Below are positions 1 through 64,000 of a stretch of 64,000 nt of DNA, piece after piece; within the stretch, counting starts at the first letter, position 1; every line of letters begins with the position of its first letter. Both the position numbers and the translations under genes were made by a program. The stretch is taken from contig JADCFQ010000022.1 of the NCBI GenBank assembly GCA_020249435.1, forward strand, positions 1 to 64,000, given 5' to 3'. The DNA comes from Roseomonas sp. (GTDB lineage: Bacteria > Pseudomonadota > Alphaproteobacteria > Acetobacterales > Acetobacteraceae). The notes below the pieces were generated by a model. The model was not told the DNA's origin and did not search any database. It saw only the letters and a list, made by a program, of their open reading frames with translations.

Positions 1-97
1 CAAGCAGCATGATCTCCGGAAGCGGGTAGACCACCTTCCAGGACTGGCGAGGGTCCTCAAGCGCAGAAAAATGATCCAGCAGTGACACAGAAGACAT
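1..97 (-). CDS. ISAs1-family transposase, N-terminal fragment (runs off the window)
   Basis: Reading the minus strand from the ATG at 97 gives a protein starting MSSVSLLDHFSALEDPRQ and continuing WKVVYPLPEIM. This is the characteristic N-terminus of ISAs1 (H-repeat) family DDE transposases, which cut and join IS ends. About 32 residues are visible before the window edge, so completeness and activity cannot be judged. It points away from the permease genes next to it. Confidence 0.8.
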   Translation of the reverse strand, partial: MSSVSLLDHFSALEDPRQSWKVVYPLPEIMLL

Positions 98-182
98 GGA
101 AAAACCTCACCAAATCGAGGTAACCCATGAATCACATTACGCCGCTCTCAGGAATCCCGAACAGTCTCAAGCGATTGCCCTG
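1..182 (-). mobile_element. ISAs1-family insertion sequence, right end (partial)
   Basis: The transposase N-terminus on the minus strand (1-97) is followed by an 85-base non-coding stretch. Reading inward from base 182 on the minus strand, the sequence begins CAGGGCAATCGC, and a CAGGG start is typical of ISAs1-family terminal repeats. I therefore place the element's outer end at about 182. The other terminal repeat and the target duplication lie outside the window, so the boundary is inferred from one end only. Confidence 0.6.
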
Positions 183-236
183 GCCCTTCCCCCGCCCTCT
201 CTTGCGCGCCGCGCCCCTGTCTTGCAGGTTGCCTGC

Positions 237-764
237 GTGTTGAATGCGCTCCGCCGCCACGCCTCCCTCGTGGTCATCTCCCTGATTGCCGTCACCGCCG
301 GGTTTGCGACCTGGCAGCTAAGGGGCGCCGATGCCTTCATGGCCGCACTTTGGCATGCCTGGGAATTATTCCTGTTCATTGTGCCATCACTGGTCGCGGG
401 GCTGCTTTTGGCCTCGGCGCTCCGGCAATTGCTCTCCCCGGATGCCTTGGCGCGCTGGATGGGGGCGGATAGCGGGGTTTTCGGGCTGTTTGTCGCAACC
501 CTGGTCGGCACGCTCTCGCCCGGAGGCCCCATGGCGGCCTTTCCGCTGGTGCTGGTGCTGGCGGGTGCCGGGGCGGATCGCGGTGCGCTGGTCGCCTTCA
601 TCCTCGCCTGGTCGCTCAATGGCTTTCAGAAGCTGTTGGTCTATGAGGCGCCGCTGCTCGGCCTTGATTTCGCGCTGCTGCGCACGCTGATCACCTTCCC
701 CATGCCCATCATCGCGGGCTGGATCGCGCGGCGCGTGCCCATCACCTGGGAACCGCCGAAATGA
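237..764 (+). CDS. half-size permease, first of a tandem pair
   Basis: This is an integral membrane protein of about 175 residues with four or five hydrophobic segments and the motif TLSPGGPMAAFPLV near residues 92-105. Its paralogue follows directly and shares the PGGP...FPLV core and the spacing around it, so the two look like halves of a COG0701/ArsP-like permease made as separate chains. The open frame extends upstream to 96, but that ATG lies inside the insertion sequence end, so I prefer the GTG at 237 (or TTG at 240), which matches the length of the partner. No good ribosome site is visible there, and the true N-terminus may have been altered by the insertion. The substrate is unknown. 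Confidence 0.6.
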   Translation: MLNALRRHASLVVISLIAVTAGFATWQLRGADAFMAALWHAWELFLFIVPSLVAGLLLASALRQLLSPDALARWMGADSGVFGLFVATLVGTLSPGGPMAAFPLVLVLAGAGADRGALVAFILAWSLNGFQKLLVYEAPLLGLDFALLRTLITFPMPIIAGWIARRVPITWEPPK

Positions 765-1276
765 GTGGGCCGCAAATCATCCTTTGGGTCATTGCCTTGG
801 TGGTGCTGGCACTTTGCATGCGCCGCGGCATGCCCCAGGCAAGGCGCGCAGTGGCCGAGACCAATCGCGGCTTTTGGCGCATCCTGCCCATGTTCTGCGT
901 GGCGCTGCCGATGGCGGCGTTTCTTTCAGAACTTGTGCCGGCGGATATCGCAACCGCCTGGCTTGGCGATGATTCCGGCCTGAATGGCATCATGATCGCG
1001 GCACTGGCTGGCGGTATCATGCCCGGCGGGCCTTTTGTGACCTTCCCTTTGGTGATCACCTTCAGCAAGGCGGGCGCAGGGGTTGCGCAAATGACCGCGC
1101 TGCTCACCGCTTGGTCGGTCTATGCACTGCACAGGATCTTGACCTGGGAATACCCGGTGCTCGGCTGGCGCTTTGTGGCGCTGCGCCTGGCATCGTCCTT
1201 TTTCCTGCCGGTGCTGGCCGGCTTGATCATGCAGGCGCTGTTGCCGTTTTTCGCGATCAATCTGGCGGCGCCTTGA
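761..1276 (+). CDS. half-size permease, second of a tandem pair
   Basis: This 171-residue membrane protein starts with an ATGA overlap onto the upstream gene, which indicates translational coupling. Hydrophobic segments lie near residues 5-22, 40-60, 75-90, 92-125 and 140-165. The motif GGIMPGGPFVTFPLV (about 84-98) matches the upstream protein's PGGP region, and both follow it with an AWS/alanine-rich helix and a conserved glutamate before PxLG. The pair probably forms a heterodimer. COG0701 permeases usually carry both halves in one chain and have a Pro-Cys motif at this place; here it is replaced by PGGP. Family assignment is tentative. Confidence 0.65.
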   Translation: MSGPQIILWVIALVVLALCMRRGMPQARRAVAETNRGFWRILPMFCVALPMAAFLSELVPADIATAWLGDDSGLNGIMIAALAGGIMPGGPFVTFPLVITFSKAGAGVAQMTALLTAWSVYALHRILTWEYPVLGWRFVALRLASSFFLPVLAGLIMQALLPFFAINLAAP

Positions 1277-1315
1277 GGCAATTTGTCACGCCAAGCTTTG
1301 CGGGTAAGGCGGGCC

Positions 1316-1522
1316 TTAGCCCTGGTCTTTAAGTTTCCTGAACGTCTTTATGGCGAGATTCAAAAACAGGACTGTGGCAAGCCCGAAGACCACACTGATC
1401 AATATCTTGATGAGGATGGTTTGCTCGTCAAAAAACATGCGCGTCGCAATCATTCCAACAATAACTGAAAGCCCGGCCACTATGCCATCCCCGATTTTAA
1501 ACTGAGGCTTTTCTTGGTTCAT
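1316..1522 (-). CDS. small two-helix membrane protein, unknown
   Basis: A 68-residue protein with two predicted membrane helices (about 12-28 and 35-55) separated by a short loop containing FFDEQ, then a basic tail. The start at 1522 is supported by GGAGG nine bases upstream, in preference to an ATG at 1558. It sits 60 bases downstream of a second small protein of the same layout (1583-1810) on the same strand, and the two may be distant duplicates. Local base composition is clearly more AT-rich than the neighbours, suggesting acquired DNA. I do not recognise the family. Confidence 0.6.
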   Translation of the reverse strand: MNQEKPQFKIGDGIVAGLSVIVGMIATRMFFDEQTILIKILISVVFGLATVLFLNLAIKTFRKLKDQG

Positions 1523-1582
1523 GGCTTGTGGCCTCCATCGAAAAGCCTCCGCGCTCAAAACCGCGAAGAGGCAGCGCTACGA

Positions 1583-1810
1583 TCATTTGGCGACATCAGG
1601 CGGGCAGGATTGGCTTTTTGCGCGCCGCATGATTCGTAGAACGTGTTGACTGATTAGCGTCACGGTAACCACGCAATATGAAAGCAGAAGCCACCTAACC
1701 AGGAAATGTTCATCCTTGAAAAGCTGGAAGACCAAGCCGAAGGGAATACCAAAGGCAAAACTACTCGCAAGAATATTGGCGTTCTTTTCATCGCTCAACC
1801 AACGCCGCAT
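1583..1810 (-). CDS. small two-helix membrane protein, unknown
   Basis: A 75-residue protein with a short charged N-terminus, two hydrophobic helices (about 13-30 and 38-57), a loop containing LFKDEH and a basic tail with RIMRRAK. Its layout parallels the next protein downstream (loop FxDE, second helix, basic tail), suggesting an old tandem duplication. The ribosome site is weak (CAGGGCAGC before the ATG). It lies in the same AT-rich patch as its partner. No family was recognised; it could be an immunity-like, regulatory or orphan membrane peptide. Confidence 0.5.
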   Translation of the reverse strand: MRRWLSDEKNANILASSFAFGIPFGLVFQLFKDEHFLVRWLLLSYCVVTVTLISQHVLRIMRRAKSQSCPPDVAK

Positions 1811-1960
1811 GCTGCCCTGGTTCCCGTAGATGTGCGCGACATATCGCTTGGGTATCCTAAGCTTGAAGCCAAGCGACGTTCAAGTTTTTCTGTGATCGTG
1901 GACCAACAATAAGGAAATCAACTCTGGCGCACCACGTCGCGCTCGGGCATTTAGGCGCCG

Positions 1961-2746
1961 ATGGAACCCACCGCCGAAGCCGCCGATTGGTCAGACCTGC
2001 TCGCTTTGCGTGACAGCGCGGGCGCGGCGCTGCCCGCTGGCCCGCTTGCCGCGCTATTTGGCCCGGTGCTGGCGCCGCCCTCAGCCCCTGATGGCTGCCG
2101 GGTGATCGGGCGGCTCGCGCAAACGCTGGATGGCCGCATCGCCACCGCTGCCGGGTCCAGCCAATGGATCGGTGGCCCGGGCGATATCCTGCACACGCAT
2201 CGGCTGCGCGCCCTGTGCCACGCGGTCGTGGTGGGCGCGGGCACGGTGCGGCATGACAATCCGCGCCTCACCACCCGCGAAGTGCCGGGGCCGGACCCGC
2301 TTCGCGTGGTGCTGGATACGGATCGCAAACTCTCGGCCGATTACGGCATTTTCCAGAGCGGGCCGCCGACCCTGCTGGTCTGCGCTGGCGATGCCGGCGG
2401 GGCTGACCATCACGGCGCGGCTGAGGTTTTGCGCCTGCCGCGCGCCCCGGGCGGAGGCCTTGCCATTCCACCCTTGCTCGCAGCGCTGAAGGCGCGCGGC
2501 GCCAGCCGGATTTTTGTCGAAGGCGGCGGGCTCACGGTCTCGCGCTTTTTGGCGGCGGGCTGTCTCGATCGGCTGCATGTCACCGTGGCGCCTGTGCTGC
2601 TCGGTTCCGGCATTCCGGCCTTCACCTTGCCGGAAGTGGCGCGCATCGCCGATGGGCTAAGGTTCTCCTGGCGCGTGCATGATATCGCGCCCGATATCCT
2701 GATTGATGCCGCGCTGGATCGCGCCAAGCCCGGGGGCCATGCATGA
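1961..2746 (+). CDS. stand-alone RibD C-terminal-type reductase (dihydrofolate-reductase fold)
   Basis: This 261-residue protein has the RibD_C/DHFR-like fold and no deaminase domain. Key signatures are TLDGRIA (55-61), the VGAGTVRHDNPRLT stretch (91-104), DPLRVVLD, and a VEGGG motif near residue 190. RibD_C enzymes use NADPH to reduce the ribosyl side chain of a pyrimidine phosphate in riboflavin synthesis, and fungal and archaeal versions act alone, before deamination. Here the gene opens an operon with an MDR oxidoreductase, a pterin-synthase homologue, a glycosyltransferase and a methyltransferase, so it more likely serves a special pterin- or pyrimidine-derived product. The stop overlaps the next start (ATGA). 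Confidence 0.85.
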   Translation: MEPTAEAADWSDLLALRDSAGAALPAGPLAALFGPVLAPPSAPDGCRVIGRLAQTLDGRIATAAGSSQWIGGPGDILHTHRLRALCHAVVVGAGTVRHDNPRLTTREVPGPDPLRVVLDTDRKLSADYGIFQSGPPTLLVCAGDAGGADHHGAAEVLRLPRAPGGGLAIPPLLAALKARGASRIFVEGGGLTVSRFLAAGCLDRLHVTVAPVLLGSGIPAFTLPEVARIADGLRFSWRVHDIAPDILIDAALDRAKPGGHA

Positions 2747-3726
2747 CCAAAGCGCGCGCCTTATGGACGATTGCACCCGGCGTGGCAGAACTCCGCACAG
2801 AACCCCTCCTTGTCCGCGCCCCGGATCAGGTGCTGGCGCGCATGCTGGCATCGGGCATTTCGCGCGGCACGGAGCGCCTCGTACTGGCTGGCAAGGTGCC
2901 GGAGAACCAATGGGGCGCGATGCGCTGCCCCTTGCAGGCCGGCGATTTCCCCTTCCCGGTGAAATATGGCTACAGCGGCGTGGCCCGCGTCATGGAAGGC
3001 CCGGCGGAACTCCAAGGCAGGCGGGTATTTTGCCTCCACCCGCATCAGGATGTCTTCCTCGCGCCGGCTGCCATGTGCATCCCCATCCCCGATGCAGTGC
3101 CGGATCACCGCGCCGTGCTCGGCGCCAATATGGAAACCGCGCTGAATATCCTGTGGGATGCAGAGCCCCTGGCCGGAGAGCGCGCCTTGGTGATCGGCGC
3201 CGGCGTGGTCGGCTTGCTGGTGGCCTATTTGCTCGCGCGCATCCCCGCCATGGCGGTGACGATCATTGACCCCGACCCATCGCGCTGCGCCATTGCGGAA
3301 CGCTTCGGCGTGGCTTTCGCCGCCCCGGAAGCAGCACCTACCGATCAGGAATTGATCATCCATGCCAGCGCCAATCCCGCCGGGTTGCGCCAGGCCCTAC
3401 ACTGCGCAGCCTTTGAGGCGCGGATCATCGAAGCCTCATGGTTCGGCGCCACGGAAGTCGCGTTGCCTTTGGGTGAAGCCTTCCATTCCCGCCGGCTCCG
3501 CCTGATTTCAAGCCAGGTGGGCGCCGTCGCACCCGCCATGCGGGCCCGGCGCAGCTTTGGGCAGCGCATGGCCTTGGCGCTCGGCCTGTTGGCGGACCCA
3601 GCGCTGGAGGCGCTGATCGGCCCCGCGACGCCGTTTGAAAACCTGCCACAAGCCATGCCCGGCTTGCTCAACCCCGCCCCCGGCACGCCCGCACCGCTTT
3701 GCCCCCTTGTCACCTATGGTGCATGA
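2743..3726 (+). CDS. MDR-superfamily oxidoreductase (zinc-free, BchC-like appearance)
   Basis: A 327-residue medium-chain dehydrogenase/reductase. The N-terminal GroES-like part carries ASGISRGTER (36-45) and FPFPVKYGYSGV (69-80), features seen in BchC-like and related MDR proteins. The Rossmann segment VIGAGVVGLLVAYL lies around residues 150-163 and is followed by an acidic residue after strand two (IIDPD), which favours NAD. The cysteines that bind structural zinc are not evident. It is translationally coupled to the RibD-type reductase and followed by the pterin-synthase homologue, so it probably oxidises or reduces an intermediate of that pathway. The substrate is unknown. Confidence 0.75.
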   Translation: MTKARALWTIAPGVAELRTEPLLVRAPDQVLARMLASGISRGTERLVLAGKVPENQWGAMRCPLQAGDFPFPVKYGYSGVARVMEGPAELQGRRVFCLHPHQDVFLAPAAMCIPIPDAVPDHRAVLGANMETALNILWDAEPLAGERALVIGAGVVGLLVAYLLARIPAMAVTIIDPDPSRCAIAERFGVAFAAPEAAPTDQELIIHASANPAGLRQALHCAAFEARIIEASWFGATEVALPLGEAFHSRRLRLISSQVGAVAPAMRARRSFGQRMALALGLLADPALEALIGPATPFENLPQAMPGLLNPAPGTPAPLCPLVTYGA

Positions 3727-3757
3727 AGCGCCGAACCGCACAGGAACAACCCCGCCC

Positions 3758-4174
3758 ATGTTCAGCCTGACCGTTGTTGATCACGTCATGATCGCCCATT
3801 CCTTCCGCGGCGCGGAATTCGGCCCCGCGCAACGCCTGCATGGCGCGACCTTCATTGTTGAGGCCGAGTTTCGCGCGCCGAAGCTCGATCCGCTCAATCT
3901 GCTGGTGGATATCGCGGCGGCGAAGGTGGAGCTGCGCCATATTCTGGATGGGTTTGATTATCGCAATCTGGATGCGGAACCGGTCTTCGCCGGGCAGAAC
4001 ACGACAACGGAATACCTCTGCCTTCATATCCATCGCTGCCTGTCGGCTGCCTTGGCTGAGGGCAAGCTTGGCGCCGGCGGCCAGGCGGTGACGGGGCTGA
4101 AGGTGCTGCTGCGCGAAAGCCATATCGCCTGGGCCGCCTATGAAGCCGCGCCGGGCGAGGAGCCAGCGGCCTAA
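3758..4174 (+). CDS. divergent 6-pyruvoyl-tetrahydropterin synthase / QueD-family homologue
   Basis: A 138-residue single-domain protein of the PTPS fold: a first strand with IAHSF (12-16), LHGATF (27-32), a VDIAAAKVEL helix start, FDYRNLD (66-72), a TTEY helix and a final strand with RESHIAWAAYE. Compared with canonical enzymes the catalytic Cys before the HGH motif is absent. The second His of HGH is Ala30, and the catalytic Asp-His pair reads Asp67-Tyr68. A Zn site would keep only His14 and His28. It may therefore catalyse a different reaction or bind without catalysis. The ATG at 3758 has AGGAA upstream; longer in-frame starts overlap the previous gene. Confidence 0.75.
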   Translation: MFSLTVVDHVMIAHSFRGAEFGPAQRLHGATFIVEAEFRAPKLDPLNLLVDIAAAKVELRHILDGFDYRNLDAEPVFAGQNTTTEYLCLHIHRCLSAALAEGKLGAGGQAVTGLKVLLRESHIAWAAYEAAPGEEPAA

Positions 4175-4206
4175 CCTGAGCTCGCCTAAGCCTAGCTTGA
4201 ATGCAA

Positions 4207-4232
4207 TGCAATCAATGATTACAATGATTGCA
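4207..4232. promoter_or_regulatory. inverted repeat, probable autoregulatory operator of the VapBC/FitAB pair
   Basis: TGCAATCA (4207-4214) and TGATTGCA (4225-4232) are perfect 8-base inverted arms, 18 bases between starts, directly upstream of the antitoxin gene. FitA/VapB-type ribbon-helix-helix antitoxins bind such paired sites in complex with their toxin. The AT-rich core differs from the surrounding GC-rich sequence. The operator role is inferred. Confidence 0.6.
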
Positions 4233-4249
4233 TCAAGAAGGGCGCCCCC

Positions 4250-4492
4250 ATGGCCAGCATTACCATCCGCAATCTTGATGAAGCGCTGAAGCGCAGCCTT
4301 AGAATTCGTGCCGCCGAACATGGCCGCTCCATGGAAGAGGAGGCGCGCGATATCCTCCGCCAGGCGATGAGCCGCCCCGCCCCCGCCGCCGATCTGGGGC
4401 AGGCCATCCATCGCCGCTTCGCTGCGCTTGGCGGGGTTGATCTGGACCTGCCGGAGCGTGAGGCCATGCCGGCACCGCCGCGCCTGGATTGA
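4250..4492 (+). CDS. FitA/VapB-type antitoxin
   Basis: An 80-residue protein starting MASITIRNLDEALKRSLRIR, the ribbon-helix-helix signature of FitA/VapB antitoxins (strand ITIRNL, then helices covering residues 9-40 with HGRSMEEEARDILRQA). The C-terminal part (45-80) would neutralise the PIN toxin encoded ten bases downstream. AGAAGGG lies upstream of the ATG. The module sits inside the reductase/glycosyltransferase operon rather than in its own locus, with an inverted-repeat operator just upstream. Confidence 0.88.
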   Translation: MASITIRNLDEALKRSLRIRAAEHGRSMEEEARDILRQAMSRPAPAADLGQAIHRRFAALGGVDLDLPEREAMPAPPRLD

Positions 4493-4501
4493 AGCGCGCG
4501 C

Positions 4502-4945
4502 ATGATCCTGCTGGATACCAATCTGGTCTCCGAACTCATGCGCCCCGCGCCATCCGAAGCCGTGCTGGCCTGGTTCGCCATGCAAGACGCCGCCAATTTG
4601 TATTTGAGCGCGATTGCAGAGGCCGAATTGCGCCGCGGTGCCGCCATGCTGCCGGTGGGCAAGCGGCGCCATGAATTGCAGGCCGCCATAGACGCCATGA
4701 TTGCCGAGGATTTCGCCGGCCGCACCCTGCCCTTTGACAGCGCCGCCGCCCAAGCCTTTGCGCTGGTGTTTCTGGAACGCCGCGCCGCGGGCCGCCCGAT
4801 CAGCTTTGCTGATTGCCAAATCGCCGCCATTGCCCGCGCCCGGCAGGCCGCCATCGCCACGCGCAATACCGCCGATTTTGCCGGTTGCGGCATACCGGTG
4901 ATAGACCCATGGGCGCATCAGCAAGGCCCTCGCGACACCCCATGA
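4502..4945 (+). CDS. FitB/VapC-type PIN-domain toxin ribonuclease
   Basis: A 147-residue PIN domain. The first strand MILLDTNLVSEL supplies Asp5, LSAIAEAEL supplies Glu40/Glu42, FADCQIAAIA supplies Asp104, and ATRNTADF supplies Asp125; these form the acidic Mg2+ site of VapC-like endoribonucleases. The LPVGKRRHELQ and GRTLPFDSAAA segments are typical of the FitB branch, so the enzyme appears intact. Its stop codon overlaps the start of the glycosyltransferase (ATGA), so the toxin gene is translationally linked to a pathway enzyme. Confidence 0.9.
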   Translation: MILLDTNLVSELMRPAPSEAVLAWFAMQDAANLYLSAIAEAELRRGAAMLPVGKRRHELQAAIDAMIAEDFAGRTLPFDSAAAQAFALVFLERRAAGRPISFADCQIAAIARARQAAIATRNTADFAGCGIPVIDPWAHQQGPRDTP

Positions 4946-5988
4946 CCCGCGCCATCCATCTTATCGTCCCCGCGCCCTTCAGCGCGATTTCCGGCGGCTA
5001 TATCTATGATCGCCGCATGGTCGAAGGGCTCAGCGCGCTCGGACAGGAAGTGCGTGTGGTGGAATTGGCCGGGCGCCATCCCTTCCCGGATGAAGTGGCG
5101 ACCGAAGCGGCGCGCACTGCCTTGGCAGAAATCCCCGAAGGCGCGCGCATTGTGATTGATGGCCTCGGCCTGCCTGCCTTTTTGCCGCTGGCTGATGAGC
5201 TGACACGCCGCGGCGCAACCGCGCTGATCCATCACCCAACCGCGCTTGAAACCGGTGCGCCAGCAGGCCAGCGCGAGGCCTTGCAGGCCGCCGAACGTGT
5301 GCTGTTCAGCGCCTGTGCGCGCATCATCACCACCTCCACCCTCACGGCGCGGGATTTGCCGGAAGCTTTCGGCGCGGACCCCGCACGCATCACGGTTATT
5401 GAACCCGGCACAGACCCCGCGCCGCGCGCGGTGGGTTCCGCTGGCCCCGGTTGCGCCATTCTGAGCATTGGCTTGCTCGTGCCGCGCAAAGGGCATGATG
5501 TGCTGCTCCGCGCCCTTGCGCGTCTGACGGATCTTGAATGGTCGCTCGCCATTGCGGGCGATGCCACGCGCGATCCCGTACATGCCGATGGGCTGCGGGC
5601 GCTGGCGGCAGAGCTTGGCCTTGCGCAGCGCGTGCGCTTTCTGGGCGCGCTGCCGGATGCGGCTTTGGATGCGGAATATGCGCGCGCCGATCTTTTCGCG
5701 CTCGCCACACGTTACGAAGGCTATGGCATGGCGGCCGCGGAGGCGATGGCGCGCGGCCTGCCGCTTGCGATCACCGCCGGCGGCGCGATTGCCGATATTG
5801 TGCCGGAAGATGCTGCCGTGGTGGCGGCAGTGGATGACCACACTGCGCTGTCACGCGCCATGCGCCGGCCGATTTTCGATACGGGCTTGCTCGCCGCCAT
5901 GGCTGAAGCCTCCTGGCGTGCGGGCCAGGCCTTGCCGCGTTGGCCGGACCGCGCCGCCGCTTTCCTGAAAGCTCTTGATCATGGCTGA
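4942..5988 (+). CDS. GT4-family glycosyltransferase
   Basis: A 348-residue GT-B enzyme. The N-terminal acceptor half begins IHLIVPAPFSAISGGYIYDR. The C-terminal donor half contains VIEPGTD (153-158), SIGLLVPRKGHD (175-186) and RYEGYGMAAAEAMARGLPL (257-275), the E...E sugar-nucleotide-binding motif of GT4 retaining transferases. The ATG at 4942 overlaps the toxin stop. The end overlaps the methyltransferase start, placing it in the same operon as the reductase and pterin-synthase homologue. The context suggests glycosylation of a small molecule rather than cell-surface polysaccharide, but no acceptor can be read from sequence. Confidence 0.87.
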   Translation: MTRAIHLIVPAPFSAISGGYIYDRRMVEGLSALGQEVRVVELAGRHPFPDEVATEAARTALAEIPEGARIVIDGLGLPAFLPLADELTRRGATALIHHPTALETGAPAGQREALQAAERVLFSACARIITTSTLTARDLPEAFGADPARITVIEPGTDPAPRAVGSAGPGCAILSIGLLVPRKGHDVLLRALARLTDLEWSLAIAGDATRDPVHADGLRALAAELGLAQRVRFLGALPDAALDAEYARADLFALATRYEGYGMAAAEAMARGLPLAITAGGAIADIVPEDAAVVAAVDDHTALSRAMRRPIFDTGLLAAMAEASWRAGQALPRWPDRAAAFLKALDHG

Positions 5989-6856
5989 AAGCTTCGATGG
6001 TGATTGGCTCGACCTGCGCGAGCCTTATGACGCTGCGGCACGCAATCCTGAATTGGCCGCGATGCTCGCGGCATCCCTGCCGGCGCGGCCGCGCCTGCTT
6101 GATCTTGGCGCGGGCACGGGCAGCTTGCTGCGCTGGCTTGGCCATTTCATCGGGCGCGCGCAAAGCTGGACCTTGGTGGATAGCGACGCCGAACTGCTCG
6201 CCCGCGCCTTTGATACCATCGCCGATCGTGCCGAGGCCGTGGGTTGGCCAGCCACCAATCCAGGGCGCAGCGCACTGCTGGTCCATGCGCCGCATGGCGC
6301 CTGGCGCATTGAAGCGATCCTTGCTGACCTTGCCGCCGCACCGGCCAATCTGCCCTTGGAACGCGTGGATGCGGTGGTGAGCACGGCGCTTTGTGATCTG
6401 GTCTCGCGCGGTTGGGTGGAAGCCATGGCCGCTGCCTGCGCCGCACGGCGCCTGCCCTTCTACGCTGCGCTGAATGTGACGGGGCGTGAGCGCTTCACCC
6501 CGCCCCATGCCGCCGACGCGCTGGTGGCGCGCGGCTTTCGCCGCGACCAGGCGCGTGACAAGGGCTTTGGTGGCGCATCACTCGGGCCGCAGGCGCCCGC
6601 CGTGATGGCGGAAGCCTTTGCCGCGCATGGCTATGCCATTCATCGCGCGCCGAGTGATTGGGTGGTGGATCGCCGCGCCCGCGCCTTTACCCGCGCCATT
6701 GCCGATGGCCATGGCCTGGCCGCAATCGGCTGGGAAAGGCGCGGTGCGGAGGCCATTCTGGATTGGCTTGAAACGCGGCGCGATCAGGCCGATGCCGGGC
6801 AGCTTACCGTACGCATCGGTCATCAGGATTTCCTCGCCCTTCCTCCTGCAAGGTAG
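5981..6856 (+). CDS. SAM-dependent class I methyltransferase
   Basis: A 291-residue protein with a Rossmann-type SAM-binding motif LLDLGAGTGSLLRWL (39-53), then WTLVDSD with the acidic residue expected to bind the SAM ribose. It starts at 5981, overlapping the glycosyltransferase end by eight bases; a TTG at 5975 is a less likely start. As the last gene of the cluster it may methylate the glycosylated product. The C-terminal half (VTGRERFTPPHAADALVARGF) is not one I can assign to a specific substrate class. Confidence 0.82.
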   Translation: MAESFDGDWLDLREPYDAAARNPELAAMLAASLPARPRLLDLGAGTGSLLRWLGHFIGRAQSWTLVDSDAELLARAFDTIADRAEAVGWPATNPGRSALLVHAPHGAWRIEAILADLAAAPANLPLERVDAVVSTALCDLVSRGWVEAMAAACAARRLPFYAALNVTGRERFTPPHAADALVARGFRRDQARDKGFGGASLGPQAPAVMAEAFAAHGYAIHRAPSDWVVDRRARAFTRAIADGHGLAAIGWERRGAEAILDWLETRRDQADAGQLTVRIGHQDFLALPPAR

Positions 6857-6862
6857 TTGCAC

Positions 6863-8122
6863 ATGCCCCTTTTGCTTGGCTGCATCGCGGATGATTTCAC
6901 GGGGGCGACGGACCTCGCGAATACGCTTGTCAAAGGCGGCATGAGTGCCGTGCAGGTGATTGGCGTGCCGACCGGGCCGCTACCGGAAGCGGATGCCGTG
7001 ATTATCGCACTGAAATCGCGCACCGCGCCGGTGGGTGAAGCGGTGGCGCAATCGCTTGCCGCTTGTGATGCGCTGCTGGTGGCTGGCGCGAAGCAGATTT
7101 TCTGGAAATATTGCTCGACTTTTGACAGCACGGATCAGGGCAATATCGGGCCTGTCGCGGATGCGCTGCTGAAACGGTTGGGGTCTGGCTTTGCGCTGGC
7201 CTGCCCGGCCTTTCCGACCAATGGGCGCACGATCTATTTGGGCCATCTTTTTGTCGGCAATGCGCTGCTGAATGAAAGTGGCATGGAAAACCATCCGCTG
7301 ACGCCAATGACCGATGCCAATCTGGTGCGCGTCTTGGGCCGGCAGACCGATGGCGCGGTGGGGCTGGTGCCTTTCACGACCGTTGAACAAGGTGCCGCCG
7401 CCACGCGCCAAGCCATGATGCGCCTTGCCGAGCAAGGCCGGCGCTATGCAATTGTGGATGCGGTGACGGATCAGCATTTGCTCGCGATTGGTGAGGCTGC
7501 TGCACAACACGCGCTGATCACCGGTGGTTCCGGTGTGGCGATGGGCCTGCCTGAGAATTTCCGCCGCGCCGGCCTGCTGCCCGCGCGTGGCGATGCCGCC
7601 AGCCTGCCGCCCATGCAGGGCATGGCGGCGGTGGTGGCGGGGTCCTGCTCGCGCGCGACACTTGGGCAAATCGGCCTCGCACGGGATCACGTGCCGGTGC
7701 TGGAATTGGATGCGCTGGCAACACCTGATGCAGCGGCGCTGACGGTACAGGCGCTGGAATGGGTCGCGGGCAAATTGGCCGCTGATCGCCCGGTGGTGAT
7801 TGCCGCCAGCGCACCGCCGGAAAAGGTCGCCGCATTGCAAGCGAAGCTTGGGCGCGATGCTGCCGGCGCGCTGATTGAAGCTGCCATGGCCGCGATTGCG
7901 GAAGGCTTGGTCGCGCGCGGTGTCGGCAGGCTTGTGGTGGCGGGGGGCGAGACTTCGGGCGCTGTCGTGCAGCGGCTTGGTGTCACGGCGCTCCGCATCG
8001 GTCCCGAAATTGACCCAGGCGTGCCCTGGACTTTTGCCGAGCCGCGCGGGCTGCATCTGGCGCTTAAATCCGGCAATTTTGGTGCACGCGATTTCTTCCT
8101 GAAGGCCTTCAGCCATGGATGA
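6863..8122 (+). CDS. otnK: 3-oxo-tetronate kinase (DUF1537 family)
   Basis: A 419-residue DUF1537 kinase, the expected family length. The N-terminal domain opens LGCIADDFTGATDLANTL, with the conserved Asp/Thr substrate loop. The C-terminal nucleotide-binding domain includes VAGSCSRATLGQI and VVAGGETSGAVVQRLGV. Family members phosphorylate four-carbon 3-oxo acids (3-oxo-tetronates) at O4. The next gene, overlapping by eight bases, encodes the matching 4-phosphate decarboxylase, so the pair should convert a tetronate to dihydroxyacetone phosphate and CO2. AAGG precedes the ATG at 6863. No cognate dehydrogenase or OtnI isomerase is adjacent. Confidence 0.9.
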   Translation: MPLLLGCIADDFTGATDLANTLVKGGMSAVQVIGVPTGPLPEADAVIIALKSRTAPVGEAVAQSLAACDALLVAGAKQIFWKYCSTFDSTDQGNIGPVADALLKRLGSGFALACPAFPTNGRTIYLGHLFVGNALLNESGMENHPLTPMTDANLVRVLGRQTDGAVGLVPFTTVEQGAAATRQAMMRLAEQGRRYAIVDAVTDQHLLAIGEAAAQHALITGGSGVAMGLPENFRRAGLLPARGDAASLPPMQGMAAVVAGSCSRATLGQIGLARDHVPVLELDALATPDAAALTVQALEWVAGKLAADRPVVIAASAPPEKVAALQAKLGRDAAGALIEAAMAAIAEGLVARGVGRLVVAGGETSGAVVQRLGVTALRIGPEIDPGVPWTFAEPRGLHLALKSGNFGARDFFLKAFSHG

Positions 8123-8747
8123 GGCGGCGCTGCGCGCGCAACTCGCTGCCCTTGGTGCCTCACTTTTTGCACGCGGCTATTCGGTGGGGACCGCGGGCAA
8201 TATCAGCGTGCGCCTGCCGGATGGGTTTCTGATGACGCCGACCAATTCCTGCCTGGGGCGGCTTGATCCCGCGCGCATATCGAAGCTCGCGCCAGATTTT
8301 TCGCATGTTTCGGGTGACAAGCCATCCAAGGAAGTTTTCATGCATCGCGCGGTGCTGACCGCGCGGCCCGATGCGGGGGCGGTCGTGCATTTGCACTCAA
8401 CCCATGCCACCGCGATTGCCTGCCTCGCCGAACCCGGGGAGGTCGCGCCCATCCCGCCGCTGACACCTTATTTCGTGATGCGTGTCGGGCGGCTTTTGCC
8501 GGTGATCCGCTATTATCGCCCGGGCGATGGCGCAATGGAAAACGATATCCACGAAGCCGCCAAAACCGCCAAGGCCGTGCTGCTCGCCAATCATGGCCCG
8601 GTGGTATCGGGCCGCACATTGGAAGATGCCGTGCATGCTTCAGAAGAATTGGAAGAAGCCGCGCGGCTTGCGCTGCTGCTGCGCGGTGCCGGTGCGCGTA
8701 GCCTGACGCCGGCGCAGGTGGATGATCTGCTGAATACTTTTGGCTGA
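8115..8747 (+). CDS. otnC: 3-oxo-tetronate 4-phosphate decarboxylase (class II aldolase/adducin)
   Basis: A 210-residue class II aldolase fold. SVGTAGNISVRLPDGFLMTPT gives the phosphate-binding stretch, PSKEVFMHRAV has the catalytic Glu, VVHLHSTHATA holds two zinc-binding histidines, and LLANHGPVVSG the third. OtnC decarboxylates the product of OtnK to dihydroxyacetone phosphate. The gene overlaps otnK and precedes a small gene by three bases. The alternative reading as a fuculose- or ribulose-phosphate aldolase is less likely beside otnK. Confidence 0.88.
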   Translation: MDEAALRAQLAALGASLFARGYSVGTAGNISVRLPDGFLMTPTNSCLGRLDPARISKLAPDFSHVSGDKPSKEVFMHRAVLTARPDAGAVVHLHSTHATAIACLAEPGEVAPIPPLTPYFVMRVGRLLPVIRYYRPGDGAMENDIHEAAKTAKAVLLANHGPVVSGRTLEDAVHASEELEEAARLALLLRGAGARSLTPAQVDDLLNTFG

Positions 8748-8750
8748 TCC

Positions 8751-9086
8751 ATGTGGATCATGATCGCCGCGCCTTACACAAGTGGTGGCGCCGATGCTGC
8801 GCTCCGCGCCGCGCGGTTGGCTGAGATGAACCAGGCAGCACTCGCGATCCTCAGGCTTGGTCATATCCCGGTGATTGGCGTGAATATGGCACTGCCGATC
8901 ATCGCCATCGCTGAGGGCGATGTGTTTGACGAGGTGATGATGCCGCTGTCACTTGCCTTGGCTGAGCGTTGCGATGCCGTGCTACGCCTGGGTGGGCCAA
9001 GCAAAGGCGCGGATCAGGAAGTCGGGCGCTTCAGGCAGGCAGGAAAGCCCGTATATCTTGCGTTGAAGGATATTCCGTCACAGTAA
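8751..9086 (+). CDS. small DUF4406 / nucleoside 2-deoxyribosyltransferase-like protein
   Basis: A 111-residue protein beginning MWIMIAAPYTSGGAD, with the short Rossmann-like pattern (IAAPYTS, GHIPVIGVNMALP, CDAVLRLGGPSKGADQE) seen in DUF4406 and nucleoside 2-deoxyribosyltransferase relatives. Those proteins bind nucleotides or sugar-nucleotides, but no function is assured here. It lies three bases after otnC and is probably in the same operon. A degenerate copy of its last 75 bases recurs at 9861-9935 beyond the toxin-antitoxin genes. No clear ribosome site is visible, consistent with coupling to otnC. Confidence 0.65.
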   Translation: MWIMIAAPYTSGGADAALRAARLAEMNQAALAILRLGHIPVIGVNMALPIIAIAEGDVFDEVMMPLSLALAERCDAVLRLGGPSKGADQEVGRFRQAGKPVYLALKDIPSQ

Positions 9087-9102
9087 CGAAAATTACTACC
9101 CC

Positions 9103-9495
9103 TTATTCTTCCTTCGGACGATCCACGCTCACCGCATTCTCACGCAACCATGCCGCAAGTCGGCCATGGCTGAATGACCTGCCTTCCAGATTTTCGATAA
9201 TGAAGCGATAGAGCGTCTTTGCATCTTGCCTGATCGCATAGCCATTGATCGCCAGAAAGGTGATCATGACTGCCGCAGCCACACGCTTGTTGCCATCAAC
9301 AAAGGGATGGTTCATGGCCAGGCTCTCCCACAGAGCCGCCGCTTCCTCGATTACATCCTCGTAATAGCCCGTCTGAGGACGATGCAGCGCGGCCTCAAGC
9401 AGCCCGAAATCACGAACGCCATTTGCGCCGCCATAGCGCTTGATCTGGTCGTGATGAATCGCCAGGACCTCAATAATGGTCAGGTAATCCGTCAT
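9103..9495 (-). CDS. doc: death-on-curing (Doc) type Fic-domain toxin
   Basis: A 130-residue Fic-fold protein of Doc size. It carries the motif HPFVDGNKR at residues 63-71 (Doc consensus HxFxxGNKR), preceded by a typical Doc helix DFGLLEAALHRPQ. Doc toxins phosphorylate and inactivate elongation factor Tu. The start overlaps the antitoxin stop (ATGA), giving the antitoxin-first order expected of a type II module. The motif looks intact, so the toxin is probably active unless neutralised. Confidence 0.9.
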   Translation of the reverse strand: MTDYLTIIEVLAIHHDQIKRYGGANGVRDFGLLEAALHRPQTGYYEDVIEEAAALWESLAMNHPFVDGNKRVAAAVMITFLAINGYAIRQDAKTLYRFIIENLEGRSFSHGRLAAWLRENAVSVDRPKEE

Positions 9496-9722
9496 TCAGC
9501 CAGTTTCGCGTAGAGCTCGGCATATTTCTCATGGGTGGCCTCATAGGCCGCCATGACATGGGCGCGCGGGCGGGCGCGTTTGCGCTTGTCAATGAGATCA
9601 GAAAGCGCCTCGTCAACCAGCGCCTGCAACTGCCGCCCTTCGCTCTTGGCGAGGCTGCGGAGCGTGGCGAGGGTTTCAGACCTCACCTGGGTGGCGAATT
9701 TTTCACGGATTGGATCGGCCAT
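9492..9722 (-). CDS. antitoxin of the Doc-type module
   Basis: A 76-residue protein starting MADPIREKFATQVRSETLA, with a ribbon-helix-helix-like N-terminus (TQVRSETLATLRSLAKSEGRQ) and a charged helical C-terminus. It directly precedes and overlaps the doc-type toxin gene. It is not a classic Phd sequence but matches the RHH antitoxins sometimes paired with Fic/Doc toxins. The promoter region carries palindromic sites consistent with self-repression. Confidence 0.8.
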   Translation of the reverse strand: MADPIREKFATQVRSETLATLRSLAKSEGRQLQALVDEALSDLIDKRKRARPRAHVMAAYEATHEKYAELYAKLAE

Positions 9723-9748
9723 GGTTCACCTTGATGATCCTTTGCGGA

Positions 9749-9786
9749 TATCATGATGCGTCATGATACATCAAGTTTTATCATGA
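9749..9786. promoter_or_regulatory. palindromic operator upstream of the Doc module
   Basis: TATCATGA (9749-9756) and TCATGATA (9761-9768) form a perfect inverted repeat around a TGCG centre, and a third TATCATGA lies at 9779-9786. The sites stand 27-64 bases upstream of the antitoxin start, where an RHH antitoxin would repress its operon. The AT-rich sequence stands out from the GC-rich surroundings. Confidence 0.6.
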
Positions 9787-9860
9787 TGGCCCACTGCGTT
9801 GACCGCGCGGTTTCGTACACTGGGCATATGGCGGAACAGGCGTCTCGAAACTTCCTTGCT

Positions 9861-9935
9861 GCTCAGGAAGTCGGGTGCTTCAGGCCGGCGGGAAAGCCCG
9901 TGTTTCTTACCCTGGCGGAAATTCCGCCAGGGTAA
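9861..9935 (+). pseudogene. remnant 3' end of a second copy of the DUF4406-like gene
   Basis: The 75 bases 9861-9935 align without gaps to the last 75 bases of the DUF4406-like gene (9012-9086), with about 60 matches. They encode AAQEVGCFRPAGKPVFLTL and a stop, against ADQEVGRFRQAGKPVYLAL. No counterpart of the first 85 residues is present, so this is a broken paralogue. It lies just beyond the Doc toxin-antitoxin module, suggesting that the module replaced or displaced the 5' part. Confidence 0.65.
9907..9935. other. perfect 12-bp hairpin between convergent genes
   Basis: TTACCCTGGCGG (9907-9918) and CCGCCAGGGTAA (9924-9935) form a 12-base-pair stem with a 5-base loop, just past the end of the ATP-grasp gene. 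No T-run follows on either strand, so it is not a textbook terminator, but it could protect 3' ends or stop transcription weakly. It coincides with the tail of the gene remnant. Confidence 0.45.
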
Positions 9936-9948
9936 AGAATATCAGTCC

Positions 9949-10905
9949 TCAGGCCGCCTTGGCTTGTTGCTGTTGCAATAAGCCGGTCAGGAATTGCGCG
10001 GTGGCGCCCATGCCTGAAAGCCCGGCGCGGGCTTCGGCGTCACTATTGTAGTTCGTGTTGGTATTCACATCATAGGCGAAGCTGTTGCCGGCGCGATCCG
10101 TGATGAATTCAATCGCGCCCACGCCAACGCCATTCGCGCGCAAAAAAGCCTCCATGCGCGGCAGCAGAGGATGAGAGAAGTTTTCAATGATGCGGAACTT
10201 CTCGCCCGGCGCCACGGCGGGGCACACCGCGCCAGGTTCAATGGCGCAGACATCCGCCGGGCAAAGCTCAAACCCTTCCGAGGTATCAACGCGCACGGCA
10301 TAGAGGAATTTGCCATTGATGAATTCAGCCCGCGTGATGAAGGGCTCCGGCGCTTCGATATAGCGCTGCACCAGCCACACGCCATCGCGCGGTGCGGCGA
10401 AGGGGTCCGGGTCAGCAGCGATTTTCGCCACCGCTTCACGCAATGCCGCCGCGCTCAAGATCAACTGCACGCCCAGGCCCTTGCCGGCGCGGTTATGCTT
10501 CAGGATCACCGGAAAGCCGAGCTTTTCCGCCGCCGCCGCAAGATGCTGCGTCCCCACCACGGCGATCGTCGGCGGTGTTGGAATGTCAAACCCGGCCAGC
10601 GCCGCATATTGCGCAACCTTGGAGACTTCCAACTGCAAAGCCCGCCGCCCATTCACCACAAGCCTGCCATGGCGTTCCAAATGCTCAATCACCGCGCCAG
10701 CATATTCCGGCGCATAGGTATGGCCGCGCGTATGGGATGATGCACTCATGCGATTGTAGAAAACGCCCTCGGGCGGTGGGCTGGTCAGGTCACGCACGCC
10801 TTCATCCAGGAACCATTCCTCAAACGGGGTGCCAATACGGGCAAAGGCCGCGCGCAAAGGCTCCACCCAGGCATCATTTTCGTGAATGACAAAGACCTTC
10901 GACAT
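9949..10905 (-). CDS. ATP-grasp ligase (RimK/glutathione-synthetase-like)
   Basis: A 318-residue ATP-grasp protein. A preATP-grasp region (to about residue 95) is followed by the glycine-rich nucleotide loop in VILKHNRAGKGLGVQLI, then VQRYIEA, a conserved arginine/aspartate block (AVRVDTSEGFELCPAD) and the Mg2+-binding end AYDVNTNTNYN. Such enzymes join a carboxylate to an amine or thiol through an acyl phosphate; the substrate here is unknown. The start at 10905 has GGAGAAG upstream, in preference to an ATG at 10926. It is transcribed divergently from the PHP gene across 193 bases that hold an AT-rich palindrome. Confidence 0.8.
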   Translation of the reverse strand: MSKVFVIHENDAWVEPLRAAFARIGTPFEEWFLDEGVRDLTSPPPEGVFYNRMSASSHTRGHTYAPEYAGAVIEHLERHGRLVVNGRRALQLEVSKVAQYAALAGFDIPTPPTIAVVGTQHLAAAAEKLGFPVILKHNRAGKGLGVQLILSAAALREAVAKIAADPDPFAAPRDGVWLVQRYIEAPEPFITRAEFINGKFLYAVRVDTSEGFELCPADVCAIEPGAVCPAVAPGEKFRIIENFSHPLLPRMEAFLRANGVGVGAIEFITDRAGNSFAYDVNTNTNYNSDAEARAGLSGMGATAQFLTGLLQQQQAKAA

Positions 10906-10966
10906 GCGGCTTCTCCAAAGTTTCATCAGGAAAAAAGCCCATCCTGAAGCGAGCGCAAGGGTCCAT

Positions 10967-10987
10967 AAAAAGAAAGATTTTCTTTTT
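10967..10987. promoter_or_regulatory. AT-rich inverted repeat in a divergent promoter region
   Basis: AAAAAGAAA (10967-10975), GAT, and TTTCTTTTT (10979-10987) make a perfect 9-base inverted repeat, very unusual in this GC-rich DNA. It lies 62 bases from the ATP-grasp start and 112 bases from the PHP-gene start, so it could be an operator or bent-DNA element for either. No protein is predicted to bind it. Confidence 0.4.
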
Positions 10988-11098
10988 CTTTGGCGATTAC
11001 TTGGCGCAAACTTCTGCCCCGAGGCGTCCGATCAGGAGATGACCTGCCCCCAAGGCGCAGGCACGATTTCGCCATTCCTCATTAGGGTCGAGGAAGCG

Positions 11099-12034
11099 AT
11101 GGCCGAAAACCAAGTGATAATGGAGCGTCCAATGCAGCTTGATCCCGTCTTTGCCGCGCCGGGGCGTTTCCTCAAGGGCAATATCCATACCCATTCCACC
11201 CTTTCGGACGGCAAGCGCGCGCCAGAGGAAGTGGTGGAGACCTATCGCCGTGGCGGCTATGATTTCATGGCGCTGACCGATCATTTCATGGCACGCTACA
11301 ACTTCCCCATCGCCGATACGCGCCGCTTCCGTGCCCCTGGCTTCACCACGCTGCTGGGCGCTGAGGTGCATGCGCCGGCGACCTCTCTTGGAGAGATTTG
11401 GCACATCTTGGCGGTGGGCCTGCCGCTTGATTTCGCGCCAACCCCGCCCGAGGAAAATGGCGCGGCGCTCGCTGCGCGTTGCGCCGAAGCCGGCGCCTTT
11501 GTCGCCATTGCCCATCCCGGCTGGTATGGGCTGACGGCAGATGATGGGCATAGCATCGCCGCCGCGCATGCGGTGGAAATCTACAACCACACCAGCCAGG
11601 TACGGACCGATCGTGGCGGCGGCGCCTTTCTGGCGGACCGGCTTTTGACCGATGGCAGGCGCGTTTCGCTGATTGCCGTGGATGATGCGCATTTCGCCTG
11701 TGAGGATTGGTTCGGCGGCTGGGTCATGGTGAAGGCCGCGGAAAATGAACCGGAAGCGCTGCTGGCCGCGCTCAAGGCCGGGCATTTCTACGCAAGCCAA
11801 GGCCCGCGGATTGAAGGCATTCTTTGGGGTGAGGATCGCGTTGAGGTGGAATGCAGCCCGGCATCCAGCATTATGGTGCTGGGGCGCGGTTCATCGGCGG
11901 CGCAGGCAGTGGCGCCCTTGCAGACAAGGGCAGTGCTGCCGCTCGAAAAACTGCGCGATGGTGGCTTTGCGCGCATTGTGGTGGCCGATGCGTCGGGCAA
12001 GCGCGCCTGGTCCAATCCGTATTTTTTTGAGTGA
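11099..12034 (+). CDS. PHP-domain metal-dependent phosphoesterase
   Basis: A 311-residue protein with the PHP fold. GNIHTHSTLSDG supplies the first two metal-binding histidines and an Asp, followed by ALTDHF, GAEVHAP, FVAIAHPGW and VDDAHF, each carrying further ligands. PHP proteins of this type hydrolyse small phosphoesters, but the substrate is unknown. The C-terminal 90 residues resemble the extra beta domain of CehA/McbA-like PHP proteins. I chose the ATG at 11099 because GAGGAAG lies upstream; the open frame extends to 10886 but that part is not protein-like. It is divergent from the ATP-grasp gene. Confidence 0.8.
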   Translation: MAENQVIMERPMQLDPVFAAPGRFLKGNIHTHSTLSDGKRAPEEVVETYRRGGYDFMALTDHFMARYNFPIADTRRFRAPGFTTLLGAEVHAPATSLGEIWHILAVGLPLDFAPTPPEENGAALAARCAEAGAFVAIAHPGWYGLTADDGHSIAAAHAVEIYNHTSQVRTDRGGGAFLADRLLTDGRRVSLIAVDDAHFACEDWFGGWVMVKAAENEPEALLAALKAGHFYASQGPRIEGILWGEDRVEVECSPASSIMVLGRGSSAAQAVAPLQTRAVLPLEKLRDGGFARIVVADASGKRAWSNPYFFE

Positions 12035-12370
12035 CAATAATTTCACCGAAATGCATCACGCATCGCGGCTTAACCTTTCTGGGGCAAGGCCCTGCACGAA
12101 ATGGCCGCATAACCCCGCGAAACGACCAATTCTTGGTGAAAGCCCAGGCAACTTAACTCATTATCAAAAGTGATTTCATCTTTGGCTTAAGCTTCGCGTA
12201 ACTTCGTGCCGCGTAAGAATGCAGAAACCAGCGTGAATAGCCCTGCATCATCCTGGTGCCGATTAACCCGAGGCAGCGAAAATTTATGGCGCCTCAATAT
12301 CCCTGGTCACCTTTCAGCAAGGACAGTGCCTGCACAATGGCGCAGTTCCACGAAAGGAGTACGCCAGAAG
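12035..12370 (+). other. 336-base intergenic region before the chemoreceptor
   Basis: No convincing gene was found here. It is moderately AT-rich, as an upstream control region would be. It ends in AAAGGAG, about 13 bases before the chemoreceptor ATG at 12371. Longer in-frame starts (from 12206) exist but their translation does not look like protein. No clear sigma-28 or sigma-54 site was recognised. Confidence 0.4.
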
Positions 12371-14047
12371 ATGCGTATCAGAATCGCTCCCCTCTTGCTC
12401 ACCATCCTGGTGATGATCGGCACTGTGAATGCCGGCGCCGCCATCTATGCCTGGGTGTCCATGCGCCACAACGCGCAGAGCTTCACTGAAATCAAGACCA
12501 ATGCGGTCGCACCGCTGATTGATCTAAAGGCGTTGTCAGATGCCTATGCGGTATTTGTGGTGGATGCATCCCACAAGATGCGCAATGGCAATTTCACCTG
12601 GGAAGAAGGTGCGGCAAGCCTTGCCGATGCGGTAAAGAACATCAACCGCGCCTGGTCAGCCCTGACCCAAGCTCAATTGCCGCCAAGCGTGCAGGAATCC
12701 TTCGCCCAGGCGCGTGAGCGTCGCGCCCCGGCCGAACAGGTCACCCAGGAACTGGTGCGCATCGCCGCCGCGAAGAACAGCGCGCAGCTTGAACAGCTGA
12801 TCAAGGAACGGCTCTATCAGGCGATTGACCCCTTCACGGAATCGATCGGCGCCATGATGGACACCATCGTGGCCGAAACCAATGACAAGGTCGCCAATGA
12901 AGTGACCTCGGTCACGCAGGCCACGCTGATCATCGCGCTAATGGGGCTTTTCTCGCTCGCCGCGCTGATCGCTGCCGGCTGGGTCGTGGTGGCCCGCGTG
13001 ACGCGCCCGCTTGGAACGCTTGCCGCAGGCATGGAGAACATGTCGAAGGGCGATCTTTCCAAGGAATTCCAGGGCACGGAACGCCATGACGAAGTGGGCG
13101 AAATGGCGCGTGCCGCCACCGTCTTCCGCGAAGGCCTGATTGAGGCTGAGAAGCTGCGCGCCGCGGAAGCGTCACGCGGGGCGGAAATGGAAGCGGCGCG
13201 CCGTGCCGCCATCCAAAGCATTGCGGGCGATCTGGATCGCGCGGTTGGCCAATCGGTCAGCACGCTGTCCGAGAGCACCTCCATGCTGGTGCAGGAAGGC
13301 ACCAAGGTTGCCTCCGTCACGGATGCAACCCTCGCCCAGGCACGTTCCGCTGCACATGAGGGAACGGAGGCCAATAACGGCATCCAATCCGTCTCGGCCG
13401 CGGCTGAGGAGCTCACGGTTGCGATTTCCGAAGTCTCCAACCGCGTGACCGCCGTGGCGCAAACCGCGCGCGGTGCGGCGGAACAGGCGGATCGCGTGAG
13501 CAGCCTGGTGGATGGGCTGAATGCGGCATCCGTGCGCATCAATGATGTCACCGGGCTGATCGGCACCATCGCCGCGCAGACCAACCTACTGGCGCTCAAT
13601 GCCACGATCGAATCGGCCCGCGCCGGTGAGGCTGGCAAAGGCTTCGCGGTAGTGGCTTCCGAGGTGAAGAACCTGGCCGCGCAATCGGCCAAGGCGACCG
13701 AGAGCATCCAGACCGAGATCGGCGCCATGCAGAACATCATCGGCGATGTGGTGGGCGTGATCGGCGACATCGTGGCCCGTATCAGCCAGCTGGATGGCGA
13801 AAATACTGCCATTGCCGCGGCGGTGGAGGAGCAATCCGCCACCACGGCGGAAATCGCCACAAGCCTACGCAATGCCGCCAAGGCGGTGGATGGGCTGGAA
13901 GGCTCCATCGGCCGGGTTTCCGGCATGGCGGAAGATGCCGGCAAGGCCATGGGCAGCATCACCAATGCCAGCCGCACCGTAGCCGACGAGGCCGTGCAGC
14001 TGCGTGAGGCGACCCAGGCGCTGATCAAGCGGCTGCAGGCCGCCTGA
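12371..14047 (+). CDS. methyl-accepting chemotaxis protein
   Basis: A 558-residue transmembrane chemoreceptor. A membrane helix at about 5-29 is followed by a helical periplasmic sensor of roughly 155 residues (4HB-like), a second helix (about 186-210), a HAMP domain with [17 protein letters not shown], and a long cytoplasmic coiled coil. The hairpin tip reads [20 protein letters not shown], the invariant CheA/CheW-binding region. It signals ligand changes to the flagellar motor, or to another CheA pathway. No che genes are adjacent, so it is an orphan receptor. The shorter start at 12371 avoids a non-protein-like N-terminus. Confidence 0.93.
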
Positions 14048-14073
14048 TCAAAGCGTAACGCCTATTCTGCAAG

Positions 14074-14107
14074 GCGGCGGTCCAGTCAGGGCCGCCGCTC
14101 TTTTTTT
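14074..14107 (+). terminator. rho-independent terminator of the chemoreceptor gene
   Basis: A 10-base-pair stem (GCGGCGGTCC at 14074-14083 with GGGCCGCCGC at 14089-14098, one G-T pair), a 5-base loop and a run of seven T at 14101-14107. It stands 27 bases after the chemoreceptor stop. Confidence 0.9.
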
Positions 14108-14206
14108 GCCTGAGCGGCCCGGGTCTGCAATGCCCCTCAAATGGTTTTGTGCTATTTTTCCTAGCTCGGACAGTTTCTGTAACTCCCCTTTTGGAAGAAT
14201 GAGGCA

Positions 14207-14283
14207 GGGGCGGGTCGGGCTTGTGACCATCGAATCCTTGATCGGACTGTGGCATGAAAGTCGCCACACTGTGGCCCCGCCCC
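14207..14283. other. possible structured RNA or attenuator between chemoreceptor and CHAP genes
   Basis: GGGGCGGG (14207-14214) pairs perfectly with CCCGCCCC (14276-14283), and inside this lies TGTGGC/GCCACA (14248-14253 with 14263-14268) around a 9-base loop. The rest of the 416-base gap 14048-14463 holds the terminator at 14074, a TATAAT-like box at 14314 and otherwise nothing I recognise. The nested pairing may be chance in GC-rich DNA. Confidence 0.3.
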
Positions 14284-14313
14284 ATTTCCGCCAAAAGTAA
14301 CAGTTTGTATTCC

Positions 14314-14319
14314 TATAAT
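14314..14319 (+). promoter_or_regulatory. candidate -10 box upstream of the CHAP gene
   Basis: A perfect TATAAT occurs in an AT-richer stretch 145 bases upstream of the CHAP start. No good -35 hexamer stands 16-18 bases further up, so this is a weak call. It would give a long 5' leader of about 135 bases. Confidence 0.3.
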
Positions 14320-14463
14320 CCGTCTTCCTCAACAGCCCCTTTGAGCAAATCACGCCAGATTTCACCAAGTTACAGCCGCCATACTTGTTCGGTTGAGTCG
14401 GTCCAGCTTACCTCGCCCTCAGAACGTTTCAGCGTCGCGTCTTACAGGGGGCTTGAACTGCAG

Positions 14464-15255
14464 ATGAAGTCAAAAAGGCTTGTCGCGACCATGTTTGTCG
14501 CCCTTGGGCTTTCCGTGGTGTCCGGCCATGGCATGGCCAGCCAACCGAACGCGCAGCCCGCCGCCCAGCGCCAGCAGGCAGCCAAGCCCGCTGCGGCGCG
14601 GCCCGCCAATCAAGCGCAAGCAACTCCTCAGGCCTCCCGACCAGCCGCCGTCCAGGCCCAGCGCGTCAGCACAAATCAAGCGGCCCAGCCCGCGCGCCGT
14701 CCAACCACGCAGGCCCAGCGCATTGCGCAAGCCAATCCGGGCGGCATTTCCTGCGTTCCTTATGTGCGGCAGGCCACCGGCATGGCGATTCGCGGCAATG
14801 GCGGCGATTGGTGGCATAATGCTGCCGGGCTTTATGCGCGCGGTCATGCGCCGGAAGCCGGCGCCATCCTGGCCTTTTCCCGCACGGGGCAAATGCGTTC
14901 CGGCCATGTTGCCGTGGTGCAGGAAGTGATCAGCGCGCGCGAAATACTGATCCATCATGCGAATTGGAGTGGCCCCGGCATTCGCCGCGGGTCCATCATG
15001 CAGGATGTCTCGGTGATTGACGTGTCCCTGAATAATGACTGGTCATCGGTTCGCGTGCAGGTGGGGCGGGATCAGGAAAGCCTGGGCCGCATCTACCCGA
15101 TCCAGGGGTTCATCTATGACCGTCCGGATAAAGGCTATATCCGCACCGCCGCGACTCCGCGGCCCGGTGGCCCGGTGCTGGCCAATGCACGTTCGCTCCG
15201 CCCGGATGATGTGCGGGCCTTTGAGGAAGTGGCGCAGGCGCCAGCGCGCCGCTAA
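14464..15255 (+). CDS. secreted CHAP-domain amidase-like protein
   Basis: A 263-residue protein. A signal peptide (about 1-25, LVATMFVALGLSVVSGHGMA) is followed by a Gln/Ala/Pro-rich linker of about 65 residues. The CHAP domain then follows: ISCVPYVRQ carries the nucleophilic Cys, GHVAVVQEV the catalytic His, and HHANWS a third polar residue. CHAP domains usually cleave peptidoglycan peptides, so a role in cell-wall remodelling in the periplasm is likely. The start at 14464 has an AGGGGGC site; upstream in-frame starts from 14254 give a sequence with no signal peptide. Confidence 0.85.
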   Translation: MKSKRLVATMFVALGLSVVSGHGMASQPNAQPAAQRQQAAKPAAARPANQAQATPQASRPAAVQAQRVSTNQAAQPARRPTTQAQRIAQANPGGISCVPYVRQATGMAIRGNGGDWWHNAAGLYARGHAPEAGAILAFSRTGQMRSGHVAVVQEVISAREILIHHANWSGPGIRRGSIMQDVSVIDVSLNNDWSSVRVQVGRDQESLGRIYPIQGFIYDRPDKGYIRTAATPRPGGPVLANARSLRPDDVRAFEEVAQAPARR

Positions 15256-15258
15256 ACT

Positions 15259-16548
15259 TCACACGCTTTCATCTGGCTTGCCCGGCGCTGTTTTCGCCTT
15301 GAAACCGCGCCCTGCCATGACCGCGTCTTCACCAAAGCGCGCGCGCAGGGCCTCCATCGCCTTCCAGCGCGCGGCACGGCGCGGTGCCTCAGGATCGGCC
15401 AAATCGCCGCGATCCGCCTGATCCGCCGGCGCCAGGGGCTGGGCGCCAATGCCAATCAGGCGAAACGCCGTGCCATCGGCTTCCTTCTGCAACAGAGGGC
15501 GCGCGGCGGCGAAAATCACCTCCGGCAAAAGGCTTGGTTCCGCAAGGCGCTGAGACCGGGTGCGGAGCGCAAAATCAGCCGCCTTCAGCTTCAGCACCAC
15601 GCCGCCCGCCGCCAGCCCCTTTTCCTTGAGCCGGCGCGCGAGTTTTTCGCACATCCGCCAAAGCGGTGCCTCAAGCGCCGGCAAAGCCGTGATATCCGTA
15701 TCAAAGGTGGTTTCGGCGCTGATGCTTTTGGTCTCTCGGCTTGGGTTGACCGGGCGGTCATCCTCACCCCGCGCGCGCGCCACCAAGGCCGGGCCATCGG
15801 CGCCGAAGCGCGCCAAGGCAGCGCGGGCATCCAGCGCGGCCAATTGCCCAAGCCGTACAAAGCCTGCCGATGCCAGGCGCTTGGCCATGGCCGGCCCGAC
15901 GCCGGGCAGCACCGCCACCGATTGCGGCGCCAACCAGCCAGCCGCTTCGCCCGCGCCGATCACGGCAAAACCCCTCGGCTTGTCCCGTTCTGCCGCCAAT
16001 TTCGCCATGAGCCGATTGGCCGCCAAGCCCACAGAGACCGTCACCCCCACCTCACGCTCCACGGCCTGGGCGAAGCGCGCCAGAACTGCGGCGGGGGGCG
16101 CGTTATGCAGCGCCTCCGTCCCCCGCAAATCCAGCACCGCCTCATCTATCGAAAGTGGCTGCACCAGGGGCGTGAGGGCTTCCATCATGGCGCGGATGCG
16201 CGCCCCTTCGCGGGCATATTTAGCGATATCGGGTTTGATCACCACCGCATCGGGGCAGGCGGCGCGCGCCTTGAACATGGGCATGGCGCTGCGCACACCC
16301 GATAGCCGCGCGATATAGCAGCACGCCGCCACCACCCCGCGTGTCCCGCCGCCCACAATCACCGGGCGCGTTGCCAATGCCGGCTGGTCGCGCTTTTCGA
16401 CACTGGCATAGAAGGCATCGCAATCAATATGCGCGACGGTCAGGCGGAACAGATCGGGATGGGCGATAACGCGCCTGGAACCACAGGCCGGGCAGCGCGT
16501 GAAATCCTCGGCCGCGTGATGGAAGCAATCGCGGCAAAGTGCCGGCAT
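15259..16548 (-). CDS. dinB: DNA polymerase IV with N-terminal zinc ribbon
   Basis: A 429-residue Y-family polymerase. Cys5, Cys8, Cys19 and Cys22 form an N-terminal CxxC...CxxC zinc finger found in alphaproteobacterial Pol IV. Catalytic acidic residues lie in VAHIDCDAFYASVE and PLSIDEAVLD; VVAACCYIAR and GLAANRLMAKLA are family landmarks, followed by a helix-hairpin-helix and a little-finger domain. It copies past damaged bases. It starts three bases after the small membrane gene, as the third gene of a minus-strand operon with the ROK kinase. No SOS box was seen nearby. Confidence 0.92.
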   Translation of the reverse strand: MPALCRDCFHHAAEDFTRCPACGSRRVIAHPDLFRLTVAHIDCDAFYASVEKRDQPALATRPVIVGGGTRGVVAACCYIARLSGVRSAMPMFKARAACPDAVVIKPDIAKYAREGARIRAMMEALTPLVQPLSIDEAVLDLRGTEALHNAPPAAVLARFAQAVEREVGVTVSVGLAANRLMAKLAAERDKPRGFAVIGAGEAAGWLAPQSVAVLPGVGPAMAKRLASAGFVRLGQLAALDARAALARFGADGPALVARARGEDDRPVNPSRETKSISAETTFDTDITALPALEAPLWRMCEKLARRLKEKGLAAGGVVLKLKAADFALRTRSQRLAEPSLLPEVIFAAARPLLQKEADGTAFRLIGIGAQPLAPADQADRGDLADPEAPRRAARWKAMEALRARFGEDAVMAGRGFKAKTAPGKPDESV

Positions 16549-16551
16549 GGT

Positions 16552-16941
16552 CTAGCGCTTGAGCCAAGGCATGGCGGCAAAACAGGCCAGCAGCACGGCA
16601 TAGATCGCGCCTTCGAAACTTGCGAAATGCGCCAGCCATTGCTCGGGCGAAAGGCCGCGCATCGCACGTGTCATGGCGATTTCCGCGCCAATCAGCAGCA
16701 CCAGGCCAAAGACGCCCATCAGCAGGCGCCCGCCCGATTTCGGCGGAATGCCAAAGCGGCGCGCGATCAGCGGCGTGAAATGAAAAATGGCGGCGAGCAT
16801 GGGGATGGCTTCAAGCGCACTCGCCACCACAACACCAAGGCGCGGCGCCAGCAGCAATTCGCGCGTCGCACCCAGCAAAAAGCCAACCACATAGAGCAGC
16901 AGGAAATAGACCGCCCCCGCCCGGAAACTACGCCTGATCAT
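16552..16941 (-). CDS. four-helix membrane protein, unknown
   Basis: A 129-residue protein with hydrophobic segments near 8-26, 36-55, 74-92 and 108-125, and a conserved-looking polar patch ATRELLLAPRLG. The start at 16941 overlaps the end of the ROK kinase gene. It looks like a small integral membrane protein of a family often left uncharacterised in Acetobacteraceae; I do not recognise a function. A longer reading frame of 253 codons exists but runs antisense to the kinase and is not credible. Confidence 0.65.
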   Translation of the reverse strand: MIRRSFRAGAVYFLLLYVVGFLLGATRELLLAPRLGVVVASALEAIPMLAAIFHFTPLIARRFGIPPKSGGRLLMGVFGLVLLIGAEIAMTRAMRGLSPEQWLAHFASFEGAIYAVLLACFAAMPWLKR

Positions 16942-17828
16942 GGCGCATCCCAAAGCCGCGCAGCGCCAAAAACGCCCGAGGAATCGCCATGCTTCGCCTG
17001 CACCAAGGGCGTGCGTGCCACATCGCCAAAGCCATGCCGCGCCATCAGCCCCGGCACATCGCGATAAAGATGCGCCATATTGGACAGGCCGCCCCCCAGC
17101 ACGATCACATCGGGGTCGAGGATATTGGCAATCATCGCCAAGGCCCGCGCCAGCCGATCCGCATGCCGCGCCAGTGCCGCTTGCGCGCGTTGATCGCCCG
17201 CCGCCGCCCGCGCCGGCAGCGCCGAGGCATCGCGCGCCCCTGCCCCATCGCAATCCGCCGCCAAGGCAGGGCCGGACAGGAAGGTTTCCAGGCAGCCATG
17301 CTGGCCGCACCAACAGCGAGGCCCTGGAAATTCCTCAGGCCGCATCCAAGGCAAGGGCACATGGCCCCATTCGCCACCCGTGCCATTCGGCCCATCCAGA
17401 ATGCGCCCGCCCGAGACAATCCCCGCACCTGTCCCGGTGCCGATGATCACCGCGAAAACGGTGTTGTAGCCAGCGCCTGCGCCATCCGCGGCCTCACTCA
17501 TCGCCAGGCAATTCGCGTCATTGCTGATGCGCACCGCGCGCCCAAGCAAGGCTTCCAGATCCTGCTGAAGCGCGCGGCCATTCAAGGCCTGGGAATTGGC
17601 ATTGCGCACCAGGCCAGTCACGGGGCTGAGGCTGCCGGGAATGCCGATACCGACGCTGCCCTGGGCGCCAAGCCGCGCTTCGGCATCCCGCACCAAATCA
17701 GCGATGGTCGTCAAAACGCCGTCATAGGCTGCGGGACTCGCGCGGCGTTCGCGCAGCCTCACGGCGCCATCATAGCCCAAGGCCACGATTTCCGTCTTGG
17801 TGCCGCCCAGATCAATGCCGAGTTTCAT
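16938..17828 (-). CDS. ROK-family sugar kinase
   Basis: A 296-residue ROK kinase beginning MKLGIDLGGTKTEIVAL, with the ATP phosphate loop DLGGTKTE, GIGIPGSLSP, the substrate region SNDANCLAMSE and the second ATP motif IIGTGTGAGIV. EWGHVPLPW, followed by CWCGQHGCLETF, gives the zinc-binding motif (C-x-C-G-x-x-G-C) of catalytically active ROK kinases such as Mak/NagK/fructokinase. The specific sugar is uncertain. The start at 17828 avoids an upstream TTG. It opens a minus-strand operon with the membrane protein and dinB, and is divergent from the TusA-like gene. Confidence 0.88.
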   Translation of the reverse strand: MKLGIDLGGTKTEIVALGYDGAVRLRERRASPAAYDGVLTTIADLVRDAEARLGAQGSVGIGIPGSLSPVTGLVRNANSQALNGRALQQDLEALLGRAVRISNDANCLAMSEAADGAGAGYNTVFAVIIGTGTGAGIVSGGRILDGPNGTGGEWGHVPLPWMRPEEFPGPRCWCGQHGCLETFLSGPALAADCDGAGARDASALPARAAAGDQRAQAALARHADRLARALAMIANILDPDVIVLGGGLSNMAHLYRDVPGLMARHGFGDVARTPLVQAKHGDSSGVFGAARLWDAP

Positions 17829-17908
17829 GCTATTACTCTTGGTCAAGGCAAGGCAGCGCCGCAAGCCTGAACTGACGGTGACGCGTAAGCCATGGTGGAA
17901 GAGAACGC

Positions 17909-18148
17909 ATGAATGAGACGATTCTGGATGTGAAGGGCCTGACCTGCCCCTTGCCAGTGCTGAAGGCCAATAAGGCGCTGCGCGGCATGGCAGGCGGCGC
18001 GCGGCTGACCGTGTTGGCGACTGACCCTGCCTCGGTTGCGGATTTCAACGCCTTTTGCCGGGAAACCGGCCATGCGCTGCTGGCCTTTTCCGAAGATCAG
18101 GGCAGCTATCGCTTCGTGATCCGCAAGCGCGACGACACAACAGCATGA
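17909..18148 (+). CDS. TusA/SirA-family sulfur carrier
   Basis: A 79-residue protein with the TusA signature DVKGLTCPLPVLKANKAL: Cys13 in the CPxP motif carries persulfide sulfur. Family members feed sulfur to tRNA thiolation, molybdopterin or sulfur oxidation. Its stop overlaps the start of the HDAC-family gene (ATGA), so the two are translationally coupled. Nothing nearby indicates which acceptor it serves. Confidence 0.88.
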   Translation: MNETILDVKGLTCPLPVLKANKALRGMAGGARLTVLATDPASVADFNAFCRETGHALLAFSEDQGSYRFVIRKRDDTTA

Positions 18149-19074
18149 GCGTGCTGATCCTGACCCATGCCGCCTGTGTGGCGCATGATCCGGGGCCGCA
18201 TCACCCGGAATGCCCGGACCGCTGGCGTGCCGTGACGCGCGCCCTGGAAGCGGAAGCCTTCGGCACCCTGCCGCGTGCCGAGGCGCCGCGCGCAACGCGG
18301 GAACAAATCCTGCGCGTGCATCCCGAAGCCTATCTGCAAGCGATTATGGAATCCGCACCCGCCGAGGGTGATCGCGTGGCACTCGATGCCGATACCATCC
18401 TGTCCCATGGCAGCATCGAAGCGGCCTTGCGGAGTGCCGGCGCTGCCGTGGCGGCAGTAGATGCGGTCTGCACCGGCCCGATCCGCCATGCCTTTTGCGC
18501 CACACGCCCGCCTGGTCATCATGCCGAGCCCGCTCGCCCCATGGGGTTTTGCGTCTTTGCCAATGCCGCGATTGCCGCGCGCCATGCCCAGGCTGTGCAT
18601 GGGCTGGCACGCATTGCGGTCGCGGATTTCGATGTGCATCACGGCAATGGCACGCAAGCCTGTTTTGAGGCCGATGAATCTTTGATGCTGGCATCTTCGC
18701 ATCAATGGCCGCTTTATCCGGGCACCGGCGCGCCACAGGAACGGGGTGTCGGCAATATCTTCAACGCGACGCTGCCGCCGGGCGCTGATGGCGCGGCGTT
18801 TCGCGCCGTGTGGGAAAGACTGTTGCTGCCGGCCTTGGATGCCTTCGCGCCTGAATTGCTGATTATCTCGGCGGGGTTTGACGCGCATGTCGCGGACCCT
18901 TTGGCGCAGCTTCGGCTGACGGAAGCGGATTTCGCCTGGATCACGCAAGAACTTTGCGCCTTGGCCGCGCGTCATGCCGAAGGGCGTGTCGTTTCAGTGC
19001 TGGAAGGCGGCTATGATCTTGCGGCGCTTGGCGCTTCGGTGGCCGCGCATGTGCGCGCGCTGATGCTCAATTAA
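18145..19074 (+). CDS. histone-deacetylase-family hydrolase (acetoin-utilisation/polyamine amidohydrolase-like)
   Basis: A 309-residue arginase-deacetylase-fold enzyme. TRPPGHHAEPA carries the two catalytic histidines, VADFDVHHGNGT the zinc-binding Asp and His, and IISAGFDAH the second zinc Asp. The final LEGGYDL is typical of class II HDAC-like proteins in bacteria. Substrates are probably acetylated lysine, acetylpolyamines or related amides. The ATG at 18145 overlaps the TusA-like gene; longer starts would run through that gene out of frame. Confidence 0.88.
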   Translation: MSVLILTHAACVAHDPGPHHPECPDRWRAVTRALEAEAFGTLPRAEAPRATREQILRVHPEAYLQAIMESAPAEGDRVALDADTILSHGSIEAALRSAGAAVAAVDAVCTGPIRHAFCATRPPGHHAEPARPMGFCVFANAAIAARHAQAVHGLARIAVADFDVHHGNGTQACFEADESLMLASSHQWPLYPGTGAPQERGVGNIFNATLPPGADGAAFRAVWERLLLPALDAFAPELLIISAGFDAHVADPLAQLRLTEADFAWITQELCALAARHAEGRVVSVLEGGYDLAALGASVAAHVRALMLN

Positions 19075-19135
19075 CCCTTGCACGGGACTGCCCCGCACCC
19101 CCAAATCGCAACAGCACAAAACAAAGAGGTTCGCC

Positions 19136-20104
19136 ATGCATCGTCGTCATCTTCTCGCTGCCCTGCCTGCTGCGGCGCTCGCCCCGCGCTTTGCCGCTGC
19201 GCAGGAATGGCCGCCAAGCCCGGTGCGCGCCATTGTGCCCTTCGCGCCTGGTTCCGCCACCGATACGGTCGCGCGCGTCTTTACCGAGAAAATGCGCGAA
19301 ACCCTCGGCCAGAATGTGGTGGTGGAAAATCGCGCCGGCGCCAATGGGCTGATCGGGGCGGAAGCCGTCGCCCGCGCCACGCCGGATGGCCTGACCGTGC
19401 TGATCGGCACCAATTCCACCAATGCCGCCGCAGGCGCCCTTTTCAAGCGCGTGCCTTTTGATGTGGAAACCGCCTTCATCCCGGTCTCGACCCTTGGTTC
19501 CGTGCCGCTGCTGGTGGCAGTGCGCGCCGAATCGCGCTGGCAGAATCTGGCCGAATTGCTGGCCGAGGCAAAAACCAAGCCTGAGGGCATTACCTATGCC
19601 TCTGCGTCGTCGTCCCAGCAGGTCTCGACCGAGCTCATGGCGCATATGGCCGGGGTGAAGATGCTCCGCGTGCCCTATCGGTCCTCGCCCTTGGCGGTGC
19701 AGGATTTGCTGGCAGGACGGGTTGATCTTTTCGTGGCCGATCAATTGGTTATCCTGCCGCAGGCGCGCGAGGGGAAGCTGCGCATCCTTGGCATCACCGC
19801 GCCGCAACGTTCCGCCATGCTGCCGGAAATCCCCACCGTGGCGGAAGCCGGCAACCTGCCTGGCTATCAGATCACCGCCTGGTTCGGGCTTTTCGTGCCC
19901 GCCGGTACGCCGCCCCTGGCGGTTTCCCGCCTGAATGCCGCCGTGCGCCGCGCCGGGGAACAGGCCGATTTGCGCGAAAGACTGTCATCGGGCTTCGGGA
20001 TGGTGGTGTCTACCTCCACCCCAGAGGAAGCGGCGGCCTTTGTGAAGGCCGAGACCCAGCGCTGGACCTCGGCCATTCGCACCGCTGGCATCGAACCGGA
20101 ATAG
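19136..20104 (+). CDS. Bug-family (tripartite tricarboxylate) solute-binding protein
   Basis: A 322-residue periplasmic binding protein of the Bug/TctC family with a signal peptide (MHRRHLLAALPAAALAPRFA, cleavage after AAA-Q near 22). Family marks are RAIVPFAPGSATDTVARVF, VVVENRAGANGLIGAEAVA, KRVPFD and PTVAEAGNLPGY. These proteins bind carboxylated compounds for TTT transporters or act in signalling. No TctA/TctB membrane genes are adjacent, so it is an orphan, as is common in this lineage. The ligand is unknown. Confidence 0.9.
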   Translation: MHRRHLLAALPAAALAPRFAAAQEWPPSPVRAIVPFAPGSATDTVARVFTEKMRETLGQNVVVENRAGANGLIGAEAVARATPDGLTVLIGTNSTNAAAGALFKRVPFDVETAFIPVSTLGSVPLLVAVRAESRWQNLAELLAEAKTKPEGITYASASSSQQVSTELMAHMAGVKMLRVPYRSSPLAVQDLLAGRVDLFVADQLVILPQAREGKLRILGITAPQRSAMLPEIPTVAEAGNLPGYQITAWFGLFVPAGTPPLAVSRLNAAVRRAGEQADLRERLSSGFGMVVSTSTPEEAAAFVKAETQRWTSAIRTAGIEPE

Positions 20105-20137
20105 ACTTCTCCACATAAGTAAGGCTAGGCTGACAAT

Positions 20138-20398
20138 ATGGCACGTACATCAACCGAGACAGCGGAGCCGCCGCAATCCGATATCGCCGCCCTTTCCTTC
20201 GAGCAAGCGCTCGCGGAGCTTGAAGGCATTGTGCGGGAATTGGAAAGCGGCAAGGGCGCCTTGGAAGCCTCGGTCACCGCCTATCAGCGCGGTGCGGCGC
20301 TGAAGCGCCATTGTGAGGCGAAGCTCGCGGAAGCGGAGCAGAAAATCCAAGCCATTGTGGATGGGCCAGCCGGGCCATCCTTGCGAGACGTGGAATAG
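20138..20398 (+). CDS. xseB: exodeoxyribonuclease VII small subunit
   Basis: An 86-residue protein with the XseB core SFEQALAELEGIVRELESGK followed by a second helix (ALEASVTAYQRGAALKRHCEAK). It partners XseA to degrade single-stranded DNA. The gene opens the conserved alphaproteobacterial string xseB-ispA-dxs, with eight bases to ispA. No strong ribosome site is visible before the ATG, but the length matches the family. Confidence 0.93.
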   Translation: MARTSTETAEPPQSDIAALSFEQALAELEGIVRELESGKGALEASVTAYQRGAALKRHCEAKLAEAEQKIQAIVDGPAGPSLRDVE

Positions 20399-20406
20399 AG
20401 CGCCGC

Positions 20407-21312
20407 ATGGCTGACCCCGCCCAAGCCCTTGCATCAGCCATGGCAGCGGCGGCTGCCGAAATTGATCGCGCGCTGGATGCGCTGATCCCGCCGCCGGAGG
20501 GCGATGAGGCGCGGCTGTTTGAAGCCATGCGCTACGCCAGCATGGGTGGCGGCAAAAGGCTGCGCGGTTTTCTGGTGCTTGAAGGTGCCGCGCAATTCGG
20601 CGTGGCGCGTGAAGCGGCGTTGCGTGTGGCGTCTGCGATTGAAATGCTGCACGCCTATTCGCTGGTGCATGATGATCTGCCTTGCATGGATGATGATGAT
20701 CTGCGCCGCGGCAAACCCACCGTGCATCGCGCCTTTGATGAAGCGACCGCCGTGCTGGCGGGGGATGCGCTGCAAACGCAAGCCTTTCTGGTATTGAGTG
20801 AGCCGGAAACGCACCCAGACCCTGCCGTGCGGGCGGAGCTTTGTCGCGCCTTGGCGCGGGCAGCTGGTGCGCGCGGCATGTGCGGCGGGCAGATGCTGGA
20901 TATGCTGGCGGAAGAAGCCGGGCGCCCCTTGGAAGAGGCAGAAATTGGCCGGCTGCAATTGCTGAAGACCGGCAAGCTGATTGAATTTTCCGCCGAAGCC
21001 GGCGCCATTCTTGGCAAGGCGCCGATCCAGCTGCGCCACGCGCTTTCCGCCTATGGTCGCGATCTGGGCGCTGCCTTTCAGATTGCCGATGATGTGCTGG
21101 ATGCGACCGCATCCGCCGAGGAAACCGGCAAGCGCACCGGCAAGGATGCCGATGCGGGCAAGGCCACTCTGGTGGGGCTTTTGGGACTTGAACGCGCCAG
21201 GCTGCAAGCGGAACGGCTTGCCGCGCAGGCGCAGGATCATCTGGATGCTTTCGGGGATGCGGCGGCGCATTTGCGCGCGCTTGCGGATTATACCATCGCG
21301 CGGAGAAGCTGA
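20407..21312 (+). CDS. ispA: farnesyl/geranyl diphosphate synthase (polyprenyl synthetase)
   Basis: A 301-residue trans-isoprenyl synthase of IspA size. The first aspartate-rich motif is HDDLPCMDDDDLRRGKPTVH, and the second is FQIADDVLDAT. These bind Mg2+-diphosphate of the allylic and homoallylic substrates. It condenses IPP and DMAPP to farnesyl diphosphate for quinones, hopanoids and carotenoids. It lies between xseB and dxs, ending directly next to dxs. Confidence 0.93.
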   Translation: MADPAQALASAMAAAAAEIDRALDALIPPPEGDEARLFEAMRYASMGGGKRLRGFLVLEGAAQFGVAREAALRVASAIEMLHAYSLVHDDLPCMDDDDLRRGKPTVHRAFDEATAVLAGDALQTQAFLVLSEPETHPDPAVRAELCRALARAAGARGMCGGQMLDMLAEEAGRPLEEAEIGRLQLLKTGKLIEFSAEAGAILGKAPIQLRHALSAYGRDLGAAFQIADDVLDATASAEETGKRTGKDADAGKATLVGLLGLERARLQAERLAAQAQDHLDAFGDAAAHLRALADYTIARRS

Positions 21313-23232
21313 ATGAACCGTCCTGTCACACCGCTGCTGGATCGCGTGACCATTCCCAGCGATTTGCGAAATTTTTCCGGCGATCAATTGAAACGCCTGG
21401 CCGAAGAATTGCGCGCCGAGACGATTGACGCGGTTTCCGTCACCGGCGGGCATCTTGGCGCATCGCTGGGTGTGGTAGAATTGACCGTTGCGGTGCATGC
21501 GATTTTCGACACGCCGCATGATCGGCTAATCTGGGATGTCGGGCACCAAGCCTATCCGCACAAGATTTTGACCGGGCGGCGCGATCGCATTCGCACGCTC
21601 CGCCAGGGCGGCGGGCTTTCCGGTTTCACCAAGCGGAGTGAGAGCGCATACGACCCCTTTGGCGCGGCGCATTCCTCGACCAGCATTTCCGCAGGCCTTG
21701 GCATGGCGATTGGCAGCCAATTGCAGGGCAAGGAACGCAATGTCATTGCCGTGATTGGCGATGGGTCCATGAGTGCCGGCATGGCGTATGAAGCCATGAA
21801 TAATGCCGGCGCATCCAAGGCCAATCTGATTGTCATTCTGAACGATAATGACATGTCCATCGCGCCGCCCGTGGGCGCGATGAGTGCTTATCTGTCCAAG
21901 CTGATTTCATCACGCCCTTTCCTGTCCTTGCGCGATATGATGGCGCGGCTGGCGCGGCGCTTCCCCGCACCTTTGGAACGCGCCGCACGGCGCGCGGATG
22001 AATATGCGCGCGGGTTGCTGACCGGCGGCACGCTGTTTGAAGAACTTGGCTTCTATTACGTGGGGCCAGTGGATGGGCATGATCTGGACCATCTGCTGCC
22101 CATTCTGCGCAATCTGCGGGATCGGGATCAGCAAGGCCCGATCCTGCTGCATGTGGTGACGCAAAAGGGCAAGGGTTACGCGCCGGCGGAATCCTCGCCT
22201 GACAAATATCACGGCGTCGTGAAGTTCAATGTCGTCACCGGCGAACAGGCCAAGGCGCCGCCTGGCCCACCTTCCTTCACCAAGGTCTTCGCCAATGGGC
22301 TGATTGCGGAAGCGGAAGCCGATGACCGCATCGTCGCCATCAATGCCGCCATGCCATCCGGCACCGGGCTTGATTCATTCGCCAAGAAATTCCCGCGCCG
22401 CAGTTTTGATGTCGGCATCGCGGAACAACATGCGGTGACCTTTGCGGCGGGGCTCGCAACCGAGGGCCTCAAGCCATTCTGCGCGATCTATTCAACCTTT
22501 TTGCAGCGCGCCTATGACCAGATCATGCATGATGTGGCGCTGCAATCCCTGCCGGTGCGCTTCGCTATGGACCGCGCCGGGTTGGTCGGTGCGGATGGCG
22601 CGACCCATGCGGGGTCTTTCGATATCGCCTATCTCGGCTGCCTGCCCAATATGGTGCTGATGGCGGCTGCCGATGAGGTGGAGCTGATGCATATGGTCGC
22701 GACCGCCGCCGCGATTGATGATCGGCCTTCCGCGTTTCGCTATCCGCGTGGTGAGGGGTTTGGCCTTGAATTGCCCAAGCGCGGTTCGGTGCTCGATCTC
22801 GGCAAGGGGCGCGTGCTGCGCGAAGGCACTGCGATTGCGATACTGTCCTATGGGGCGCGCTTGCAGGAATGCCTGAAGGCTGCGGATGAATTGGCGACAC
22901 ATGGGCTTTCCTGCACGGTTGCCGATGCGCGCTTTGCCAAGCCCTTGGATACCGCCTTGGTGGAGCGCCTTGCGCGTGAGCATGAGGTGCTGATCACGAT
23001 TGAAGAAGGCTCCATGCTCGGCTTCAGTGGCATTGTCATGCATCATTTGGCGACCCATGGGCTGCTGGATCGCGGGTTGAAGCTGCGCCCCATGTGCCTG
23101 CCGGATGTCTTCATTGATCACGATGCGCCGCGCAAGCAATATGACCAGGCCGGGCTGAATGCGCCGCAGATTGTGGCGACAGCGCTTGCCGCTTTGGGCA
23201 AGGCAGAGATGCACTTGCCCGCGCGGGCGTAA
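21313..23232 (+). CDS. dxs: 1-deoxy-D-xylulose-5-phosphate synthase
   Basis: A 639-residue TPP-dependent transketolase-like enzyme. [18 protein letters not shown] and the [19 protein letters not shown] motif lie in the first third. [17 protein letters not shown] carries the catalytic Glu, and [18 protein letters not shown] follows in the central domain. It joins pyruvate and glyceraldehyde 3-phosphate at the entry of the methylerythritol phosphate pathway. It starts immediately after the ispA stop, so transcription and translation are coupled. Confidence 0.96.
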
Positions 23233-23247
23233 CCCCTTCGCCCGCGC

Positions 23248-24312
23248 CTATTCCGCCGCCGGCCGCATCGGGCCGGCGAAGCGCGGTGCCACCTGTTCCA
23301 TGAAAAGGCGGATGGAATTGTTGGTGACCTCGGCGCTCATCGGTCCCAAGCGGAAGGAACAGATCACGCCGCCAACGCCTGTTGCTTCAATCTCCGCCAT
23401 GCGTGCGGCAACTGTGGCGGGCGTGCCGCAGATCAGCGCATGTTCCGGATTGGTGCGGGCGGGCGGCGCGGTTTCCTTTTTCATGATCACGCCCTGTTCA
23501 GCGTAGATTTTCTCGCGCATGGCCTTGCGCTGCGCCTGCATCGCCTCAAAGGCCGGAATCGCGATGCGGCGCGCTTCGTCATCCGTTTCCGCCACCACCA
23601 CATTGCGCCAGACCCAGCTTTCATCGAGGCAATGCGCGATATGCGCCGCATCAAAACCGGCTTCCGCGAGTGCGGCGCGATAGGCCGCGAGGCGCTTTTG
23701 CGTCACTTCCAGCGATTGCACATTCATCAGGAAAGGCAGGCCACGCCGCGCCAGATGCAGCGCGCCATCTTCGCTGGATGCAGCGCGGATCACATAAGGA
23801 TGCGGCTTGGTGAAGGGTACCGGGCGCAGCCTTGGCACATTCAATTCCCAGAACCGGCCCTTGTGCTGAAAACCATCCGGGCTGGTCCAGGCTTTCAGCA
23901 TAATGCCCTCGGCTTCCTCATAGCGTTCCAGCGCTTCTTCCGCCGGAATGCCATAGCCCTGGTATTCATACACGTTATAGGCCGTGCCGCGCCCAAGCCC
24001 GACAATCACGCGCCCGCCGGAGAGATTATCCAACAGCGACATCTGTTCCGCGAGCCGCATCGGGTGATGCAGCGATACCTGCGCCACCGCGAAACCAACT
24101 TTTATGCGCTTGGTGGCTGACAGCACGGCAGCGGCGAAAGTCACCGGGTCCACATAGGCGCAATTGCCATCGAAATGATGTTCGGCGAGCCAGAGCACTT
24201 CCACCCCAAGCTCATCACAGAGCTTCGCTTCCGCGATGCTTTCCGCGATCACGCGATGATCTCCGGCAGGTTCCCGGCTTTCAGGGAAAAGGAAATTGCT
24301 GAAGCGCAGCAT
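23248..24312 (-). CDS. LLM-class flavin-dependent oxidoreductase
   Basis: A 354-residue luciferase-like monooxygenase fold. LGVEVLWLAEHHF and the GRVIVGLGRGTAYNVYEYQGYG region are typical of the LLM flavin class, as is LAEQMSLLDNLSGGRV. It should use reduced flavin from a partner to oxidise an organic substrate, but none can be named. The start at 24312 has GGAGG just upstream, favoured over an ATG at 24324. It is divergent from a Bug-type binding protein, which may carry a related substrate. Confidence 0.85.
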   Translation of the reverse strand: MLRFSNFLFPESREPAGDHRVIAESIAEAKLCDELGVEVLWLAEHHFDGNCAYVDPVTFAAAVLSATKRIKVGFAVAQVSLHHPMRLAEQMSLLDNLSGGRVIVGLGRGTAYNVYEYQGYGIPAEEALERYEEAEGIMLKAWTSPDGFQHKGRFWELNVPRLRPVPFTKPHPYVIRAASSEDGALHLARRGLPFLMNVQSLEVTQKRLAAYRAALAEAGFDAAHIAHCLDESWVWRNVVVAETDDEARRIAIPAFEAMQAQRKAMREKIYAEQGVIMKKETAPPARTNPEHALICGTPATVAARMAEIEATGVGGVICSFRLGPMSAEVTNNSIRLFMEQVAPRFAGPMRPAAE

Positions 24313-24431
24313 GGTGGCCTCCACAGCGGGAATGGGCGAAGGTTAGATCAAGCCCAGCAATGCGCAAGTTTTTTCCTTGCCCAGCGCCCATGGGCCGCGC
24401 TGTAATTCCCTTGAACCAAGGGGGCTTTGGC

Positions 24432-25379
24432 ATGATCGGCAGGCGCGCAATGCTGGCGGCGGGGTTGGCGGCACCCGCCATCCGAGCGGAGGCGCAGGAA
24501 CGGCCGATCCAGATCATGGTGGGCTTCACGCCGGGCGGGAATATTGACCTTGCCGCGCGCATGGCCGCGCCGTTTCTCGAGAAATACCTGGGCGGCCAGC
24601 AGATCATCGTCGTCAATCGCCCAGGTGCCGGTGGCATGATCATGTTGAATGAGGTCTCGGCCGCCGCGCCGGATGGCCGCATCGCCGCGCTGGTATCGCT
24701 GCCCGCGCTGGTGACGGCACTTTATGACAATACGCCGCGCTACCGTGTGGAAAGCTTCGCCTATGTCGGGCTTTTGACCGATGAGCCCTATACTATCTTC
24801 GTCGCGCCCAATTCGCCCTATCGCAGCCTGACCGATCTGATCGAGGCCGCGCGCGCCAAGCCCGAGGAAATCACCATGGCCGGTGCGGGCATTGGCAGCG
24901 CGCCGCATCTGGCGCTGATGCAATTGGAAAATGCCTCGGGCGCGCGCTTTACCTGGCTGCCGACCACGGGGGCGGGTCAGGCGATGCAATTGGTGCAGGG
25001 CGGGCATGTGGTGGGGTCCATTTCCACCGTCAGCCTGACGGTGCGCGCGCATCTGCAAGGCGCGCTCCGGGTGCTGGCGCTGATGGAAAGGCAGCGCTGG
25101 GACAAGGCGGGTGATTTGCCAACCGTGGCGGAAGCGGGCTTTCCGCTGGCCGCCGGTTCAGCGCGCGGCTTCGCCCTGCCCGCAGCAACACCGGAACCCA
25201 TTCTGGCGCGCTGGGAAGAAGCGGTGCGCCGCACAGCGGAAGACCCGGATTTCCGCGCCATCGCGGAACGGGATTTCCTGATTGTGCGGCACATGAACCG
25301 CGCCACCATGCGCGGCTTCGTGGATGAGCAATACGCCACCTATGGTCAGATGTGGCAGCGCACGCCCTGGAAGAAGTGA
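24432..25379 (+). CDS. Bug-family (tripartite tricarboxylate) solute-binding protein
   Basis: A 315-residue TctC/Bug protein with a short signal peptide (MIGRRAMLAAGLAAPAIRAEA). MVGFTPGGNIDLAARMAAPF and VVNRPGAGGMIMLN are the domain I family marks, and DLPTVAEAGFP follows later. A 6-base palindrome CCCTTG/CAAGGG (24408-24422) overlaps the AAGGGGG ribosome site and could hinder initiation. No TctAB genes are adjacent. It is divergent from the flavin oxidoreductase and convergent with the SDR gene. Confidence 0.88.
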   Translation: MIGRRAMLAAGLAAPAIRAEAQERPIQIMVGFTPGGNIDLAARMAAPFLEKYLGGQQIIVVNRPGAGGMIMLNEVSAAAPDGRIAALVSLPALVTALYDNTPRYRVESFAYVGLLTDEPYTIFVAPNSPYRSLTDLIEAARAKPEEITMAGAGIGSAPHLALMQLENASGARFTWLPTTGAGQAMQLVQGGHVVGSISTVSLTVRAHLQGALRVLALMERQRWDKAGDLPTVAEAGFPLAAGSARGFALPAATPEPILARWEEAVRRTAEDPDFRAIAERDFLIVRHMNRATMRGFVDEQYATYGQMWQRTPWKK

Positions 25380-25383
25380 CGCG

Positions 25384-26157
25384 TCAAGCGCGCCACATCC
25401 CCCCGCCATCCACATCCACCACCGTGCCATTCACATAAACGCCGCGCGGGCTGGCCAGAAACACCGCGAGGTCAGCGATCTCGCTCGATTCAATCGGGCG
25501 ATTGAACGGCAGGCCGGTGATGGTTTCCGCCCAGCGTTCCTCATCGCCGAATTTCAGCTTCGCATTGACGCGCGCCTGGGTGATCATGCGATCGGTCTTG
25601 GTCACCGCTGGATTGATGCCGACAACCTTCACGCCATTGGCCTGCGTCGCCGCACCCAAGGCTTGCGTGAAGGCAATCAGCGAAGCATTGCCCGCGCCGC
25701 CGCAAATATAACCCGCCTTGGGTGAACGCCCGGCCATACCGATGATATTCACCACCGCGCCGGCCTTCCGCGCTTCCATCGCCGGCAGATAAAGCTGGCA
25801 GAGGTGAATATAGCCAAACACCTTCAGGCTCCAGGCTTCCTGCCAACGCTGGATAGAAATATCCTGCAGGCGCCCGGATGGAATGGCGCCGGCATTATTC
25901 ACCAGCACATCAATATCCGGAAAAGCGGCATGCAGCCTTTCGCGTTCCTCGACCTGCGAGAGATCAGCGGCCAAGGTTTCAACCCGCACCTGCGCCAAAG
26001 CACGCACCTTATCCGCGGCTGTGGCAAGTGCCGCCGCATCGCGCGCTGAAAGCACAATATCGCAGCCCTCTCGCGCGAAGGATTCCGCGCAAGCGAGCCC
26101 AATGCCCTTTGATCCACCCGTGACAAGCACACGCTTGCCGGCAAGTTGCATATCCAT
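25384..26157 (-). CDS. short-chain dehydrogenase/reductase
   Basis: A 257-residue SDR. VLVTGGSKGIGLACAESF has the TGxxxGxG nucleotide loop and VLVNNAGAIP the NNAG motif; the usual Tyr-x-x-x-Lys position reads YICGGAGN, so the active-site lysine is replaced (Asn). The Tyr remains and the serine step seems altered (IIGMAG). This may lower or change activity. It begins two bases after the TPP-enzyme stop, so the two form an operon. The ATG at 26157 was chosen over a GTG at 26163. Confidence 0.82.
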   Translation of the reverse strand: MDMQLAGKRVLVTGGSKGIGLACAESFAREGCDIVLSARDAAALATAADKVRALAQVRVETLAADLSQVEERERLHAAFPDIDVLVNNAGAIPSGRLQDISIQRWQEAWSLKVFGYIHLCQLYLPAMEARKAGAVVNIIGMAGRSPKAGYICGGAGNASLIAFTQALGAATQANGVKVVGINPAVTKTDRMITQARVNAKLKFGDEERWAETITGLPFNRPIESSEIADLAVFLASPRGVYVNGTVVDVDGGGMWRA

Positions 26158-26159
26158 GT

Positions 26160-27698
26160 TCACACCACCAATTCAATGAGGAAGGGGCCCGGACGGGCGA
26201 AGCTTTGGCTCATCATGTCAGCGACCTGATCAAGTGTGGTGGCCTGCGCGGCTTCCACACCCATGCTTTCAGCCATTTTCACCCAGCCGATATCGGGATT
26301 GCCAAGATCCATCATATCCATCGCCGTGCGGCCCGGATTGGCGCCGACATTGCGGTATTCGCCAAGCAGGATCGCGTATTTGCGATTGGAAATGATCACT
26401 GTGGTCACGGGCAGCTTTTCGCGCGCCTGAGTCCAGAGCGACTGCACCGTATACATGGCCGAACCATCGGCCTGCATATTGATCACGCGCCGACCGCCGC
26501 CTCCAACAGCGGCACCCGTTGCCAAGGGCATGCCACACCCAATGGCACCACCGGTGATCTGCAACCAATCATGCGGCGGCGCGTTATGGGTTTCGGGGAA
26601 GAAGCCACGACCGTAGGACACGCTCTCATCCGCAATGATCGCATCTTCGGGCATCAGCGCGCCAAGAACACGCGCAAGCCCTTCCGGCGTTGGCGCACCG
26701 CGCACCACTTCCGGGCGCTGGCCGCGATCCGGGATGCCAATGGCCGGCGCGTTCAATTCCGCCGCCAGCGCCGCCAGCGCCACTTCGGCATTCTGTTCGT
26801 AGCGCGTCAGCACATGCACTTCGGCATTGGCCGGGTAATGCAGCGAAGGCTTGCCCGGATAGCCAAAAAAGCCGACCGGCGCCTTGGCATTCACCAGGAT
26901 CAGATGCTCCACCCATTTCAACGCATCCACGGCCTGGTCCACGTAATAGGGCACGCGTTCCAGCGCGATGCGCCCGCGCCCGCGCTGGGTGCGGCCGTTT
27001 GAGCCCTCGGCCATCAGCCGCGCGCCGGTCGCTTCCGCGATCCGATAGGCGTGCAACTGCGCACCTTCACGGAGACTCGGGCCGCCCAGCAGGATCAGCA
27101 CATTCTTCTTCTCACGCAGGATGCGCGCGGCATTGCGGATGGCATGCGGGTCCGCTTCCGGCACGGCAGGCACGGGCAGGGCCGGCGCCACCACGCCGCC
27201 ATCATTCCAGGCGGTATCGGCGGGCAGGATCAGGGTTGCGATCTGCCCTGGTGAGGTCCGCGCCGCCTGCACCGCCACAGCGGCATCAGCGCCCACCTTG
27301 GTTGAATCGGTTGATGTCCTCACCCAGGCGGAAACGCCGCGGGCGAAGCCTTCGGTATCGGCGGTCAGCGGTGCGTCATAGGGGCGGTGATAGGTCGCGT
27401 GATCACCCGTGATATTCACAATGCCGGACCGCGCGCGCCGCGCATTATGCAGATTGGCCAAGCCATTAGCGAGGCCAGGGCCGCAATGCAGCAGGGTGCA
27501 GGCCGGCTTTTCCGCCATGCGCCAATAGCCATCCGCCATGCCGGTGACGACATTTTCCTGTAGCCCCAGCACGCAGCGCATGCCGGGAATCCGGTCCAGG
27601 GCTGCGACGAAATGCATCTCACTCGTGCCGGGGTTGGAGAAACACACATCAACCCCACTACCTATAAGTGTATGGACCAGGCTTTCCGCACCATTCAT
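26160..27698 (-). CDS. thiamine-diphosphate-dependent enzyme (acetolactate-synthase/benzoylformate-decarboxylase-like)
   Basis: A 512-residue three-domain TPP enzyme. The N-terminal half has SNPGTSEMHFVAAL and LQENVVTGMADGYWRM, which holds the catalytic Glu. The C-terminal TPP motif reads MQADGSAMYT..NRKYAIL (canonical GDG becomes ADG). It probably makes or breaks C-C bonds of a 2-oxo acid. The ATG at 27698 has GGAGAG upstream. The same frame continues open for another 470 codons, but that part is antisense to the spermidine-synthase-like gene and is not protein-like. It precedes the SDR gene by two bases, suggesting joint use on one substrate. Confidence 0.85.
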   Translation of the reverse strand: MNGAESLVHTLIGSGVDVCFSNPGTSEMHFVAALDRIPGMRCVLGLQENVVTGMADGYWRMAEKPACTLLHCGPGLANGLANLHNARRARSGIVNITGDHATYHRPYDAPLTADTEGFARGVSAWVRTSTDSTKVGADAAVAVQAARTSPGQIATLILPADTAWNDGGVVAPALPVPAVPEADPHAIRNAARILREKKNVLILLGGPSLREGAQLHAYRIAEATGARLMAEGSNGRTQRGRGRIALERVPYYVDQAVDALKWVEHLILVNAKAPVGFFGYPGKPSLHYPANAEVHVLTRYEQNAEVALAALAAELNAPAIGIPDRGQRPEVVRGAPTPEGLARVLGALMPEDAIIADESVSYGRGFFPETHNAPPHDWLQITGGAIGCGMPLATGAAVGGGGRRVINMQADGSAMYTVQSLWTQAREKLPVTTVIISNRKYAILLGEYRNVGANPGRTAMDMMDLGNPDIGWVKMAESMGVEAAQATTLDQVADMMSQSFARPGPFLIELVV

Positions 27699-27798
27699 TG
27701 CCGACTCTCCAACTGGCGTTATGGGGCGCAGCCTGCGCCGAGGGGCGGCTTCGGGCAAGATGCGGGGCTTGTGTTGCGGTAATTTTGCCGTAATCAGA

Positions 27799-27841
27799 CC
27801 CCAGAAACACAAGGCGGCGAGATAAGCCGCGTCTGGGGGAG
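27799..27841 (+). promoter_or_regulatory. nested hairpin covering the ribosome site of the spermidine-synthase-like gene
   Basis: CCCCAGA (27799-27805) pairs with TCTGGGG (27832-27838), and inside it GCGGC (27814-27818) pairs with GCCGC (27826-27830). The right arm overlaps the GGGGGAG ribosome site (27835-27841), ten bases before the ATG at 27852. Folding would hide the site, suggesting translational control. This is sequence-based pairing only; no ligand or homologue is known to me. Confidence 0.4.
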
Positions 27842-27851
27842 CTTTCCGGGC

Positions 27852-30116
27852 ATGCCTCGTCTGGCCATAGCCTTTTTCGCGTCCGGCTTTGCCGCGCTGC
27901 TGTGCCAGATTGTCTGGCAGCGGATGCTTGGCATTTTCGCCGGTTCCGACACGATTTCTGCGGCGCTTGTCGTGGGCGCTTTCCTCGCCGGGCTTGGCAT
28001 TGGTTCGATCATTGGTGCGAAGATCGCTGACCGCATCACGCCGGCGCGCGCGCTGATCGGCTTTGCGCTGGCGGAAACGGGCGTTGGCATTTTTGCCCTG
28101 CTGTCCAAGGCATTCTTGTATGATTGGCTGGCGACGGACTTGGCCGGGGTGGTGGATGACCCGGCGATGATCTTCGCGCTGTGCTTCGCCGGGCTTGTGC
28201 TGCCGACCACGCTGATGGGTGCTTCCCTGCCGCTTTTGGCACGCGCGGTATCCACTGCTTTGGATACGGTCGCGGAACGGATTGGCACGCTTTACGGGCT
28301 GAATACTTTTGGTGCCGGTCTTGGTGCGCTGCTGGGTGGCTGGTTTCTGGTCGGCAATCTTGGGTTTGTCGGCGCGTTGTGGCTGGCCGCAGGCATCGAG
28401 ATTTTTGCCGCGCTCCTGGCACTTTCCCTGCTGCCGCAGCTGCGTGGCCTGCCCTTGCCCGCGCCGAGCCCCGCCGCCAAGGATGGCGCGGCGCCCTTTG
28501 GCAGCCTGCCGCTCTGGTGTTTTCTGGTCTTTCTTTCTGGTTATGTGATTGTGGCGCTGGAAATCCTCTGGGTCCGCATCATGGGCCAGGTCGGGCAATA
28601 CCACGCCTATCTTTTCCCGACGGTGCTTGGGATTTTCCTGCTGGCCGATGGGCTTGGCATGGCCGTGGCAGCCCGCATGGTGCGCCACCTGAAGGATCCG
28701 CGCCCGGCGTTTTTCATCACCCAGGGTGCCGGCTTTGTGCTGGCGGTGGTGTTGCTGGCCGCGCTTTGGTTTGCCATGCCGCATTGGCCGGTTGCTGACC
28801 TGATGGCGGTGGATCATTCGCGCCTGCATGGCGGCGGGCTGGCCATGATGATCTTTTTGGCCGTGGTTGTGGTGGGGCCGCCTTCCTTCCTGATCGGCAT
28901 GACCTTCGCCTTTGTGCAGCGCGCCGTGCAGCAGGATTTGGCGAGTGTCGGCACGCGGGTCGGTTGGGTGCAATTGGCCAATATCGCCGGCAATGCGGCC
29001 GGGTCCATTTTCACCGGCCTGATCACGCTGCATTTCCTCGGCACGTCGGGCACGCTGAAATTGCTGGCGGCACTTTCGCTGTTGCTGCTGCTGGGTTGGC
29101 TTTGGCATGGGGGCTGGCGGCGGCCTGTGGAAGGGGGCCTGGCCATCGCCTCCGCACTCGCGCTGTTGCTCATGCCGGGCAATGCAGGGCTATGGTCGCG
29201 CATGCATGCGGAAGGGCCGGGCAATATGGTGGCCTGGGCGGAAGATCGTTCCGGCATCGCGTTTTTTCGCGACAGCAAGGGCGCGGATGGCGTGGCGGAA
29301 GGCCCCTTCTTCATCCAGGGCTTCAGCCAGGGGCGCATTCCGTTTCTGCCGATCCATCAATTCCTGGGCGCGGTCGGGCCGCTGGTGCATCCCAATCCCA
29401 AGAATGTGCTGGTGATTGGCATTGGCAGTGGCGGCACGCCCTGGGCCGCGGGCATCCGCCCGGAAAGCCAGGTTCGCGCCATTGAATTGGTCGCACCCGT
29501 GCTGACGGCGCTTGAGGAAATCGGGCGGCATTACCCGGATGGCCCCATTGCGCGCATGTTCAAGGATGCGCGCTGGCAGATGGAATATGGCGATGGTCGG
29601 CGCACCCTCGCCAAGGAAGACCGACGCTACGACATTATCGAAGCGGATGCGATTCTGCCGCAGGGCTCTCATTCGGGCTTGCTCTATAGCGCGGAGTTTA
29701 TCGACCAGGCGCGGCGGCGTTTGGCACCGGGCGGGCTATACATCCAATGGGCGCCGACGCAGCGCGCGGTGGAAACCTTCGCTGCGGTCTTCCCGCATGC
29801 GCTGCTGCTAATGCCTGCGGGTGTGATGATCGGATCGAATGATCCAATCCCCTTTGATCCCGCAAGGCTGGCTGAGCAATTCGCGCGCCCGGCGCATCTG
29901 GCGCATTTGCGCGCCGGCAATCAGGAATTCAGTGATTGGGCGAGCCTATTTGCCGGTACGCCGCTGCAATGGCTGCCCGGTGAAAAGCGCGAAGCGGCGC
30001 CTTTGACCGATGTTTTCCCGCGCGATGAATTCTATTTGAACAACCCGAGCCAGGATACCGGGCATTATGTGCGTAGCCGGAACCTATCGGGCCAGCGCCG
30101 CGCAGCAATTGAATAG
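27852..30116 (+). CDS. membrane-fused spermidine-synthase-like protein
   Basis: A 754-residue two-part protein. The first 420 or so residues form at least ten membrane helices (ASGFAALLCQIVWQRMLG, GAFLAGLGIGSIIGAK and later ones). The remainder resembles a spermine/spermidine synthase Rossmann domain (IGIGSGGTPWAAG, VRAIELV, GDGRRTLAKEDRRYDIIEAD). Fusions of this type are common in bacteria, but their product is not established, and the aminopropyl-transfer residues are only partly visible. GGGGGAG precedes the ATG and is overlapped by a hairpin. Confidence 0.85.
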   Translation: MPRLAIAFFASGFAALLCQIVWQRMLGIFAGSDTISAALVVGAFLAGLGIGSIIGAKIADRITPARALIGFALAETGVGIFALLSKAFLYDWLATDLAGVVDDPAMIFALCFAGLVLPTTLMGASLPLLARAVSTALDTVAERIGTLYGLNTFGAGLGALLGGWFLVGNLGFVGALWLAAGIEIFAALLALSLLPQLRGLPLPAPSPAAKDGAAPFGSLPLWCFLVFLSGYVIVALEILWVRIMGQVGQYHAYLFPTVLGIFLLADGLGMAVAARMVRHLKDPRPAFFITQGAGFVLAVVLLAALWFAMPHWPVADLMAVDHSRLHGGGLAMMIFLAVVVVGPPSFLIGMTFAFVQRAVQQDLASVGTRVGWVQLANIAGNAAGSIFTGLITLHFLGTSGTLKLLAALSLLLLLGWLWHGGWRRPVEGGLAIASALALLLMPGNAGLWSRMHAEGPGNMVAWAEDRSGIAFFRDSKGADGVAEGPFFIQGFSQGRIPFLPIHQFLGAVGPLVHPNPKNVLVIGIGSGGTPWAAGIRPESQVRAIELVAPVLTALEEIGRHYPDGPIARMFKDARWQMEYGDGRRTLAKEDRRYDIIEADAILPQGSHSGLLYSAEFIDQARRRLAPGGLYIQWAPTQRAVETFAAVFPHALLLMPAGVMIGSNDPIPFDPARLAEQFARPAHLAHLRAGNQEFSDWASLFAGTPLQWLPGEKREAAPLTDVFPRDEFYLNNPSQDTGHYVRSRNLSGQRRAAIE

Positions 30117-30137
30117 CCGCACAGCGTTGGTTTCGAC

Positions 30138-30407
30138 CTACATCCCCAGCGCGCGGCGATAGAGATCAAGCAGCGTTTCCTGTTCTTCCACTTCCGCCGG
30201 TTCCTGCTTGCGCAGCCGGATCACGGCCCGCAGCACCTTCACATCAAAACCGGCCGATTTCGCTTCCGCGAAAATATCCTTGATATCGCTGGACAGTGCC
30301 TTTTTTTCTTCTTCCAGGCGTTCAATGCGCTCCACAATGGACCGCAGCCTTTCGCCGGCAATGCCGCCGACTTCCGAATTCTCTTGCTTGCTTGGCGCCT
30401 GGGCCAT
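30138..30407 (-). CDS. gapR: GapR-family nucleoid-associated protein (DUF2312)
   Basis: An 89-residue protein with the GapR/DUF2312 core: ERLRSIVERIERLEEEKKAL (coiled coil), DIKDIFAEAKSAGFDVKVLR and VIRLRKQEPAE. GapR binds overtwisted AT-rich DNA ahead of replication and helps topoisomerases in Caulobacter. The ATG at 30407 has GAGGAA upstream. It is next to the DUF1244 gene on the same strand, a common alphaproteobacterial neighbourhood near pyk. Confidence 0.93.
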   Translation of the reverse strand: MAQAPSKQENSEVGGIAGERLRSIVERIERLEEEKKALSSDIKDIFAEAKSAGFDVKVLRAVIRLRKQEPAEVEEQETLLDLYRRALGM

Positions 30408-30460
30408 CCTGCGTTCCTCAGTATGCAAGCCGGACGCTTTAGCCTTGGGTGCGCCGGCCA

Positions 30461-30769
30461 TCAATGTTGTCCCTGGTTTGAAGCGGCGAATTTCGCCTTC
30501 TGTTCGGCGCTTGCTTCCTTCTGATACTGCGCCTGCCATTCCTTATAGGGCATGCCGTATATGATCTCCCGCGCTTCGGGGTCGGTCAGGGGCAGGCCCT
30601 TTTCCTCGGCGGCGGCACGATACCACTTACTCAGGCAATTCCGGCAGAAGCCCGCCAGGTTCATCATGTCTATGTTCTGCACGTCATTGCGACCGCGCAG
30701 ATGTTCCACCAGGCGGCGGAAGGCTGCGGCTTCCAGCTCTGTCTGGGTTGCCTTGTCAATGTCGGGCAT
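30461..30769 (-). CDS. DUF1244 protein
   Basis: A 102-residue DUF1244 protein: AAAFRRLVEHLRGRNDVQNI, DMMNLAGFCRNCLSKWY with two Cys spaced CxxC, and EAREIIYGMPYKEW. The family is widespread in alphaproteobacteria with no assigned reaction. The start at 30769 follows a perfect AGGAGG six bases upstream. It is divergent from the glycerate kinase gene across 184 bases with two nested hairpins. A longer frame upstream lacks protein character. Confidence 0.9.
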   Translation of the reverse strand: MPDIDKATQTELEAAAFRRLVEHLRGRNDVQNIDMMNLAGFCRNCLSKWYRAAAEEKGLPLTDPEAREIIYGMPYKEWQAQYQKEASAEQKAKFAASNQGQH

Positions 30770-30827
30770 GGGGACCTCCTGAAACTTTCGCCGCCATAGA
30801 TGGCCCATTCGGCGCGACTTCGCCATA

Positions 30828-30880
30828 CTCAGCTGAGCATTTTCAAGCCAAGCGGCATCGCTTGGCGACTCGGAAAATGC
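30828..30880. promoter_or_regulatory. nested palindromes in the divergent DUF1244/glycerate-kinase region
   Basis: CTCAGCTGAG (30828-30837) is a perfect palindrome. It runs into GCATTTTC (30837-30844), which pairs with GAAAATGC (30873-30880). Between these, GCCAAGCG (30847-30854) pairs with CGCTTGGC (30859-30866) around GCAT. Three perfect inverted repeats within 53 bases suggest operators or an RNA structure. Which of the two divergent genes is controlled cannot be told. Confidence 0.5.
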
Positions 30881-30893
30881 GATCAAACTAAGG

Positions 30894-30944
30894 TTTGGTT
30901 CATGTTCAAGGCGCGGCTGCGCCGCAGACGTGAACCAAAAGGGG
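30894..30944 (+). promoter_or_regulatory. 5'-leader hairpin next to the glycerate kinase ribosome site
   Basis: TTTGGTTCA (30894-30902) pairs perfectly with TGAACCAAA (30931-30939), and an inner stem GCGGC/GCCGC (30913-30917 with 30921-30925) has a 3-base loop. The right arm abuts the AAAAGGGG ribosome site (30937-30944), ten bases before the ATG at 30954. This could control translation of gckA and pyk. No T-run follows, so it is not a terminator for the plus strand. Confidence 0.5.
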
Positions 30945-30953
30945 ATATTCGCC

Positions 30954-32234
30954 ATGGCCTTTACCGATGCATCCGCCCGCGCCGCGCTCCGCCAAGTGTT
31001 CGACGCGGCCATTGCCAGCGCTGATCCGCGCCAGGTGCTGGCGCGGCATTTGCCGGAACGCCCGCGTGGGCGGGTGATTGTGCTAGGCGCCGGGAAATCC
31101 GCCGCCGTCATGGCTGCGGCGGTGGAGGCCGCCTGGCCCGATGCCCCGATCGAGGGTCTGGTCGTCACCCGCTATGCCCATGGCTACCCAGCGCGGCGGA
31201 TCAGGGTGCTGGAAGCATCCCACCCTGTGCCGGATGCCGCCGGGGCGCGCGCAGCGGCGGCCTTGCTGGAAGTGGCGCGCGGCGCGGGGGCGGATGATCT
31301 GGTGCTGTTTCTGGTCTCGGGCGGGGGGTCCTCGCTGACAACGCTGCCAGCACCGGGCCTGACGCTGGAGGAGCTGATTGCGGTGAACAAGGCGCTGCTC
31401 GCTTCCGGCGCCACCATCCATGAAATGAACTGCATCCGTCGGCATCTTTCCGCCTTTTCCGGCGGGCGGCTGGCGGCAGCGGCGCATCCGGCGCGCGTGG
31501 TGACGCTCGCGATTTCCGATGTGCCGGGGGATGACCCGAGTGTGATTGCCTCCGGCCCCACCGTGCCGGACCCTTCAAGCTTCGCCGATGCGCGCGCTTT
31601 GGTCGCGCATTACGGGATGCAGCTACCATCAGCGGTGATGGCGCATCTTAGTGCCGGCGTGGAGGAAAGCCCGAAACCCGGCGACCCGCGCCTGGGCACG
31701 CCGGAGTATCGCTTCATCGCGACCCCCGCCATGGCCCTGGAAGCCGCCGCCACCACCGCGCGCGGCCTTGGCCTGACGCCCCTCATTTTGGGCGATGCGC
31801 TGGAAGGGGAGGCGCGGGAATTGGGCACCGCACTCGCCGGCATGGCGCGGTCCGCCGCAACCCATGGCCACCCCTTGCCCGGCCCGGCCATTCTGCTCTC
31901 GGGCGGCGAGACCACGGTGACTATCCGCAACCCCAAGCCCGGGCGCGGTGGGCGGAACGGGGAATGCCTGTTGGGCTGCGCGCTGGCTTTGGCCGGAACC
32001 CCTGGCATCTGGGCGCTGATGGGCGATACGGACGGCATTGACGGGTCAGAGGATAATGCCGGCGCCATCGCCACCCCGGATACGCTAGCCCGCGCCCGCG
32101 CTGCTGGGCTTGATCCCCGCGCGCTGCTGGCGGGGCATGACAGCTATCGGCTGTTCGAGGCACTCGGCGATCTGGTGGTGACGGGGCCGACGCTGACGAA
32201 TGTGAATGATTTTCGCGCGCTGCTGGTGGCTTAA
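30954..32234 (+). CDS. glycerate 2-kinase (DUF4147, GckA type)
   Basis: A 426-residue GckA/TtuD-type protein: VIVLGAGKSAAVMAAAVE, LVSGGGSSLTTLPAPGL, EMNCIRRHLSAFSGGRLA, TLAISDVPGDDPSVIASGPT and GGETTVTIRN are its landmarks. It phosphorylates glycerate to 2-phosphoglycerate (older names: hydroxypyruvate reductase, TtuD). The downstream gene is pyruvate kinase, so glycerate can flow to phosphoenolpyruvate and pyruvate. AAAAGGGG precedes the ATG at 30954, and the leader carries two nested hairpins. The stop codon lies inside the palindrome upstream of pyk. Confidence 0.9.
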   Translation: MAFTDASARAALRQVFDAAIASADPRQVLARHLPERPRGRVIVLGAGKSAAVMAAAVEAAWPDAPIEGLVVTRYAHGYPARRIRVLEASHPVPDAAGARAAAALLEVARGAGADDLVLFLVSGGGSSLTTLPAPGLTLEELIAVNKALLASGATIHEMNCIRRHLSAFSGGRLAAAAHPARVVTLAISDVPGDDPSVIASGPTVPDPSSFADARALVAHYGMQLPSAVMAHLSAGVEESPKPGDPRLGTPEYRFIATPAMALEAAATTARGLGLTPLILGDALEGEARELGTALAGMARSAATHGHPLPGPAILLSGGETTVTIRNPKPGRGGRNGECLLGCALALAGTPGIWALMGDTDGIDGSEDNAGAIATPDTLARARAAGLDPRALLAGHDSYRLFEALGDLVVTGPTLTNVNDFRALLVA

Positions 32235-32293
32235 CTTTTAAAAGTTAAGTCAGGCCGATTTTAAGTGGTATTTTACCTTAATTTTGCTAAGAT
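32231..32293 (+). promoter_or_regulatory. palindromic operator-like sites and possible promoter before pyk
   Basis: TTAACTTTTAAAAGTTAA (32231-32248) is a perfect 18-base palindrome that contains the stop codon of the kinase gene. A second imperfect TTAAG...CTTAA repeat follows at 32261-32280. TAAGAT at 32288-32293 could be a -10 box only seven bases before the ATG at 32300, and no ribosome site is visible there, so translation from 32300 may be leaderless. These could bind the helix-turn-helix encoded immediately downstream (inference). Confidence 0.5.
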
Positions 32294-32299
32294 ATCGCC

Positions 32300-33943
32300 A
32301 TGCGTGACCCAGCCCTTGAAGCCCTTCTCGCCCGGCGCGGCACTGTCAAGCAGATCGCCGCCGCCTTGGGCATTTCCACCGCCGCCGTTTCGCAATGGAA
32401 GCGCGTCCCTGAGGATCGTGTTTCGGAAATTGCCAAGGCGCTGAACTTAGCGCCGGAAAGCCTGCGGCCTGACCTGGCACCCTCCCCTCAAACACAAGGA
32501 TTGCCCCGCATGGTGGCCCGCCCCGTTCTGCGCCGCCGGCGCCGCACCAAGATCATCGCAACCCTCGGCCCCGCCAGCAGCAGCGCGGAGATGATCGAAC
32601 GGCTCCACCGCGCCGGGGCCGATATTTTCCGCCTTAACTTTTCCCATGGCAGCCATGAGGATCACGCCGCGCGCATCGCCACCATCCGCGCCGTCGAGGC
32701 CAAGGTGGGCCGCCCCATCGGGATATTGGCCGATGTGCAGGGGCCGAAGCTGCGCGTTGGGCGCTTTCAGGCCGGGCGGGTGCAGCTGCAATCGGGGCAG
32801 AGTTTCAAGCTTGATCTCAACCCGACGCCGGGTGACGCCAGGCGCGTCAATCTGCCGCATCCGGAAATCATCGCCGCGGCGCAGATCGGCACCACGCTTC
32901 TATTGGATGATGGCAAACTCCGGCTGCGTGTCACCCACAAACGTCCCGATCATCTGGAAACCCAGGTCGTGGTCGGCGGCCCGCTTTCGGACCGCAAGGG
33001 CGTGAATGTGCCCGATGTGGCGCTGCCCATTCCGGCGCTGACGGAAAAGGACCGTGCGGACCTCGCCTTCGTGCTCGACCAGGGCGTTGAATATATCGGG
33101 CTGTCTTTCGTGCAACGCCCGGAAGATGTGGCAGAAGCCAAGGAAATCGCCGCCGGGCGCGCCTGGATCATGGTGAAGCTGGAAAAGCCGCAGGCGTTGG
33201 AAAACCTTGATGCCATCATGGCGCTCACTGATTGCGTCATGGTCGCACGCGGCGATTTGGGCGTGGAATTGCCGCCGGAAGAAGTGCCGCTTGCGCAAAA
33301 GCGCATCGTGCGCACGGCGCGCGCACTCGGCAAACCTGTTGTGGTGGCAACGCAAATGCTGGAGAGCATGATCACCGCCCCCAGCCCGACGCGCGCCGAG
33401 GTTTCCGATGTTGGCACCGCCGTATTCGATGGCGCAGATGCGGTGATGCTCTCGGCCGAGACCGCTGCCGGGCAATACCCTTATGAGGCGGTCAATATGA
33501 TGGACCGCATTGTGGCGCGGGTAGAACAGGACCCTGATTGGCGCCGCCTGACCGATGCCGCGCGCCCACCGCCTGAACATTCCAGCGCCGGCGCCATCGC
33601 CACCGCTGCGCGCCAGGTGGCTGAGACGATCGAAGCCGAGGTGATTGCGACCTTCAGCTCCACCGGTTCCACCACGCTGCGGGTCGCGCGCGAAAGGCCG
33701 CATTGTCCGATCCTGGGGCTGACCACCAGCGCGGGTGTGGCGCGGCGCATGGCGCTGATCTGGGGGGTACATTCGCTGGAAGTCAGCGAAATCCATTCCA
33801 TGACAGAAATGGTGGCCCGCGCGACCCGCGCCGCGCAGCATGAAGGCTTCGCCAAAACTGGGGATGAGGTGGTGGTGACGGCCGGTGTGCCCTTTGGCAC
33901 GCCAGGGACGACCAATGCGCTCCGCGTCGCGATTGTGAAGTAA
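32300..33943 (+). CDS. pyk: pyruvate kinase with an in-frame N-terminal helix-turn-helix domain
   Basis: The open frame of 547 residues has two parts. Residues 1-60 (VKQIAAALGISTAAVSQWKR, then a second helix) look like a Cro/YdaS-type DNA-binding HTH. From about Met71, RRRRTKIIATLGPASSSAEM opens a complete pyruvate kinase of about 477 residues, with FRLNFSHGS, VKLEKPQALENLD, MVARGDLGVELPPEEV and TQMLESM motifs. Typical Pyk is 470-480 residues, so the HTH is extra. An AAGGA site stands nine bases before Met71 (32510), so two products may be made: HTH-Pyk and plain Pyk. Upstream palindromes may be its own operators. Confidence 0.9.
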   Translation: MRDPALEALLARRGTVKQIAAALGISTAAVSQWKRVPEDRVSEIAKALNLAPESLRPDLAPSPQTQGLPRMVARPVLRRRRRTKIIATLGPASSSAEMIERLHRAGADIFRLNFSHGSHEDHAARIATIRAVEAKVGRPIGILADVQGPKLRVGRFQAGRVQLQSGQSFKLDLNPTPGDARRVNLPHPEIIAAAQIGTTLLLDDGKLRLRVTHKRPDHLETQVVVGGPLSDRKGVNVPDVALPIPALTEKDRADLAFVLDQGVEYIGLSFVQRPEDVAEAKEIAAGRAWIMVKLEKPQALENLDAIMALTDCVMVARGDLGVELPPEEVPLAQKRIVRTARALGKPVVVATQMLESMITAPSPTRAEVSDVGTAVFDGADAVMLSAETAAGQYPYEAVNMMDRIVARVEQDPDWRRLTDAARPPPEHSSAGAIATAARQVAETIEAEVIATFSSTGSTTLRVARERPHCPILGLTTSAGVARRMALIWGVHSLEVSEIHSMTEMVARATRAAQHEGFAKTGDEVVVTAGVPFGTPGTTNALRVAIVK

Positions 33944-33955
33944 CGCCTGCCAGAA

Positions 33956-33990
33956 CAAAAAAGGCGTGACCCTTGATAAAGGGTCACGCC
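33956..33990 (-). terminator. rho-independent terminator of the AapJ-like gene
   Basis: GGCGTGACCCTT (33963-33974) and AAGGGTCACGCC (33979-33990) form a perfect 12-base-pair stem around GATA. On the minus strand it is followed by a T-run (A-run 33957-33962 on the plus strand). It ends the binding-protein transcript and may also slow the pyk transcript from the opposite side. Confidence 0.85.
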
Positions 33991-34008
33991 AATCCTTGCA
34001 GAAAAACT

Positions 34009-35046
34009 TCAGCGCAGCGGCAGCGCGTACATCAAGCCGCCCGGCGTGGTCCAAAGATGGTTCGGGCCGCGCGGCAATTGCACCTGGCTCTTGTCGCCCA
34101 TGGTGCGTTCATAAAGCTCCCCATAATTGCCGATGGCGCGCACGACATTATAGGCCCAGGCGGGATCAAGCTTCAGCGATTGGCCAAGTTCCGGCGTCAC
34201 ACCCAGCAAGCGGCGCGTATTGGGGTTGGTGCTGGTGCGGCGCTGCTGTTCGGCATTGGCCTGCGTCACGCCCTGTTCTTCCGCTTCAATGATGGCATAA
34301 GTGTACCAGCGCACCACATCGAACCATTGATCATCCCCACGGCGGATATAGGCGCCGTAAGGTTCCTTGGAAAAACGCTCGGGCAGGATGGTCCAATCGG
34401 CCGGGCGCGGCATGGAAGACCGCACGCCGGCAAGCTGGGAGGCATCGGTGCCGAAGCTGTCGCAGCGGCCGGCCTGGAGCGCGGCCACCGCCTGGTCGGT
34501 GCGTTCAAACACCACTGCCTGGAAGGGCGTATTGATGCTGCGGAAGTAATCCGCCGTCACCTGTTCATTCGTCGTGCCTTGGATCAGGCAAATCGTCGCA
34601 CCGCGCATTTCGGCCACTTTCTGCACACCCGCATCCGCCTTCACCATGAAGCCGTGACCATCATAAAAATAGGTCGTGGCATGACGCAGGCCAAGTGTCG
34701 TGTCACGCAGCATGGTCTGGGTGGAGGTGCGGAACAGCACATCCACTTCCCCCGATCCAAGCGCGGTGAAGCGGGTGGAGGATGACAGCGGCACGAAACG
34801 CACCTTTGACGGATCATTGAAAATAGCGACCGCCAGGCCACGGCAAAGATCAGCATCCAGCCCCTGCCAAATGCCCCGGCTATCGGGCAGAGCAAACCCG
34901 GCAACGCCGGTGCCAATGCCGCAATTCAAATTGCCGCGCGCCTTGATCGCGTCCAGCGTGGGGCTCGCGGAAGGTTGCGCAAAGCTTGGCGCAGCGAAGG
35001 TTGCGAAAAGCGCAGCGAGGGCAGCTTTCAAGCCGAATTTACGCAT
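34009..35046 (-). CDS. amino-acid ABC transporter solute-binding protein (AapJ-like)
   Basis: A 345-residue periplasmic binding protein with a signal peptide (MRKFGLKAALAALFATFAAP, cleavage after AFA-Q near 23). LDAIKARGNLNCGIGTGVAGF, GLDADLCRGLAVAIF and FRTSTQTMLRDTTLG match the AapJ/BztA general L-amino-acid family. No AapQMP permease or ATPase is adjacent, so its partners must lie elsewhere. AAGAGG precedes the ATG at 35046, and a strong terminator follows. Confidence 0.88.
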   Translation of the reverse strand: MRKFGLKAALAALFATFAAPSFAQPSASPTLDAIKARGNLNCGIGTGVAGFALPDSRGIWQGLDADLCRGLAVAIFNDPSKVRFVPLSSSTRFTALGSGEVDVLFRTSTQTMLRDTTLGLRHATTYFYDGHGFMVKADAGVQKVAEMRGATICLIQGTTNEQVTADYFRSINTPFQAVVFERTDQAVAALQAGRCDSFGTDASQLAGVRSSMPRPADWTILPERFSKEPYGAYIRRGDDQWFDVVRWYTYAIIEAEEQGVTQANAEQQRRTSTNPNTRRLLGVTPELGQSLKLDPAWAYNVVRAIGNYGELYERTMGDKSQVQLPRGPNHLWTTPGGLMYALPLR

Positions 35047-35127
35047 GGGGGCCTCTTCTTTCCTGTTGAAGAGGCCCATGTCACCGATGGGATAAAGCGA
35101 TGTCAACGCAACTTTGCATTCATTAAA

Positions 35128-35817
35128 TTACGCCAATGTAGGTTCCACAATGCGTCCATCTTCCATCGCCACAACACGGTCCGCGATATCCAGAATGCGC
35201 GGATCATGCGTCACCATCAAAATGGGCACGCCGCGCGATTTCGCCAAATCCCGTAGCAGCCGCGCCACTTCCGCCCCCGAAACCTTATCCAAGGCAGCGG
35301 TGGGCTCATCGGCCAAAACAAGGCCGGGGTCACCCACCAAGGCGCGGGCAATCGCCACGCGCTGGCGCTGCCCGCCAGAAAGCTTGGATGGCAGCCGGTC
35401 CGCATGTTCGGCCAAACCGACCGAGGCCAGCATCGCACCAGCGCGGCGCAGGCGCTCGGTTTCCGAAAAACGCGGCGCCACTTCAAGCGCCATTGCCACA
35501 TTCTGCCGCGCGGTCAGGGCACCAAGCAGATTATGGTTCTGGAAAATGAAGCCGATACGTTGCCGGAGCGAGACCCGGTCGCTTTCGGAAGCACCCAACA
35601 GCTCCTGCCCCAACACTCGGCAGGAACCCTCCTGCATGGACCGCAGCGCGCCGATCAGCGTGATCAAGGTGGTCTTGCCGGAACCGGATGGGCCGGTCAG
35701 CAACAACACCTCCCCCACGCCCACCTGCAAGGCAACATCGCGCAACACCGGGCGGAGTAACTCACCTTCGCCATAAGCGTAATTCAGCGCCGCAATCCGA
35801 ATGGGGTCAGCCTGCAT
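35128..35817 (-). CDS. devA: ABC exporter ATPase (DevA family)
   Basis: A 229-residue ABC ATPase: Walker A GPSGSGKTT, Q-loop FIFQNHNLLGAL, signature LSGGQRQRVAIAR, Walker B LVLADEPTAALD and a switch His in MVTHD. The strong LLxxLTA...NVAMALE stretch matches DevA/MacB-like exporters. It overlaps the DevC gene by one base and is the last of a TetR-controlled operon (tetR, devB, devC, devA on the minus strand). Confidence 0.9.
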   Translation of the reverse strand: MQADPIRIAALNYAYGEGELLRPVLRDVALQVGVGEVLLLTGPSGSGKTTLITLIGALRSMQEGSCRVLGQELLGASESDRVSLRQRIGFIFQNHNLLGALTARQNVAMALEVAPRFSETERLRRAGAMLASVGLAEHADRLPSKLSGGQRQRVAIARALVGDPGLVLADEPTAALDKVSGAEVARLLRDLAKSRGVPILMVTHDPRILDIADRVVAMEDGRIVEPTLA

Positions 35818-37061
35818 CAGAACAGATCCGCGGGATTGGCATCACCGAGCTTGCGGATGGCAAGCAAGCCCGCCAGAGCACACATGCCAAAGATCATCAG
35901 GAATACGGTGATGGCGCGGTCCCAGGTCATGCCCAGCGGCAGGAAGGTGGCGGCGCCGACGAATTCATATACCCAGATCGATGCCAAAAACCCCGGCGTA
36001 AATCCAAACACCGCCAGGACCAGGGCGGATGCCATGACCACCCGCGCCAGATAGAAATTGGAATAGCCAATCGCCTTCAGCGTTGCATATTCGCGCAAGT
36101 GATTGGCGATATCGCTGAACAGGATCTGATAGACAATCACCATGCCGACAATCAGCCCCATGATGCTGCCAAAGCCGAAGATGAAGCCAATCGCGGTCGC
36201 AGTTTCCCAATAATGGCGTTCATGCGCGACCAATTCCTGCTGCGTCAGCACCCGGATATCGCCTGGTAACAACGCCTTGAGCCTTTCCTTGGCGGTCTGA
36301 ATATCGGCACCCGGCACCAGGCGAATGGCAATCAGATCCACATTGGCTTGATTGCGGTCGCGCACCAAGCGGCGAAAATTCACCTCACTCATCACCAGAT
36401 TGCCATCGGCGCCGAAGGATGGGCCGATTTCCACAAGGCCCACAAGGCGCATCATGCGATTGCCGATCTGTACCTCAAACGGACCGCCTTCGGCGAGTTT
36501 CTTCGCCACATCACCAAATTCCGGGCGCGAACGCACATCAAACCCAACCGCATCCACTTGCCGCAGTGCGTCCGATATCTTGTCCAGGCCCGGAAAGCGC
36601 ATCGCACCCGCTTCAACATCAAAGCCGATCAACTGAATGGCGCGTTTGGCGCCGGTTTCCGGATTGCGCCAGGAAAGCTGTGTCAGATAGACCGGCACGG
36701 CCTGAGCCACTTCCGGGAGCGCAAGCGCCTGATGGGCACGGATGCGCGGCATGGTCTCTGGCCGGAAGCTCGCCATGGTCAGCGGATTCATCAGGAATAA
36801 TTCCGCTTCCATGGCGGCGTAAAGCCGGGTCGCGCTGTCAAATAAGGCAGCGCGAAAGCCAAGCTGCATGAAGACCAGAACGGCCGCGAACATCACGCCC
36901 GCAATGGCGGAAAAGAGCCGCGCGCGTTCAAAGAAAAGTTGGCGCGTCGCCAGCCGCGCGGGCAGCCAGAACCATTCAAGCAGCGAAACGCGCCCCTTGC
37001 TGCGCGGTGCCGGCGCGGAAGCCACTGGCGGCGCGGGGTGATTCTCCGTCAGTGCATTCAT
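35817..37061 (-). CDS. devC: ABC exporter permease (DevC family)
   Basis: A 414-residue DevC protein with one membrane helix near 40-60 (SAIAGVMFAAVLVFMQLGF), a large periplasmic part of about 220 residues, and three more helices after residue 280 (FIFGFGSIMGLIVGMVIVY, ALVLAVFGFTPGF, MIFGMCALAGLLAI), as in MacB-type permeases. DevBCA pumps export glycolipids or peptides with TolC. It is coupled to devB by four bases and to devA by one. Confidence 0.9.
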   Translation of the reverse strand: MNALTENHPAPPVASAPAPRSKGRVSLLEWFWLPARLATRQLFFERARLFSAIAGVMFAAVLVFMQLGFRAALFDSATRLYAAMEAELFLMNPLTMASFRPETMPRIRAHQALALPEVAQAVPVYLTQLSWRNPETGAKRAIQLIGFDVEAGAMRFPGLDKISDALRQVDAVGFDVRSRPEFGDVAKKLAEGGPFEVQIGNRMMRLVGLVEIGPSFGADGNLVMSEVNFRRLVRDRNQANVDLIAIRLVPGADIQTAKERLKALLPGDIRVLTQQELVAHERHYWETATAIGFIFGFGSIMGLIVGMVIVYQILFSDIANHLREYATLKAIGYSNFYLARVVMASALVLAVFGFTPGFLASIWVYEFVGAATFLPLGMTWDRAITVFLMIFGMCALAGLLAIRKLGDANPADLF

Positions 37062-38092
37062 GGCCGGATCGCCACCTGGACCTGCATATTGGACCGCCGA
37101 CGCAAGGCGGCCGCGCCGGCCTCATCCAAGCTCAGGCGCACTTCGACGGTGCGCGCATCCACCGCCGCCACAGGGTCATTGCTGGCCTGGGTCTGGCGGC
37201 GGACGGTCCAGCCGATATCGCTCACGCGCCCGGCGAAACGCTGCGCTTCGCCTGGCACGACGATCTCAGCCGGCGCGCCAAGACGTACGCGCGGCAAATC
37301 GGTCTCATAGACATCGGCCACGATTTCAAGCTTGGACAAATCAGCGATTTCCAAAACGCCATCCGCGCCCACCTGATCACCGGGGCGCACAAATATCCTG
37401 AGCACCGTGCCCGCAATCGGCGCGCGCACGCGGGTCAATTCGGCATCCGCAAGCGCCTTCGCCGCCGCCGCGTGTGCGCCGGCGACACGCGCCTCGGCCA
37501 GGGCAATATCCTCCGGCCGGGAAGACAGCAGCGTATCCAGGGCTGCCATGGCTTCGCGCTTTTCGGCAGCAAGGCGCGTGGCAATGGCGCGGCTGCGATC
37601 GGCGGTGGCAACAGCGCCGGCACCGGTCGGCACCAGGCGCTCTGCCCGCTCCGCATCTCGCAAGGCGATTTCTTCCTGCGCGGCGATTGCTGCCACGCGG
37701 GCGCGTTGTGCCTCGATCTCAGAGGGCCGCCCGGCGGCGCGCAGCCGGGCAAGCTGCGCCTCGGCCTCGGCCAAGGCAGCCTCGGCTTGGGCGGCGGCGG
37801 CATCCTTCATGGCGGCATCGGCAAATTCCGCGAGCAATTGGCCCTGCGTCACCTCAGCGCCTTCAGCGACCAACAGGCGATCAAGCCGCGTCACTGCCAT
37901 GCCGCCTGGCTGATTAAGGCGGCGAATGCGTGAGGCAGGTTCAACGCGCCCCAAGGCGCCAACACCAATCGGGCCGGTGGCGGTGGGTGCCGCAGGTGCG
38001 GGCGGCGGCGGGCTTGCGCGCAATTGCCAAAAACCGGCGCCACCAATCGCCAGCAACAAAAGCCCTGCGATGATCTTGCCGCGCCGTGTCAT
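37058..38092 (-). CDS. devB: HlyD-type periplasmic adaptor (DevB family)
   Basis: A 344-residue membrane fusion protein: an N-terminal anchor helix (IIAGLLLLAIGGAGFWQL), a lipoyl half-motif (MAVTRLDRLLVAEGAEVTQGQ), a long Ala/Glu-rich coiled coil (about 95-215) and a second lipoyl half with VRAPIAGTVLRI. It links the inner-membrane DevCA pump to an outer-membrane channel. The gene overlaps the TetR stop by four bases and devC by four. Confidence 0.9.
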   Translation of the reverse strand: MTRRGKIIAGLLLLAIGGAGFWQLRASPPPPAPAAPTATGPIGVGALGRVEPASRIRRLNQPGGMAVTRLDRLLVAEGAEVTQGQLLAEFADAAMKDAAAAQAEAALAEAEAQLARLRAAGRPSEIEAQRARVAAIAAQEEIALRDAERAERLVPTGAGAVATADRSRAIATRLAAEKREAMAALDTLLSSRPEDIALAEARVAGAHAAAAKALADAELTRVRAPIAGTVLRIFVRPGDQVGADGVLEIADLSKLEIVADVYETDLPRVRLGAPAEIVVPGEAQRFAGRVSDIGWTVRRQTQASNDPVAAVDARTVEVRLSLDEAGAAALRRRSNMQVQVAIRP

Positions 38093-38652
38093 GGCCGCAC
38101 CCCCAAAAGCCCAGAAAGCGCCGCGCGCATTTGTGCCAATTCTTCAGAACTTGCCGTGTAGAGGCTAAACAGCCGCGCCATGAACAGCCCATCGCCCGCC
38201 GCCATGATGGCCGCGCCATGGCCGGGCGGCAGGCCATCAGCGGCAACGGCAGCGCGCATCTGAGCAATCACGGCGCGCATCGGCGCCAAAAGCGCGGGGT
38301 CATGATGGAAGGCCGCCAGAAACACGGCACCGGCGCGTTGATGGCGTTCATTGCAGGCCATCTCGCCCTCGCCAAACCCCCATTCCAGCATGGACCGCGC
38401 CACCCGCCCCGGCCCTTCCGGCTGGGTGGCGACGCAGGCCGCGAATTCCTGGGCGATGAAGCCAGCAAGCCGGCCGAGCAGCGCTTCCAACAGCGCCTCC
38501 TTGGAGGCGAAGTGATAGAGCAAACCGCCCTTGGAAACCCCGGCTTCGCGCGCCACGGCTTCGAGCGTCATCGCCGCGACGCCGCGGGCGATGATCAGGT
38601 TTTCAGCGGCGTCCAGGATGCGCGTTGGCGCGTCGGGGGTGGTTCCATCCAT
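38089..38652 (-). CDS. TetR-family regulator of the DevBCA operon
   Basis: A 187-residue TetR-family protein. The helix-turn-helix reads MTLEAVAREAGVSKGGLLYHF (residues about 28-48), followed by FASKEALLEALL. The C-terminal ligand domain is not one I can link to a specific effector. Its gene is first in the operon with devB, devC and devA, and a perfect palindrome stands 14 bases upstream of the start, so it most likely represses its own operon until an exported compound is bound. Confidence 0.9.
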   Translation of the reverse strand: MDGTTPDAPTRILDAAENLIIARGVAAMTLEAVAREAGVSKGGLLYHFASKEALLEALLGRLAGFIAQEFAACVATQPEGPGRVARSMLEWGFGEGEMACNERHQRAGAVFLAAFHHDPALLAPMRAVIAQMRAAVAADGLPPGHGAAIMAAGDGLFMARLFSLYTASSEELAQMRAALSGLLGVRP

Positions 38653-38665
38653 ACCCCTTAACTAT

Positions 38666-38679
38666 ACCGTCTGGACGGT
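38666..38679. promoter_or_regulatory. TetR operator upstream of the DevBCA operon
   Basis: ACCGTC (38666-38671) and GACGGT (38674-38679) form a perfect 14-base palindrome with a TG centre. It lies between the end of lpxK and the start of the TetR gene, 14 bases from the latter. This form (ACCG...CGGT) is typical of TetR-family sites. Confidence 0.75.
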
Positions 38680-38682
38680 TTG

Positions 38683-39660
38683 TCAAGTTTTTTCTGGGAT
38701 AGTCCTGTCCAGCAATGCCTCGATCTCCGCCGGGTCGTCCCAGGCCAGCGCGATGCTCACCACCTGAATGCCCGCGCGCAAAGCGGGCGGGATACGCACA
38801 ATATCCTTGCGCGTTGTCACCGGGATGGCGCGGAGCTTTTCCGCCTCGGTCAGGATCTCGCGGATTTCCTGGTCATCGAAGGGGTAGTGATCCGCGAATG
38901 GGTGGCGCGCGGCCAAAACAGCGCCGGCTTCCTGCAAGGTTGTGAAGAATTTGCGCGGATTGGCGATGCCGCAAAACGCGACAACGGGCTTGCCGGACAG
39001 CGCCGCCGCTTCCGGCCCAGGCACCAGCCGGGCGCGCAGCACCGGCAATCCGGGCGGCAAATGCGCCAGTGCGCCGGTCTCATCCTCCCCGATCAGCACG
39101 GCGGCCTGGCAGCGCGCGGCGGCAGCGGCGACCGGTTCGCGCAGCGGCCCGGATGGGATCACCCGGCCATTACCAAACCCGTATGACCCATCAATGATCA
39201 GCAGCGAGAGCGATTTTTCGAGGGTCGGGTTCTGCAGCCCATCATCCATGATGATCGCCTGCGCGCCCGCCCCTTCCGCCGCCGCGCCACCCGCCGCGCG
39301 GTCTGCCGAAACCCAGGTCGGTGCAAGGGCGGCCAGCAGCAGCGCCTCATCCCCCACGGCGCGGCTGTCATGAGCGGCGGGGTCCACGCGTGCGGGCCCC
39401 TTCAACTTGCCGCCATAGCCACGCAGCAGGAAATGCGGCGCGAGGCCGCGCGCGCGAAGCCTTTCGCCCAGATCAAGTGCCACGGTGGTTTTGCCGGCGC
39501 CGCCCGCAGTCGCATTGCCGCAGCAGATCACCGGCAAGGCAAGCTTCTGCCCATGGCGCGTCATGCGCCGCGCTGTCGTTGCGGCATAAAGCGCCGCAAT
39601 GGGCGAAAGCAGGGCTGCCGCCACACCAGGCTTACCGGTCCAGAATTCAGGCGCTCGCAT
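38683..39660 (-). CDS. lpxK: tetraacyldisaccharide 4'-kinase
   Basis: A 325-residue LpxK. The P-loop sits in CCGNATAGGAGKTTVALDL, followed by FLLRGYGGKLKGPARVD and DEALLLA. VIIMDDGLQNPTLEKSL carries the metal-binding DDG motif, and PLREPVAA follows. It phosphorylates the 4' position of lipid A disaccharide at the inner membrane. It lies downstream of waaA on the same strand, separated by 163 bases in which I see no gene. Confidence 0.94.
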   Translation of the reverse strand: MRAPEFWTGKPGVAAALLSPIAALYAATTARRMTRHGQKLALPVICCGNATAGGAGKTTVALDLGERLRARGLAPHFLLRGYGGKLKGPARVDPAAHDSRAVGDEALLLAALAPTWVSADRAAGGAAAEGAGAQAIIMDDGLQNPTLEKSLSLLIIDGSYGFGNGRVIPSGPLREPVAAAAARCQAAVLIGEDETGALAHLPPGLPVLRARLVPGPEAAALSGKPVVAFCGIANPRKFFTTLQEAGAVLAARHPFADHYPFDDQEIREILTEAEKLRAIPVTTRKDIVRIPPALRAGIQVVSIALAWDDPAEIEALLDRTIPEKT

Positions 39661-39823
39661 CAGTTGAAACCGTTCAAACCTTCCGCAATGCCGGCATCGC
39701 TGAAATGGCGCGCGCGGCTGGGGTCACTTCTCCTGGGGCTTCCTGTTCCGCGCGGCTTCGCCGTCTTTGCGGTAGGGGCCTGAGCAAATCCTCTTGGGTT
39801 CGGTCCTTCCCGGAAAGGGGATG

Positions 39824-41134
39824 CTACCGCGCCGGGCGGATCAAGGGCAACAGGCTTGTCGCGATGCGCCCCGGCAGGTCAGCCTGCCCCTGGGCGAGCG
39901 CCGCCGCCGCCCCCGCCATGGCCTGCCCGGTGGCAGGATCGGCCAAGAAGCGCGCGACATGGGTGGCGAGCGCTTCCGCCGCCCCCGGCCCATCCGGGGT
40001 TTCAATCAAGCCATGGGCAGCGCTCAGCCGCGCGATGATTTCGCTGAAATTGAAGTGATGCGGCCCGATCAGGATGGGGCAGCCCAGCCGCGCGGCTTCG
40101 AGCGGGTTCTGCCCGCCATGCGGCACCAAGGACCCGCCAATCAGCGCAACCCGTGCCAGACGATAGAATAGCCCCAATTCGCCGAGCGTATCGGCGACAT
40201 AAACCGCCACCTCCGCCCCGGCTTCCTGCCCCGCGCCGCGCCGCGCCACCGGCAAATCCCCTGCCAAATCCGCAATATCCGGCCCGCGCGGCGGATGGCG
40301 CGGCACAATCACCGTGAGCAAGCCCGGATGCGCCGGCGCCAGCAGCCGATGCGCGGCCAGGATGATTTCATCCTCCCCCGGATGAGTACTGGCGGCGAGC
40401 CAAACGGGCCGCCTCGCCCAGGCAGCGCTGAGCCTTGCCAATTCGGCGGGATCAGCGGGCAAGGGTGGTGCGGCGTATTTCAGGTTCCCCCAGCAGGGCA
40501 CCTCCCGCCCCGCCAGGGCCGAAAAGCGGGCGGCATCGGCCTCGGTCTGCGCCAGGATCAGCCCGAAACGCCCGAGCAAGCCCCGCGCAAAACCCGGCGC
40601 CCAGCCCCAGGCTTTGGCGGAGCGCGCCGACATGCGCGCATTGATCAGCGCCAGCGGTACGCCCTGCCGGCCGGCTGCCGCCAGCATATTGGGCCAGAGT
40701 TCGGATTCCACGATCACGGCCAGATCAGGCCGCCAGCCCGCCAGAAACCGCGCCACCCAGTGCGGCACATCCAAAGGCAGGAAGCGATGCTGCGTGCGCG
40801 GCGCCAAAGCGAGCGAAAGCCGCTGTTCCAGCAAGCGCGCGGAAGTGACCGTGCCAGTGGTGACCAGAAAGGACAGCGCCGGATCCCGCTGCGCCAAGGC
40901 TTCCAGCAGCGGCAGCAGGGACAATGTCTCCCCATTGCTGGCCGCATGGCACCAGACCAACCGGCCCGGGGGGCGCGCGGCAGCATGGCCCTGGCGTTCG
41001 GGCAGACGTTCGGCGATTTCCTTGCCCTTGGCGATACGGCGGCGGAGGTAAAGCGGCAAAAGCGGCGCGAGCAGGCTGGCAAGCAGCGCCCAGGCGCCGG
41101 CCAGGATGCGCGCCGAAAGGCTGGGCGGCGTCAT
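39824..41134 (-). CDS. waaA: 3-deoxy-D-manno-octulosonic acid (Kdo) transferase
   Basis: A 436-residue GT30 enzyme. An N-terminal membrane-associated helix (AGAWALLASLLAPLLPLYL) precedes WCHAASNGETLSLLPLLEAL, whose Glu is the catalytic base. ESELWPNMLAAAGRQGVPLA and LINARMSARSAKAW follow in the first lobe, and IGGSLVPHGGQNPLEAARLG in the donor lobe. It adds Kdo to lipid IVA. It overlaps the DUF374 gene stop by four bases, consistent with one lipid A/Kdo operon. Confidence 0.93.
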   Translation of the reverse strand: MTPPSLSARILAGAWALLASLLAPLLPLYLRRRIAKGKEIAERLPERQGHAAARPPGRLVWCHAASNGETLSLLPLLEALAQRDPALSFLVTTGTVTSARLLEQRLSLALAPRTQHRFLPLDVPHWVARFLAGWRPDLAVIVESELWPNMLAAAGRQGVPLALINARMSARSAKAWGWAPGFARGLLGRFGLILAQTEADAARFSALAGREVPCWGNLKYAAPPLPADPAELARLSAAWARRPVWLAASTHPGEDEIILAAHRLLAPAHPGLLTVIVPRHPPRGPDIADLAGDLPVARRGAGQEAGAEVAVYVADTLGELGLFYRLARVALIGGSLVPHGGQNPLEAARLGCPILIGPHHFNFSEIIARLSAAHGLIETPDGPGAAEALATHVARFLADPATGQAMAGAAAALAQGQADLPGRIATSLLPLIRPAR

Positions 41135-41808
41135 TGCGTCACCGCCTGATCGGCGCGTTCTGTCGCGCGGTTGAGCGCGGCGGTGATGGCCGGCAAGGCG
41201 CTGGCCGGGTCATCACGCGGCACGGTGATGGGTGCCTCGATCACCACCACGGCGCGGGCAAAGGGCAGCGGAAAACGCATCCGGTCCCAGGAACGCGCTC
41301 GGCGCATGCGTGAAGACGCTGCCCCACAAGCCAGCACCGGCAGCCCCGCCAAAGCGGCAAGCTGGGCGATGCCGGGCGCGGCTTGTCGCGCCGGGCCGCG
41401 CGGACCATCGGGCGTAATCACCGCAACCCCGCCGCCTTCCAGTACCCGCAAAAGCTGGCGCAGCCCCGCCGCCCCACCTTTTGAGGAGGAGGCATGCACC
41501 ACTTCAACATCGAAAGGTGCGACCGCACGGGCGATCAACCGCCCATCCCGGTGCCGCGAAATCAGCGCCTGCGCCCGCAGCCCCGAAACGGCCGGGATAT
41601 GCCCACCCATCAGCCGCCAGCCCTGTGCCGCGAGTGGCAGGCATTCATGCCAGAAGGCGAGGATCAATGGCTGACCACGGCTCACCTTGGCGTATTCGGC
41701 CCCTTCAAGCTGCCAGCGCGTGGTCGCCCAGATCAGCCGCAAATACAGCCCGATCAGCCAGGCCAGCAGCGCCTGGGCGGGAGGATGGCGGATCAGCCGC
41801 TTGAGCAT
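41131..41808 (-). CDS. lysophospholipid acyltransferase-like protein (DUF374)
   Basis: A 225-residue DUF374 protein, a relative of LPLAT enzymes. LAFWHECLPLA carries the His-x-x-x-x-x motif equivalent (H-x4-D/E style), followed by ISRHRDGRLIARAV and ITPDGPRGPARQAAPGIAQLA. It sits immediately upstream of waaA with an ATGA overlap, the usual arrangement for lipid A genes in alphaproteobacteria. It may transfer an acyl chain to a lipid A intermediate, but the reaction is not firmly established. The ATG at 41808 was chosen over longer starts. Confidence 0.85.
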   Translation of the reverse strand: MLKRLIRHPPAQALLAWLIGLYLRLIWATTRWQLEGAEYAKVSRGQPLILAFWHECLPLAAQGWRLMGGHIPAVSGLRAQALISRHRDGRLIARAVAPFDVEVVHASSSKGGAAGLRQLLRVLEGGGVAVITPDGPRGPARQAAPGIAQLAALAGLPVLACGAASSRMRRARSWDRMRFPLPFARAVVVIEAPITVPRDDPASALPAITAALNRATERADQAVTQ

Positions 41809-41950
41809 CGGGGATGGGCTTCGCGCGTCATCAAGCCTGCTGTAGCGCGGATTGCCATGCCGGGAAACGCCGCCGGGCGCGAAGCTACCCAGGCCAATAG
41901 AAGCCGTGTTAGGCTTTGCGTAAGTTTTGACGCTGAATGGTTGAGGGAGA

Positions 41951-43144
41951 ATGACCACCATGGCTTTGCGTGACCAGAAAGGCGCGGCGCGCCTGGCGCT
42001 TCCGGTGGTTTTGGCCCTGGCGCTCCCGTTCCTGCCCGGCTGTAAGGAGGAAACCGCCCCCGCCCGCCAGCAGGCCGCGGCCCCGCCGGCTGCGGTTTTC
42101 GTCACGCGCGTGGAACGCCAGGCGATCAGCAAGGGCGCCGATTTCATTGGCCGCGTGGAAGCGATTGATCGGGTGGATATTGTCGCGCGCGTCACGGGCT
42201 TTTTGCAGACGCGGCATTTCAATGAAGGCGATGCGGTAAAGGCCGGGCAATTGCTGTTCACCCTGGAACAGCCGCCCTTCGCTGCCGAAGTGGCACTCCG
42301 CCGCGCGCAGCTTGATAGCGCGCGCGCCGATCTGGCCAATGCCACTACCCAGGTGACGCGCGGGCGGGAATTGGTGAAGACCAACGCCATTCCGCAAGCA
42401 ACCCTGGATGATCGCATCACTGCCGAGGCTGAATCCAAAGCCAAGGTCGCCGCCGCCGAAGCGCAATTGCAGCAGGCGCAGATCAATTACGACTATACCG
42501 AAATCCGCGCCCCCTTTGATGGCCGCGCGGGGCGTTCGCCGCTCAGCCCCGGCAATGTGGTCAGCCCCGGCAGCGGCACGCTGGTCACCATTGTGCGTGA
42601 TGACCCGATCCGCATCAGCTTCCCCGTCACGCAGCGGCAATTGCTGCAAGTCCGCCGCGAAGGCGGCACCGATGGCGCGGAGCGTATCAAGGTGCGCGTG
42701 CGCCTGCCTGATGGCAGCATGTTGGACAGCACAGGCCGCTTTGACTTCATTGATGTCACCACCAACCGCGCCACGGATTCCGTGCTGGTGCAGGCCATGA
42801 TCGCCAATCCGCAAAAGCTGCTGGTGGATGGCCAGGCGGTGACCGTGGTGGTTGAAGCGGGCGACCCGGAACAGGTCATCGTCATTCCGCAATCCGCCTT
42901 GCAGATAGACCAGGCCGGCAGCTTCGTGCTGGTCGTGGGCGCCGAGAATAAGGTGGAGGTCAAGCGCGTAAAAACAGCGCGCGGGCTTGGCGGCCAATTG
43001 GTGGTGACCGAAGGGCTTGAGATTGGCCAATTGGTGATCACGGAAGGCTCACAACGTGCGCGCCCGGGTGCGACGGTTGCCCCGCAGCCAACGCCAAACT
43101 CGCCAAGTGGCGCCATGCCCGGCACCGCACCCAGGCGGGGCTGA
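41951..43144 (+). CDS. RND efflux periplasmic adaptor (lipoprotein)
   Basis: A 397-residue AcrA/MexA-type membrane fusion protein. The N-terminus has a lipoprotein signal ending FLPGC, so the mature protein is anchored at Cys31 or so. IDRVDIVARVTGFLQTRHF and EIRAPFDGRAGRSPLSPGN flank a coiled-coil hairpin that docks on TolC. Two starts are possible (41951 and 41960). It precedes the RND pump gene by six bases and is divergent from the DUF374 gene. Confidence 0.92.
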   Translation: MTTMALRDQKGAARLALPVVLALALPFLPGCKEETAPARQQAAAPPAAVFVTRVERQAISKGADFIGRVEAIDRVDIVARVTGFLQTRHFNEGDAVKAGQLLFTLEQPPFAAEVALRRAQLDSARADLANATTQVTRGRELVKTNAIPQATLDDRITAEAESKAKVAAAEAQLQQAQINYDYTEIRAPFDGRAGRSPLSPGNVVSPGSGTLVTIVRDDPIRISFPVTQRQLLQVRREGGTDGAERIKVRVRLPDGSMLDSTGRFDFIDVTTNRATDSVLVQAMIANPQKLLVDGQAVTVVVEAGDPEQVIVIPQSALQIDQAGSFVLVVGAENKVEVKRVKTARGLGGQLVVTEGLEIGQLVITEGSQRARPGATVAPQPTPNSPSGAMPGTAPRRG

Positions 43145-43150
43145 CGCGCC

Positions 43151-46100
43151 ATGATTTCAAAACTATTCGTTGACCGCCCGCGCTTCGCGATTGTTGTCGC
43201 GATCCTGACAACCATTGCCGGCCTGATTTCGCTGCTGCGCATTCCGGTGGCGCAATTCCCCGATATCGTGCCGCCCCAGGTGCAGGTGACCGCGAATTTC
43301 CCCGGCGCGTCTTCCGAAGTGGTGGAAGCGACCGTCGCGCAGCCCTTGGAAAGCCAGATCAATGGTGTGGATGGCATGATCTACATGCAATCCACCAGCG
43401 GCAATGATGGTTCCTATTCGCTCAACGTCTCCTTCCGCGTGGGTACGGACCCGGATCAGAACACCACCAATGTGAATAACCGTGCGCAATTGGCGCTGGC
43501 GCAATTGCCGCAGGAAGTCCAACGCCTTGGTCTGACGGTGCGCAAGAAATCATCGGCGATGCTGCAGGTGATCACCATCCGCTCCACCGATGGGTCGCTC
43601 GATACGCTCTTCATCAGCAATTATGTGACGATCAACATATTGGATGCGCTGCGCCGCGTGCCCGGCGTGGGTGATGCGCAGATGTTCGGCACGCGCGATT
43701 ATTCCATGCGCATCTGGTTCCAGACGGACCGCCTGACCGCGCTTGGCCTGACGCCGGCGGATGTGATCGGCGCAATCCAGAAGCAGAATCAGGTGGCACC
43801 GCTTGGGCGCATCGGCGCCCAGCCCATGAGCCAGGACACATCCTATCAGCTCAATATCACCACGACGGGCCGGATGGTCACTACGGATGAATTTGGCGCC
43901 ATCATCATCCGCGCCAATCAGGATGGCAGCGTGCTCCGTGTGCGTGATGTGGCGCGGCTGGAACTTGGTGCCTGGAACCAGGATGTGGATACGCGGCTCA
44001 ATGGCGGGGCCGCGCTGCTGGTGCAGATATTCCTCTCACCCGGGGCCAATGCAGTTGGTGTCGCGGAAGCTGTCGGCGCCACCATGCGCCAGCTCGCCAC
44101 GCGCTTCCCTGCTGGGCTTGGCTATGAGGTCACTTACGACACCACATTATTCGTGAAGCTCACGATCCATGAGGTGATCAAGACGCTGCTGGAAGCCTTT
44201 GTGCTGGTGGTGATTGTGGTCTTCCTGTTCCTGGGGTCCATCCGCGCCACCATCATTCCGCTGATCGCGGTGCCGGTCAGCCTGATCAGCACCTTCGCGG
44301 TGCTGAATGCCATGGGCTATTCGGCCAATACGGTCTCCCTGCTCGCCATGGTGCTCGCGATTGGGATTGTGGTGGATGATGCCATTGTGGTGGTGGAAAA
44401 TGTCGAAGCCACCATGGAACACCACCCAGAGCTTTCGGTACCGGAAGCGACCAAGCTTGCCATGGATGGGATCACAGCGCCGATTGTGGCGATTACCATG
44501 GTGCTGCTTTCGGTTTTTGTGCCGCTGGCCTTCATCCCCGGTATTTCGGGCGAATTGTTCCGGCAATTCGCGGTCACCGTCAGTGTCGGCATGTTGTTCT
44601 CCGCGATCAATGCGCTGACGCTGTCACCCGCCCTTTGCGCCATTTTGCTGAAACCACATCACGGGCCGAAGAAGGGCATCATGGGTCGGGTCTCCGCCTT
44701 TATTGATGCGGTGCGGGATGGTTATGGCGCGATTGTCGCACGGCTTGTGCGGCTTTCGGCCTTCAGCCTGGTGCTGCTGGGGGTCATTGCCTTTGGGATT
44801 TTCGGCATTGCCAGCCGCACGCCAACGGGCTTCCTGCCGCAGGAAGACCAGGGCGCCTTCCTGGCTGAAATGCAATTGCCCGATGGCGCATCGCTCAATC
44901 GCACGCGGGAATTGTCTCAGCAGGTAGAAGCCGTCATTCAGGCGCTTCCGGGTGTGCAGGCAGTGCAGACTGTATCGGGCTTTTCCATGCTGAATGGCCT
45001 GGCGCAATCCAATAGCGCCTTCTTCATTGTGACGCTGAAGCCTTTTGAGGAACGCACCGCGCCCGAGACGAAGGTGGATGCGCTGATCGCCGCGGTGGCG
45101 CGCGGTACGGCGCATATCCCTGCCCTGGTATTGCCCTTCAACCTGCCGCCGATTGTGGGCCTTGGGACCGGTGGCGGCTTCCAATATCAGCTGCAAAATC
45201 TGGAAGGCCGACCCGTGGCTGAAATGGCCGCGGTCATGCGCGGCTTGGTGTTTGCCGCCAATCAGGACCCTGACCTGACGCGCGTTTTCTCCACCTTCTC
45301 GGCAGCTGCGCCTTCGATCTTTCTTGATCTGGATCGGGATCGCGCGCAGGTGCTTGGCATTTCGATCAGCGATATCTTCGCCGCGCTGCAAGCGACCATG
45401 AGCAGCTATTACATCAATGACTTCAACCTGTTTGGGCGAAGCTGGAAAGTAAGTTTGCAGGCCGAGGAAGCGGACCGTGCATCCGTGGAAGACATCTTCC
45501 GCGTGCATGTGCGCAATGGCAATGGCGATATGATCCCGATCCGCGCCTTCGCCGATATTCGCGTGGATTTCGGCCCACAAAGCATTGTGCGCTACAATAA
45601 TGTGCGGAGCCTTTCGGTGAATGGCGAACCCGCGCCGGGGCGGAGCAGCGGTGATGGGCTGGCGGCGATGGAAAGGCTCAGCGCCAAAACGCTGCCGCAG
45701 GGCTATTCCTTCGAATGGACCGGCACGGCCTATCAGGAAAAGGCGGCATCCGGGCAGACGGGCATGATTCTGGCCCTTGCGATACTTTTTGCCTTCCTGT
45801 TCCTGGTTGCCCTTTATGAAAGCTGGACCATTCCGGTGCCGGTGTTGCTTTCGGTTGCGGTGGGCATCTTGGGCGCGATTGCCTCCATCGGTGCTGCCGG
45901 GCTTTCGCTTGATCTTTACGCGCAGGTCGGGATTGTGGTGCTGATTGCGCTGGCGGCGAAGAACGGCATTCTGATCATTGAATTCGCCAAGGAACAGCGC
46001 GAATTGCATGGCAAATCCATCCAGGAGGCGGCGGTGCTCGGTGCCAAGCTGCGCTTCCGGGCGGTGATGATGACATCCTTCGCCTTCATCCTGGGGCTCT

Positions 46101-46306
46101 ATCCGCTGGTGGTGGCGGAAGGCGCATCCCAGATCAGCCGCCGCGCGGTGGGCACACCAGTATTTTGGGGGATGATCGCGGCCTCAACCATCGGTATTTT
46201 CATGATCCCGATGCTTTATGTGACCTTTCAGAGCATGCGGGAGAAGGCGAAGGCCATGCTGGGCATGGGGCAGGCCGCCAAGCCCGCTGAGCACCCCCCG
46301 TCTTGA
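43151..46306 (+). CDS. RND multidrug efflux transporter (HAE-1 family)
   Basis: A 1051-residue AcrB-type trimeric pump. It opens [19 protein letters not shown]; the proton-relay pair lies in [19 protein letters not shown], and the matching lysine in [19 protein letters not shown]. Porter-domain landmarks include [18 protein letters not shown] and [14 protein letters not shown]. It exports hydrophobic compounds with the adaptor encoded upstream; no outer-membrane channel gene is adjacent. Substrates cannot be read from sequence. Confidence 0.95.
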
Positions 46307-46343
46307 CCGGGGCGCGGTGAGACACGATTTCTAAGGCAAGGAA

Positions 46344-46364
46344 GGGCAGCGCATTCCGCTGCCC
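46344..46364 (+). other. hairpin upstream of trxA
   Basis: GGGCAGCG (46344-46351) and CGCTGCCC (46357-46364) form a perfect 8-base-pair stem with a 5-base loop. It lies between the RND pump gene and trxA with no T-run after it. It may be a weak end signal for the pump transcript or a leader structure of trxA. Confidence 0.35.
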
Positions 46365-46384
46365 GCGATTCGATGGAGACCCTC

Positions 46385-46717
46385 ATGGGTGATCTGACCA
46401 AGGCCGTATCGGATGAGAGCTTCAAGACCGATGTGCTCGATTCGAGCGGCGCGGTGCTGGTGGATTTCTGGGCCGAATGGTGCGGCCCCTGCCGCATGGT
46501 GGGGCCGATCCTGGATGAGATTGCGGCGGAATATGCCGGCAAGCTCACCATCGCCAAGGTGAATATTGATGAGAACCCGATGACGCCAAATGAATATGCG
46601 GTGCGCGGTATCCCAACCATGATCCTGTTCAAGGACGGCAAGCCTTTGGACACCAAGGTGGGCGCGCTGCCTAAGGGTGCGCTCAAGACCTGGATTTCAA
46701 CGACGCTGGGTGAGTGA
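46385..46717 (+). CDS. trxA: thioredoxin
   Basis: A 110-residue thioredoxin. [21 protein letters not shown] holds the redox pair WCGPC, and [11 protein letters not shown] the cis-proline loop. It reduces disulfides in cytosolic proteins. GGAGACC stands right before the ATG at 46385, so I prefer this to the ATG at 46373. A strong terminator follows at 46731. Confidence 0.94.
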
Positions 46718-46730
46718 TCTTCGCCCGTGA

Positions 46731-46762
46731 AAGGCCCGCGCCGGGATACTGGCGCGGGCCTT
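46731..46762 (+). terminator. terminator between trxA and the enoyl-CoA hydratase gene
   Basis: AAGGCCCGCGCC (46731-46742) and GGCGCGGGCCTT (46751-46762) form a perfect 12-base-pair stem with an 8-base loop, followed by CTGTATTTTA. It sits between two convergent genes and can serve both. Confidence 0.75.
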
Positions 46763-46769
46763 CTGTATT

Positions 46770-47567
46770 TTAGCGCCCCTTGAATACCGGCTTCCGCTTT
46801 TCATTGAAGGACAGAATGCCTTCCTGCCGGTCTTCCGTGCCGACCAATTGATTGTAGCATTCCACTTCAAAACGCAGCGCGCTGCGCAAATCCATCTGCA
46901 AACCGAAATGCATGGAACGCTTGGCTTGCCGGATGGAAAGCGGCGCATTGCCGGCGATCACGCGCGCGGTCTCAAGCGCAGCGGGCAAGACCTCCTCCGG
47001 CGCGCAGACGCGGTTCAGAATGCCCCATTCCAGCGCCTGTTCCGCGGTGAAGGGCTTGCCGGTCAGGATGATTTCCTTGGCGCGGCGTTCGCCGACAATG
47101 CGCGGCAGGGTTTGCGTGCCGCCGGCGCCTGGCATGATGCCAATCGTCACTTCCGTCAGCGCAAAGCGCGTACCGGTGACGCCATAGGCGAAGTCTGACG
47201 CGAGCACCAATTCCAGCCCGCCCGCATAGGCATGGCCATTCACCGCGGCGATGATCGGGATTTGGCAATCCAGCATGGTCCAAAAGGCGCGCTCAAAAAT
47301 CTCATGCTGATGGCGCCAGGCGGCATCCGTCATGCCCTTGCGTTCCTTGAGGTCACCGCCCGCACAAAAGGCGCGCCCACCGGTCGCGGTCAGGATGACG
47401 CAGCGGATATCGCCGGGCTCAGCGATCAGCGCCGACCAGACCGTGTGCAAATCCCGCCCCATTTGCGTGTTGAAGGCGTTGGAAACCTCTGGCCGATTGA
47501 GGCGTACGATCTGGATATGCGGTTCCGGGCTTTCGAGTTGCAGGGTCTCGGTTTCAGGCAAGGGCAT
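46770..47567 (-). CDS. enoyl-CoA hydratase/isomerase family protein
   Basis: A 265-residue crotonase. The oxyanion hole is formed by AFCAGGDLKERKG and by HAYAGGLELVLASDFAYG. The Glu of LTEVTIGIMPGAGGTQTLPR and the following region match the hydratase catalytic pair. It hydrates enoyl-CoA esters in fatty-acid or aromatic-acid breakdown; no neighbouring beta-oxidation gene identifies the pathway. Divergent from the NADP-dependent reductase. Confidence 0.88.
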   Translation of the reverse strand: MPLPETETLQLESPEPHIQIVRLNRPEVSNAFNTQMGRDLHTVWSALIAEPGDIRCVILTATGGRAFCAGGDLKERKGMTDAAWRHQHEIFERAFWTMLDCQIPIIAAVNGHAYAGGLELVLASDFAYGVTGTRFALTEVTIGIMPGAGGTQTLPRIVGERRAKEIILTGKPFTAEQALEWGILNRVCAPEEVLPAALETARVIAGNAPLSIRQAKRSMHFGLQMDLRSALRFEVECYNQLVGTEDRQEGILSFNEKRKPVFKGR

Positions 47568-47679
47568 GTCTATTCTCCAACTTCAGGCGGCGGAGACTGC
47601 GTCAGAAGGCCGCGCTTGTCAGCGCCCTATTTTCGCTTCCCCGCTAGCCGTGCAAGAACAGGCATTGAAGGAGACCCCC

Positions 47680-48699
47680 ATGGCCGAGAAAAACCTGCAA
47701 ATCCTGTTGAAGCGCCGCCCCGTTGGCGCCCCGGTGCCCGAGGATTTCGACATTGTCGAAACCGCAGCCCCCGAACCCAGCGAAGGTCAGGTGCTGGTGC
47801 GCGCGCAGTACCTCTCGCTCGATCCCTATATGCGCGGGCGCATGGCGGATGTGAAAAGCTACGCCAAGCCCGTGGCACTCGGCGCCGTGATGGAAGGCCA
47901 GACCGCCGGCGTCGTGGTCGCGTCCCGCCATCCGGATTTCAAGGCGGGCGAGACCGTGCTCGGCGGCTTTGGCTGGCAGCGCTTTTCCGTGGTGGGGCCT
48001 GAGCGCCTGTTCAAAGTGCCGGAAGCCGATCCGCCGCTTTCCTCAAGCCTTGGTGTGCTCGGCATGCCGGGGCTGACGGCCTGGACGGGGCTTGCCGATA
48101 TCGGTCAGCCGAAAGCGGGGGAGACGGTGGTGATCAGCGCAGCCTCCGGCGCGGTTGGGCAGGTGGCCGGACAGATTGCCAAGATCAAGGGCTGCAAGGT
48201 GATCGGCATCGCAGGTGGGGCGAAGAAATGCGATTTTGTCGTGAAGGAATTGGGCTTTGACGCCTGCCTTGATCATCGCGGCGATCTCAACGCGCAATTG
48301 GATGCGGCGGTGCCGGAAGGCATTGATGTCTATTGGGAGAATGTGGGCGGCGCCGTGCAGGCGGCGGTCTTCCCGCGCTTCAAGGATTTCGGCCGCATGG
48401 TGATGTGCGGCATGATCGCGCAGTATAACGAAGCGCCAGGCGCGGATGCCGCCGGCGCACCGCCCGGGCCCAATCTGGGCCCCATTGTGCGCAAGCGCCT
48501 ACGCATCCAGGGCTTTATTGTGAGCGACACTGGCTGGCCGCGCTATCCGCAATTCCGCGCCGAAATGCTGGGCTGGATCCGCGACGGCAAGCTCCGCTGG
48601 CGCGAAGATATGGTACAGGGCCTGGCGAATGCACCCAAGGCTTTCATTGGCCTGCTGAAGGGCGAGAATTTCGGCAAGCTGGTGGTGAAAGTGGATTGA
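47680..48699 (+). CDS. NADP-dependent oxidoreductase (PTGR/CurA-like MDR)
   Basis: A 339-residue zinc-free MDR enzyme. YLSLDPYMRGRM and MEGQTAGVVVASRHPDF are typical of the prostaglandin-reductase/leukotriene-dehydrogenase branch; VISAASGAVGQVAGQIAKI is the NADP loop and GCKVIGIAGGAKKC follows it. It likely reduces conjugated enones. AAGGAG precedes the ATG at 47680; an in-frame extension upstream overlaps the opposite gene and is unlikely. Confidence 0.88.
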   Translation: MAEKNLQILLKRRPVGAPVPEDFDIVETAAPEPSEGQVLVRAQYLSLDPYMRGRMADVKSYAKPVALGAVMEGQTAGVVVASRHPDFKAGETVLGGFGWQRFSVVGPERLFKVPEADPPLSSSLGVLGMPGLTAWTGLADIGQPKAGETVVISAASGAVGQVAGQIAKIKGCKVIGIAGGAKKCDFVVKELGFDACLDHRGDLNAQLDAAVPEGIDVYWENVGGAVQAAVFPRFKDFGRMVMCGMIAQYNEAPGADAAGAPPGPNLGPIVRKRLRIQGFIVSDTGWPRYPQFRAEMLGWIRDGKLRWREDMVQGLANAPKAFIGLLKGENFGKLVVKVD

Positions 48700-48732
48700 A
48701 GGCTTGGCGGCGCGGGCATCCCCCGCGCCTTT

Positions 48733-49455
48733 TCAATACCGCCGCAGCAAGCCCACCAGCTTGCCCTGCACGCGCACGCGATCCGGGCCGAAGATGCGGG
48801 TTTCGTGCCGCGCATTGGCCGGTTCCAGCGCAATGGAATTGCCGCGCCGGCGGAGCCGCTTCAGCGTCACCTCATTCTCATCCACCAGGGCGACGACGAT
48901 GGTGCCATTCTCGGCCGTGTCGGTGCGGCGGATGATAACGGTATCGCCATCCATGATCCCCGCTTCCTCCATGGAATCGCCGGCGACTTCCAGCGCGTAA
49001 TGCTCGCCATTGCCGAGTAGTGCCAGGGGCACTTCCACACTCGCGCCATTATCGCGCAGTGCTTCAATGGGCAGGCCGGCGGCGATGCGGCCATAGAGCG
49101 GCAGATGGACCGCGGCGGCCTCAGCCGCCACACGTGCGGCGCTGCCGGGCAGATTATTGGCAAAATTGCCGCGAATGACATTGGGCGCGAAATTCGGCGC
49201 TTCGGGCTTCGGCGCCGCCTCCTTCACCTTGGGGGTCATGGCTTCGGGCAGGCGCATCACCTCAAGCGCGCGGGCGCGATGGGCGCGGCGGCGCAGAAAA
49301 CCGCGATCTTCCAAGGCGGTGATCAGGCGATGAATGCCCGATTTGGACCGCAGATTGAGCGCTTCCTTCATTTCCTCAAAGGAAGGGGAAAAGCCGGTCT
49401 CCCGCAGGTGCTTATCAATAAACATCAGCAATTCGTGCTGCTTACGCGTGAGCAT
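48733..49455 (-). CDS. lexA: LexA SOS repressor
   Basis: A 240-residue LexA. The N-terminal winged helix runs from [17 protein letters not shown] to about residue 70, with [20 protein letters not shown] as the recognition region. The self-cleavage bond is Ala126-Gly127 in RIAAGLPI, with catalytic Ser161 in [10 protein letters not shown] and Lys199 in VTLKRL. It represses DNA-damage genes until RecA triggers cleavage. GGGAGGATC precedes the ATG at 49455, and a GTTC-N7-GTTC box stands 64 bases upstream. Confidence 0.97.
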
Positions 49456-49518
49456 CTGATCCTCCCGGGCCGGGTGCCGCCCGCGAATCGGGGCGAACAA
49501 ACCGGCAACTGAGTGGAT

Positions 49519-49533
49519 GTTCTAGAAAAGTTC
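49519..49533. promoter_or_regulatory. SOS (LexA) box of lexA
   Basis: GTTC-TAGAAAA-GTTC at 49519-49533 is an exact copy of the alphaproteobacterial LexA consensus GTTC-N7-GTTC. It lies 64 bases upstream of lexA, consistent with autoregulation. It also lies between lexA and the Sua5-type gene's end, but that gene reads away from it. Confidence 0.9.
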
Positions 49534-49599
49534 CAAAATCACAGTCAAATGTTTTTTGTGGTGGATAAGTGGTTTAGGCCAAAAATGTTGCACAAAGGC

Positions 49600-50574
49600 T
49601 CAAGTGCGGGGCGCCGCCGCCCGCGCCAGCCGGTCATTGATGGCCGCCCCCAGCCCGCTTTCCGGGATGGGCATGGCGGCAATCCGGATCAGGCCCAGGC
49701 GCCCGCCCTCGGCATCCAAATGGCGGAGCCCCGCGAAAAGCCGTGCGGCGGCTTCGCGCAAATCACCCGTTTCGGAAAGCTGCCAAACCAGCCCCGCACC
49801 CGGCAAGGGCGGGCCAAAGGCCAAAAGCGCCTCATCCGCCGCCGCCTCCACCGCGCCAAGCCGCACCGGCAGAGTGGGCGCGTAATGGGACAGCATCATG
49901 CCCGGGCTGCGGAGCGTGCGGGTTTTCTCGGCGGCGCTGATAGGCAAGGGGCGGGACACCTTGCCGATCACCGCTTCAATCGCTTCCACCGGCACGCCAC
50001 CGGGGCGGAGCAAGGCGGCCCCACCCATCGCCAGATCAAGCACGGTGCTTTCCACACCCACATCACAAGCCCCGCCATCCAGCACGGCGGCGATGCGGCC
50101 CGATAGCCCTTCCAGCACATGCTCAGCCGTGGTTGGGCTGACCGCGCCGGAGCGATTGGCTGAAGGCCCCGCCACCGGGATCGCCGCCGCGCGCAGCAAT
50201 GCCAAAGCGAGCGGATGCGCCGGCACGCGGACGGCCAGCGTATCCAGCCCCGCCCCGGCCAGCAGATCAATCCGGCATTCTGTTCGGCGCGGCAGCACCA
50301 GCGTCAGCGGCCCAGGCCAGAAGGCTGCGGCCAAGGCGCGCGCGCGGTCATCGGCGATCACCTCAGCGAAAGCACTTTCAGCATCAGGGAAATGGCAGAT
50401 CAGCGGGTTGAAATGCGGGCGGCCCTTGGCTTCAAACACTGCCGCCACGGCGCGGCCATTGCGCGCATCGGCGCCAAGCCCATAGACCGTCTCGGTCGGG
50501 AAGGCGACGAGTTCACCCGTACGCAGCAAGCGCGCCGCTTCCGTGACCTGATCCGCGCCCAGCCGGCGTGTCAT
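49600..50574 (-). CDS. L-threonylcarbamoyladenylate synthase (Sua5/YwlC type)
   Basis: A 324-residue Sua5-type protein. The YrdC domain (residues 10-200) includes AFPTETVYGLGADARNG, AVFEAKGRPHFNPLI and VRVPAHPLALALL, with an additional C-terminal Sua5 domain (SPGMMLSHYAPTLPV). It makes threonylcarbamoyl-AMP for t6A37 in tRNAs. The gene overlaps the CysQ-like gene by four bases, and a TGGGA-rich region separates it from lexA. Confidence 0.92.
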   Translation of the reverse strand: MTRRLGADQVTEAARLLRTGELVAFPTETVYGLGADARNGRAVAAVFEAKGRPHFNPLICHFPDAESAFAEVIADDRARALAAAFWPGPLTLVLPRRTECRIDLLAGAGLDTLAVRVPAHPLALALLRAAAIPVAGPSANRSGAVSPTTAEHVLEGLSGRIAAVLDGGACDVGVESTVLDLAMGGAALLRPGGVPVEAIEAVIGKVSRPLPISAAEKTRTLRSPGMMLSHYAPTLPVRLGAVEAAADEALLAFGPPLPGAGLVWQLSETGDLREAAARLFAGLRHLDAEGGRLGLIRIAAMPIPESGLGAAINDRLARAAAPRT

Positions 50575-51338
50575 CCCGGCAGGCCCTCACAGACGAAGCC
50601 CGGATTTTCAAAGCCAGGCTTGGCGTAGAGCAAGGGCGCGCGGGTTTCCAACACCAGCACGCGCCCGCCAGCCGCTTCCACCACCGCCTGCGGGGCGGCG
50701 GTATCCCATTCCATGGTGCGGCCAAAGCGCGGATAGAGATCGGCGGTGCCTTCCGCGAGGCGACAGAATTTCTCCGCCGAGCCGATATTCACCACACGCG
50801 CAACATGGCGCCCTTCCAGAAAGCGGCCCATGCGCGGGTCATCGGCATAGTGATGGCTGCCCATCACGGTGACGCCCTCCGCAGGCGGGGTGCGGGCGCG
50901 AATGGCCCGCGTGCCGCCAGCATCGCGCTTCCAGGCGCCAAGGCCGACACGGCCCCAAAAGATTTCCCCGGATGCCGGCAGCGCCACTGCGCCCAAAACC
51001 GCGCGGCCCGCTTCCACCAGGCCGATATTCACCGCGAAATTATCCCGCCCGGCGGCGAATTCCCGCGTGCCATCCAGGGGGTCCACCAGCCAGAAACGCT
51101 CGGCATGGCGCGGCGCGGTGCCGGCGGCGACTTCTTCCTCCGCAATCACGGGAATATCCGGGGTCGCGGCGCGCAGCCCTTCCACAATCAGCGCTTCGGC
51201 GATGCGATCCGCCTCGGTCACCGGGGAATGGTCGGATTTCCGTTCCACGGCAAAGCCTGCGGCCTTGATCGCCATAATGGCCGCAGCCGCCTTGCCCACG
51301 AGGTCGCTGGCAAGCGCCAGCAAAGCTTCATCTTTCAT
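50571..51338 (-). CDS. cysQ: 3'(2'),5'-bisphosphate nucleotidase, CysQ-like
   Basis: A 255-residue inositol-monophosphatase-fold enzyme. SPVTEADRIAE, PVIAEEE, FWLVDPLDGTREFAAG and MEWDTAAPQAVVEAAGG are the metal- and phosphate-binding motifs of the CysQ group. It hydrolyses PAP (3'-phosphoadenosine 5'-phosphate) from sulfate assimilation. An archaeal-type inositol phosphatase is a less likely reading. The start at 51338 was chosen over longer frames. Confidence 0.85.
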   Translation of the reverse strand: MKDEALLALASDLVGKAAAAIMAIKAAGFAVERKSDHSPVTEADRIAEALIVEGLRAATPDIPVIAEEEVAAGTAPRHAERFWLVDPLDGTREFAAGRDNFAVNIGLVEAGRAVLGAVALPASGEIFWGRVGLGAWKRDAGGTRAIRARTPPAEGVTVMGSHHYADDPRMGRFLEGRHVARVVNIGSAEKFCRLAEGTADLYPRFGRTMEWDTAAPQAVVEAAGGRVLVLETRAPLLYAKPGFENPGFVCEGLPG

Positions 51339-51441
51339 GCCCCTGCTTTGGCCGCATGGGCGCCGCGCCGCAAGCCCTGTTTTGGTGGCGATGCCTCTGT
51401 TAAGGTGCGGCGACATTGTTTTGCCCCCAAGGAGCCTCGCC

Positions 51442-52914
51442 ATGCCCGATATCACCTTCGTCAAGCCCAGCCTGCCGCGCGGCGGCGCTTTGGTTCTGCT
51501 GCTGGCTGAAGGGGCGGCGCTTTCGGGCCTAGCCAAGGCTGCCGAGGAAGCAACGGGCGGCGCGGTGTCGCGCGGCTTGGAAGCGGCGAAGTTCAAGGGC
51601 GCCAAGGGCCAATCCTGCACGCTTTGGGCGCCGGGCGGGGGACTTGCGAAAATTGTCGCCATCGGGCTTGGCAAGGCCGATGCGCTGGATGCGCAGGGGG
51701 CCGAGAATGCCGGCGGCACGGCGCTGGTTGCCGTGCAGCAGGAACGGGACGCGGTGATTGCGGCGGATGGGCTGACGCCTGCACTCGCCGCAAGCGCTGC
51801 CATGGGTGCGCGGCTGCGGAGCTATCGTTTTGATCGCTACCGCACCACGGAAAAGGAAGAAGACAAGCCGAAGCTGGAACGCATCGCGGTTGCGGCTGCG
51901 GAGCCCACCAAGGCCAAGGCTGCCTTCGCGCCGATGCAGGCCATTGCGGATGGTGTTTTCCTGACGCGCGATCTGGTATCCGAACCACCCAATGTGCTGA
52001 CGCCCGCTGAAATGGCGGAACGCTGCAAGGCGCTCGAAAAACTGGGCGTCGAGGTTGAGATCATGGGCCCGCGTGAGATGAAGCGCCTTGGCTTTGGCGC
52101 GCTTTTGGGCGTGGCGCAGGGCAGTGCGCAGGAACCGCGCATGGTGACGATGAAATGGATGGGCGCGCCCAAGGGCAAGAAGCAAAAGCCACTCGCTTTC
52201 ATCGGCAAGGGTGTCACCTTTGATACGGGCGGCATTTCCATCAAGCCGGCGGGCGGGATGGAAGACATGAAATGGGATATGGCCGGCGCGGGCACAGTGA
52301 TCGGCCTGATGGCGGCACTCGCGGGGCGCAAGGCCAAGGCGGATGTGATCGGCATGGTGGGCCTGGTGGAGAACATGCCATCCGCCACCGCGCAGCGTCC
52401 GGGTGATGTGGTGAAATCCTATTCCGGCCAAACGGTCGAGGTGATCAATACGGATGCGGAAGGACGTTTGGTGCTGGCCGATGTCATGTGGTATTGCCAG
52501 GAAAAATACGATCCGCGCTTCATGGTGGATCTGGCGACACTCACGGGTGCCATCATCATCGCGCTTGGCCATGAACGCGCGGGGCTTTTCAGCAATGATG
52601 ACACGCTCGCGACCCATGTGAAGGAAGCGGGCAGTGCAGTGGGTGAAAAAGCTTGGCGCATGCCGCTGGGTGATGCCTATGACAAGCAGATCAAATCCGA
52701 CATTGCCGATATGAAGAATGTTGGTGGCCGGCCGGGCGGGTCCATCACCGCCGCGCAATTCATCCAGCGCTTTGTCAATGGCAAGCCCTGGGCGCATTTG
52801 GATATCGCGGGCACGGCCTGGTCTTCCAAGGATGCGCCAACCGTGCCGAAGGGAGCGACCGCGTATGGCGTGCGCATGCTGGATCGCATGGTGGCAGATC
52901 ATTACGAAGGCTGA
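51442..52914 (+). CDS. pepA: leucyl aminopeptidase (M17), first of a tandem pair
   Basis: A 490-residue M17 peptidase with a divergent N-terminal domain. The catalytic domain has FIGKGVTFDTGGISIKPAGG (metal Lys and Asp), MKWDMAGAGTV and NTDAEGRLVLADVMWY, so the two-zinc centre is intact. It removes N-terminal residues from peptides. AAGGAG precedes the ATG at 51442. A second M17 gene follows 21 bases later, encoding a different N-terminal domain. Confidence 0.93.
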   Translation: MPDITFVKPSLPRGGALVLLLAEGAALSGLAKAAEEATGGAVSRGLEAAKFKGAKGQSCTLWAPGGGLAKIVAIGLGKADALDAQGAENAGGTALVAVQQERDAVIAADGLTPALAASAAMGARLRSYRFDRYRTTEKEEDKPKLERIAVAAAEPTKAKAAFAPMQAIADGVFLTRDLVSEPPNVLTPAEMAERCKALEKLGVEVEIMGPREMKRLGFGALLGVAQGSAQEPRMVTMKWMGAPKGKKQKPLAFIGKGVTFDTGGISIKPAGGMEDMKWDMAGAGTVIGLMAALAGRKAKADVIGMVGLVENMPSATAQRPGDVVKSYSGQTVEVINTDAEGRLVLADVMWYCQEKYDPRFMVDLATLTGAIIIALGHERAGLFSNDDTLATHVKEAGSAVGEKAWRMPLGDAYDKQIKSDIADMKNVGGRPGGSITAAQFIQRFVNGKPWAHLDIAGTAWSSKDAPTVPKGATAYGVRMLDRMVADHYEG

Positions 52915-52935
52915 AGCCCCAAAGCTTGCGCGCTG

Positions 52936-54408
52936 ATGACGAAGCTCTCCCTGCAAGGCAGCGCGCAGGCGCAAAAGCGCCACCGGGCGCGCGGTGCCGA
53001 TAGCGCGCTGATCCTGCCGGTGACGGCGGGCGAGGCGCCAGCGGATGCGGCACTCGCGGCAGCCGCCAAGGCAGCGCGCTTCACGGGGAAGGCCAGCGAG
53101 GTGCTTGCCGTGCCGGGCCTGCATGGCTTCACCATCCTGGCCGGCATTGGTGCCGGGCGCGCGATCAGTGATTGGGAAGCGGGCGGTGGCGCCGGCATGG
53201 CCGCGGCAGCAGGCCGCGCGCAGGCGGTGCTGTTGGCCGAGAACGCCACACCCGAACAGGCCGCGGGCTTTGCTGCCGGGGCGCTGCTGAATGCCTGGCG
53301 CTTCAATGCGCTGCGCGATGCCAGCAAGGATAAGGATGCGCCGCCGGCGAAGGTGACGTTGGCAGTGGCGAAGCCTGCCAAGGTGGAAGCGGCATGGGCG
53401 CGCGCGGAAGCCATGCTGCGCGGGGTGCGTTTTGCGCGCGATCTGGTGGCGGAACCGGGCAATCGGCTGAATCCCGCAAGCTTCGCCGAAAGGCTGCTCG
53501 GCTTGCGCGATGTCGGCCTGAAGGTTGAAGTGCTGGAAGGCAAGCGCCTCACCGCCCTTGGCATGGGCGCGCTATGCGCCGTGGGCGGCGGGGCGGAACA
53601 TGGACCACGCCTTGTTGTGCTGCGTTGGCAGGGCAAGCTGAAGGCTGCGCCGATTGCCTTTGTCGGCAAGGGGATTTGCTTTGACACCGGCGGCATTTCC
53701 ATCAAGCCCGCTGCCGGCATGGAAGAAATGCGCGGCGACATGGCGGGCGCTGCCGCAGCGGCAGGTGCGATGCTGACCTTGGCGCTGCGGCAATCTCCCG
53801 CCCCGGCGGTTGCCGTTTTGGCACTGGCGGAAAACGCCATCGGCGCGGCTTCCTATCGGCCCGGTGATATTCTGCGCACCCATAGCGGCAAGACGATTGA
53901 GGTATTGGATACGGATGCAGAAGGCCGCCTGGTTCTGGCCGATGCGCTTTCCTATGCTGCTCAGCGTTTCCGTCCGCGTGCCATGATTGATCTGGCGACA
54001 CTGACAGGCAGCATCATCACCGCCCTTGGCCATCACCGCGCCGGGGTTTTTGGCAATGATGAGGCACTCACCGCCGCGCTGATGGCGGCAGGGGAAGACG
54101 TGACCGAACGCCTCTGGCCCATGCCGATTGATGATGAGCACAGGGAGGTTCTGAAAAGCGACATCGCCGATCTGCGCCATTGCGCGCCGGCGGGCAGCGG
54201 CGCTTGGGGTGGGCGTTTCCTGTCAGATGCCTGCCACGCGGCGGCCTTCCTGCGAGAATTCGCGGACAGCGGCGCCTGGGCGCATCTGGACATTGCGGGG
54301 GTTGAAGCGCGCGAAGAAGCAGCACCACTCGGGCCGAGAGGGCCAAGCGGTTTTGGTGTGCGCCTGCTGGATCGTTTGGTTGCCTTGCGCTTTGAACGCG
54401 ACACATGA
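52936..54408 (+). CDS. leucyl aminopeptidase-family protein (M17), second of the pair
   Basis: A 490-residue M17 protein that keeps the metal and catalytic motifs (GKGICFDTGGISIKPAAG, MRGDMAGAAAA, DTDAEGRLVLADALSYA). Its N-terminal domain is clearly different from the upstream paralogue. Together they may process different peptide pools. The stop overlaps the holC start (ATGA). Divergence is large enough that the duplication is old. Confidence 0.9.
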   Translation: MTKLSLQGSAQAQKRHRARGADSALILPVTAGEAPADAALAAAAKAARFTGKASEVLAVPGLHGFTILAGIGAGRAISDWEAGGGAGMAAAAGRAQAVLLAENATPEQAAGFAAGALLNAWRFNALRDASKDKDAPPAKVTLAVAKPAKVEAAWARAEAMLRGVRFARDLVAEPGNRLNPASFAERLLGLRDVGLKVEVLEGKRLTALGMGALCAVGGGAEHGPRLVVLRWQGKLKAAPIAFVGKGICFDTGGISIKPAAGMEEMRGDMAGAAAAAGAMLTLALRQSPAPAVAVLALAENAIGAASYRPGDILRTHSGKTIEVLDTDAEGRLVLADALSYAAQRFRPRAMIDLATLTGSIITALGHHRAGVFGNDEALTAALMAAGEDVTERLWPMPIDDEHREVLKSDIADLRHCAPAGSGAWGGRFLSDACHAAAFLREFADSGAWAHLDIAGVEAREEAAPLGPRGPSGFGVRLLDRLVALRFERDT

Positions 54409-54872
54409 CCGAGATCGGCTTTTATCACCTGACGCGCAGCAAATTGCAGGAAGCACTGCCGAAATTGCTGGGCCGCGTGCTGGATGCGGGCGGACGCGGC
54501 TTCATCCTGTGCGCCGATGCGGAACGCGCGCGCGCCTTGGATGCGGCGCTTTGGCTGCCCGCCGATCCGCCCTGGCTGCCGCATGGCCTGGCGGGCGGGG
54601 AGCATGACGCAGCGCAGCCCCTGCTGATCGCCGATCAGGATATCCCGCCCGCCAATGGCGCGCGCTTTTTGGTGCTGGTGGATGGCGCAGCCTCTGCGCG
54701 GCTTGCCGAATATGATCGCGTGCTCGATCTTTTCGATGGCGGTGATGAAGCGGCGGTTGCGGCAGCGCGGGCGCGCTGGGTGGCCGCCAAGGAAGCCGGG
54801 CATAGCCTGACCTATTGGCAGCAAACCGCTCGCGGCTGGGAGAAAAAGGCGAGCCACCCGCCAGCATCTTGA
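54405..54872 (+). CDS. holC: DNA polymerase III subunit chi
   Basis: A 155-residue Hol[42 protein letters not shown] and [15 protein letters not shown] match the chi subunit, which links the clamp loader to single-strand DNA-binding protein. The start overlaps the aminopeptidase stop. A pepA-holC order is widespread in proteobacteria, supporting the call. Confidence 0.92.
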
Positions 54873-54925
54873 CCCTTCCCGCCACCGCCCCCTACACGCC
54901 AATCGACATTACAGGAACGCCTTTC

Positions 54926-55810
54926 ATGACTGATACCGCCCAGGACCAGATGGAAATCCTGGCAGGGGCCCTGCCCTTCCTGAAGCGCTACGATGATCAG
55001 ATCGTCGTGGTGAAATATGGCGGCCACGCCATGGGGGAAGAGGAAACCGCGCTGCGCTTTGGTCGCGATATCGCGCTGCTGGAACAGGTGGGCGTGAACC
55101 CTGTGGTGGTGCATGGCGGCGGGCCGCAAATCAATGCCATGTTGAAGCGGCTGGATGTGAAATCCACCTTCGTGCAGGGGCTGCGCGTGACCGATGCCGC
55201 CATGCTGGATGTGGTGGAAATGGTCCTGGCCGGGCCAGTGAATAAACAGGTGGCGGAAGCGATCACGCGCGCTGGTGTCATGGCGGTTGGGATTTCCGGC
55301 AAGGATGGCGGGCTGGTGCGGGCACGCAAGCTCACGCGCACCTATCGCGACCCGGACAGCAATATCGAAAAAGTGCTTGATCTTGGCTTTGTGGGGGAGC
55401 CGGAATCGATCAATCCGCGCGTGCTGGAATTGATGATTGGCGCGGATATCGTGCCCGTTGTGGCGCCCGTTGGCGTGGGCGCGGATGGCCAAACCTATAA
55501 CATCAATGCCGATACGGTGGCGGGTGCGATTGCCGGCGCGCTTTCCGCTGAGCGGCTTCTGATGCTGACCGATGTGCGCGGCGTGCTTGGCCCGGATGGC
55601 AATTTCATTCCCGAAATGACGGTCGCCGAAGTCAAGCAAGGCATCGCCGATGGTTGGATTTCCGGCGGCATGATCCCGAAGGTGGAAACCTGCATCTATG
55701 CGGTCGAAAAGGGCGTGAAGGGTGCGGTGATCCTGGATGGCCGCGTGCCGCATGCTGTGCTGCGGGAGCTGTTCACCGATGGTGGGGCGGGCACGCTGAT
55801 CCGGCCGTGA
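54926..55810 (+). CDS. argB: acetylglutamate kinase
   Basis: A 294-residue amino-acid kinase. [10 protein letters not shown] is the phosphate loop, [13 protein letters not shown] the N-acetylglutamate/ATP site, and [15 protein letters not shown] the binding of the substrate. It phosphorylates N-acetyl-L-glutamate in arginine biosynthesis. The ATG at 54926 has AGGAA upstream; a longer frame from 54815 overlaps holC and is not likely. No other arg gene is in this window. Confidence 0.95.
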
Positions 55811-55820
55811 AGGGCGGCAG

Positions 55821-56777
55821 CTAGAATCTTGGCCCGCTATTATCCGTGCGCCAGACCATGGATTTCGCCGGAAAGCCTTTGCTGACAGGGTCAATCTGCC
55901 GATTGCCCATGCCGACCGGCAGATTTGGCTGCGGCAAGCCCAGCCGATCTGCCACACATTGTCGAAGGCGAAACAGCAAGGCCTGATCCACATCCTGGCG
56001 CTGCATCAGGGGGCGCAGCAGCGTATCGGCGACAACGCCGGCAAGCCGAATGGCTGTATCCGGCGTCAGCGCAGGCCGCGCCATCAGGCTTGGGAACCAT
56101 TCCGGATTGAAACGCGCGCGGTTCAGCACATCTTCCATGCTGACAGCGCGAATCTTGGCGCTGGTGTTTTCAAGCATCAGTCCGATGGCAGCGCGATCAC
56201 CCTGGGCGATCAGCGCATCGGTCACAGCCTCCCCAATACCGGTACGGCGCGCCACGGCTTGCAAGGTAGCCGTTGTGGGCGGCGAGGAAATCAGCAGCAG
56301 CAAATCTTCTTCGGTAAGAAGGGGCGAGAGGCGAATGACCGGCTCAGCCACGCGAATTTCCGTATCCATGGCGAGGCGCAATATGGCATCGCGTGGCACG
56401 GTGGAGAGATTCTTGGCAGCATCAGCAATGATGAAGCGGATTTGCGCAACAGTATCCTCGGCAAGCTTCAGGAGGATCGGGTGCAATACCTGCGTCAGAC
56501 GATCATTGCTCGATGAGGTGAGGGTGGGCATGATATCAGCGACCCGCTTTGCCAGGGCTTCCCTGACGGCGGCGTTTTCATCCTCGGTCAGGGTTTGCAG
56601 CACGGAAAAGGGGGCGCGGGTATTTGCAATCACACTCGCCCTGACGCGCGGTTCTTCATCCTTGGAGAGAAAGGCCAGCACCTCATGCGGCGTGGTCGCG
56701 TTGCGCGCCAGCATCGCCCGTGTCGCGGCGTCACTCTCACGCGCCAGGCGCAGCAGGTTTTCGACCGTACCGCTCAT
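55821..56777 (-). CDS. DUF2336 (HEAT-like repeat) protein
   Basis: A 318-residue all-helical protein with DUF2336 features: repeated helix pairs such as LLRLARESDAATRAMLARNA, DEEPRVRASVIANTRAPFSV and ENAAVREALAKRVADIMPTL, and DVLNRARFNPEWFPSLMARP. HEAT-like repeats suggest a scaffold. The family is common in alphaproteobacteria and has no assigned function. The start at 56777 was chosen over 56804. It is convergent with argB and divergent from dapD. Confidence 0.85.
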   Translation of the reverse strand: MSGTVENLLRLARESDAATRAMLARNATTPHEVLAFLSKDEEPRVRASVIANTRAPFSVLQTLTEDENAAVREALAKRVADIMPTLTSSSNDRLTQVLHPILLKLAEDTVAQIRFIIADAAKNLSTVPRDAILRLAMDTEIRVAEPVIRLSPLLTEEDLLLLISSPPTTATLQAVARRTGIGEAVTDALIAQGDRAAIGLMLENTSAKIRAVSMEDVLNRARFNPEWFPSLMARPALTPDTAIRLAGVVADTLLRPLMQRQDVDQALLFRLRQCVADRLGLPQPNLPVGMGNRQIDPVSKGFPAKSMVWRTDNSGPRF

Positions 56778-56950
56778 GCTGAGGCCCGGATGGCTTCGGC
56801 ACATGAGGGGCGGGCAGCCCTTCGGGTTTCGCGAATGGAAGGCATGGCAGCATATTCACCATGGCTGCCTAATCTTTGGTTACCAGGAAGCGTTGACAGC
56901 GCCCCCGCCCCGCCGCAAGGAAAGGTCGCTTTGCCGGAGGAACCCGCCCC

Positions 56951-57787
56951 ATGAACATAACCGCCCTTCAAGCCCGCATCGAAGCGCTCTGGGCCCGCCG
57001 CGACCAGCTTTCCCCTGCCACCACGGGCGCCGATCGCGCATCGGTTGAAGAAGCGCTGGAGATGCTCGATTCCGGCCAGGCGCGTGTCGCCGAGCCCGAT
57101 GGGAATGGCGGCTGGAAGGTCAATCAATGGTTGAAGCAGGCGGTGCTGATGTCCTTCCGGCTGGCCGATTCGGCGCCGATGGATATTTCGACCGGTGCCT
57201 ATGACAAGGTGCCGCTGAAATTCGAAGGCTGGGGTGAAAACCGCTTCCGCGAAGCGGGCTTCCGCGTGGTGCCGGGCGCGGTGGTGCGCCGTTCGGCTTA
57301 TATCGCGCGCAATGTGGTGCTGATGCCGTCCTTCGTGAACCTCGGCGCCCGCGTTGAGGAAAACACCATGGTGGATACCTGGGCCACCGTTGGTTCCTGC
57401 GCACAAATTGGCAAGAATGTGCATCTTTCGGGCGGTGTTGGTATTGGCGGCGTCTTGGAACCGCTGCAAGCAAGCCCTGTTGTGATCGAAGATGATTGCT
57501 TCATCGGTGCGCGGTCCGAAGTGGTGGAAGGTGTCATTGTGGAACGCGGATGCGTGCTTTCCATGGGTGTTTTCATCAGCGCCACCACCAAGATCGTGGA
57601 CCGCAGCACGGGCGAGATTTTCATGGGCCGCGTGCCTTCCTATTCCGTCGTGGTGCCGGGTTCCTTGCCGGGCAAGCCGTTGCCGGATGGCTCGCCTGGG
57701 CCTTCGCTTTATTGCGCGGTGATTGTGAAGCGTGTGGATGCGCAAACCCGGGCGAAGACCGCGATCAACGAATTGCTGCGTGACTGA
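56951..57787 (+). CDS. dapD: 2,3,4,5-tetrahydropyridine-2,6-dicarboxylate N-succinyltransferase
   Basis: A 278-residue DapD. The left-handed beta-helix includes [20 protein letters not shown] and [20 protein letters not shown] hexapeptide repeats; the substrate arm FRLADSAPM lies before it. It succinylates tetrahydrodipicolinate in lysine and diaminopimelate synthesis. GGAGGAA precedes the ATG, and the stop overlaps the GTG start of dapE by eight bases. Confidence 0.95.
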
Positions 57788-58904
57788 TCCGGTCCCCCTT
57801 CTCCAGGCGCTGATCCGCTGCCCTTCCGTCACTCCGGAAGAAGGTGGCGCGCTTGGCGTGCTGGAAGCGGCGTTGATACCGCTCGGCTTCACCTGCACGC
57901 GGCTGAAATTCGCCGAGGTGGATAATCTTTTCGCCCGGCGCGGGCGGCATGGGCCGCATTTCTGTTACGCGGGGCATACGGATGTGGTGCCGGTTGGGGA
58001 CCGCGCCGGCTGGAAGCATGATCCTTTCGGCGCGGAGGTCGCCGATGGCATGATCTATGGCCGCGGCGCCTGCGACATGAAGGGCAGCATCGCGGCCTTC
58101 ATTGCGGGCCTCACGGATTTTCTTGCGCTGCGGCCGGATCATCAAGGCAGCATCAGCCTGCTGATTACAGGTGATGAGGAAGGGCCTTCCATCAATGGCA
58201 CCGCCAAGGTGCTGGAATGGATGGCGGACAATAATCAGATCCCGGATATGGCGCTGGTGGGGGAGCCGACCTCCAAGGTGAAGTTGGGCGATACGCTGAA
58301 GATCGGTCGGCGCGGTTCCATGACAGCGCATGTGACGGTGCATGGCGTCCAAGGCCATTCCGCCTATCCGGAACGGGCCGATAACCCGATCCATCGGCTG
58401 ATGCGCGCGCTTAATCGCCTGACGGCCGAGCCCTTGGATAATGGCAGTGATTGGTTCCAGCCATCCACGCTGCAAGTGACCGGCTTTGATGTCGGCAATA
58501 GCGCGTCCAATGTCATACCCGCTGCCGCCAAGGCGTTCTTGAATATCCGCTTCAATGATTTGCATCGCAGCAGCGGGCTGACGCAGCGCATCCGTGCCGT
58601 GCTGGAAGAAGAAGCGCCGAACCATGATCTGAAAGTCACGGTTTCCGGCGAAAGCTTCCTGACGGAACCAGGGCCTTTTGTTGCCGGGCTGCAACGCGCC
58701 ATTGAACGCGCAACGGGCGCTCAGGCCAAGCTTGATACCGGTGGCGGCACTTCCGATGCGCGCTTCATCACGCGCTATTGCCCCGTGGCCGAATTGGGCG
58801 CGGTGGGTGCGACCATGCATAAGGTGGACGAATGCGCGCCGATTGACGAACTCCGTGACCTTGCGGGGCTCTATCGCATGGTGCTTGAGGAGCTGGTCGG
58901 CTGA
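57780..58904 (+). CDS. dapE: succinyl-diaminopimelate desuccinylase
   Basis: A 374-residue M20 peptidase-family enzyme. [17 protein letters not shown] and [18 protein letters not shown] provide metal ligands; [17 protein letters not shown] carries the catalytic Glu, and [14 protein letters not shown] the lid region. It releases succinate to give LL-diaminopimelate. The GTG at 57780 overlaps the dapD end, so the two are coupled. Confidence 0.95.
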
Positions 58905-58951
58905 GCAGCGCGCCGCAAGGCGGTGTCGCCCGCGCGCTGGCCGGCGCCTTC

Positions 58952-59461
58952 ATGCTGGCGCGTGGGCGGGCGGCAGGGCTGGCCGCCTTTGAAAATACGC
59001 TGCCTGTCGCGGCCTATTCCTTTCGCGCGGCGGCGATCTGCCTGCCGATCTTTCTGTTCTTCAAGGATCAGACCAGCACGCCCGATGATGTGGTGCTGAC
59101 GCTTTTCGTGGATTTCTTGCTGTTTGCAGCTTCCTGGGCAGGGTTTGCCTTGGCGTCGCTTTATCTGGCCAAGGCGCTTGGCGTCGCCGAGTCATGGCCG
59201 CGCTTTATCGCTGCCTGGAATTGGTCTGCGGTGGTGCAGTATCTGGCACTCGCGGTGCTGAGCCTGCCCGGATTGCTTCTGGGGAAGGGCGGTTTGCTCG
59301 ACCTCGGTGGGTTATTGGCGCTGTTTTTTGCGCTCTGGATGGAATGGTTTGTCGCGCGCCATGCGCTGCGGCTGAGCGCACTCGGTGCGGCGGGGATTGT
59401 CGCGCTTGATCTTGGCATTGCCGTATTCCTCGGCGGCTTTGCAGCGCGCATTACAGGGTGA
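58952..59461 (+). CDS. membrane protein downstream of dapE, unknown
   Basis: A protein of at least 169 residues with four or five hydrophobic segments (near 20-40, 48-72, 86-105, 108-128 and 140-165) and motifs RAAAICLPIFLFFKDQ and RFIAAWNWSAVVQYL. The visible ATG at 58952 may not be the true start: the frame is open upstream to the dapE stop and could begin at a CTG near 58901. It follows dapE closely, and a transport or envelope role is possible, but I recognise no family. Confidence 0.7.
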   Translation: MLARGRAAGLAAFENTLPVAAYSFRAAAICLPIFLFFKDQTSTPDDVVLTLFVDFLLFAASWAGFALASLYLAKALGVAESWPRFIAAWNWSAVVQYLALAVLSLPGLLLGKGGLLDLGGLLALFFALWMEWFVARHALRLSALGAAGIVALDLGIAVFLGGFAARITG

Positions 59462-59471
59462 TGATCGCTGC

Positions 59472-60794
59472 CTATTGCAGGAACTCAGGCGAAATAAGCT
59501 TCGGCAGGATCAGCGATACATCCGGCCACATGATCACCAGGCCCAGCACCGCCAGCATGGGCAGCAGCATGATGATGGTATCCTTGATCACAGCACCCAT
59601 CTTCAAGCCCGCCACATGGCAGGCGATCATCAGGCATAAGCCATAAGGCGGCGTCACCAGCCCAAAAGCCAGGCTCACAATCCCGATCATGGCGAAATGC
59701 ACGGGATGAATGCCAACCTCCATCGCCAGCGGTTGCAGAATGGCGCCGACAATGATGATGGCGGGGATGGCATCCAGGAAGCAGCCCACCACCAGAAAGA
59801 CGCCGGCGACGAAGAACCCTGTCGCGATCTTGCCCATGCCCCAGGCGGAAACGCCGGTCAGAATGGCTTCCGGGATTTTGTAATAGGCGAGCAACCAGCC
59901 AAAGGCCGAAGCGGTGCCAACACAAAACAGCGCCACTGCCGCGAGCCTGCCGGTTTCACCCAGCGCGCCGTAAAGCCCTTTCAAATCCATTTCCCGATAG
60001 ACAACCAGCGAAAGCACCCCGGCATAAAGCACGGCGATGCAGGCACTTTCAGTCGCGGTGAACCAGCCGAAAATCTTGCCGCCGATGATGATGAAGGGCG
60101 TCATCAGCGCGGGCAACGAAATCCAGGTGGCAAAACCCAATTCGCGCAGGTTGGCGCGCGGATAGGTGGGATAGCCGCGCCTTTTCGCATAGGCATGCAC
60201 GGTCGCCATTTGCACCAGGCCAATCAGCAGACCCGGAATGACGCCTGCGAGGAAAAGCGCACCAATCGAAACCGTCAGCACACCGCCCCAGACAATCATC
60301 AGAATGGATGGCGGAATAATGACCGCGAGCACGGCAGAAACCGCCGTGATGGCGACCGAGAAACTGTCATCATAACCTTCGCGCCGCTGCGCTTCGATGA
60401 AAATCTTGGATTGCGATGCGGCATCCGCCGTGCTGCTGCCGCTGATGCCGGCAAAGAAAATCGAAAGCACGACATTGATCTGCGCAAGCCCGCCCGGAAA
60501 ATGCCCAACCAAGGCGCGCGATAGCCGCACCAGCCTATCGGTAATGCCACCCACATTCATCAGATTGGCGGTCAGCAGAAAGAAGGGCACCGCCAGCAGG
60601 ATGAAGGAATTATAGGCGTTGAAGGTTTCCTGCATCAGCGTCATCGCACCTAGGCGCGGTTCAATCAGCATCACCGGCAGGCAGGCCATGCCAAGTGCCA
60701 CCGCCACCGGTACACGCAGCGCAAGAAGTGCGAAGAACCCGCCAAACAGAATCCAGGCCGCTTCCCCCGGCGCCAGAACATTGCCCCCCATCAT
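59472..60794 (-). CDS. dctM: TRAP transporter large permease
   Basis: A 440-residue DctM with about twelve membrane helices. GISGSSTADAASQSKIFIE and VIIPPSILMIVWGGV are family marks, as is VSLAFGLVTPPYGLCLMIAC. It moves organic acids with Na+ using the DctP and DctQ partners encoded upstream. It overlaps dctQ by four bases. The two methionines at the start (60794 or 60791) are equally possible. Confidence 0.94.
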   Translation of the reverse strand: MMGGNVLAPGEAAWILFGGFFALLALRVPVAVALGMACLPVMLIEPRLGAMTLMQETFNAYNSFILLAVPFFLLTANLMNVGGITDRLVRLSRALVGHFPGGLAQINVVLSIFFAGISGSSTADAASQSKIFIEAQRREGYDDSFSVAITAVSAVLAVIIPPSILMIVWGGVLTVSIGALFLAGVIPGLLIGLVQMATVHAYAKRRGYPTYPRANLRELGFATWISLPALMTPFIIIGGKIFGWFTATESACIAVLYAGVLSLVVYREMDLKGLYGALGETGRLAAVALFCVGTASAFGWLLAYYKIPEAILTGVSAWGMGKIATGFFVAGVFLVVGCFLDAIPAIIIVGAILQPLAMEVGIHPVHFAMIGIVSLAFGLVTPPYGLCLMIACHVAGLKMGAVIKDTIIMLLPMLAVLGLVIMWPDVSLILPKLISPEFLQ

Positions 60795-61300
60795 GGCGCT
60801 TCGCCCCCGAAGAGTGTTTTCAGATCATCGTAGAATTTGAGGCCACCAAACAGCAGCCAGGAAAACCCAAGGATGGGCCAGGCAAGATGGATCAGCCAAA
60901 GCGGCAATTCCGCCAATTCGCTGATGCGAAACCAGGCGAAATCCACAAATTCAATGCCATACCAAAAGAAGGCGGCTGAGAAGGCCAGCACGAAAACTCC
61001 GGTCACCAGATCAAGTGCGGCGCGCGCCCTTCCCTTCAGGTCAGGCCATAAATCCACATTGAAGTGAATGCCTTCCTTCAAGCCCACCATGGCACCGATC
61101 ATGATGGTCCATACCAACAGGAAGCGCGCCATTTCCTCGGTCCAGATGTAATGCGGCAGGAAATCGGTGAAGCGCGCAAATACCTGCAAGGCAACCGGAA
61201 AGACCAGAATCAAGACACATAACGCGAGCAGTGCCGACAGAAACCGGCCATAGAAATCAGCCATTCTTTGCACGGCATGGCGCAAGCCCGATTCGCGCAT
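60791..61300 (-). CDS. dctQ: TRAP transporter small permease
   Basis: A 169-residue four-helix DctQ. The landmark WTEEMARFLLVWTIMIGAMVG sits near residues 53-73, followed by EGIHFNVDLWPDLKGRA. AAGGGGG precedes the ATG at 61300. It lies between dctP and dctM, separated from dctP by 90 bases with a perfect hairpin that may set the ratio of P to QM. Confidence 0.92.
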   Translation of the reverse strand: MRESGLRHAVQRMADFYGRFLSALLALCVLILVFPVALQVFARFTDFLPHYIWTEEMARFLLVWTIMIGAMVGLKEGIHFNVDLWPDLKGRARAALDLVTGVFVLAFSAAFFWYGIEFVDFAWFRISELAELPLWLIHLAWPILGFSWLLFGGLKFYDDLKTLFGGEAP

Positions 61301-61349
61301 GATGCCCCCTTATCCCTGCCCGGCTTTTGAAACTTCTTGTTTTTGGAAA

Positions 61350-61384
61350 TCGCCTTCCAGCAGCATCACACCACTGGAAGGCGA
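61350..61384 (-). other. intercistronic hairpin between dctP and dctQ
   Basis: TCGCCTTCCAG (61350-61360) and CTGGAAGGCGA (61374-61384) form a perfect 11-base-pair stem with a 13-base loop, just past the dctP stop. On the minus strand only TTT follows, so it is probably a partial terminator or mRNA stabiliser that keeps the binding protein abundant. Confidence 0.6.
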
Positions 61385-61390
61385 AACCGA

Positions 61391-62392
61391 TTACGACGTC
61401 AGCGCATTGATGCGGGTAAAGATGCTCTCAGCGCCGACTTCCTTGGCATAGGCTTCCATCACCGGATCAACCGCGCGCTTCAACGCATCACGATCATTGA
61501 AGGCAATCCGCCGCAAGCGGCCCGCGCTTTCAAGCGCGGCGAGCTTCTGCCCATCCTCGCTGCTTTCGGCTTCGCGCCCAAAGGCGCCGGCTTCACGCCC
61601 AGCGCGCTTCACCGCTTCCTGCAAGGCGGGCGGCAGGCGGGAAAGCGTTTGGCTCGAAAAACAGACCGGGCGAATGGTGATGGCGTGTTCTGTCATGATC
61701 AGGTTCGGCGCCACTTCAAAGAAACGCATCGCCTCAACACCCGCGGCTTCATTCTCACCGGCTTCAATGACGTTGTTCTGGATGCCGTTATAGACTTCAT
61801 TATAGGCAATCACGGTCGGCGCCATGCCGGCCGCCTGGAAGGTGCGTGACCAGATCGGCGCGCCCTGCACGCGTACTTTCAGCCCGCGCAGCTCTGCCAT
61901 ATTGGTGATGCGACGATTGGCGAAGATATTGCGCACACCACCGCCAGCATAGCCGATCAGCATCACGCGGGCGCGGCGTTCCACCTCATCCGCGACAGGC
62001 GCGAAAAGGTTCTGGTCCAGCACCTGGTTCCAATGCTTCAGGTCACGGAACAGGAAGGGCGCATCCACAAAGGGGGCGGCGCGGCTGAAGGTGGACATAT
62101 GCGCGGGCGAGACAATGCCGTAATCCACCGCACCACGGCCCGCCGACATATATTCGAAATACTGCTTTTCCAGCCCCAGGCTGCTGTTCTTGTGCAGCAC
62201 GAAATTCACCGGGCCAGCCGTGTAATAGCGCTTCACAAGCTCTTCAAAGCGCACCAGGGCGCGGGTGAAGACATGTTCATCATTGAACTGCACCGCGCCA
62301 TTCAGGGTGATGGCCTGCTGCGCCCGTGCCACGGCCGGCGCGGCCAGGCCCGCAGCGGCCAAGCTTAGCCCAAGCAATTGCCTACGATTCAT
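61391..62392 (-). CDS. dctP: TRAP transporter solute-binding protein
   Basis: A 333-residue periplasmic DctP with a signal peptide (MNRRQLLGLSLAAAGLAAPA, cleavage after AVARA). FEELVKRYYTAGPVNF, GLKVRVQGAPIWSRTFQAAG and NEVYNGIQNNVIEAGENEA are ligand-pocket motifs, with the arginine in VRVQG holding the carboxylate. The ATG at 62392 follows GGGAGAAACGTC. It is divergent from two SDR genes, which may act on the imported acid. Confidence 0.92.
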   Translation of the reverse strand: MNRRQLLGLSLAAAGLAAPAVARAQQAITLNGAVQFNDEHVFTRALVRFEELVKRYYTAGPVNFVLHKNSSLGLEKQYFEYMSAGRGAVDYGIVSPAHMSTFSRAAPFVDAPFLFRDLKHWNQVLDQNLFAPVADEVERRARVMLIGYAGGGVRNIFANRRITNMAELRGLKVRVQGAPIWSRTFQAAGMAPTVIAYNEVYNGIQNNVIEAGENEAAGVEAMRFFEVAPNLIMTEHAITIRPVCFSSQTLSRLPPALQEAVKRAGREAGAFGREAESSEDGQKLAALESAGRLRRIAFNDRDALKRAVDPVMEAYAKEVGAESIFTRINALTS

Positions 62393-62526
62393 GACGTTTC
62401 TCCCGTTTTTACCGGCTTCGTGCACCGGCTGGCATGACTATAGGCAGGCATTTCGGCGCGCGGGAAGCCTTGGGGCTTTCCAGGGGTGATTTTCCCGTCA
62501 AAACTCGAGAGAGCGGAGGAAGTGAC

Positions 62527-63276
62527 ATGGCAAAGACTGATCTGGCAGGGCGGGTTGCGGTGATTACCGGGGCAGCGCGTGGCATTGGCCTGGCGGTGGC
62601 CGCATTGGCCGCTTCACGCGGGGCTGCCATCGCCATTTGGGATATGGATGAAGCCGCTGCCAAGGCCGCCGCCGCGCGCTTGGGGCAGGCCAAGGTCAGC
62701 ACCCATATCCTGGACCTGACCGATGCGGCGGCGGTGGAAGCCGCGACGCAAGCGACACTCGCCGCCCATGGGCGGGTGGATATTCTGGTCAATAATGCCG
62801 GCATCACCGGCGGCAATGCGCCGGTCTGGGAATTGCCCGTGGCGGAATGGCGCCGCGTGATTGAGGTGAATTTGATCGCCCCCTTCATCGTCGCCCGCGC
62901 CCTGGTGCCGCATATGCGTGCGGCGGGTTATGGGCGTGTGGTGAATATCGCCTCCATCGCCGGCAAGGAAGGCAATCCGAATGCGTCGCATTACAGCGCT
63001 TCCAAGGCAGGTTTGATCGGGCTCACCAAATCGCTCGGCAAGGAATTGGCCGGCAGTGGGGTGCTTGCCAATTGCGTCACACCGGCAGCGGCCGAAACCG
63101 ATATCTTCAAGCAAATGACCGCTGAGCAAATCGCCTGGATGCGCTCCAAAATTCCGATGGATCGCTTTGTGCAGGTGGAAGAAATCGCCGAATTGGTCTG
63201 CTGGCTGGCGTCCGAGGCCTGTTCCTTTTCCACCGGCGCGGTTTTCGACATTTCCGGCGGGCGCGCCACCTATTGA
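62527..63276 (+). CDS. short-chain dehydrogenase/reductase
   Basis: A 249-residue classical SDR. AVITGAARGIGLAVAALAA is the NAD(P) loop, AIWDMDE has an acidic residue favouring NAD, ILVNNAGITGGN the NNAG motif, and NIASIAGKEGNPNASHYSAS plus KAGL the Ser-Tyr-Lys active site. It resembles 3-oxoacyl-reductase or sugar-alcohol dehydrogenases. GGAGGAA precedes the ATG at 62527. A second SDR follows 69 bases later. Confidence 0.88.
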   Translation: MAKTDLAGRVAVITGAARGIGLAVAALAASRGAAIAIWDMDEAAAKAAAARLGQAKVSTHILDLTDAAAVEAATQATLAAHGRVDILVNNAGITGGNAPVWELPVAEWRRVIEVNLIAPFIVARALVPHMRAAGYGRVVNIASIAGKEGNPNASHYSASKAGLIGLTKSLGKELAGSGVLANCVTPAAAETDIFKQMTAEQIAWMRSKIPMDRFVQVEEIAELVCWLASEACSFSTGAVFDISGGRATY

Positions 63277-63345
63277 CAGGGGCGCATTGCCAGCCGGCGC
63301 GCGGCGCTGCAAGCTTCACGAAACCTGATGGGAGAGAGATTGGAC

Positions 63346-64000
63346 ATGAGCACAGAAGGCAAGATCGCCGTCGTCACCGGGGCTGGCAGCGGCGTGGGCC
63401 GCGCGGCGGCATTGGCGCTGCTGGGCGGTGGTTGGCAGGTGGTGCTGGCGGGGCGCCGCGCCGATGCCTTGCAGGAAACCGTCACCCTGGCGGGTGCGGC
63501 AGGATCGCGCGCGCTTTGCGTGCCTTCCGATGTGTCAGACCCTGCGGCAGTGGATGCGCTTTTTGCCACCGTCAAGCAACGCTATGGCCGGCTTGATATG
63601 CTGTTCAACAATGCCGGCACCAATGTGCCTGGCATGCCCTTTGAAGATCTGACCTATGCGGATTGGACGCGGGTTGTCGGCGTGAACCTGACCGGCTGTT
63701 TTCTCTGTGCCCAGGCCGCCTTTCGCATCATGAAGGACCAAAAGCCGCAGGGCGGGCGCATCATCAATAATGGTTCGATCAGCGCGCATACGCCGCGCCC
63801 GGATAGCGCGCCCTATACCGCCACCAAGCATTCCATTACGGGGCTGACAAAATCCCTCATGCTCGATGGCCGCAAATACGATATTTGCGCGGGGCAGATT
63901 GATATCGGCAATGCCGCAACGCCCATGACGCAGCGCATGACGCGCGGCGTGAAGCAGGCCGATGGCAGCACGGCGGTGGAGCCCACCATGGATGTCACGC
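63346..64000 (+). CDS. short-chain dehydrogenase/reductase, 3' end beyond the window
   Basis: At least 218 residues with no stop before 64000. It begins [20 protein letters not shown] (TGxxxGxG loop), has [28 protein letters not shown] and [11 protein letters not shown] with Tyr and Lys of the active site. GGAGAG stands about ten bases upstream. It is a distinct paralogue of the preceding SDR (different motif details). Downstream genes and substrate are not visible. Confidence 0.85.

Follow-up and report, generated by a model that had tools for sequence, protein, structure and literature searches.

The locus and its genes

The window, a stretch of 64,000 nucleotides from a Roseomonas sp. contig, carries five enzyme genes on the same strand (Table 1). 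Profile searches found there all five of the enzymes that a sequence-only reading had named. The genes had been described as a tightly overlapping run, and this holds for the RibD_C and MDR genes (overlap of 4 bases) and for the GT4 and methyltransferase genes (8 bases), but not for the middle of the locus, where a FitA-like/PIN toxin-antitoxin pair, which that reading does not mention, splits the PTPS homologue from the GT4 gene.

Table 1. Genes of the five-enzyme unit (1961-6856, + strand) and of its immediate surroundings in the window
Feature	Position	Strand	Evidence
RibD_C reductase, stand-alone, no deaminase domain	1961-2746	+	PF01872, 133.6 bits
MDR-superfamily oxidoreductase, remotely BchC-like, no conserved Cys zinc ligands	2743-3726	+	profile matches and alignment
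PTPS homologue of the SCO6650 kind, with Ala for the catalytic Cys and for one zinc His	3758-4174	+	PF01242, 67.6 bits (cut-off 22.4)
FitA-like ribbon-helix-helix (RHH) antitoxin, operon insert, outside the pathway	4250-4492	+	PF22513, 73 bits
PIN-domain toxin partner, operon insert, outside the pathway	4502-4945	+	PF01850, 44.6 bits
GT4 glycosyltransferase (GT-B, retaining type), E-x7-E motif	4942-5988	+	PF00534 (GT-B C-domain), 93.5 bits
Class I SAM methyltransferase	5981-6856	+	PF13649 (Methyltransf_25), 26.2 bits, residues 42-83, slightly below the cut-off of 27
3-oxo-tetronate kinase and decarboxylase genes, starting 6 bases past the methyltransferase	6863-8747		605 and 285 bits

A gap of 804-809 bp between the PTPS homologue and GT4 genes, an insertion of toxin-antitoxin size, was measured in 5 of 45 related loci. 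Among the 45 alphaproteobacterial loci described below, the FitA and PIN genes themselves occur in the window locus alone, and the pair was dropped as a pathway member. The 3-oxo-tetronate kinase and decarboxylase genes stand beside the unit in one of the 45 alphaproteobacterial loci, again the window, and in none of 13 plasmid loci. Among the best 80 genome-contig loci they were found 28 and 24 times, nearly always in the window's own clade. They too were dropped, because they score as 3-oxo-tetronate enzymes and hardly ever lie beside the unit outside that clade. Clustering of the unassigned neighbours by BLAST added no further member, the clusters being judged mostly antisense frames of GC-rich DNA.

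A conserved unit

The five genes are conserved as a unit. When 385 alphaproteobacterial genomes were sampled evenly, 45 of them (about one in nine) carried the PTPS homologue, which defines a bearer here. Near it lie the genes for the MDR protein (44 of the 45 loci), GT4 (43), the methyltransferase (39) and RibD_C (36); the first three accompany the PTPS homologue together in 38 loci, and all five genes meet in 31. In the best 80 genome-contig loci the counts are 79 for MDR, 77 for GT4, 74 for the methyltransferase and 51 for RibD_C, next to 38 for a CDP-alcohol transferase, 30 for GTP cyclohydrolase II (GCH II) and 25 for a creatininase-family gene. As a control, the ArsP permeases encoded elsewhere in the window were sought and found near the unit in 2 of the 45 alphaproteobacterial loci, so that the five genes co-occur far more often with one another than with the window's remaining neighbours. 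Across the 45 loci, the five proteins also show correlated pairwise distances. The check put forward for the five genes was a conserved order in relatives, whether or not a GTP cyclohydrolase is present, and its outcome is favourable far beyond the Acetobacteraceae: the unit is found in Actinomycetota, Gemmatimonadota, one acidobacterium, Chromatiaceae and plasmids, and in genomes as small as 1.4 to 1.6 Mb. RibD_C is missing near the cluster in 9 of 45 alphaproteobacterial and 20 of 33 actinobacterial loci. Three of those nine alphaproteobacterial genomes hold a strong RibD_C match elsewhere (229-281 bits, against 129-157 bits for apparent full-length RibDs).

The five enzymes

The third gene had been read as PTPS/QueD-like. 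It does belong to the PTPS-type T-fold, and its nearest solved relative is SCO6650 (3d7j; 133 residues, E 4e-42), but its catalytic residues are missing. In 152 aligned loci, at least six of them fetched twice, the position of the catalytic Cys, before the HGH motif, holds Ala in 151 and Ser in one. Out of the three zinc-binding His, the second of the HGH motif is Ala throughout and the remaining two are kept, and the catalytic His of the Asp-His pair is replaced by Tyr (139), Phe (12) or Leu (1). Glu120, the pterin anchor of PTPS, is retained in all 152 loci, as is Glu85, and Thr84 is retained in 150. Since every aligned locus has lost the catalytic Cys together with a zinc His, the protein is neither PTPS nor QueD. 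Its match to the QueD model is weak (36.5 of 89 bits), and the public label “6-carboxytetrahydropterin synthase”, carried by most annotated plasmid copies, is, judged by these residues, unsupported.

No deaminase domain was detected in the first protein, in which RibD_C is the sole domain. Its family profile best matches the archaeal-type 2,5-diamino-6-ribosylamino-pyrimidinone 5'-phosphate reductases 6p8c and 2azn, while the score against the archaeal-type equivalog model TIGR01508 reaches 91 bits for a cut-off of 186.45. Dihydrofolate reductases (DHFRs) are among the weaker matches, and RibD_C has a DHFR-like fold. Because the archaeal-type reductases, its nearest relatives by profile, work before deamination, this result was counted in favour of a non-deaminated GCH II product as substrate. 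The MDR protein scores 19 bits with ADH_zinc_N, for which Pfam sets a cut-off of 31.8, and its best NCBIfam match, BchC (TIGR01202), gives 47.5 bits for a cut-off of 291. In a 20-sequence alignment it shows no conserved Cys zinc ligands, with no Cys in any invariant or near-invariant column, and reads KYGY at the stretch where GHE is the usual motif. In GT4 the E-x7-E motif corresponds to E255, which is invariant in the alignment, and E263, which is almost so. The nearest solved match of the methyltransferase (E 1.5e-4) covers its N-terminal part only; the C-terminal part is conserved in the alignment and matched no Pfam family.

Cyclohydrolases and accessory genes

The sequence-only reading had remarked that the window holds no GTP cyclohydrolase. 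For GCH II this is borne out: the window has none, and none of 10 loci of the window's genus has one within 9 kb. Elsewhere the enzyme is commonly linked to the unit: 18 of the 45 alphaproteobacterial loci have it no farther than 9 kb away (one of these copies, L168, is degenerate and 8 kb off), and 28 of 33 actinobacterial loci have it within about that distance. The idea that the window genome has a GCH II dedicated to the unit was dropped, since its two PF00925 matches are a degenerate RibBA-like tail (C48) and an intact RibA-like protein that keeps the usual Tyr (C36). The former lies within a riboflavin operon that, read from the translations, is an ordinary ribD-ribE-ribBA-like-ribH arrangement with a full-length RibD.

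Of the 52 GCH II-like proteins encoded close to the cluster, 29 have Tyr at the key position, 11 have Met, 11 have His and one has Arg. All 22 with Met or His are from Actinomycetota. In the FAPy-forming GCH II of the SCO6655 type this Tyr is reportedly replaced by Met. A creatininase-family gene is near 22 of the 22 Met/His enzymes and 6 of the 29 Tyr ones (Fisher 2e-9, ignoring relatedness), the two traits co-varying along a few actinobacterial lineages. The creatininase-family proteins score 141 bits as MftE, 100 as creatininase and 37 as the FAPy deformylase ArfB, and so are less like ArfB than like the first two.

The other accessory genes are of lipid type. A CDP-alcohol phosphotransferase of one particular family is present in 23 of the 385 alphaproteobacterial genomes, 22 of which also carry the PTPS homologue (Fisher 2e-22, ignoring relatedness); 7 of these 22 genes are at least 15 kb from the cluster or on a different contig. 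The gene thus occurs in 22 of the 45 alphaproteobacterial bearers, and in 32 of 33 actinobacterial loci, where a flippase-like LPG_synthase_TM protein is found as well (31 of 33). Its near confinement to bearers suggests a lipid-linked product in those lineages, and where such genes accompany the unit, a lipid or phospho-alcohol is probably coupled to the product. A search of the window genome gave no CDP-alcohol transferase of the cluster-linked family; its four creatininase matches and one LPG_synthase_TM match are not tied to the operon.

Proposed pathway and alternatives

Taken together, these genes are a conserved, uncharacterised operon that probably turns the GCH II product into a glycosylated and methylated pterin-like compound. 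The analysis shows what the genes are, that they are conserved together, that they are linked in genomes to GCH II and to the CDP-alcohol phosphotransferase, and that the PTPS residues are lost; each reaction, the order of reactions and the product are inferred. The entry substrate would most likely be 2,5-diamino-6-(5-phosphoribosylamino)-4(3H)-pyrimidinone, which the window strain may draw from its single intact GCH II, and other bearers from a cluster copy. RibD_C would reduce the ribosyl to a ribityl chain with no prior deamination, and the MDR protein would then oxidise a side-chain alcohol. The zinc-less T-fold protein is predicted to bind the 2-amino-4-oxo-pyrimidine face and to make or isomerise a pterin-type ring, after which GT4 would attach a sugar and the methyltransferase a methyl group. 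The window genome itself, with neither a dedicated GCH II nor a CDP-alcohol transferase of the linked family, speaks against this reading. So do the loci that have no RibD_C near the cluster, two plasmid loci in which the PTPS homologue lacks all four partners, and one cluster that has a GTP cyclohydrolase I but neither GCH II nor RibD_C nearby. A pathway so compact and so widespread, many actinomycetes included, is likely to make a product of real importance, and its study could uncover a new pterin-like cofactor, signal or membrane lipid.

The same unit may stop short of closing the ring, yielding a glycosylated, methylated diaminopyrimidine or an 8-ribityl-lumazine or -pterin, nearer to riboflavin than to folate. 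We regard this as possible but improbable. GCH II and RibD_C are riboflavin-pathway enzymes and the PTPS homologue has lost its catalytic Cys and one zinc His; the retained Glu120 and Thr84-Glu85 pull the other way, yet a diaminopyrimidine shows the same face. This variant also fits poorly with one cluster in which a GTP cyclohydrolase I gene adjoins that for MDR, with no GCH II or RibD_C nearby. The latter arrangement would suit a start from dihydroneopterin, an intermediate of the folate pathway, in the window's genus, in which RibD_C would reduce dihydropterins in the manner of a DHFR; the DHFR-like fold of RibD_C and its weaker DHFR matches would suit it too. GTP cyclohydrolase I is present in 41 of the 45 bearer genomes, and the one intact GCH II of the window genome is shared with riboflavin synthesis. 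Such a start is nonetheless doubtful, as a GTP cyclohydrolase I gene was seen in 1 of 154 fetched loci (one query), against GCH II in 18 of 45 alphaproteobacterial ones, and as four bearers have neither type of GTP cyclohydrolase I.

That the five are mere neighbours with separate roles is very improbable: each does come from a large family with other roles, and two of the 13 plasmid loci (both Streptomyces) have the PTPS homologue and none of its four partners, but the co-localisation of the five extends over at least four phyla and plasmids, a pattern not shared by the window's other neighbours. Even less credible is a queuosine or other 7-deazaguanine pathway, for which the plasmid labels and the weak QueD match might be cited; besides the lost residues, no QueC, QueE or QueF is listed in 12 annotated plasmid neighbourhoods, whose gene table is incomplete.

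A more specific and rather unlikely form of the GCH II-based pathway would make the operon a second route to a 6-substituted dihydropterin, and later to a lipid-anchored redox pterin. RibD_C would here reduce the ribosyl C1' and the MDR protein turn the C2'-OH into a ketone, the two steps together equalling the Amadori rearrangement that GTP cyclohydrolase I carries out. The zinc-less T-fold protein would close the ring, and glycosylation and methylation would follow. About half of the alphaproteobacterial bearers might then use the linked CDP-alcohol phosphotransferase to anchor the pterin to a membrane lipid, and a nearby cytochrome b561 could serve it. Hints of this are the cytochrome b561 genes near 9 of the 45 alphaproteobacterial loci, the cluster with GTP cyclohydrolase I and without GCH II or RibD_C nearby, and four bearers (G183, G281, G359 and G251) with HPPK and no FolE or FolE2; the family to which G281 belongs has the PTPS homologue in 27 of 41 genomes. 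The GTP cyclohydrolase I cluster keeps its MDR gene, which argues against a C2'-oxidising role for that enzyme. The cluster might conceivably stand in for GTP cyclohydrolase I in folate synthesis. The absence of FolE and FolE2 alone is little proof, as Chlamydia and Wolbachia are reported to have folKP while lacking both enzymes (PMC1971073).

Relation to known systems

The sequence-only reading knew of no characterised pathway with this gene set, and the portions of the literature searched hold no description of the set or of such a pathway. The closest parallel is found in Streptomyces. On a plasmid of S. fungicidicus the order is PTPS homologue, GT4, methyltransferase, flippase-like protein, creatininase and GCH II, which, judged by gene numbering alone, would fit SCO6650-SCO6655 of Streptomyces coelicolor. 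SCO6650 reportedly has neither zinc nor PTPS activity, and SCO6655 is said to yield a formylated FAPy product. The unit would thus place in context the extra PTPS homologue and the extra GTP cyclohydrolase II of S. coelicolor, SCO6655 being listed as the latter (PMC2853524). In S. fungicidicus the locus includes a GCH II and genes of lipid type and has no RibD_C within 9 kb; in the window RibD_C is present, and GCH II and the lipid-type genes are absent.

Cyanopterin and limipterin, from cyanobacteria and Chlorobium, are alike in being sugar-modified pterins, which is the product type proposed here. Their pathways begin with GTP cyclohydrolase I and a true PTPS, whereas the present unit has a PTPS homologue with altered catalytic residues, and the cyclohydrolase commonly found with it is GCH II. 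The pteridine glycosyltransferase (PGT) of Chlorobium tepidum glycosylates tetrahydrobiopterin (PMC5683033). With the riboflavin and archaeal ArfA/ArfB routes the unit has in common GCH II and a RibD_C closest to the archaeal type, to which many actinobacterial loci add a hydrolase of the creatininase family. It differs from the riboflavin pathway (RibA, RibD) in that its clusters have no deaminase domain, and no RibB, RibH or RibE was noticed in them. The BchC-type dehydrogenases, the best NCBIfam match of the MDR protein, belong to a different operon.

The operon and its surroundings

The five enzyme genes of the cluster, coding for a RibD_C reductase, an MDR oxidoreductase, a PTPS homologue, a GT4 glycosyltransferase and a SAM methyltransferase, lie where the sequence-only reading had placed them, with overlaps of 4 bases between RibD_C and MDR and of 8 bases between GT4 and the methyltransferase. 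The tightly overlapping run that it described is broken between the PTPS homologue and GT4 by two further genes, for a FitA-like ribbon-helix-helix protein and a PIN-domain protein, of which that reading says nothing. This gap was measured in 45 loci of the window's relatives. It spans 804-809 bp in five (the window, L031, L032, L055 and L057; L-numbers are fetched loci around the PTPS homologue), and FitA and PIN matches occur in just these five of the 45; it is 422 bp long in L080 and only 12-71 bp in the remaining 39. Because the gap is so short in these 39 relatives, the FitA-like/PIN pair appears to have been inserted into an operon that was there before it. The nearest named matches to the window's PTPS homologue, 99% identical, come from two MAGs, one of Roseomonas and the other labelled Asaia bogorensis.

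Genes of the operon and its neighbours in the window
Feature	Position	Strand
Two ArsP_1 permease genes	96-1276	
RibD_C reductase	1961-2746	+
MDR oxidoreductase	2743-3726	+
PTPS homologue	3758-4174	+
FitA-like and PIN-domain genes	4250-4945	
GT4 glycosyltransferase	4942-5988	+
Methyltransferase	5981-6856	+
3-oxo-tetronate kinase and 3-oxo-tetronate 4-phosphate decarboxylase	6863-8747	
DUF1937 small protein	8751-9086	
Fic/Doc-family protein with upstream small ribbon-helix-helix protein	9103-9722	-

The two tetronate genes directly downstream of the operon, both above NCBIfam cut-offs, belong to an ordinary sugar-acid pathway and are its neighbours chiefly in the window's clade. After them comes the DUF1937 gene, present in 9 of 10 genus loci. 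The Fic/Doc-family protein has a small ribbon-helix-helix protein upstream (match below cut-off), and the two may form a second toxin-antitoxin pair. The short ArsP_1 genes stand in tandem, and their matches cover one and the same initial portion of the 294-position model (14-131 and 13-135).

Conservation as a unit

The PTPS homologue is present in all 23 searched genomes of the window's genus (the window's included) and, outside that genus, in 1 of 16 searched genomes of the same class. Of 385 alphaproteobacterial genomes sampled evenly, 45 are bearers, the window's own among them; in this sample the gene is absent from all four genomes of the window's family in other genera. The surroundings of all 45 bearers were fetched, then searched with family profiles, placing MDR near the PTPS homologue in 44, GT4 in 43, the methyltransferase in 39 and RibD_C in 36. 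GCH II (GTP cyclohydrolase II) is near 18 clusters (one copy, in L168, is degenerate), a CDP-alcohol phosphotransferase near 15 (E up to 1e-8; 13 if each ORF is given only to its best family), and a creatininase-family gene near eight. These counts are lower bounds, since several fetched stretches end at contig edges. MDR, the PTPS homologue, GT4 and the methyltransferase occur together in 38 of the 45 loci and all five genes in 31, which bears out the proposal that they are kept together in related genomes. As a control, the window's tetronate, FitA and PIN genes are found in one of the 45 loci, the window itself, DUF1937 in one, and the two ArsP permeases in two. Pairwise distances of the five proteins, in 45 loci taken from 55 non-redundant ones, are correlated (Spearman 0.30-0.66, with values this high in no more than 1 of 500 permutations), a correlation to which the shared ancestry of the hosts contributes.

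The cluster also extends to other phyla. A genome_contigs scan gave at least 593 pattern matches, with 563 confirmed among the matches listed; the best 80 of the 563 were analysed, and being the best only, they lean to the window's relatives. MDR is found in 79 of these 80 loci, GT4 in 77, the methyltransferase in 74, RibD_C in 51, the CDP-alcohol transferase in 38, LPG_synthase_TM in 36, GCH II in 30 and creatininase in 25. Sorted by record titles, they comprise 36 from the window's clade, 33 from Actinomycetota, six from other Pseudomonadota, three from Gemmatimonadota and two from Acidobacteria or Nannocystaceae. In the window's clade the cluster is limited to the five genes (RibD_C and the methyltransferase are each present in 34 of the 36 loci); GCH II, creatininase, the CDP-alcohol transferase and LPG_synthase_TM were found nearby in 0 of 36. 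The 33 actinobacterial loci have the CDP-alcohol transferase in 32 cases, LPG_synthase_TM in 31, GCH II in 28 and creatininase in 22, with RibD_C in only 13. The PTPS homologue is also carried on plasmids (20 records). Thirteen plasmid neighbourhoods were examined, one of them (Arthrobacter) without annotation, and these contain MDR in 11, GT4 in 10, the methyltransferase in 10 and RibD_C in eight; in two, both from Streptomyces (L044 and L052), the PTPS homologue stands without the other four genes.

The PTPS homologue

Of the solved structures, 3d7j (SCO6650 of Streptomyces coelicolor) comes closest to the window's protein, with E 4e-42. Residues were compared across 152 loci, at least six of which are the same place fetched twice, and the positions were matched to PTPS chemistry by eye on the window's FGPAQRLHGATF, following the PTPS motifs. 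Ala takes the place of the catalytic Cys in 151 of 152 loci (Ser in the other one) and, in all 152, that of the second HGH-motif His, which is a zinc ligand; at the catalytic His position, 151 loci have Tyr or Phe. All 152 loci retain Glu85, Glu120 and the remaining two zinc-binding His, and 150 retain Thr84. Rather than a decayed PTPS, this appears to be a family whose conserved site is its own. Given the lost PTPS residues and this site, the label "6-carboxytetrahydropterin synthase", borne by most annotated plasmid copies, is unlikely to be right.

A predicted pathway

We favour a route, made up of predicted reactions, in which RibD_C, MDR and the PTPS homologue would successively convert the GCH II product into a compound with a pterin-type ring, on which GT4 and the methyltransferase would then act; in some lineages the product would be coupled to a lipid. 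The RibD_C family profile is closest to 6p8c and 2azn, archaeal-type reductases acting before deamination. No dedicated GCH II was found in the window genome. An intact RibA-like protein is one GCH II match there; the other is a degenerate tail in the riboflavin operon, which we read as a normal ribD-ribE-ribBA-like-ribH operon.

Among 52 GCH II-like proteins near the cluster (L028, L038 and L099 left out), 29 have Tyr at the RibA Tyr position, 11 have Met, 11 have His and one, the degenerate copy, has Arg. A creatininase-family gene is present in all 22 Met/His loci versus 6 of the 29 Tyr loci. In SCO6655, a Tyr-to-Met change reportedly stops the reaction at the formylated intermediate FAPy. 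ArfB, the archaeal FAPy deformylase, is a creatininase homologue. If these facts apply to the pair, a Met/His GCH II and its creatininase-family partner would therefore yield the ordinary GCH II product via FAPy, by another route. Against this, the cluster creatininase proteins are closer to the MftE and creatininase models than to ArfB, and six more loci have the creatininase gene with no GCH II nearby. The Met and His forms follow a few actinobacterial lineages, and so represent a small number of independent events.

In a bolder version, RibD_C and MDR would stand in for the Amadori step of GTP cyclohydrolase I, which would account for the pairing of a reductase with a dehydrogenase. It is counted against by one sampled genome, G253, in which a divergent GTP cyclohydrolase I gene adjoins MDR (L179:10808-11575), with neither GCH II nor RibD_C found nearby. 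Used as sole query, this GTP cyclohydrolase I is the only match in the 154 loci scanned. Four of the 45 bearers (G183, G281, G359 and G251; 94-98% complete) have HPPK, and neither of the GTP cyclohydrolase I types FolE and FolE2 was found in them. Three of the four are genomes of 1.4-1.6 Mb with seven genes together (creatininase, MDR, PTPS homologue, GT4, methyltransferase, RibD_C and GCH II), and that such small genomes keep the set argues for a valuable product. The PTPS homologue is present in 27 of 41 genomes of G281's family; it is not indispensable there, being absent from G052, which is 99% complete.

SCO6650 and SCO6655 have reportedly each been studied singly. Searches of open full-text papers, a coverage outside which subscription journals mostly fall, found no description of this gene set. 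The main text of a 2026 review of bacterial pterins (PMC13259868), searched by term, has no RibD, 6-pyruvoyl, GTP cyclohydrolase II or Streptomyces.

A probable link to lipids

The cluster-linked CDP-alcohol phosphotransferase family keeps the DG-AR-G-D-D motif of CDP-alcohol phosphotransferases. It occurs in 23 of the 385 alphaproteobacterial genomes (E up to 1e-25), 22 of which have the PTPS homologue; the exception, G149, is 74% complete. The same search found no member in the window genome. In seven of the 22 (G037, G050, G197, G206, G227, G255 and G293) the gene lies 15 kb or more away or on a different contig, so the link is not only positional. This co-occurrence is the strongest evidence for a lipid connection, and suggests that in many bearers a lipid or phospho-alcohol may be attached to the product. 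LPG_synthase_TM, found near actinobacterial and some other clusters and near none of the 45 alphaproteobacterial ones, would fit export or flipping. Cytochrome b561 is near nine of these 45 clusters.

An MdoH-like glucan glucosyltransferase is found near the cluster in 10 of the 45 alphaproteobacterial loci (L146, L148, L154, L156, L157, L161, L162, L163, L170 and L172), and also in L043, L051, L075, L089 and L118.
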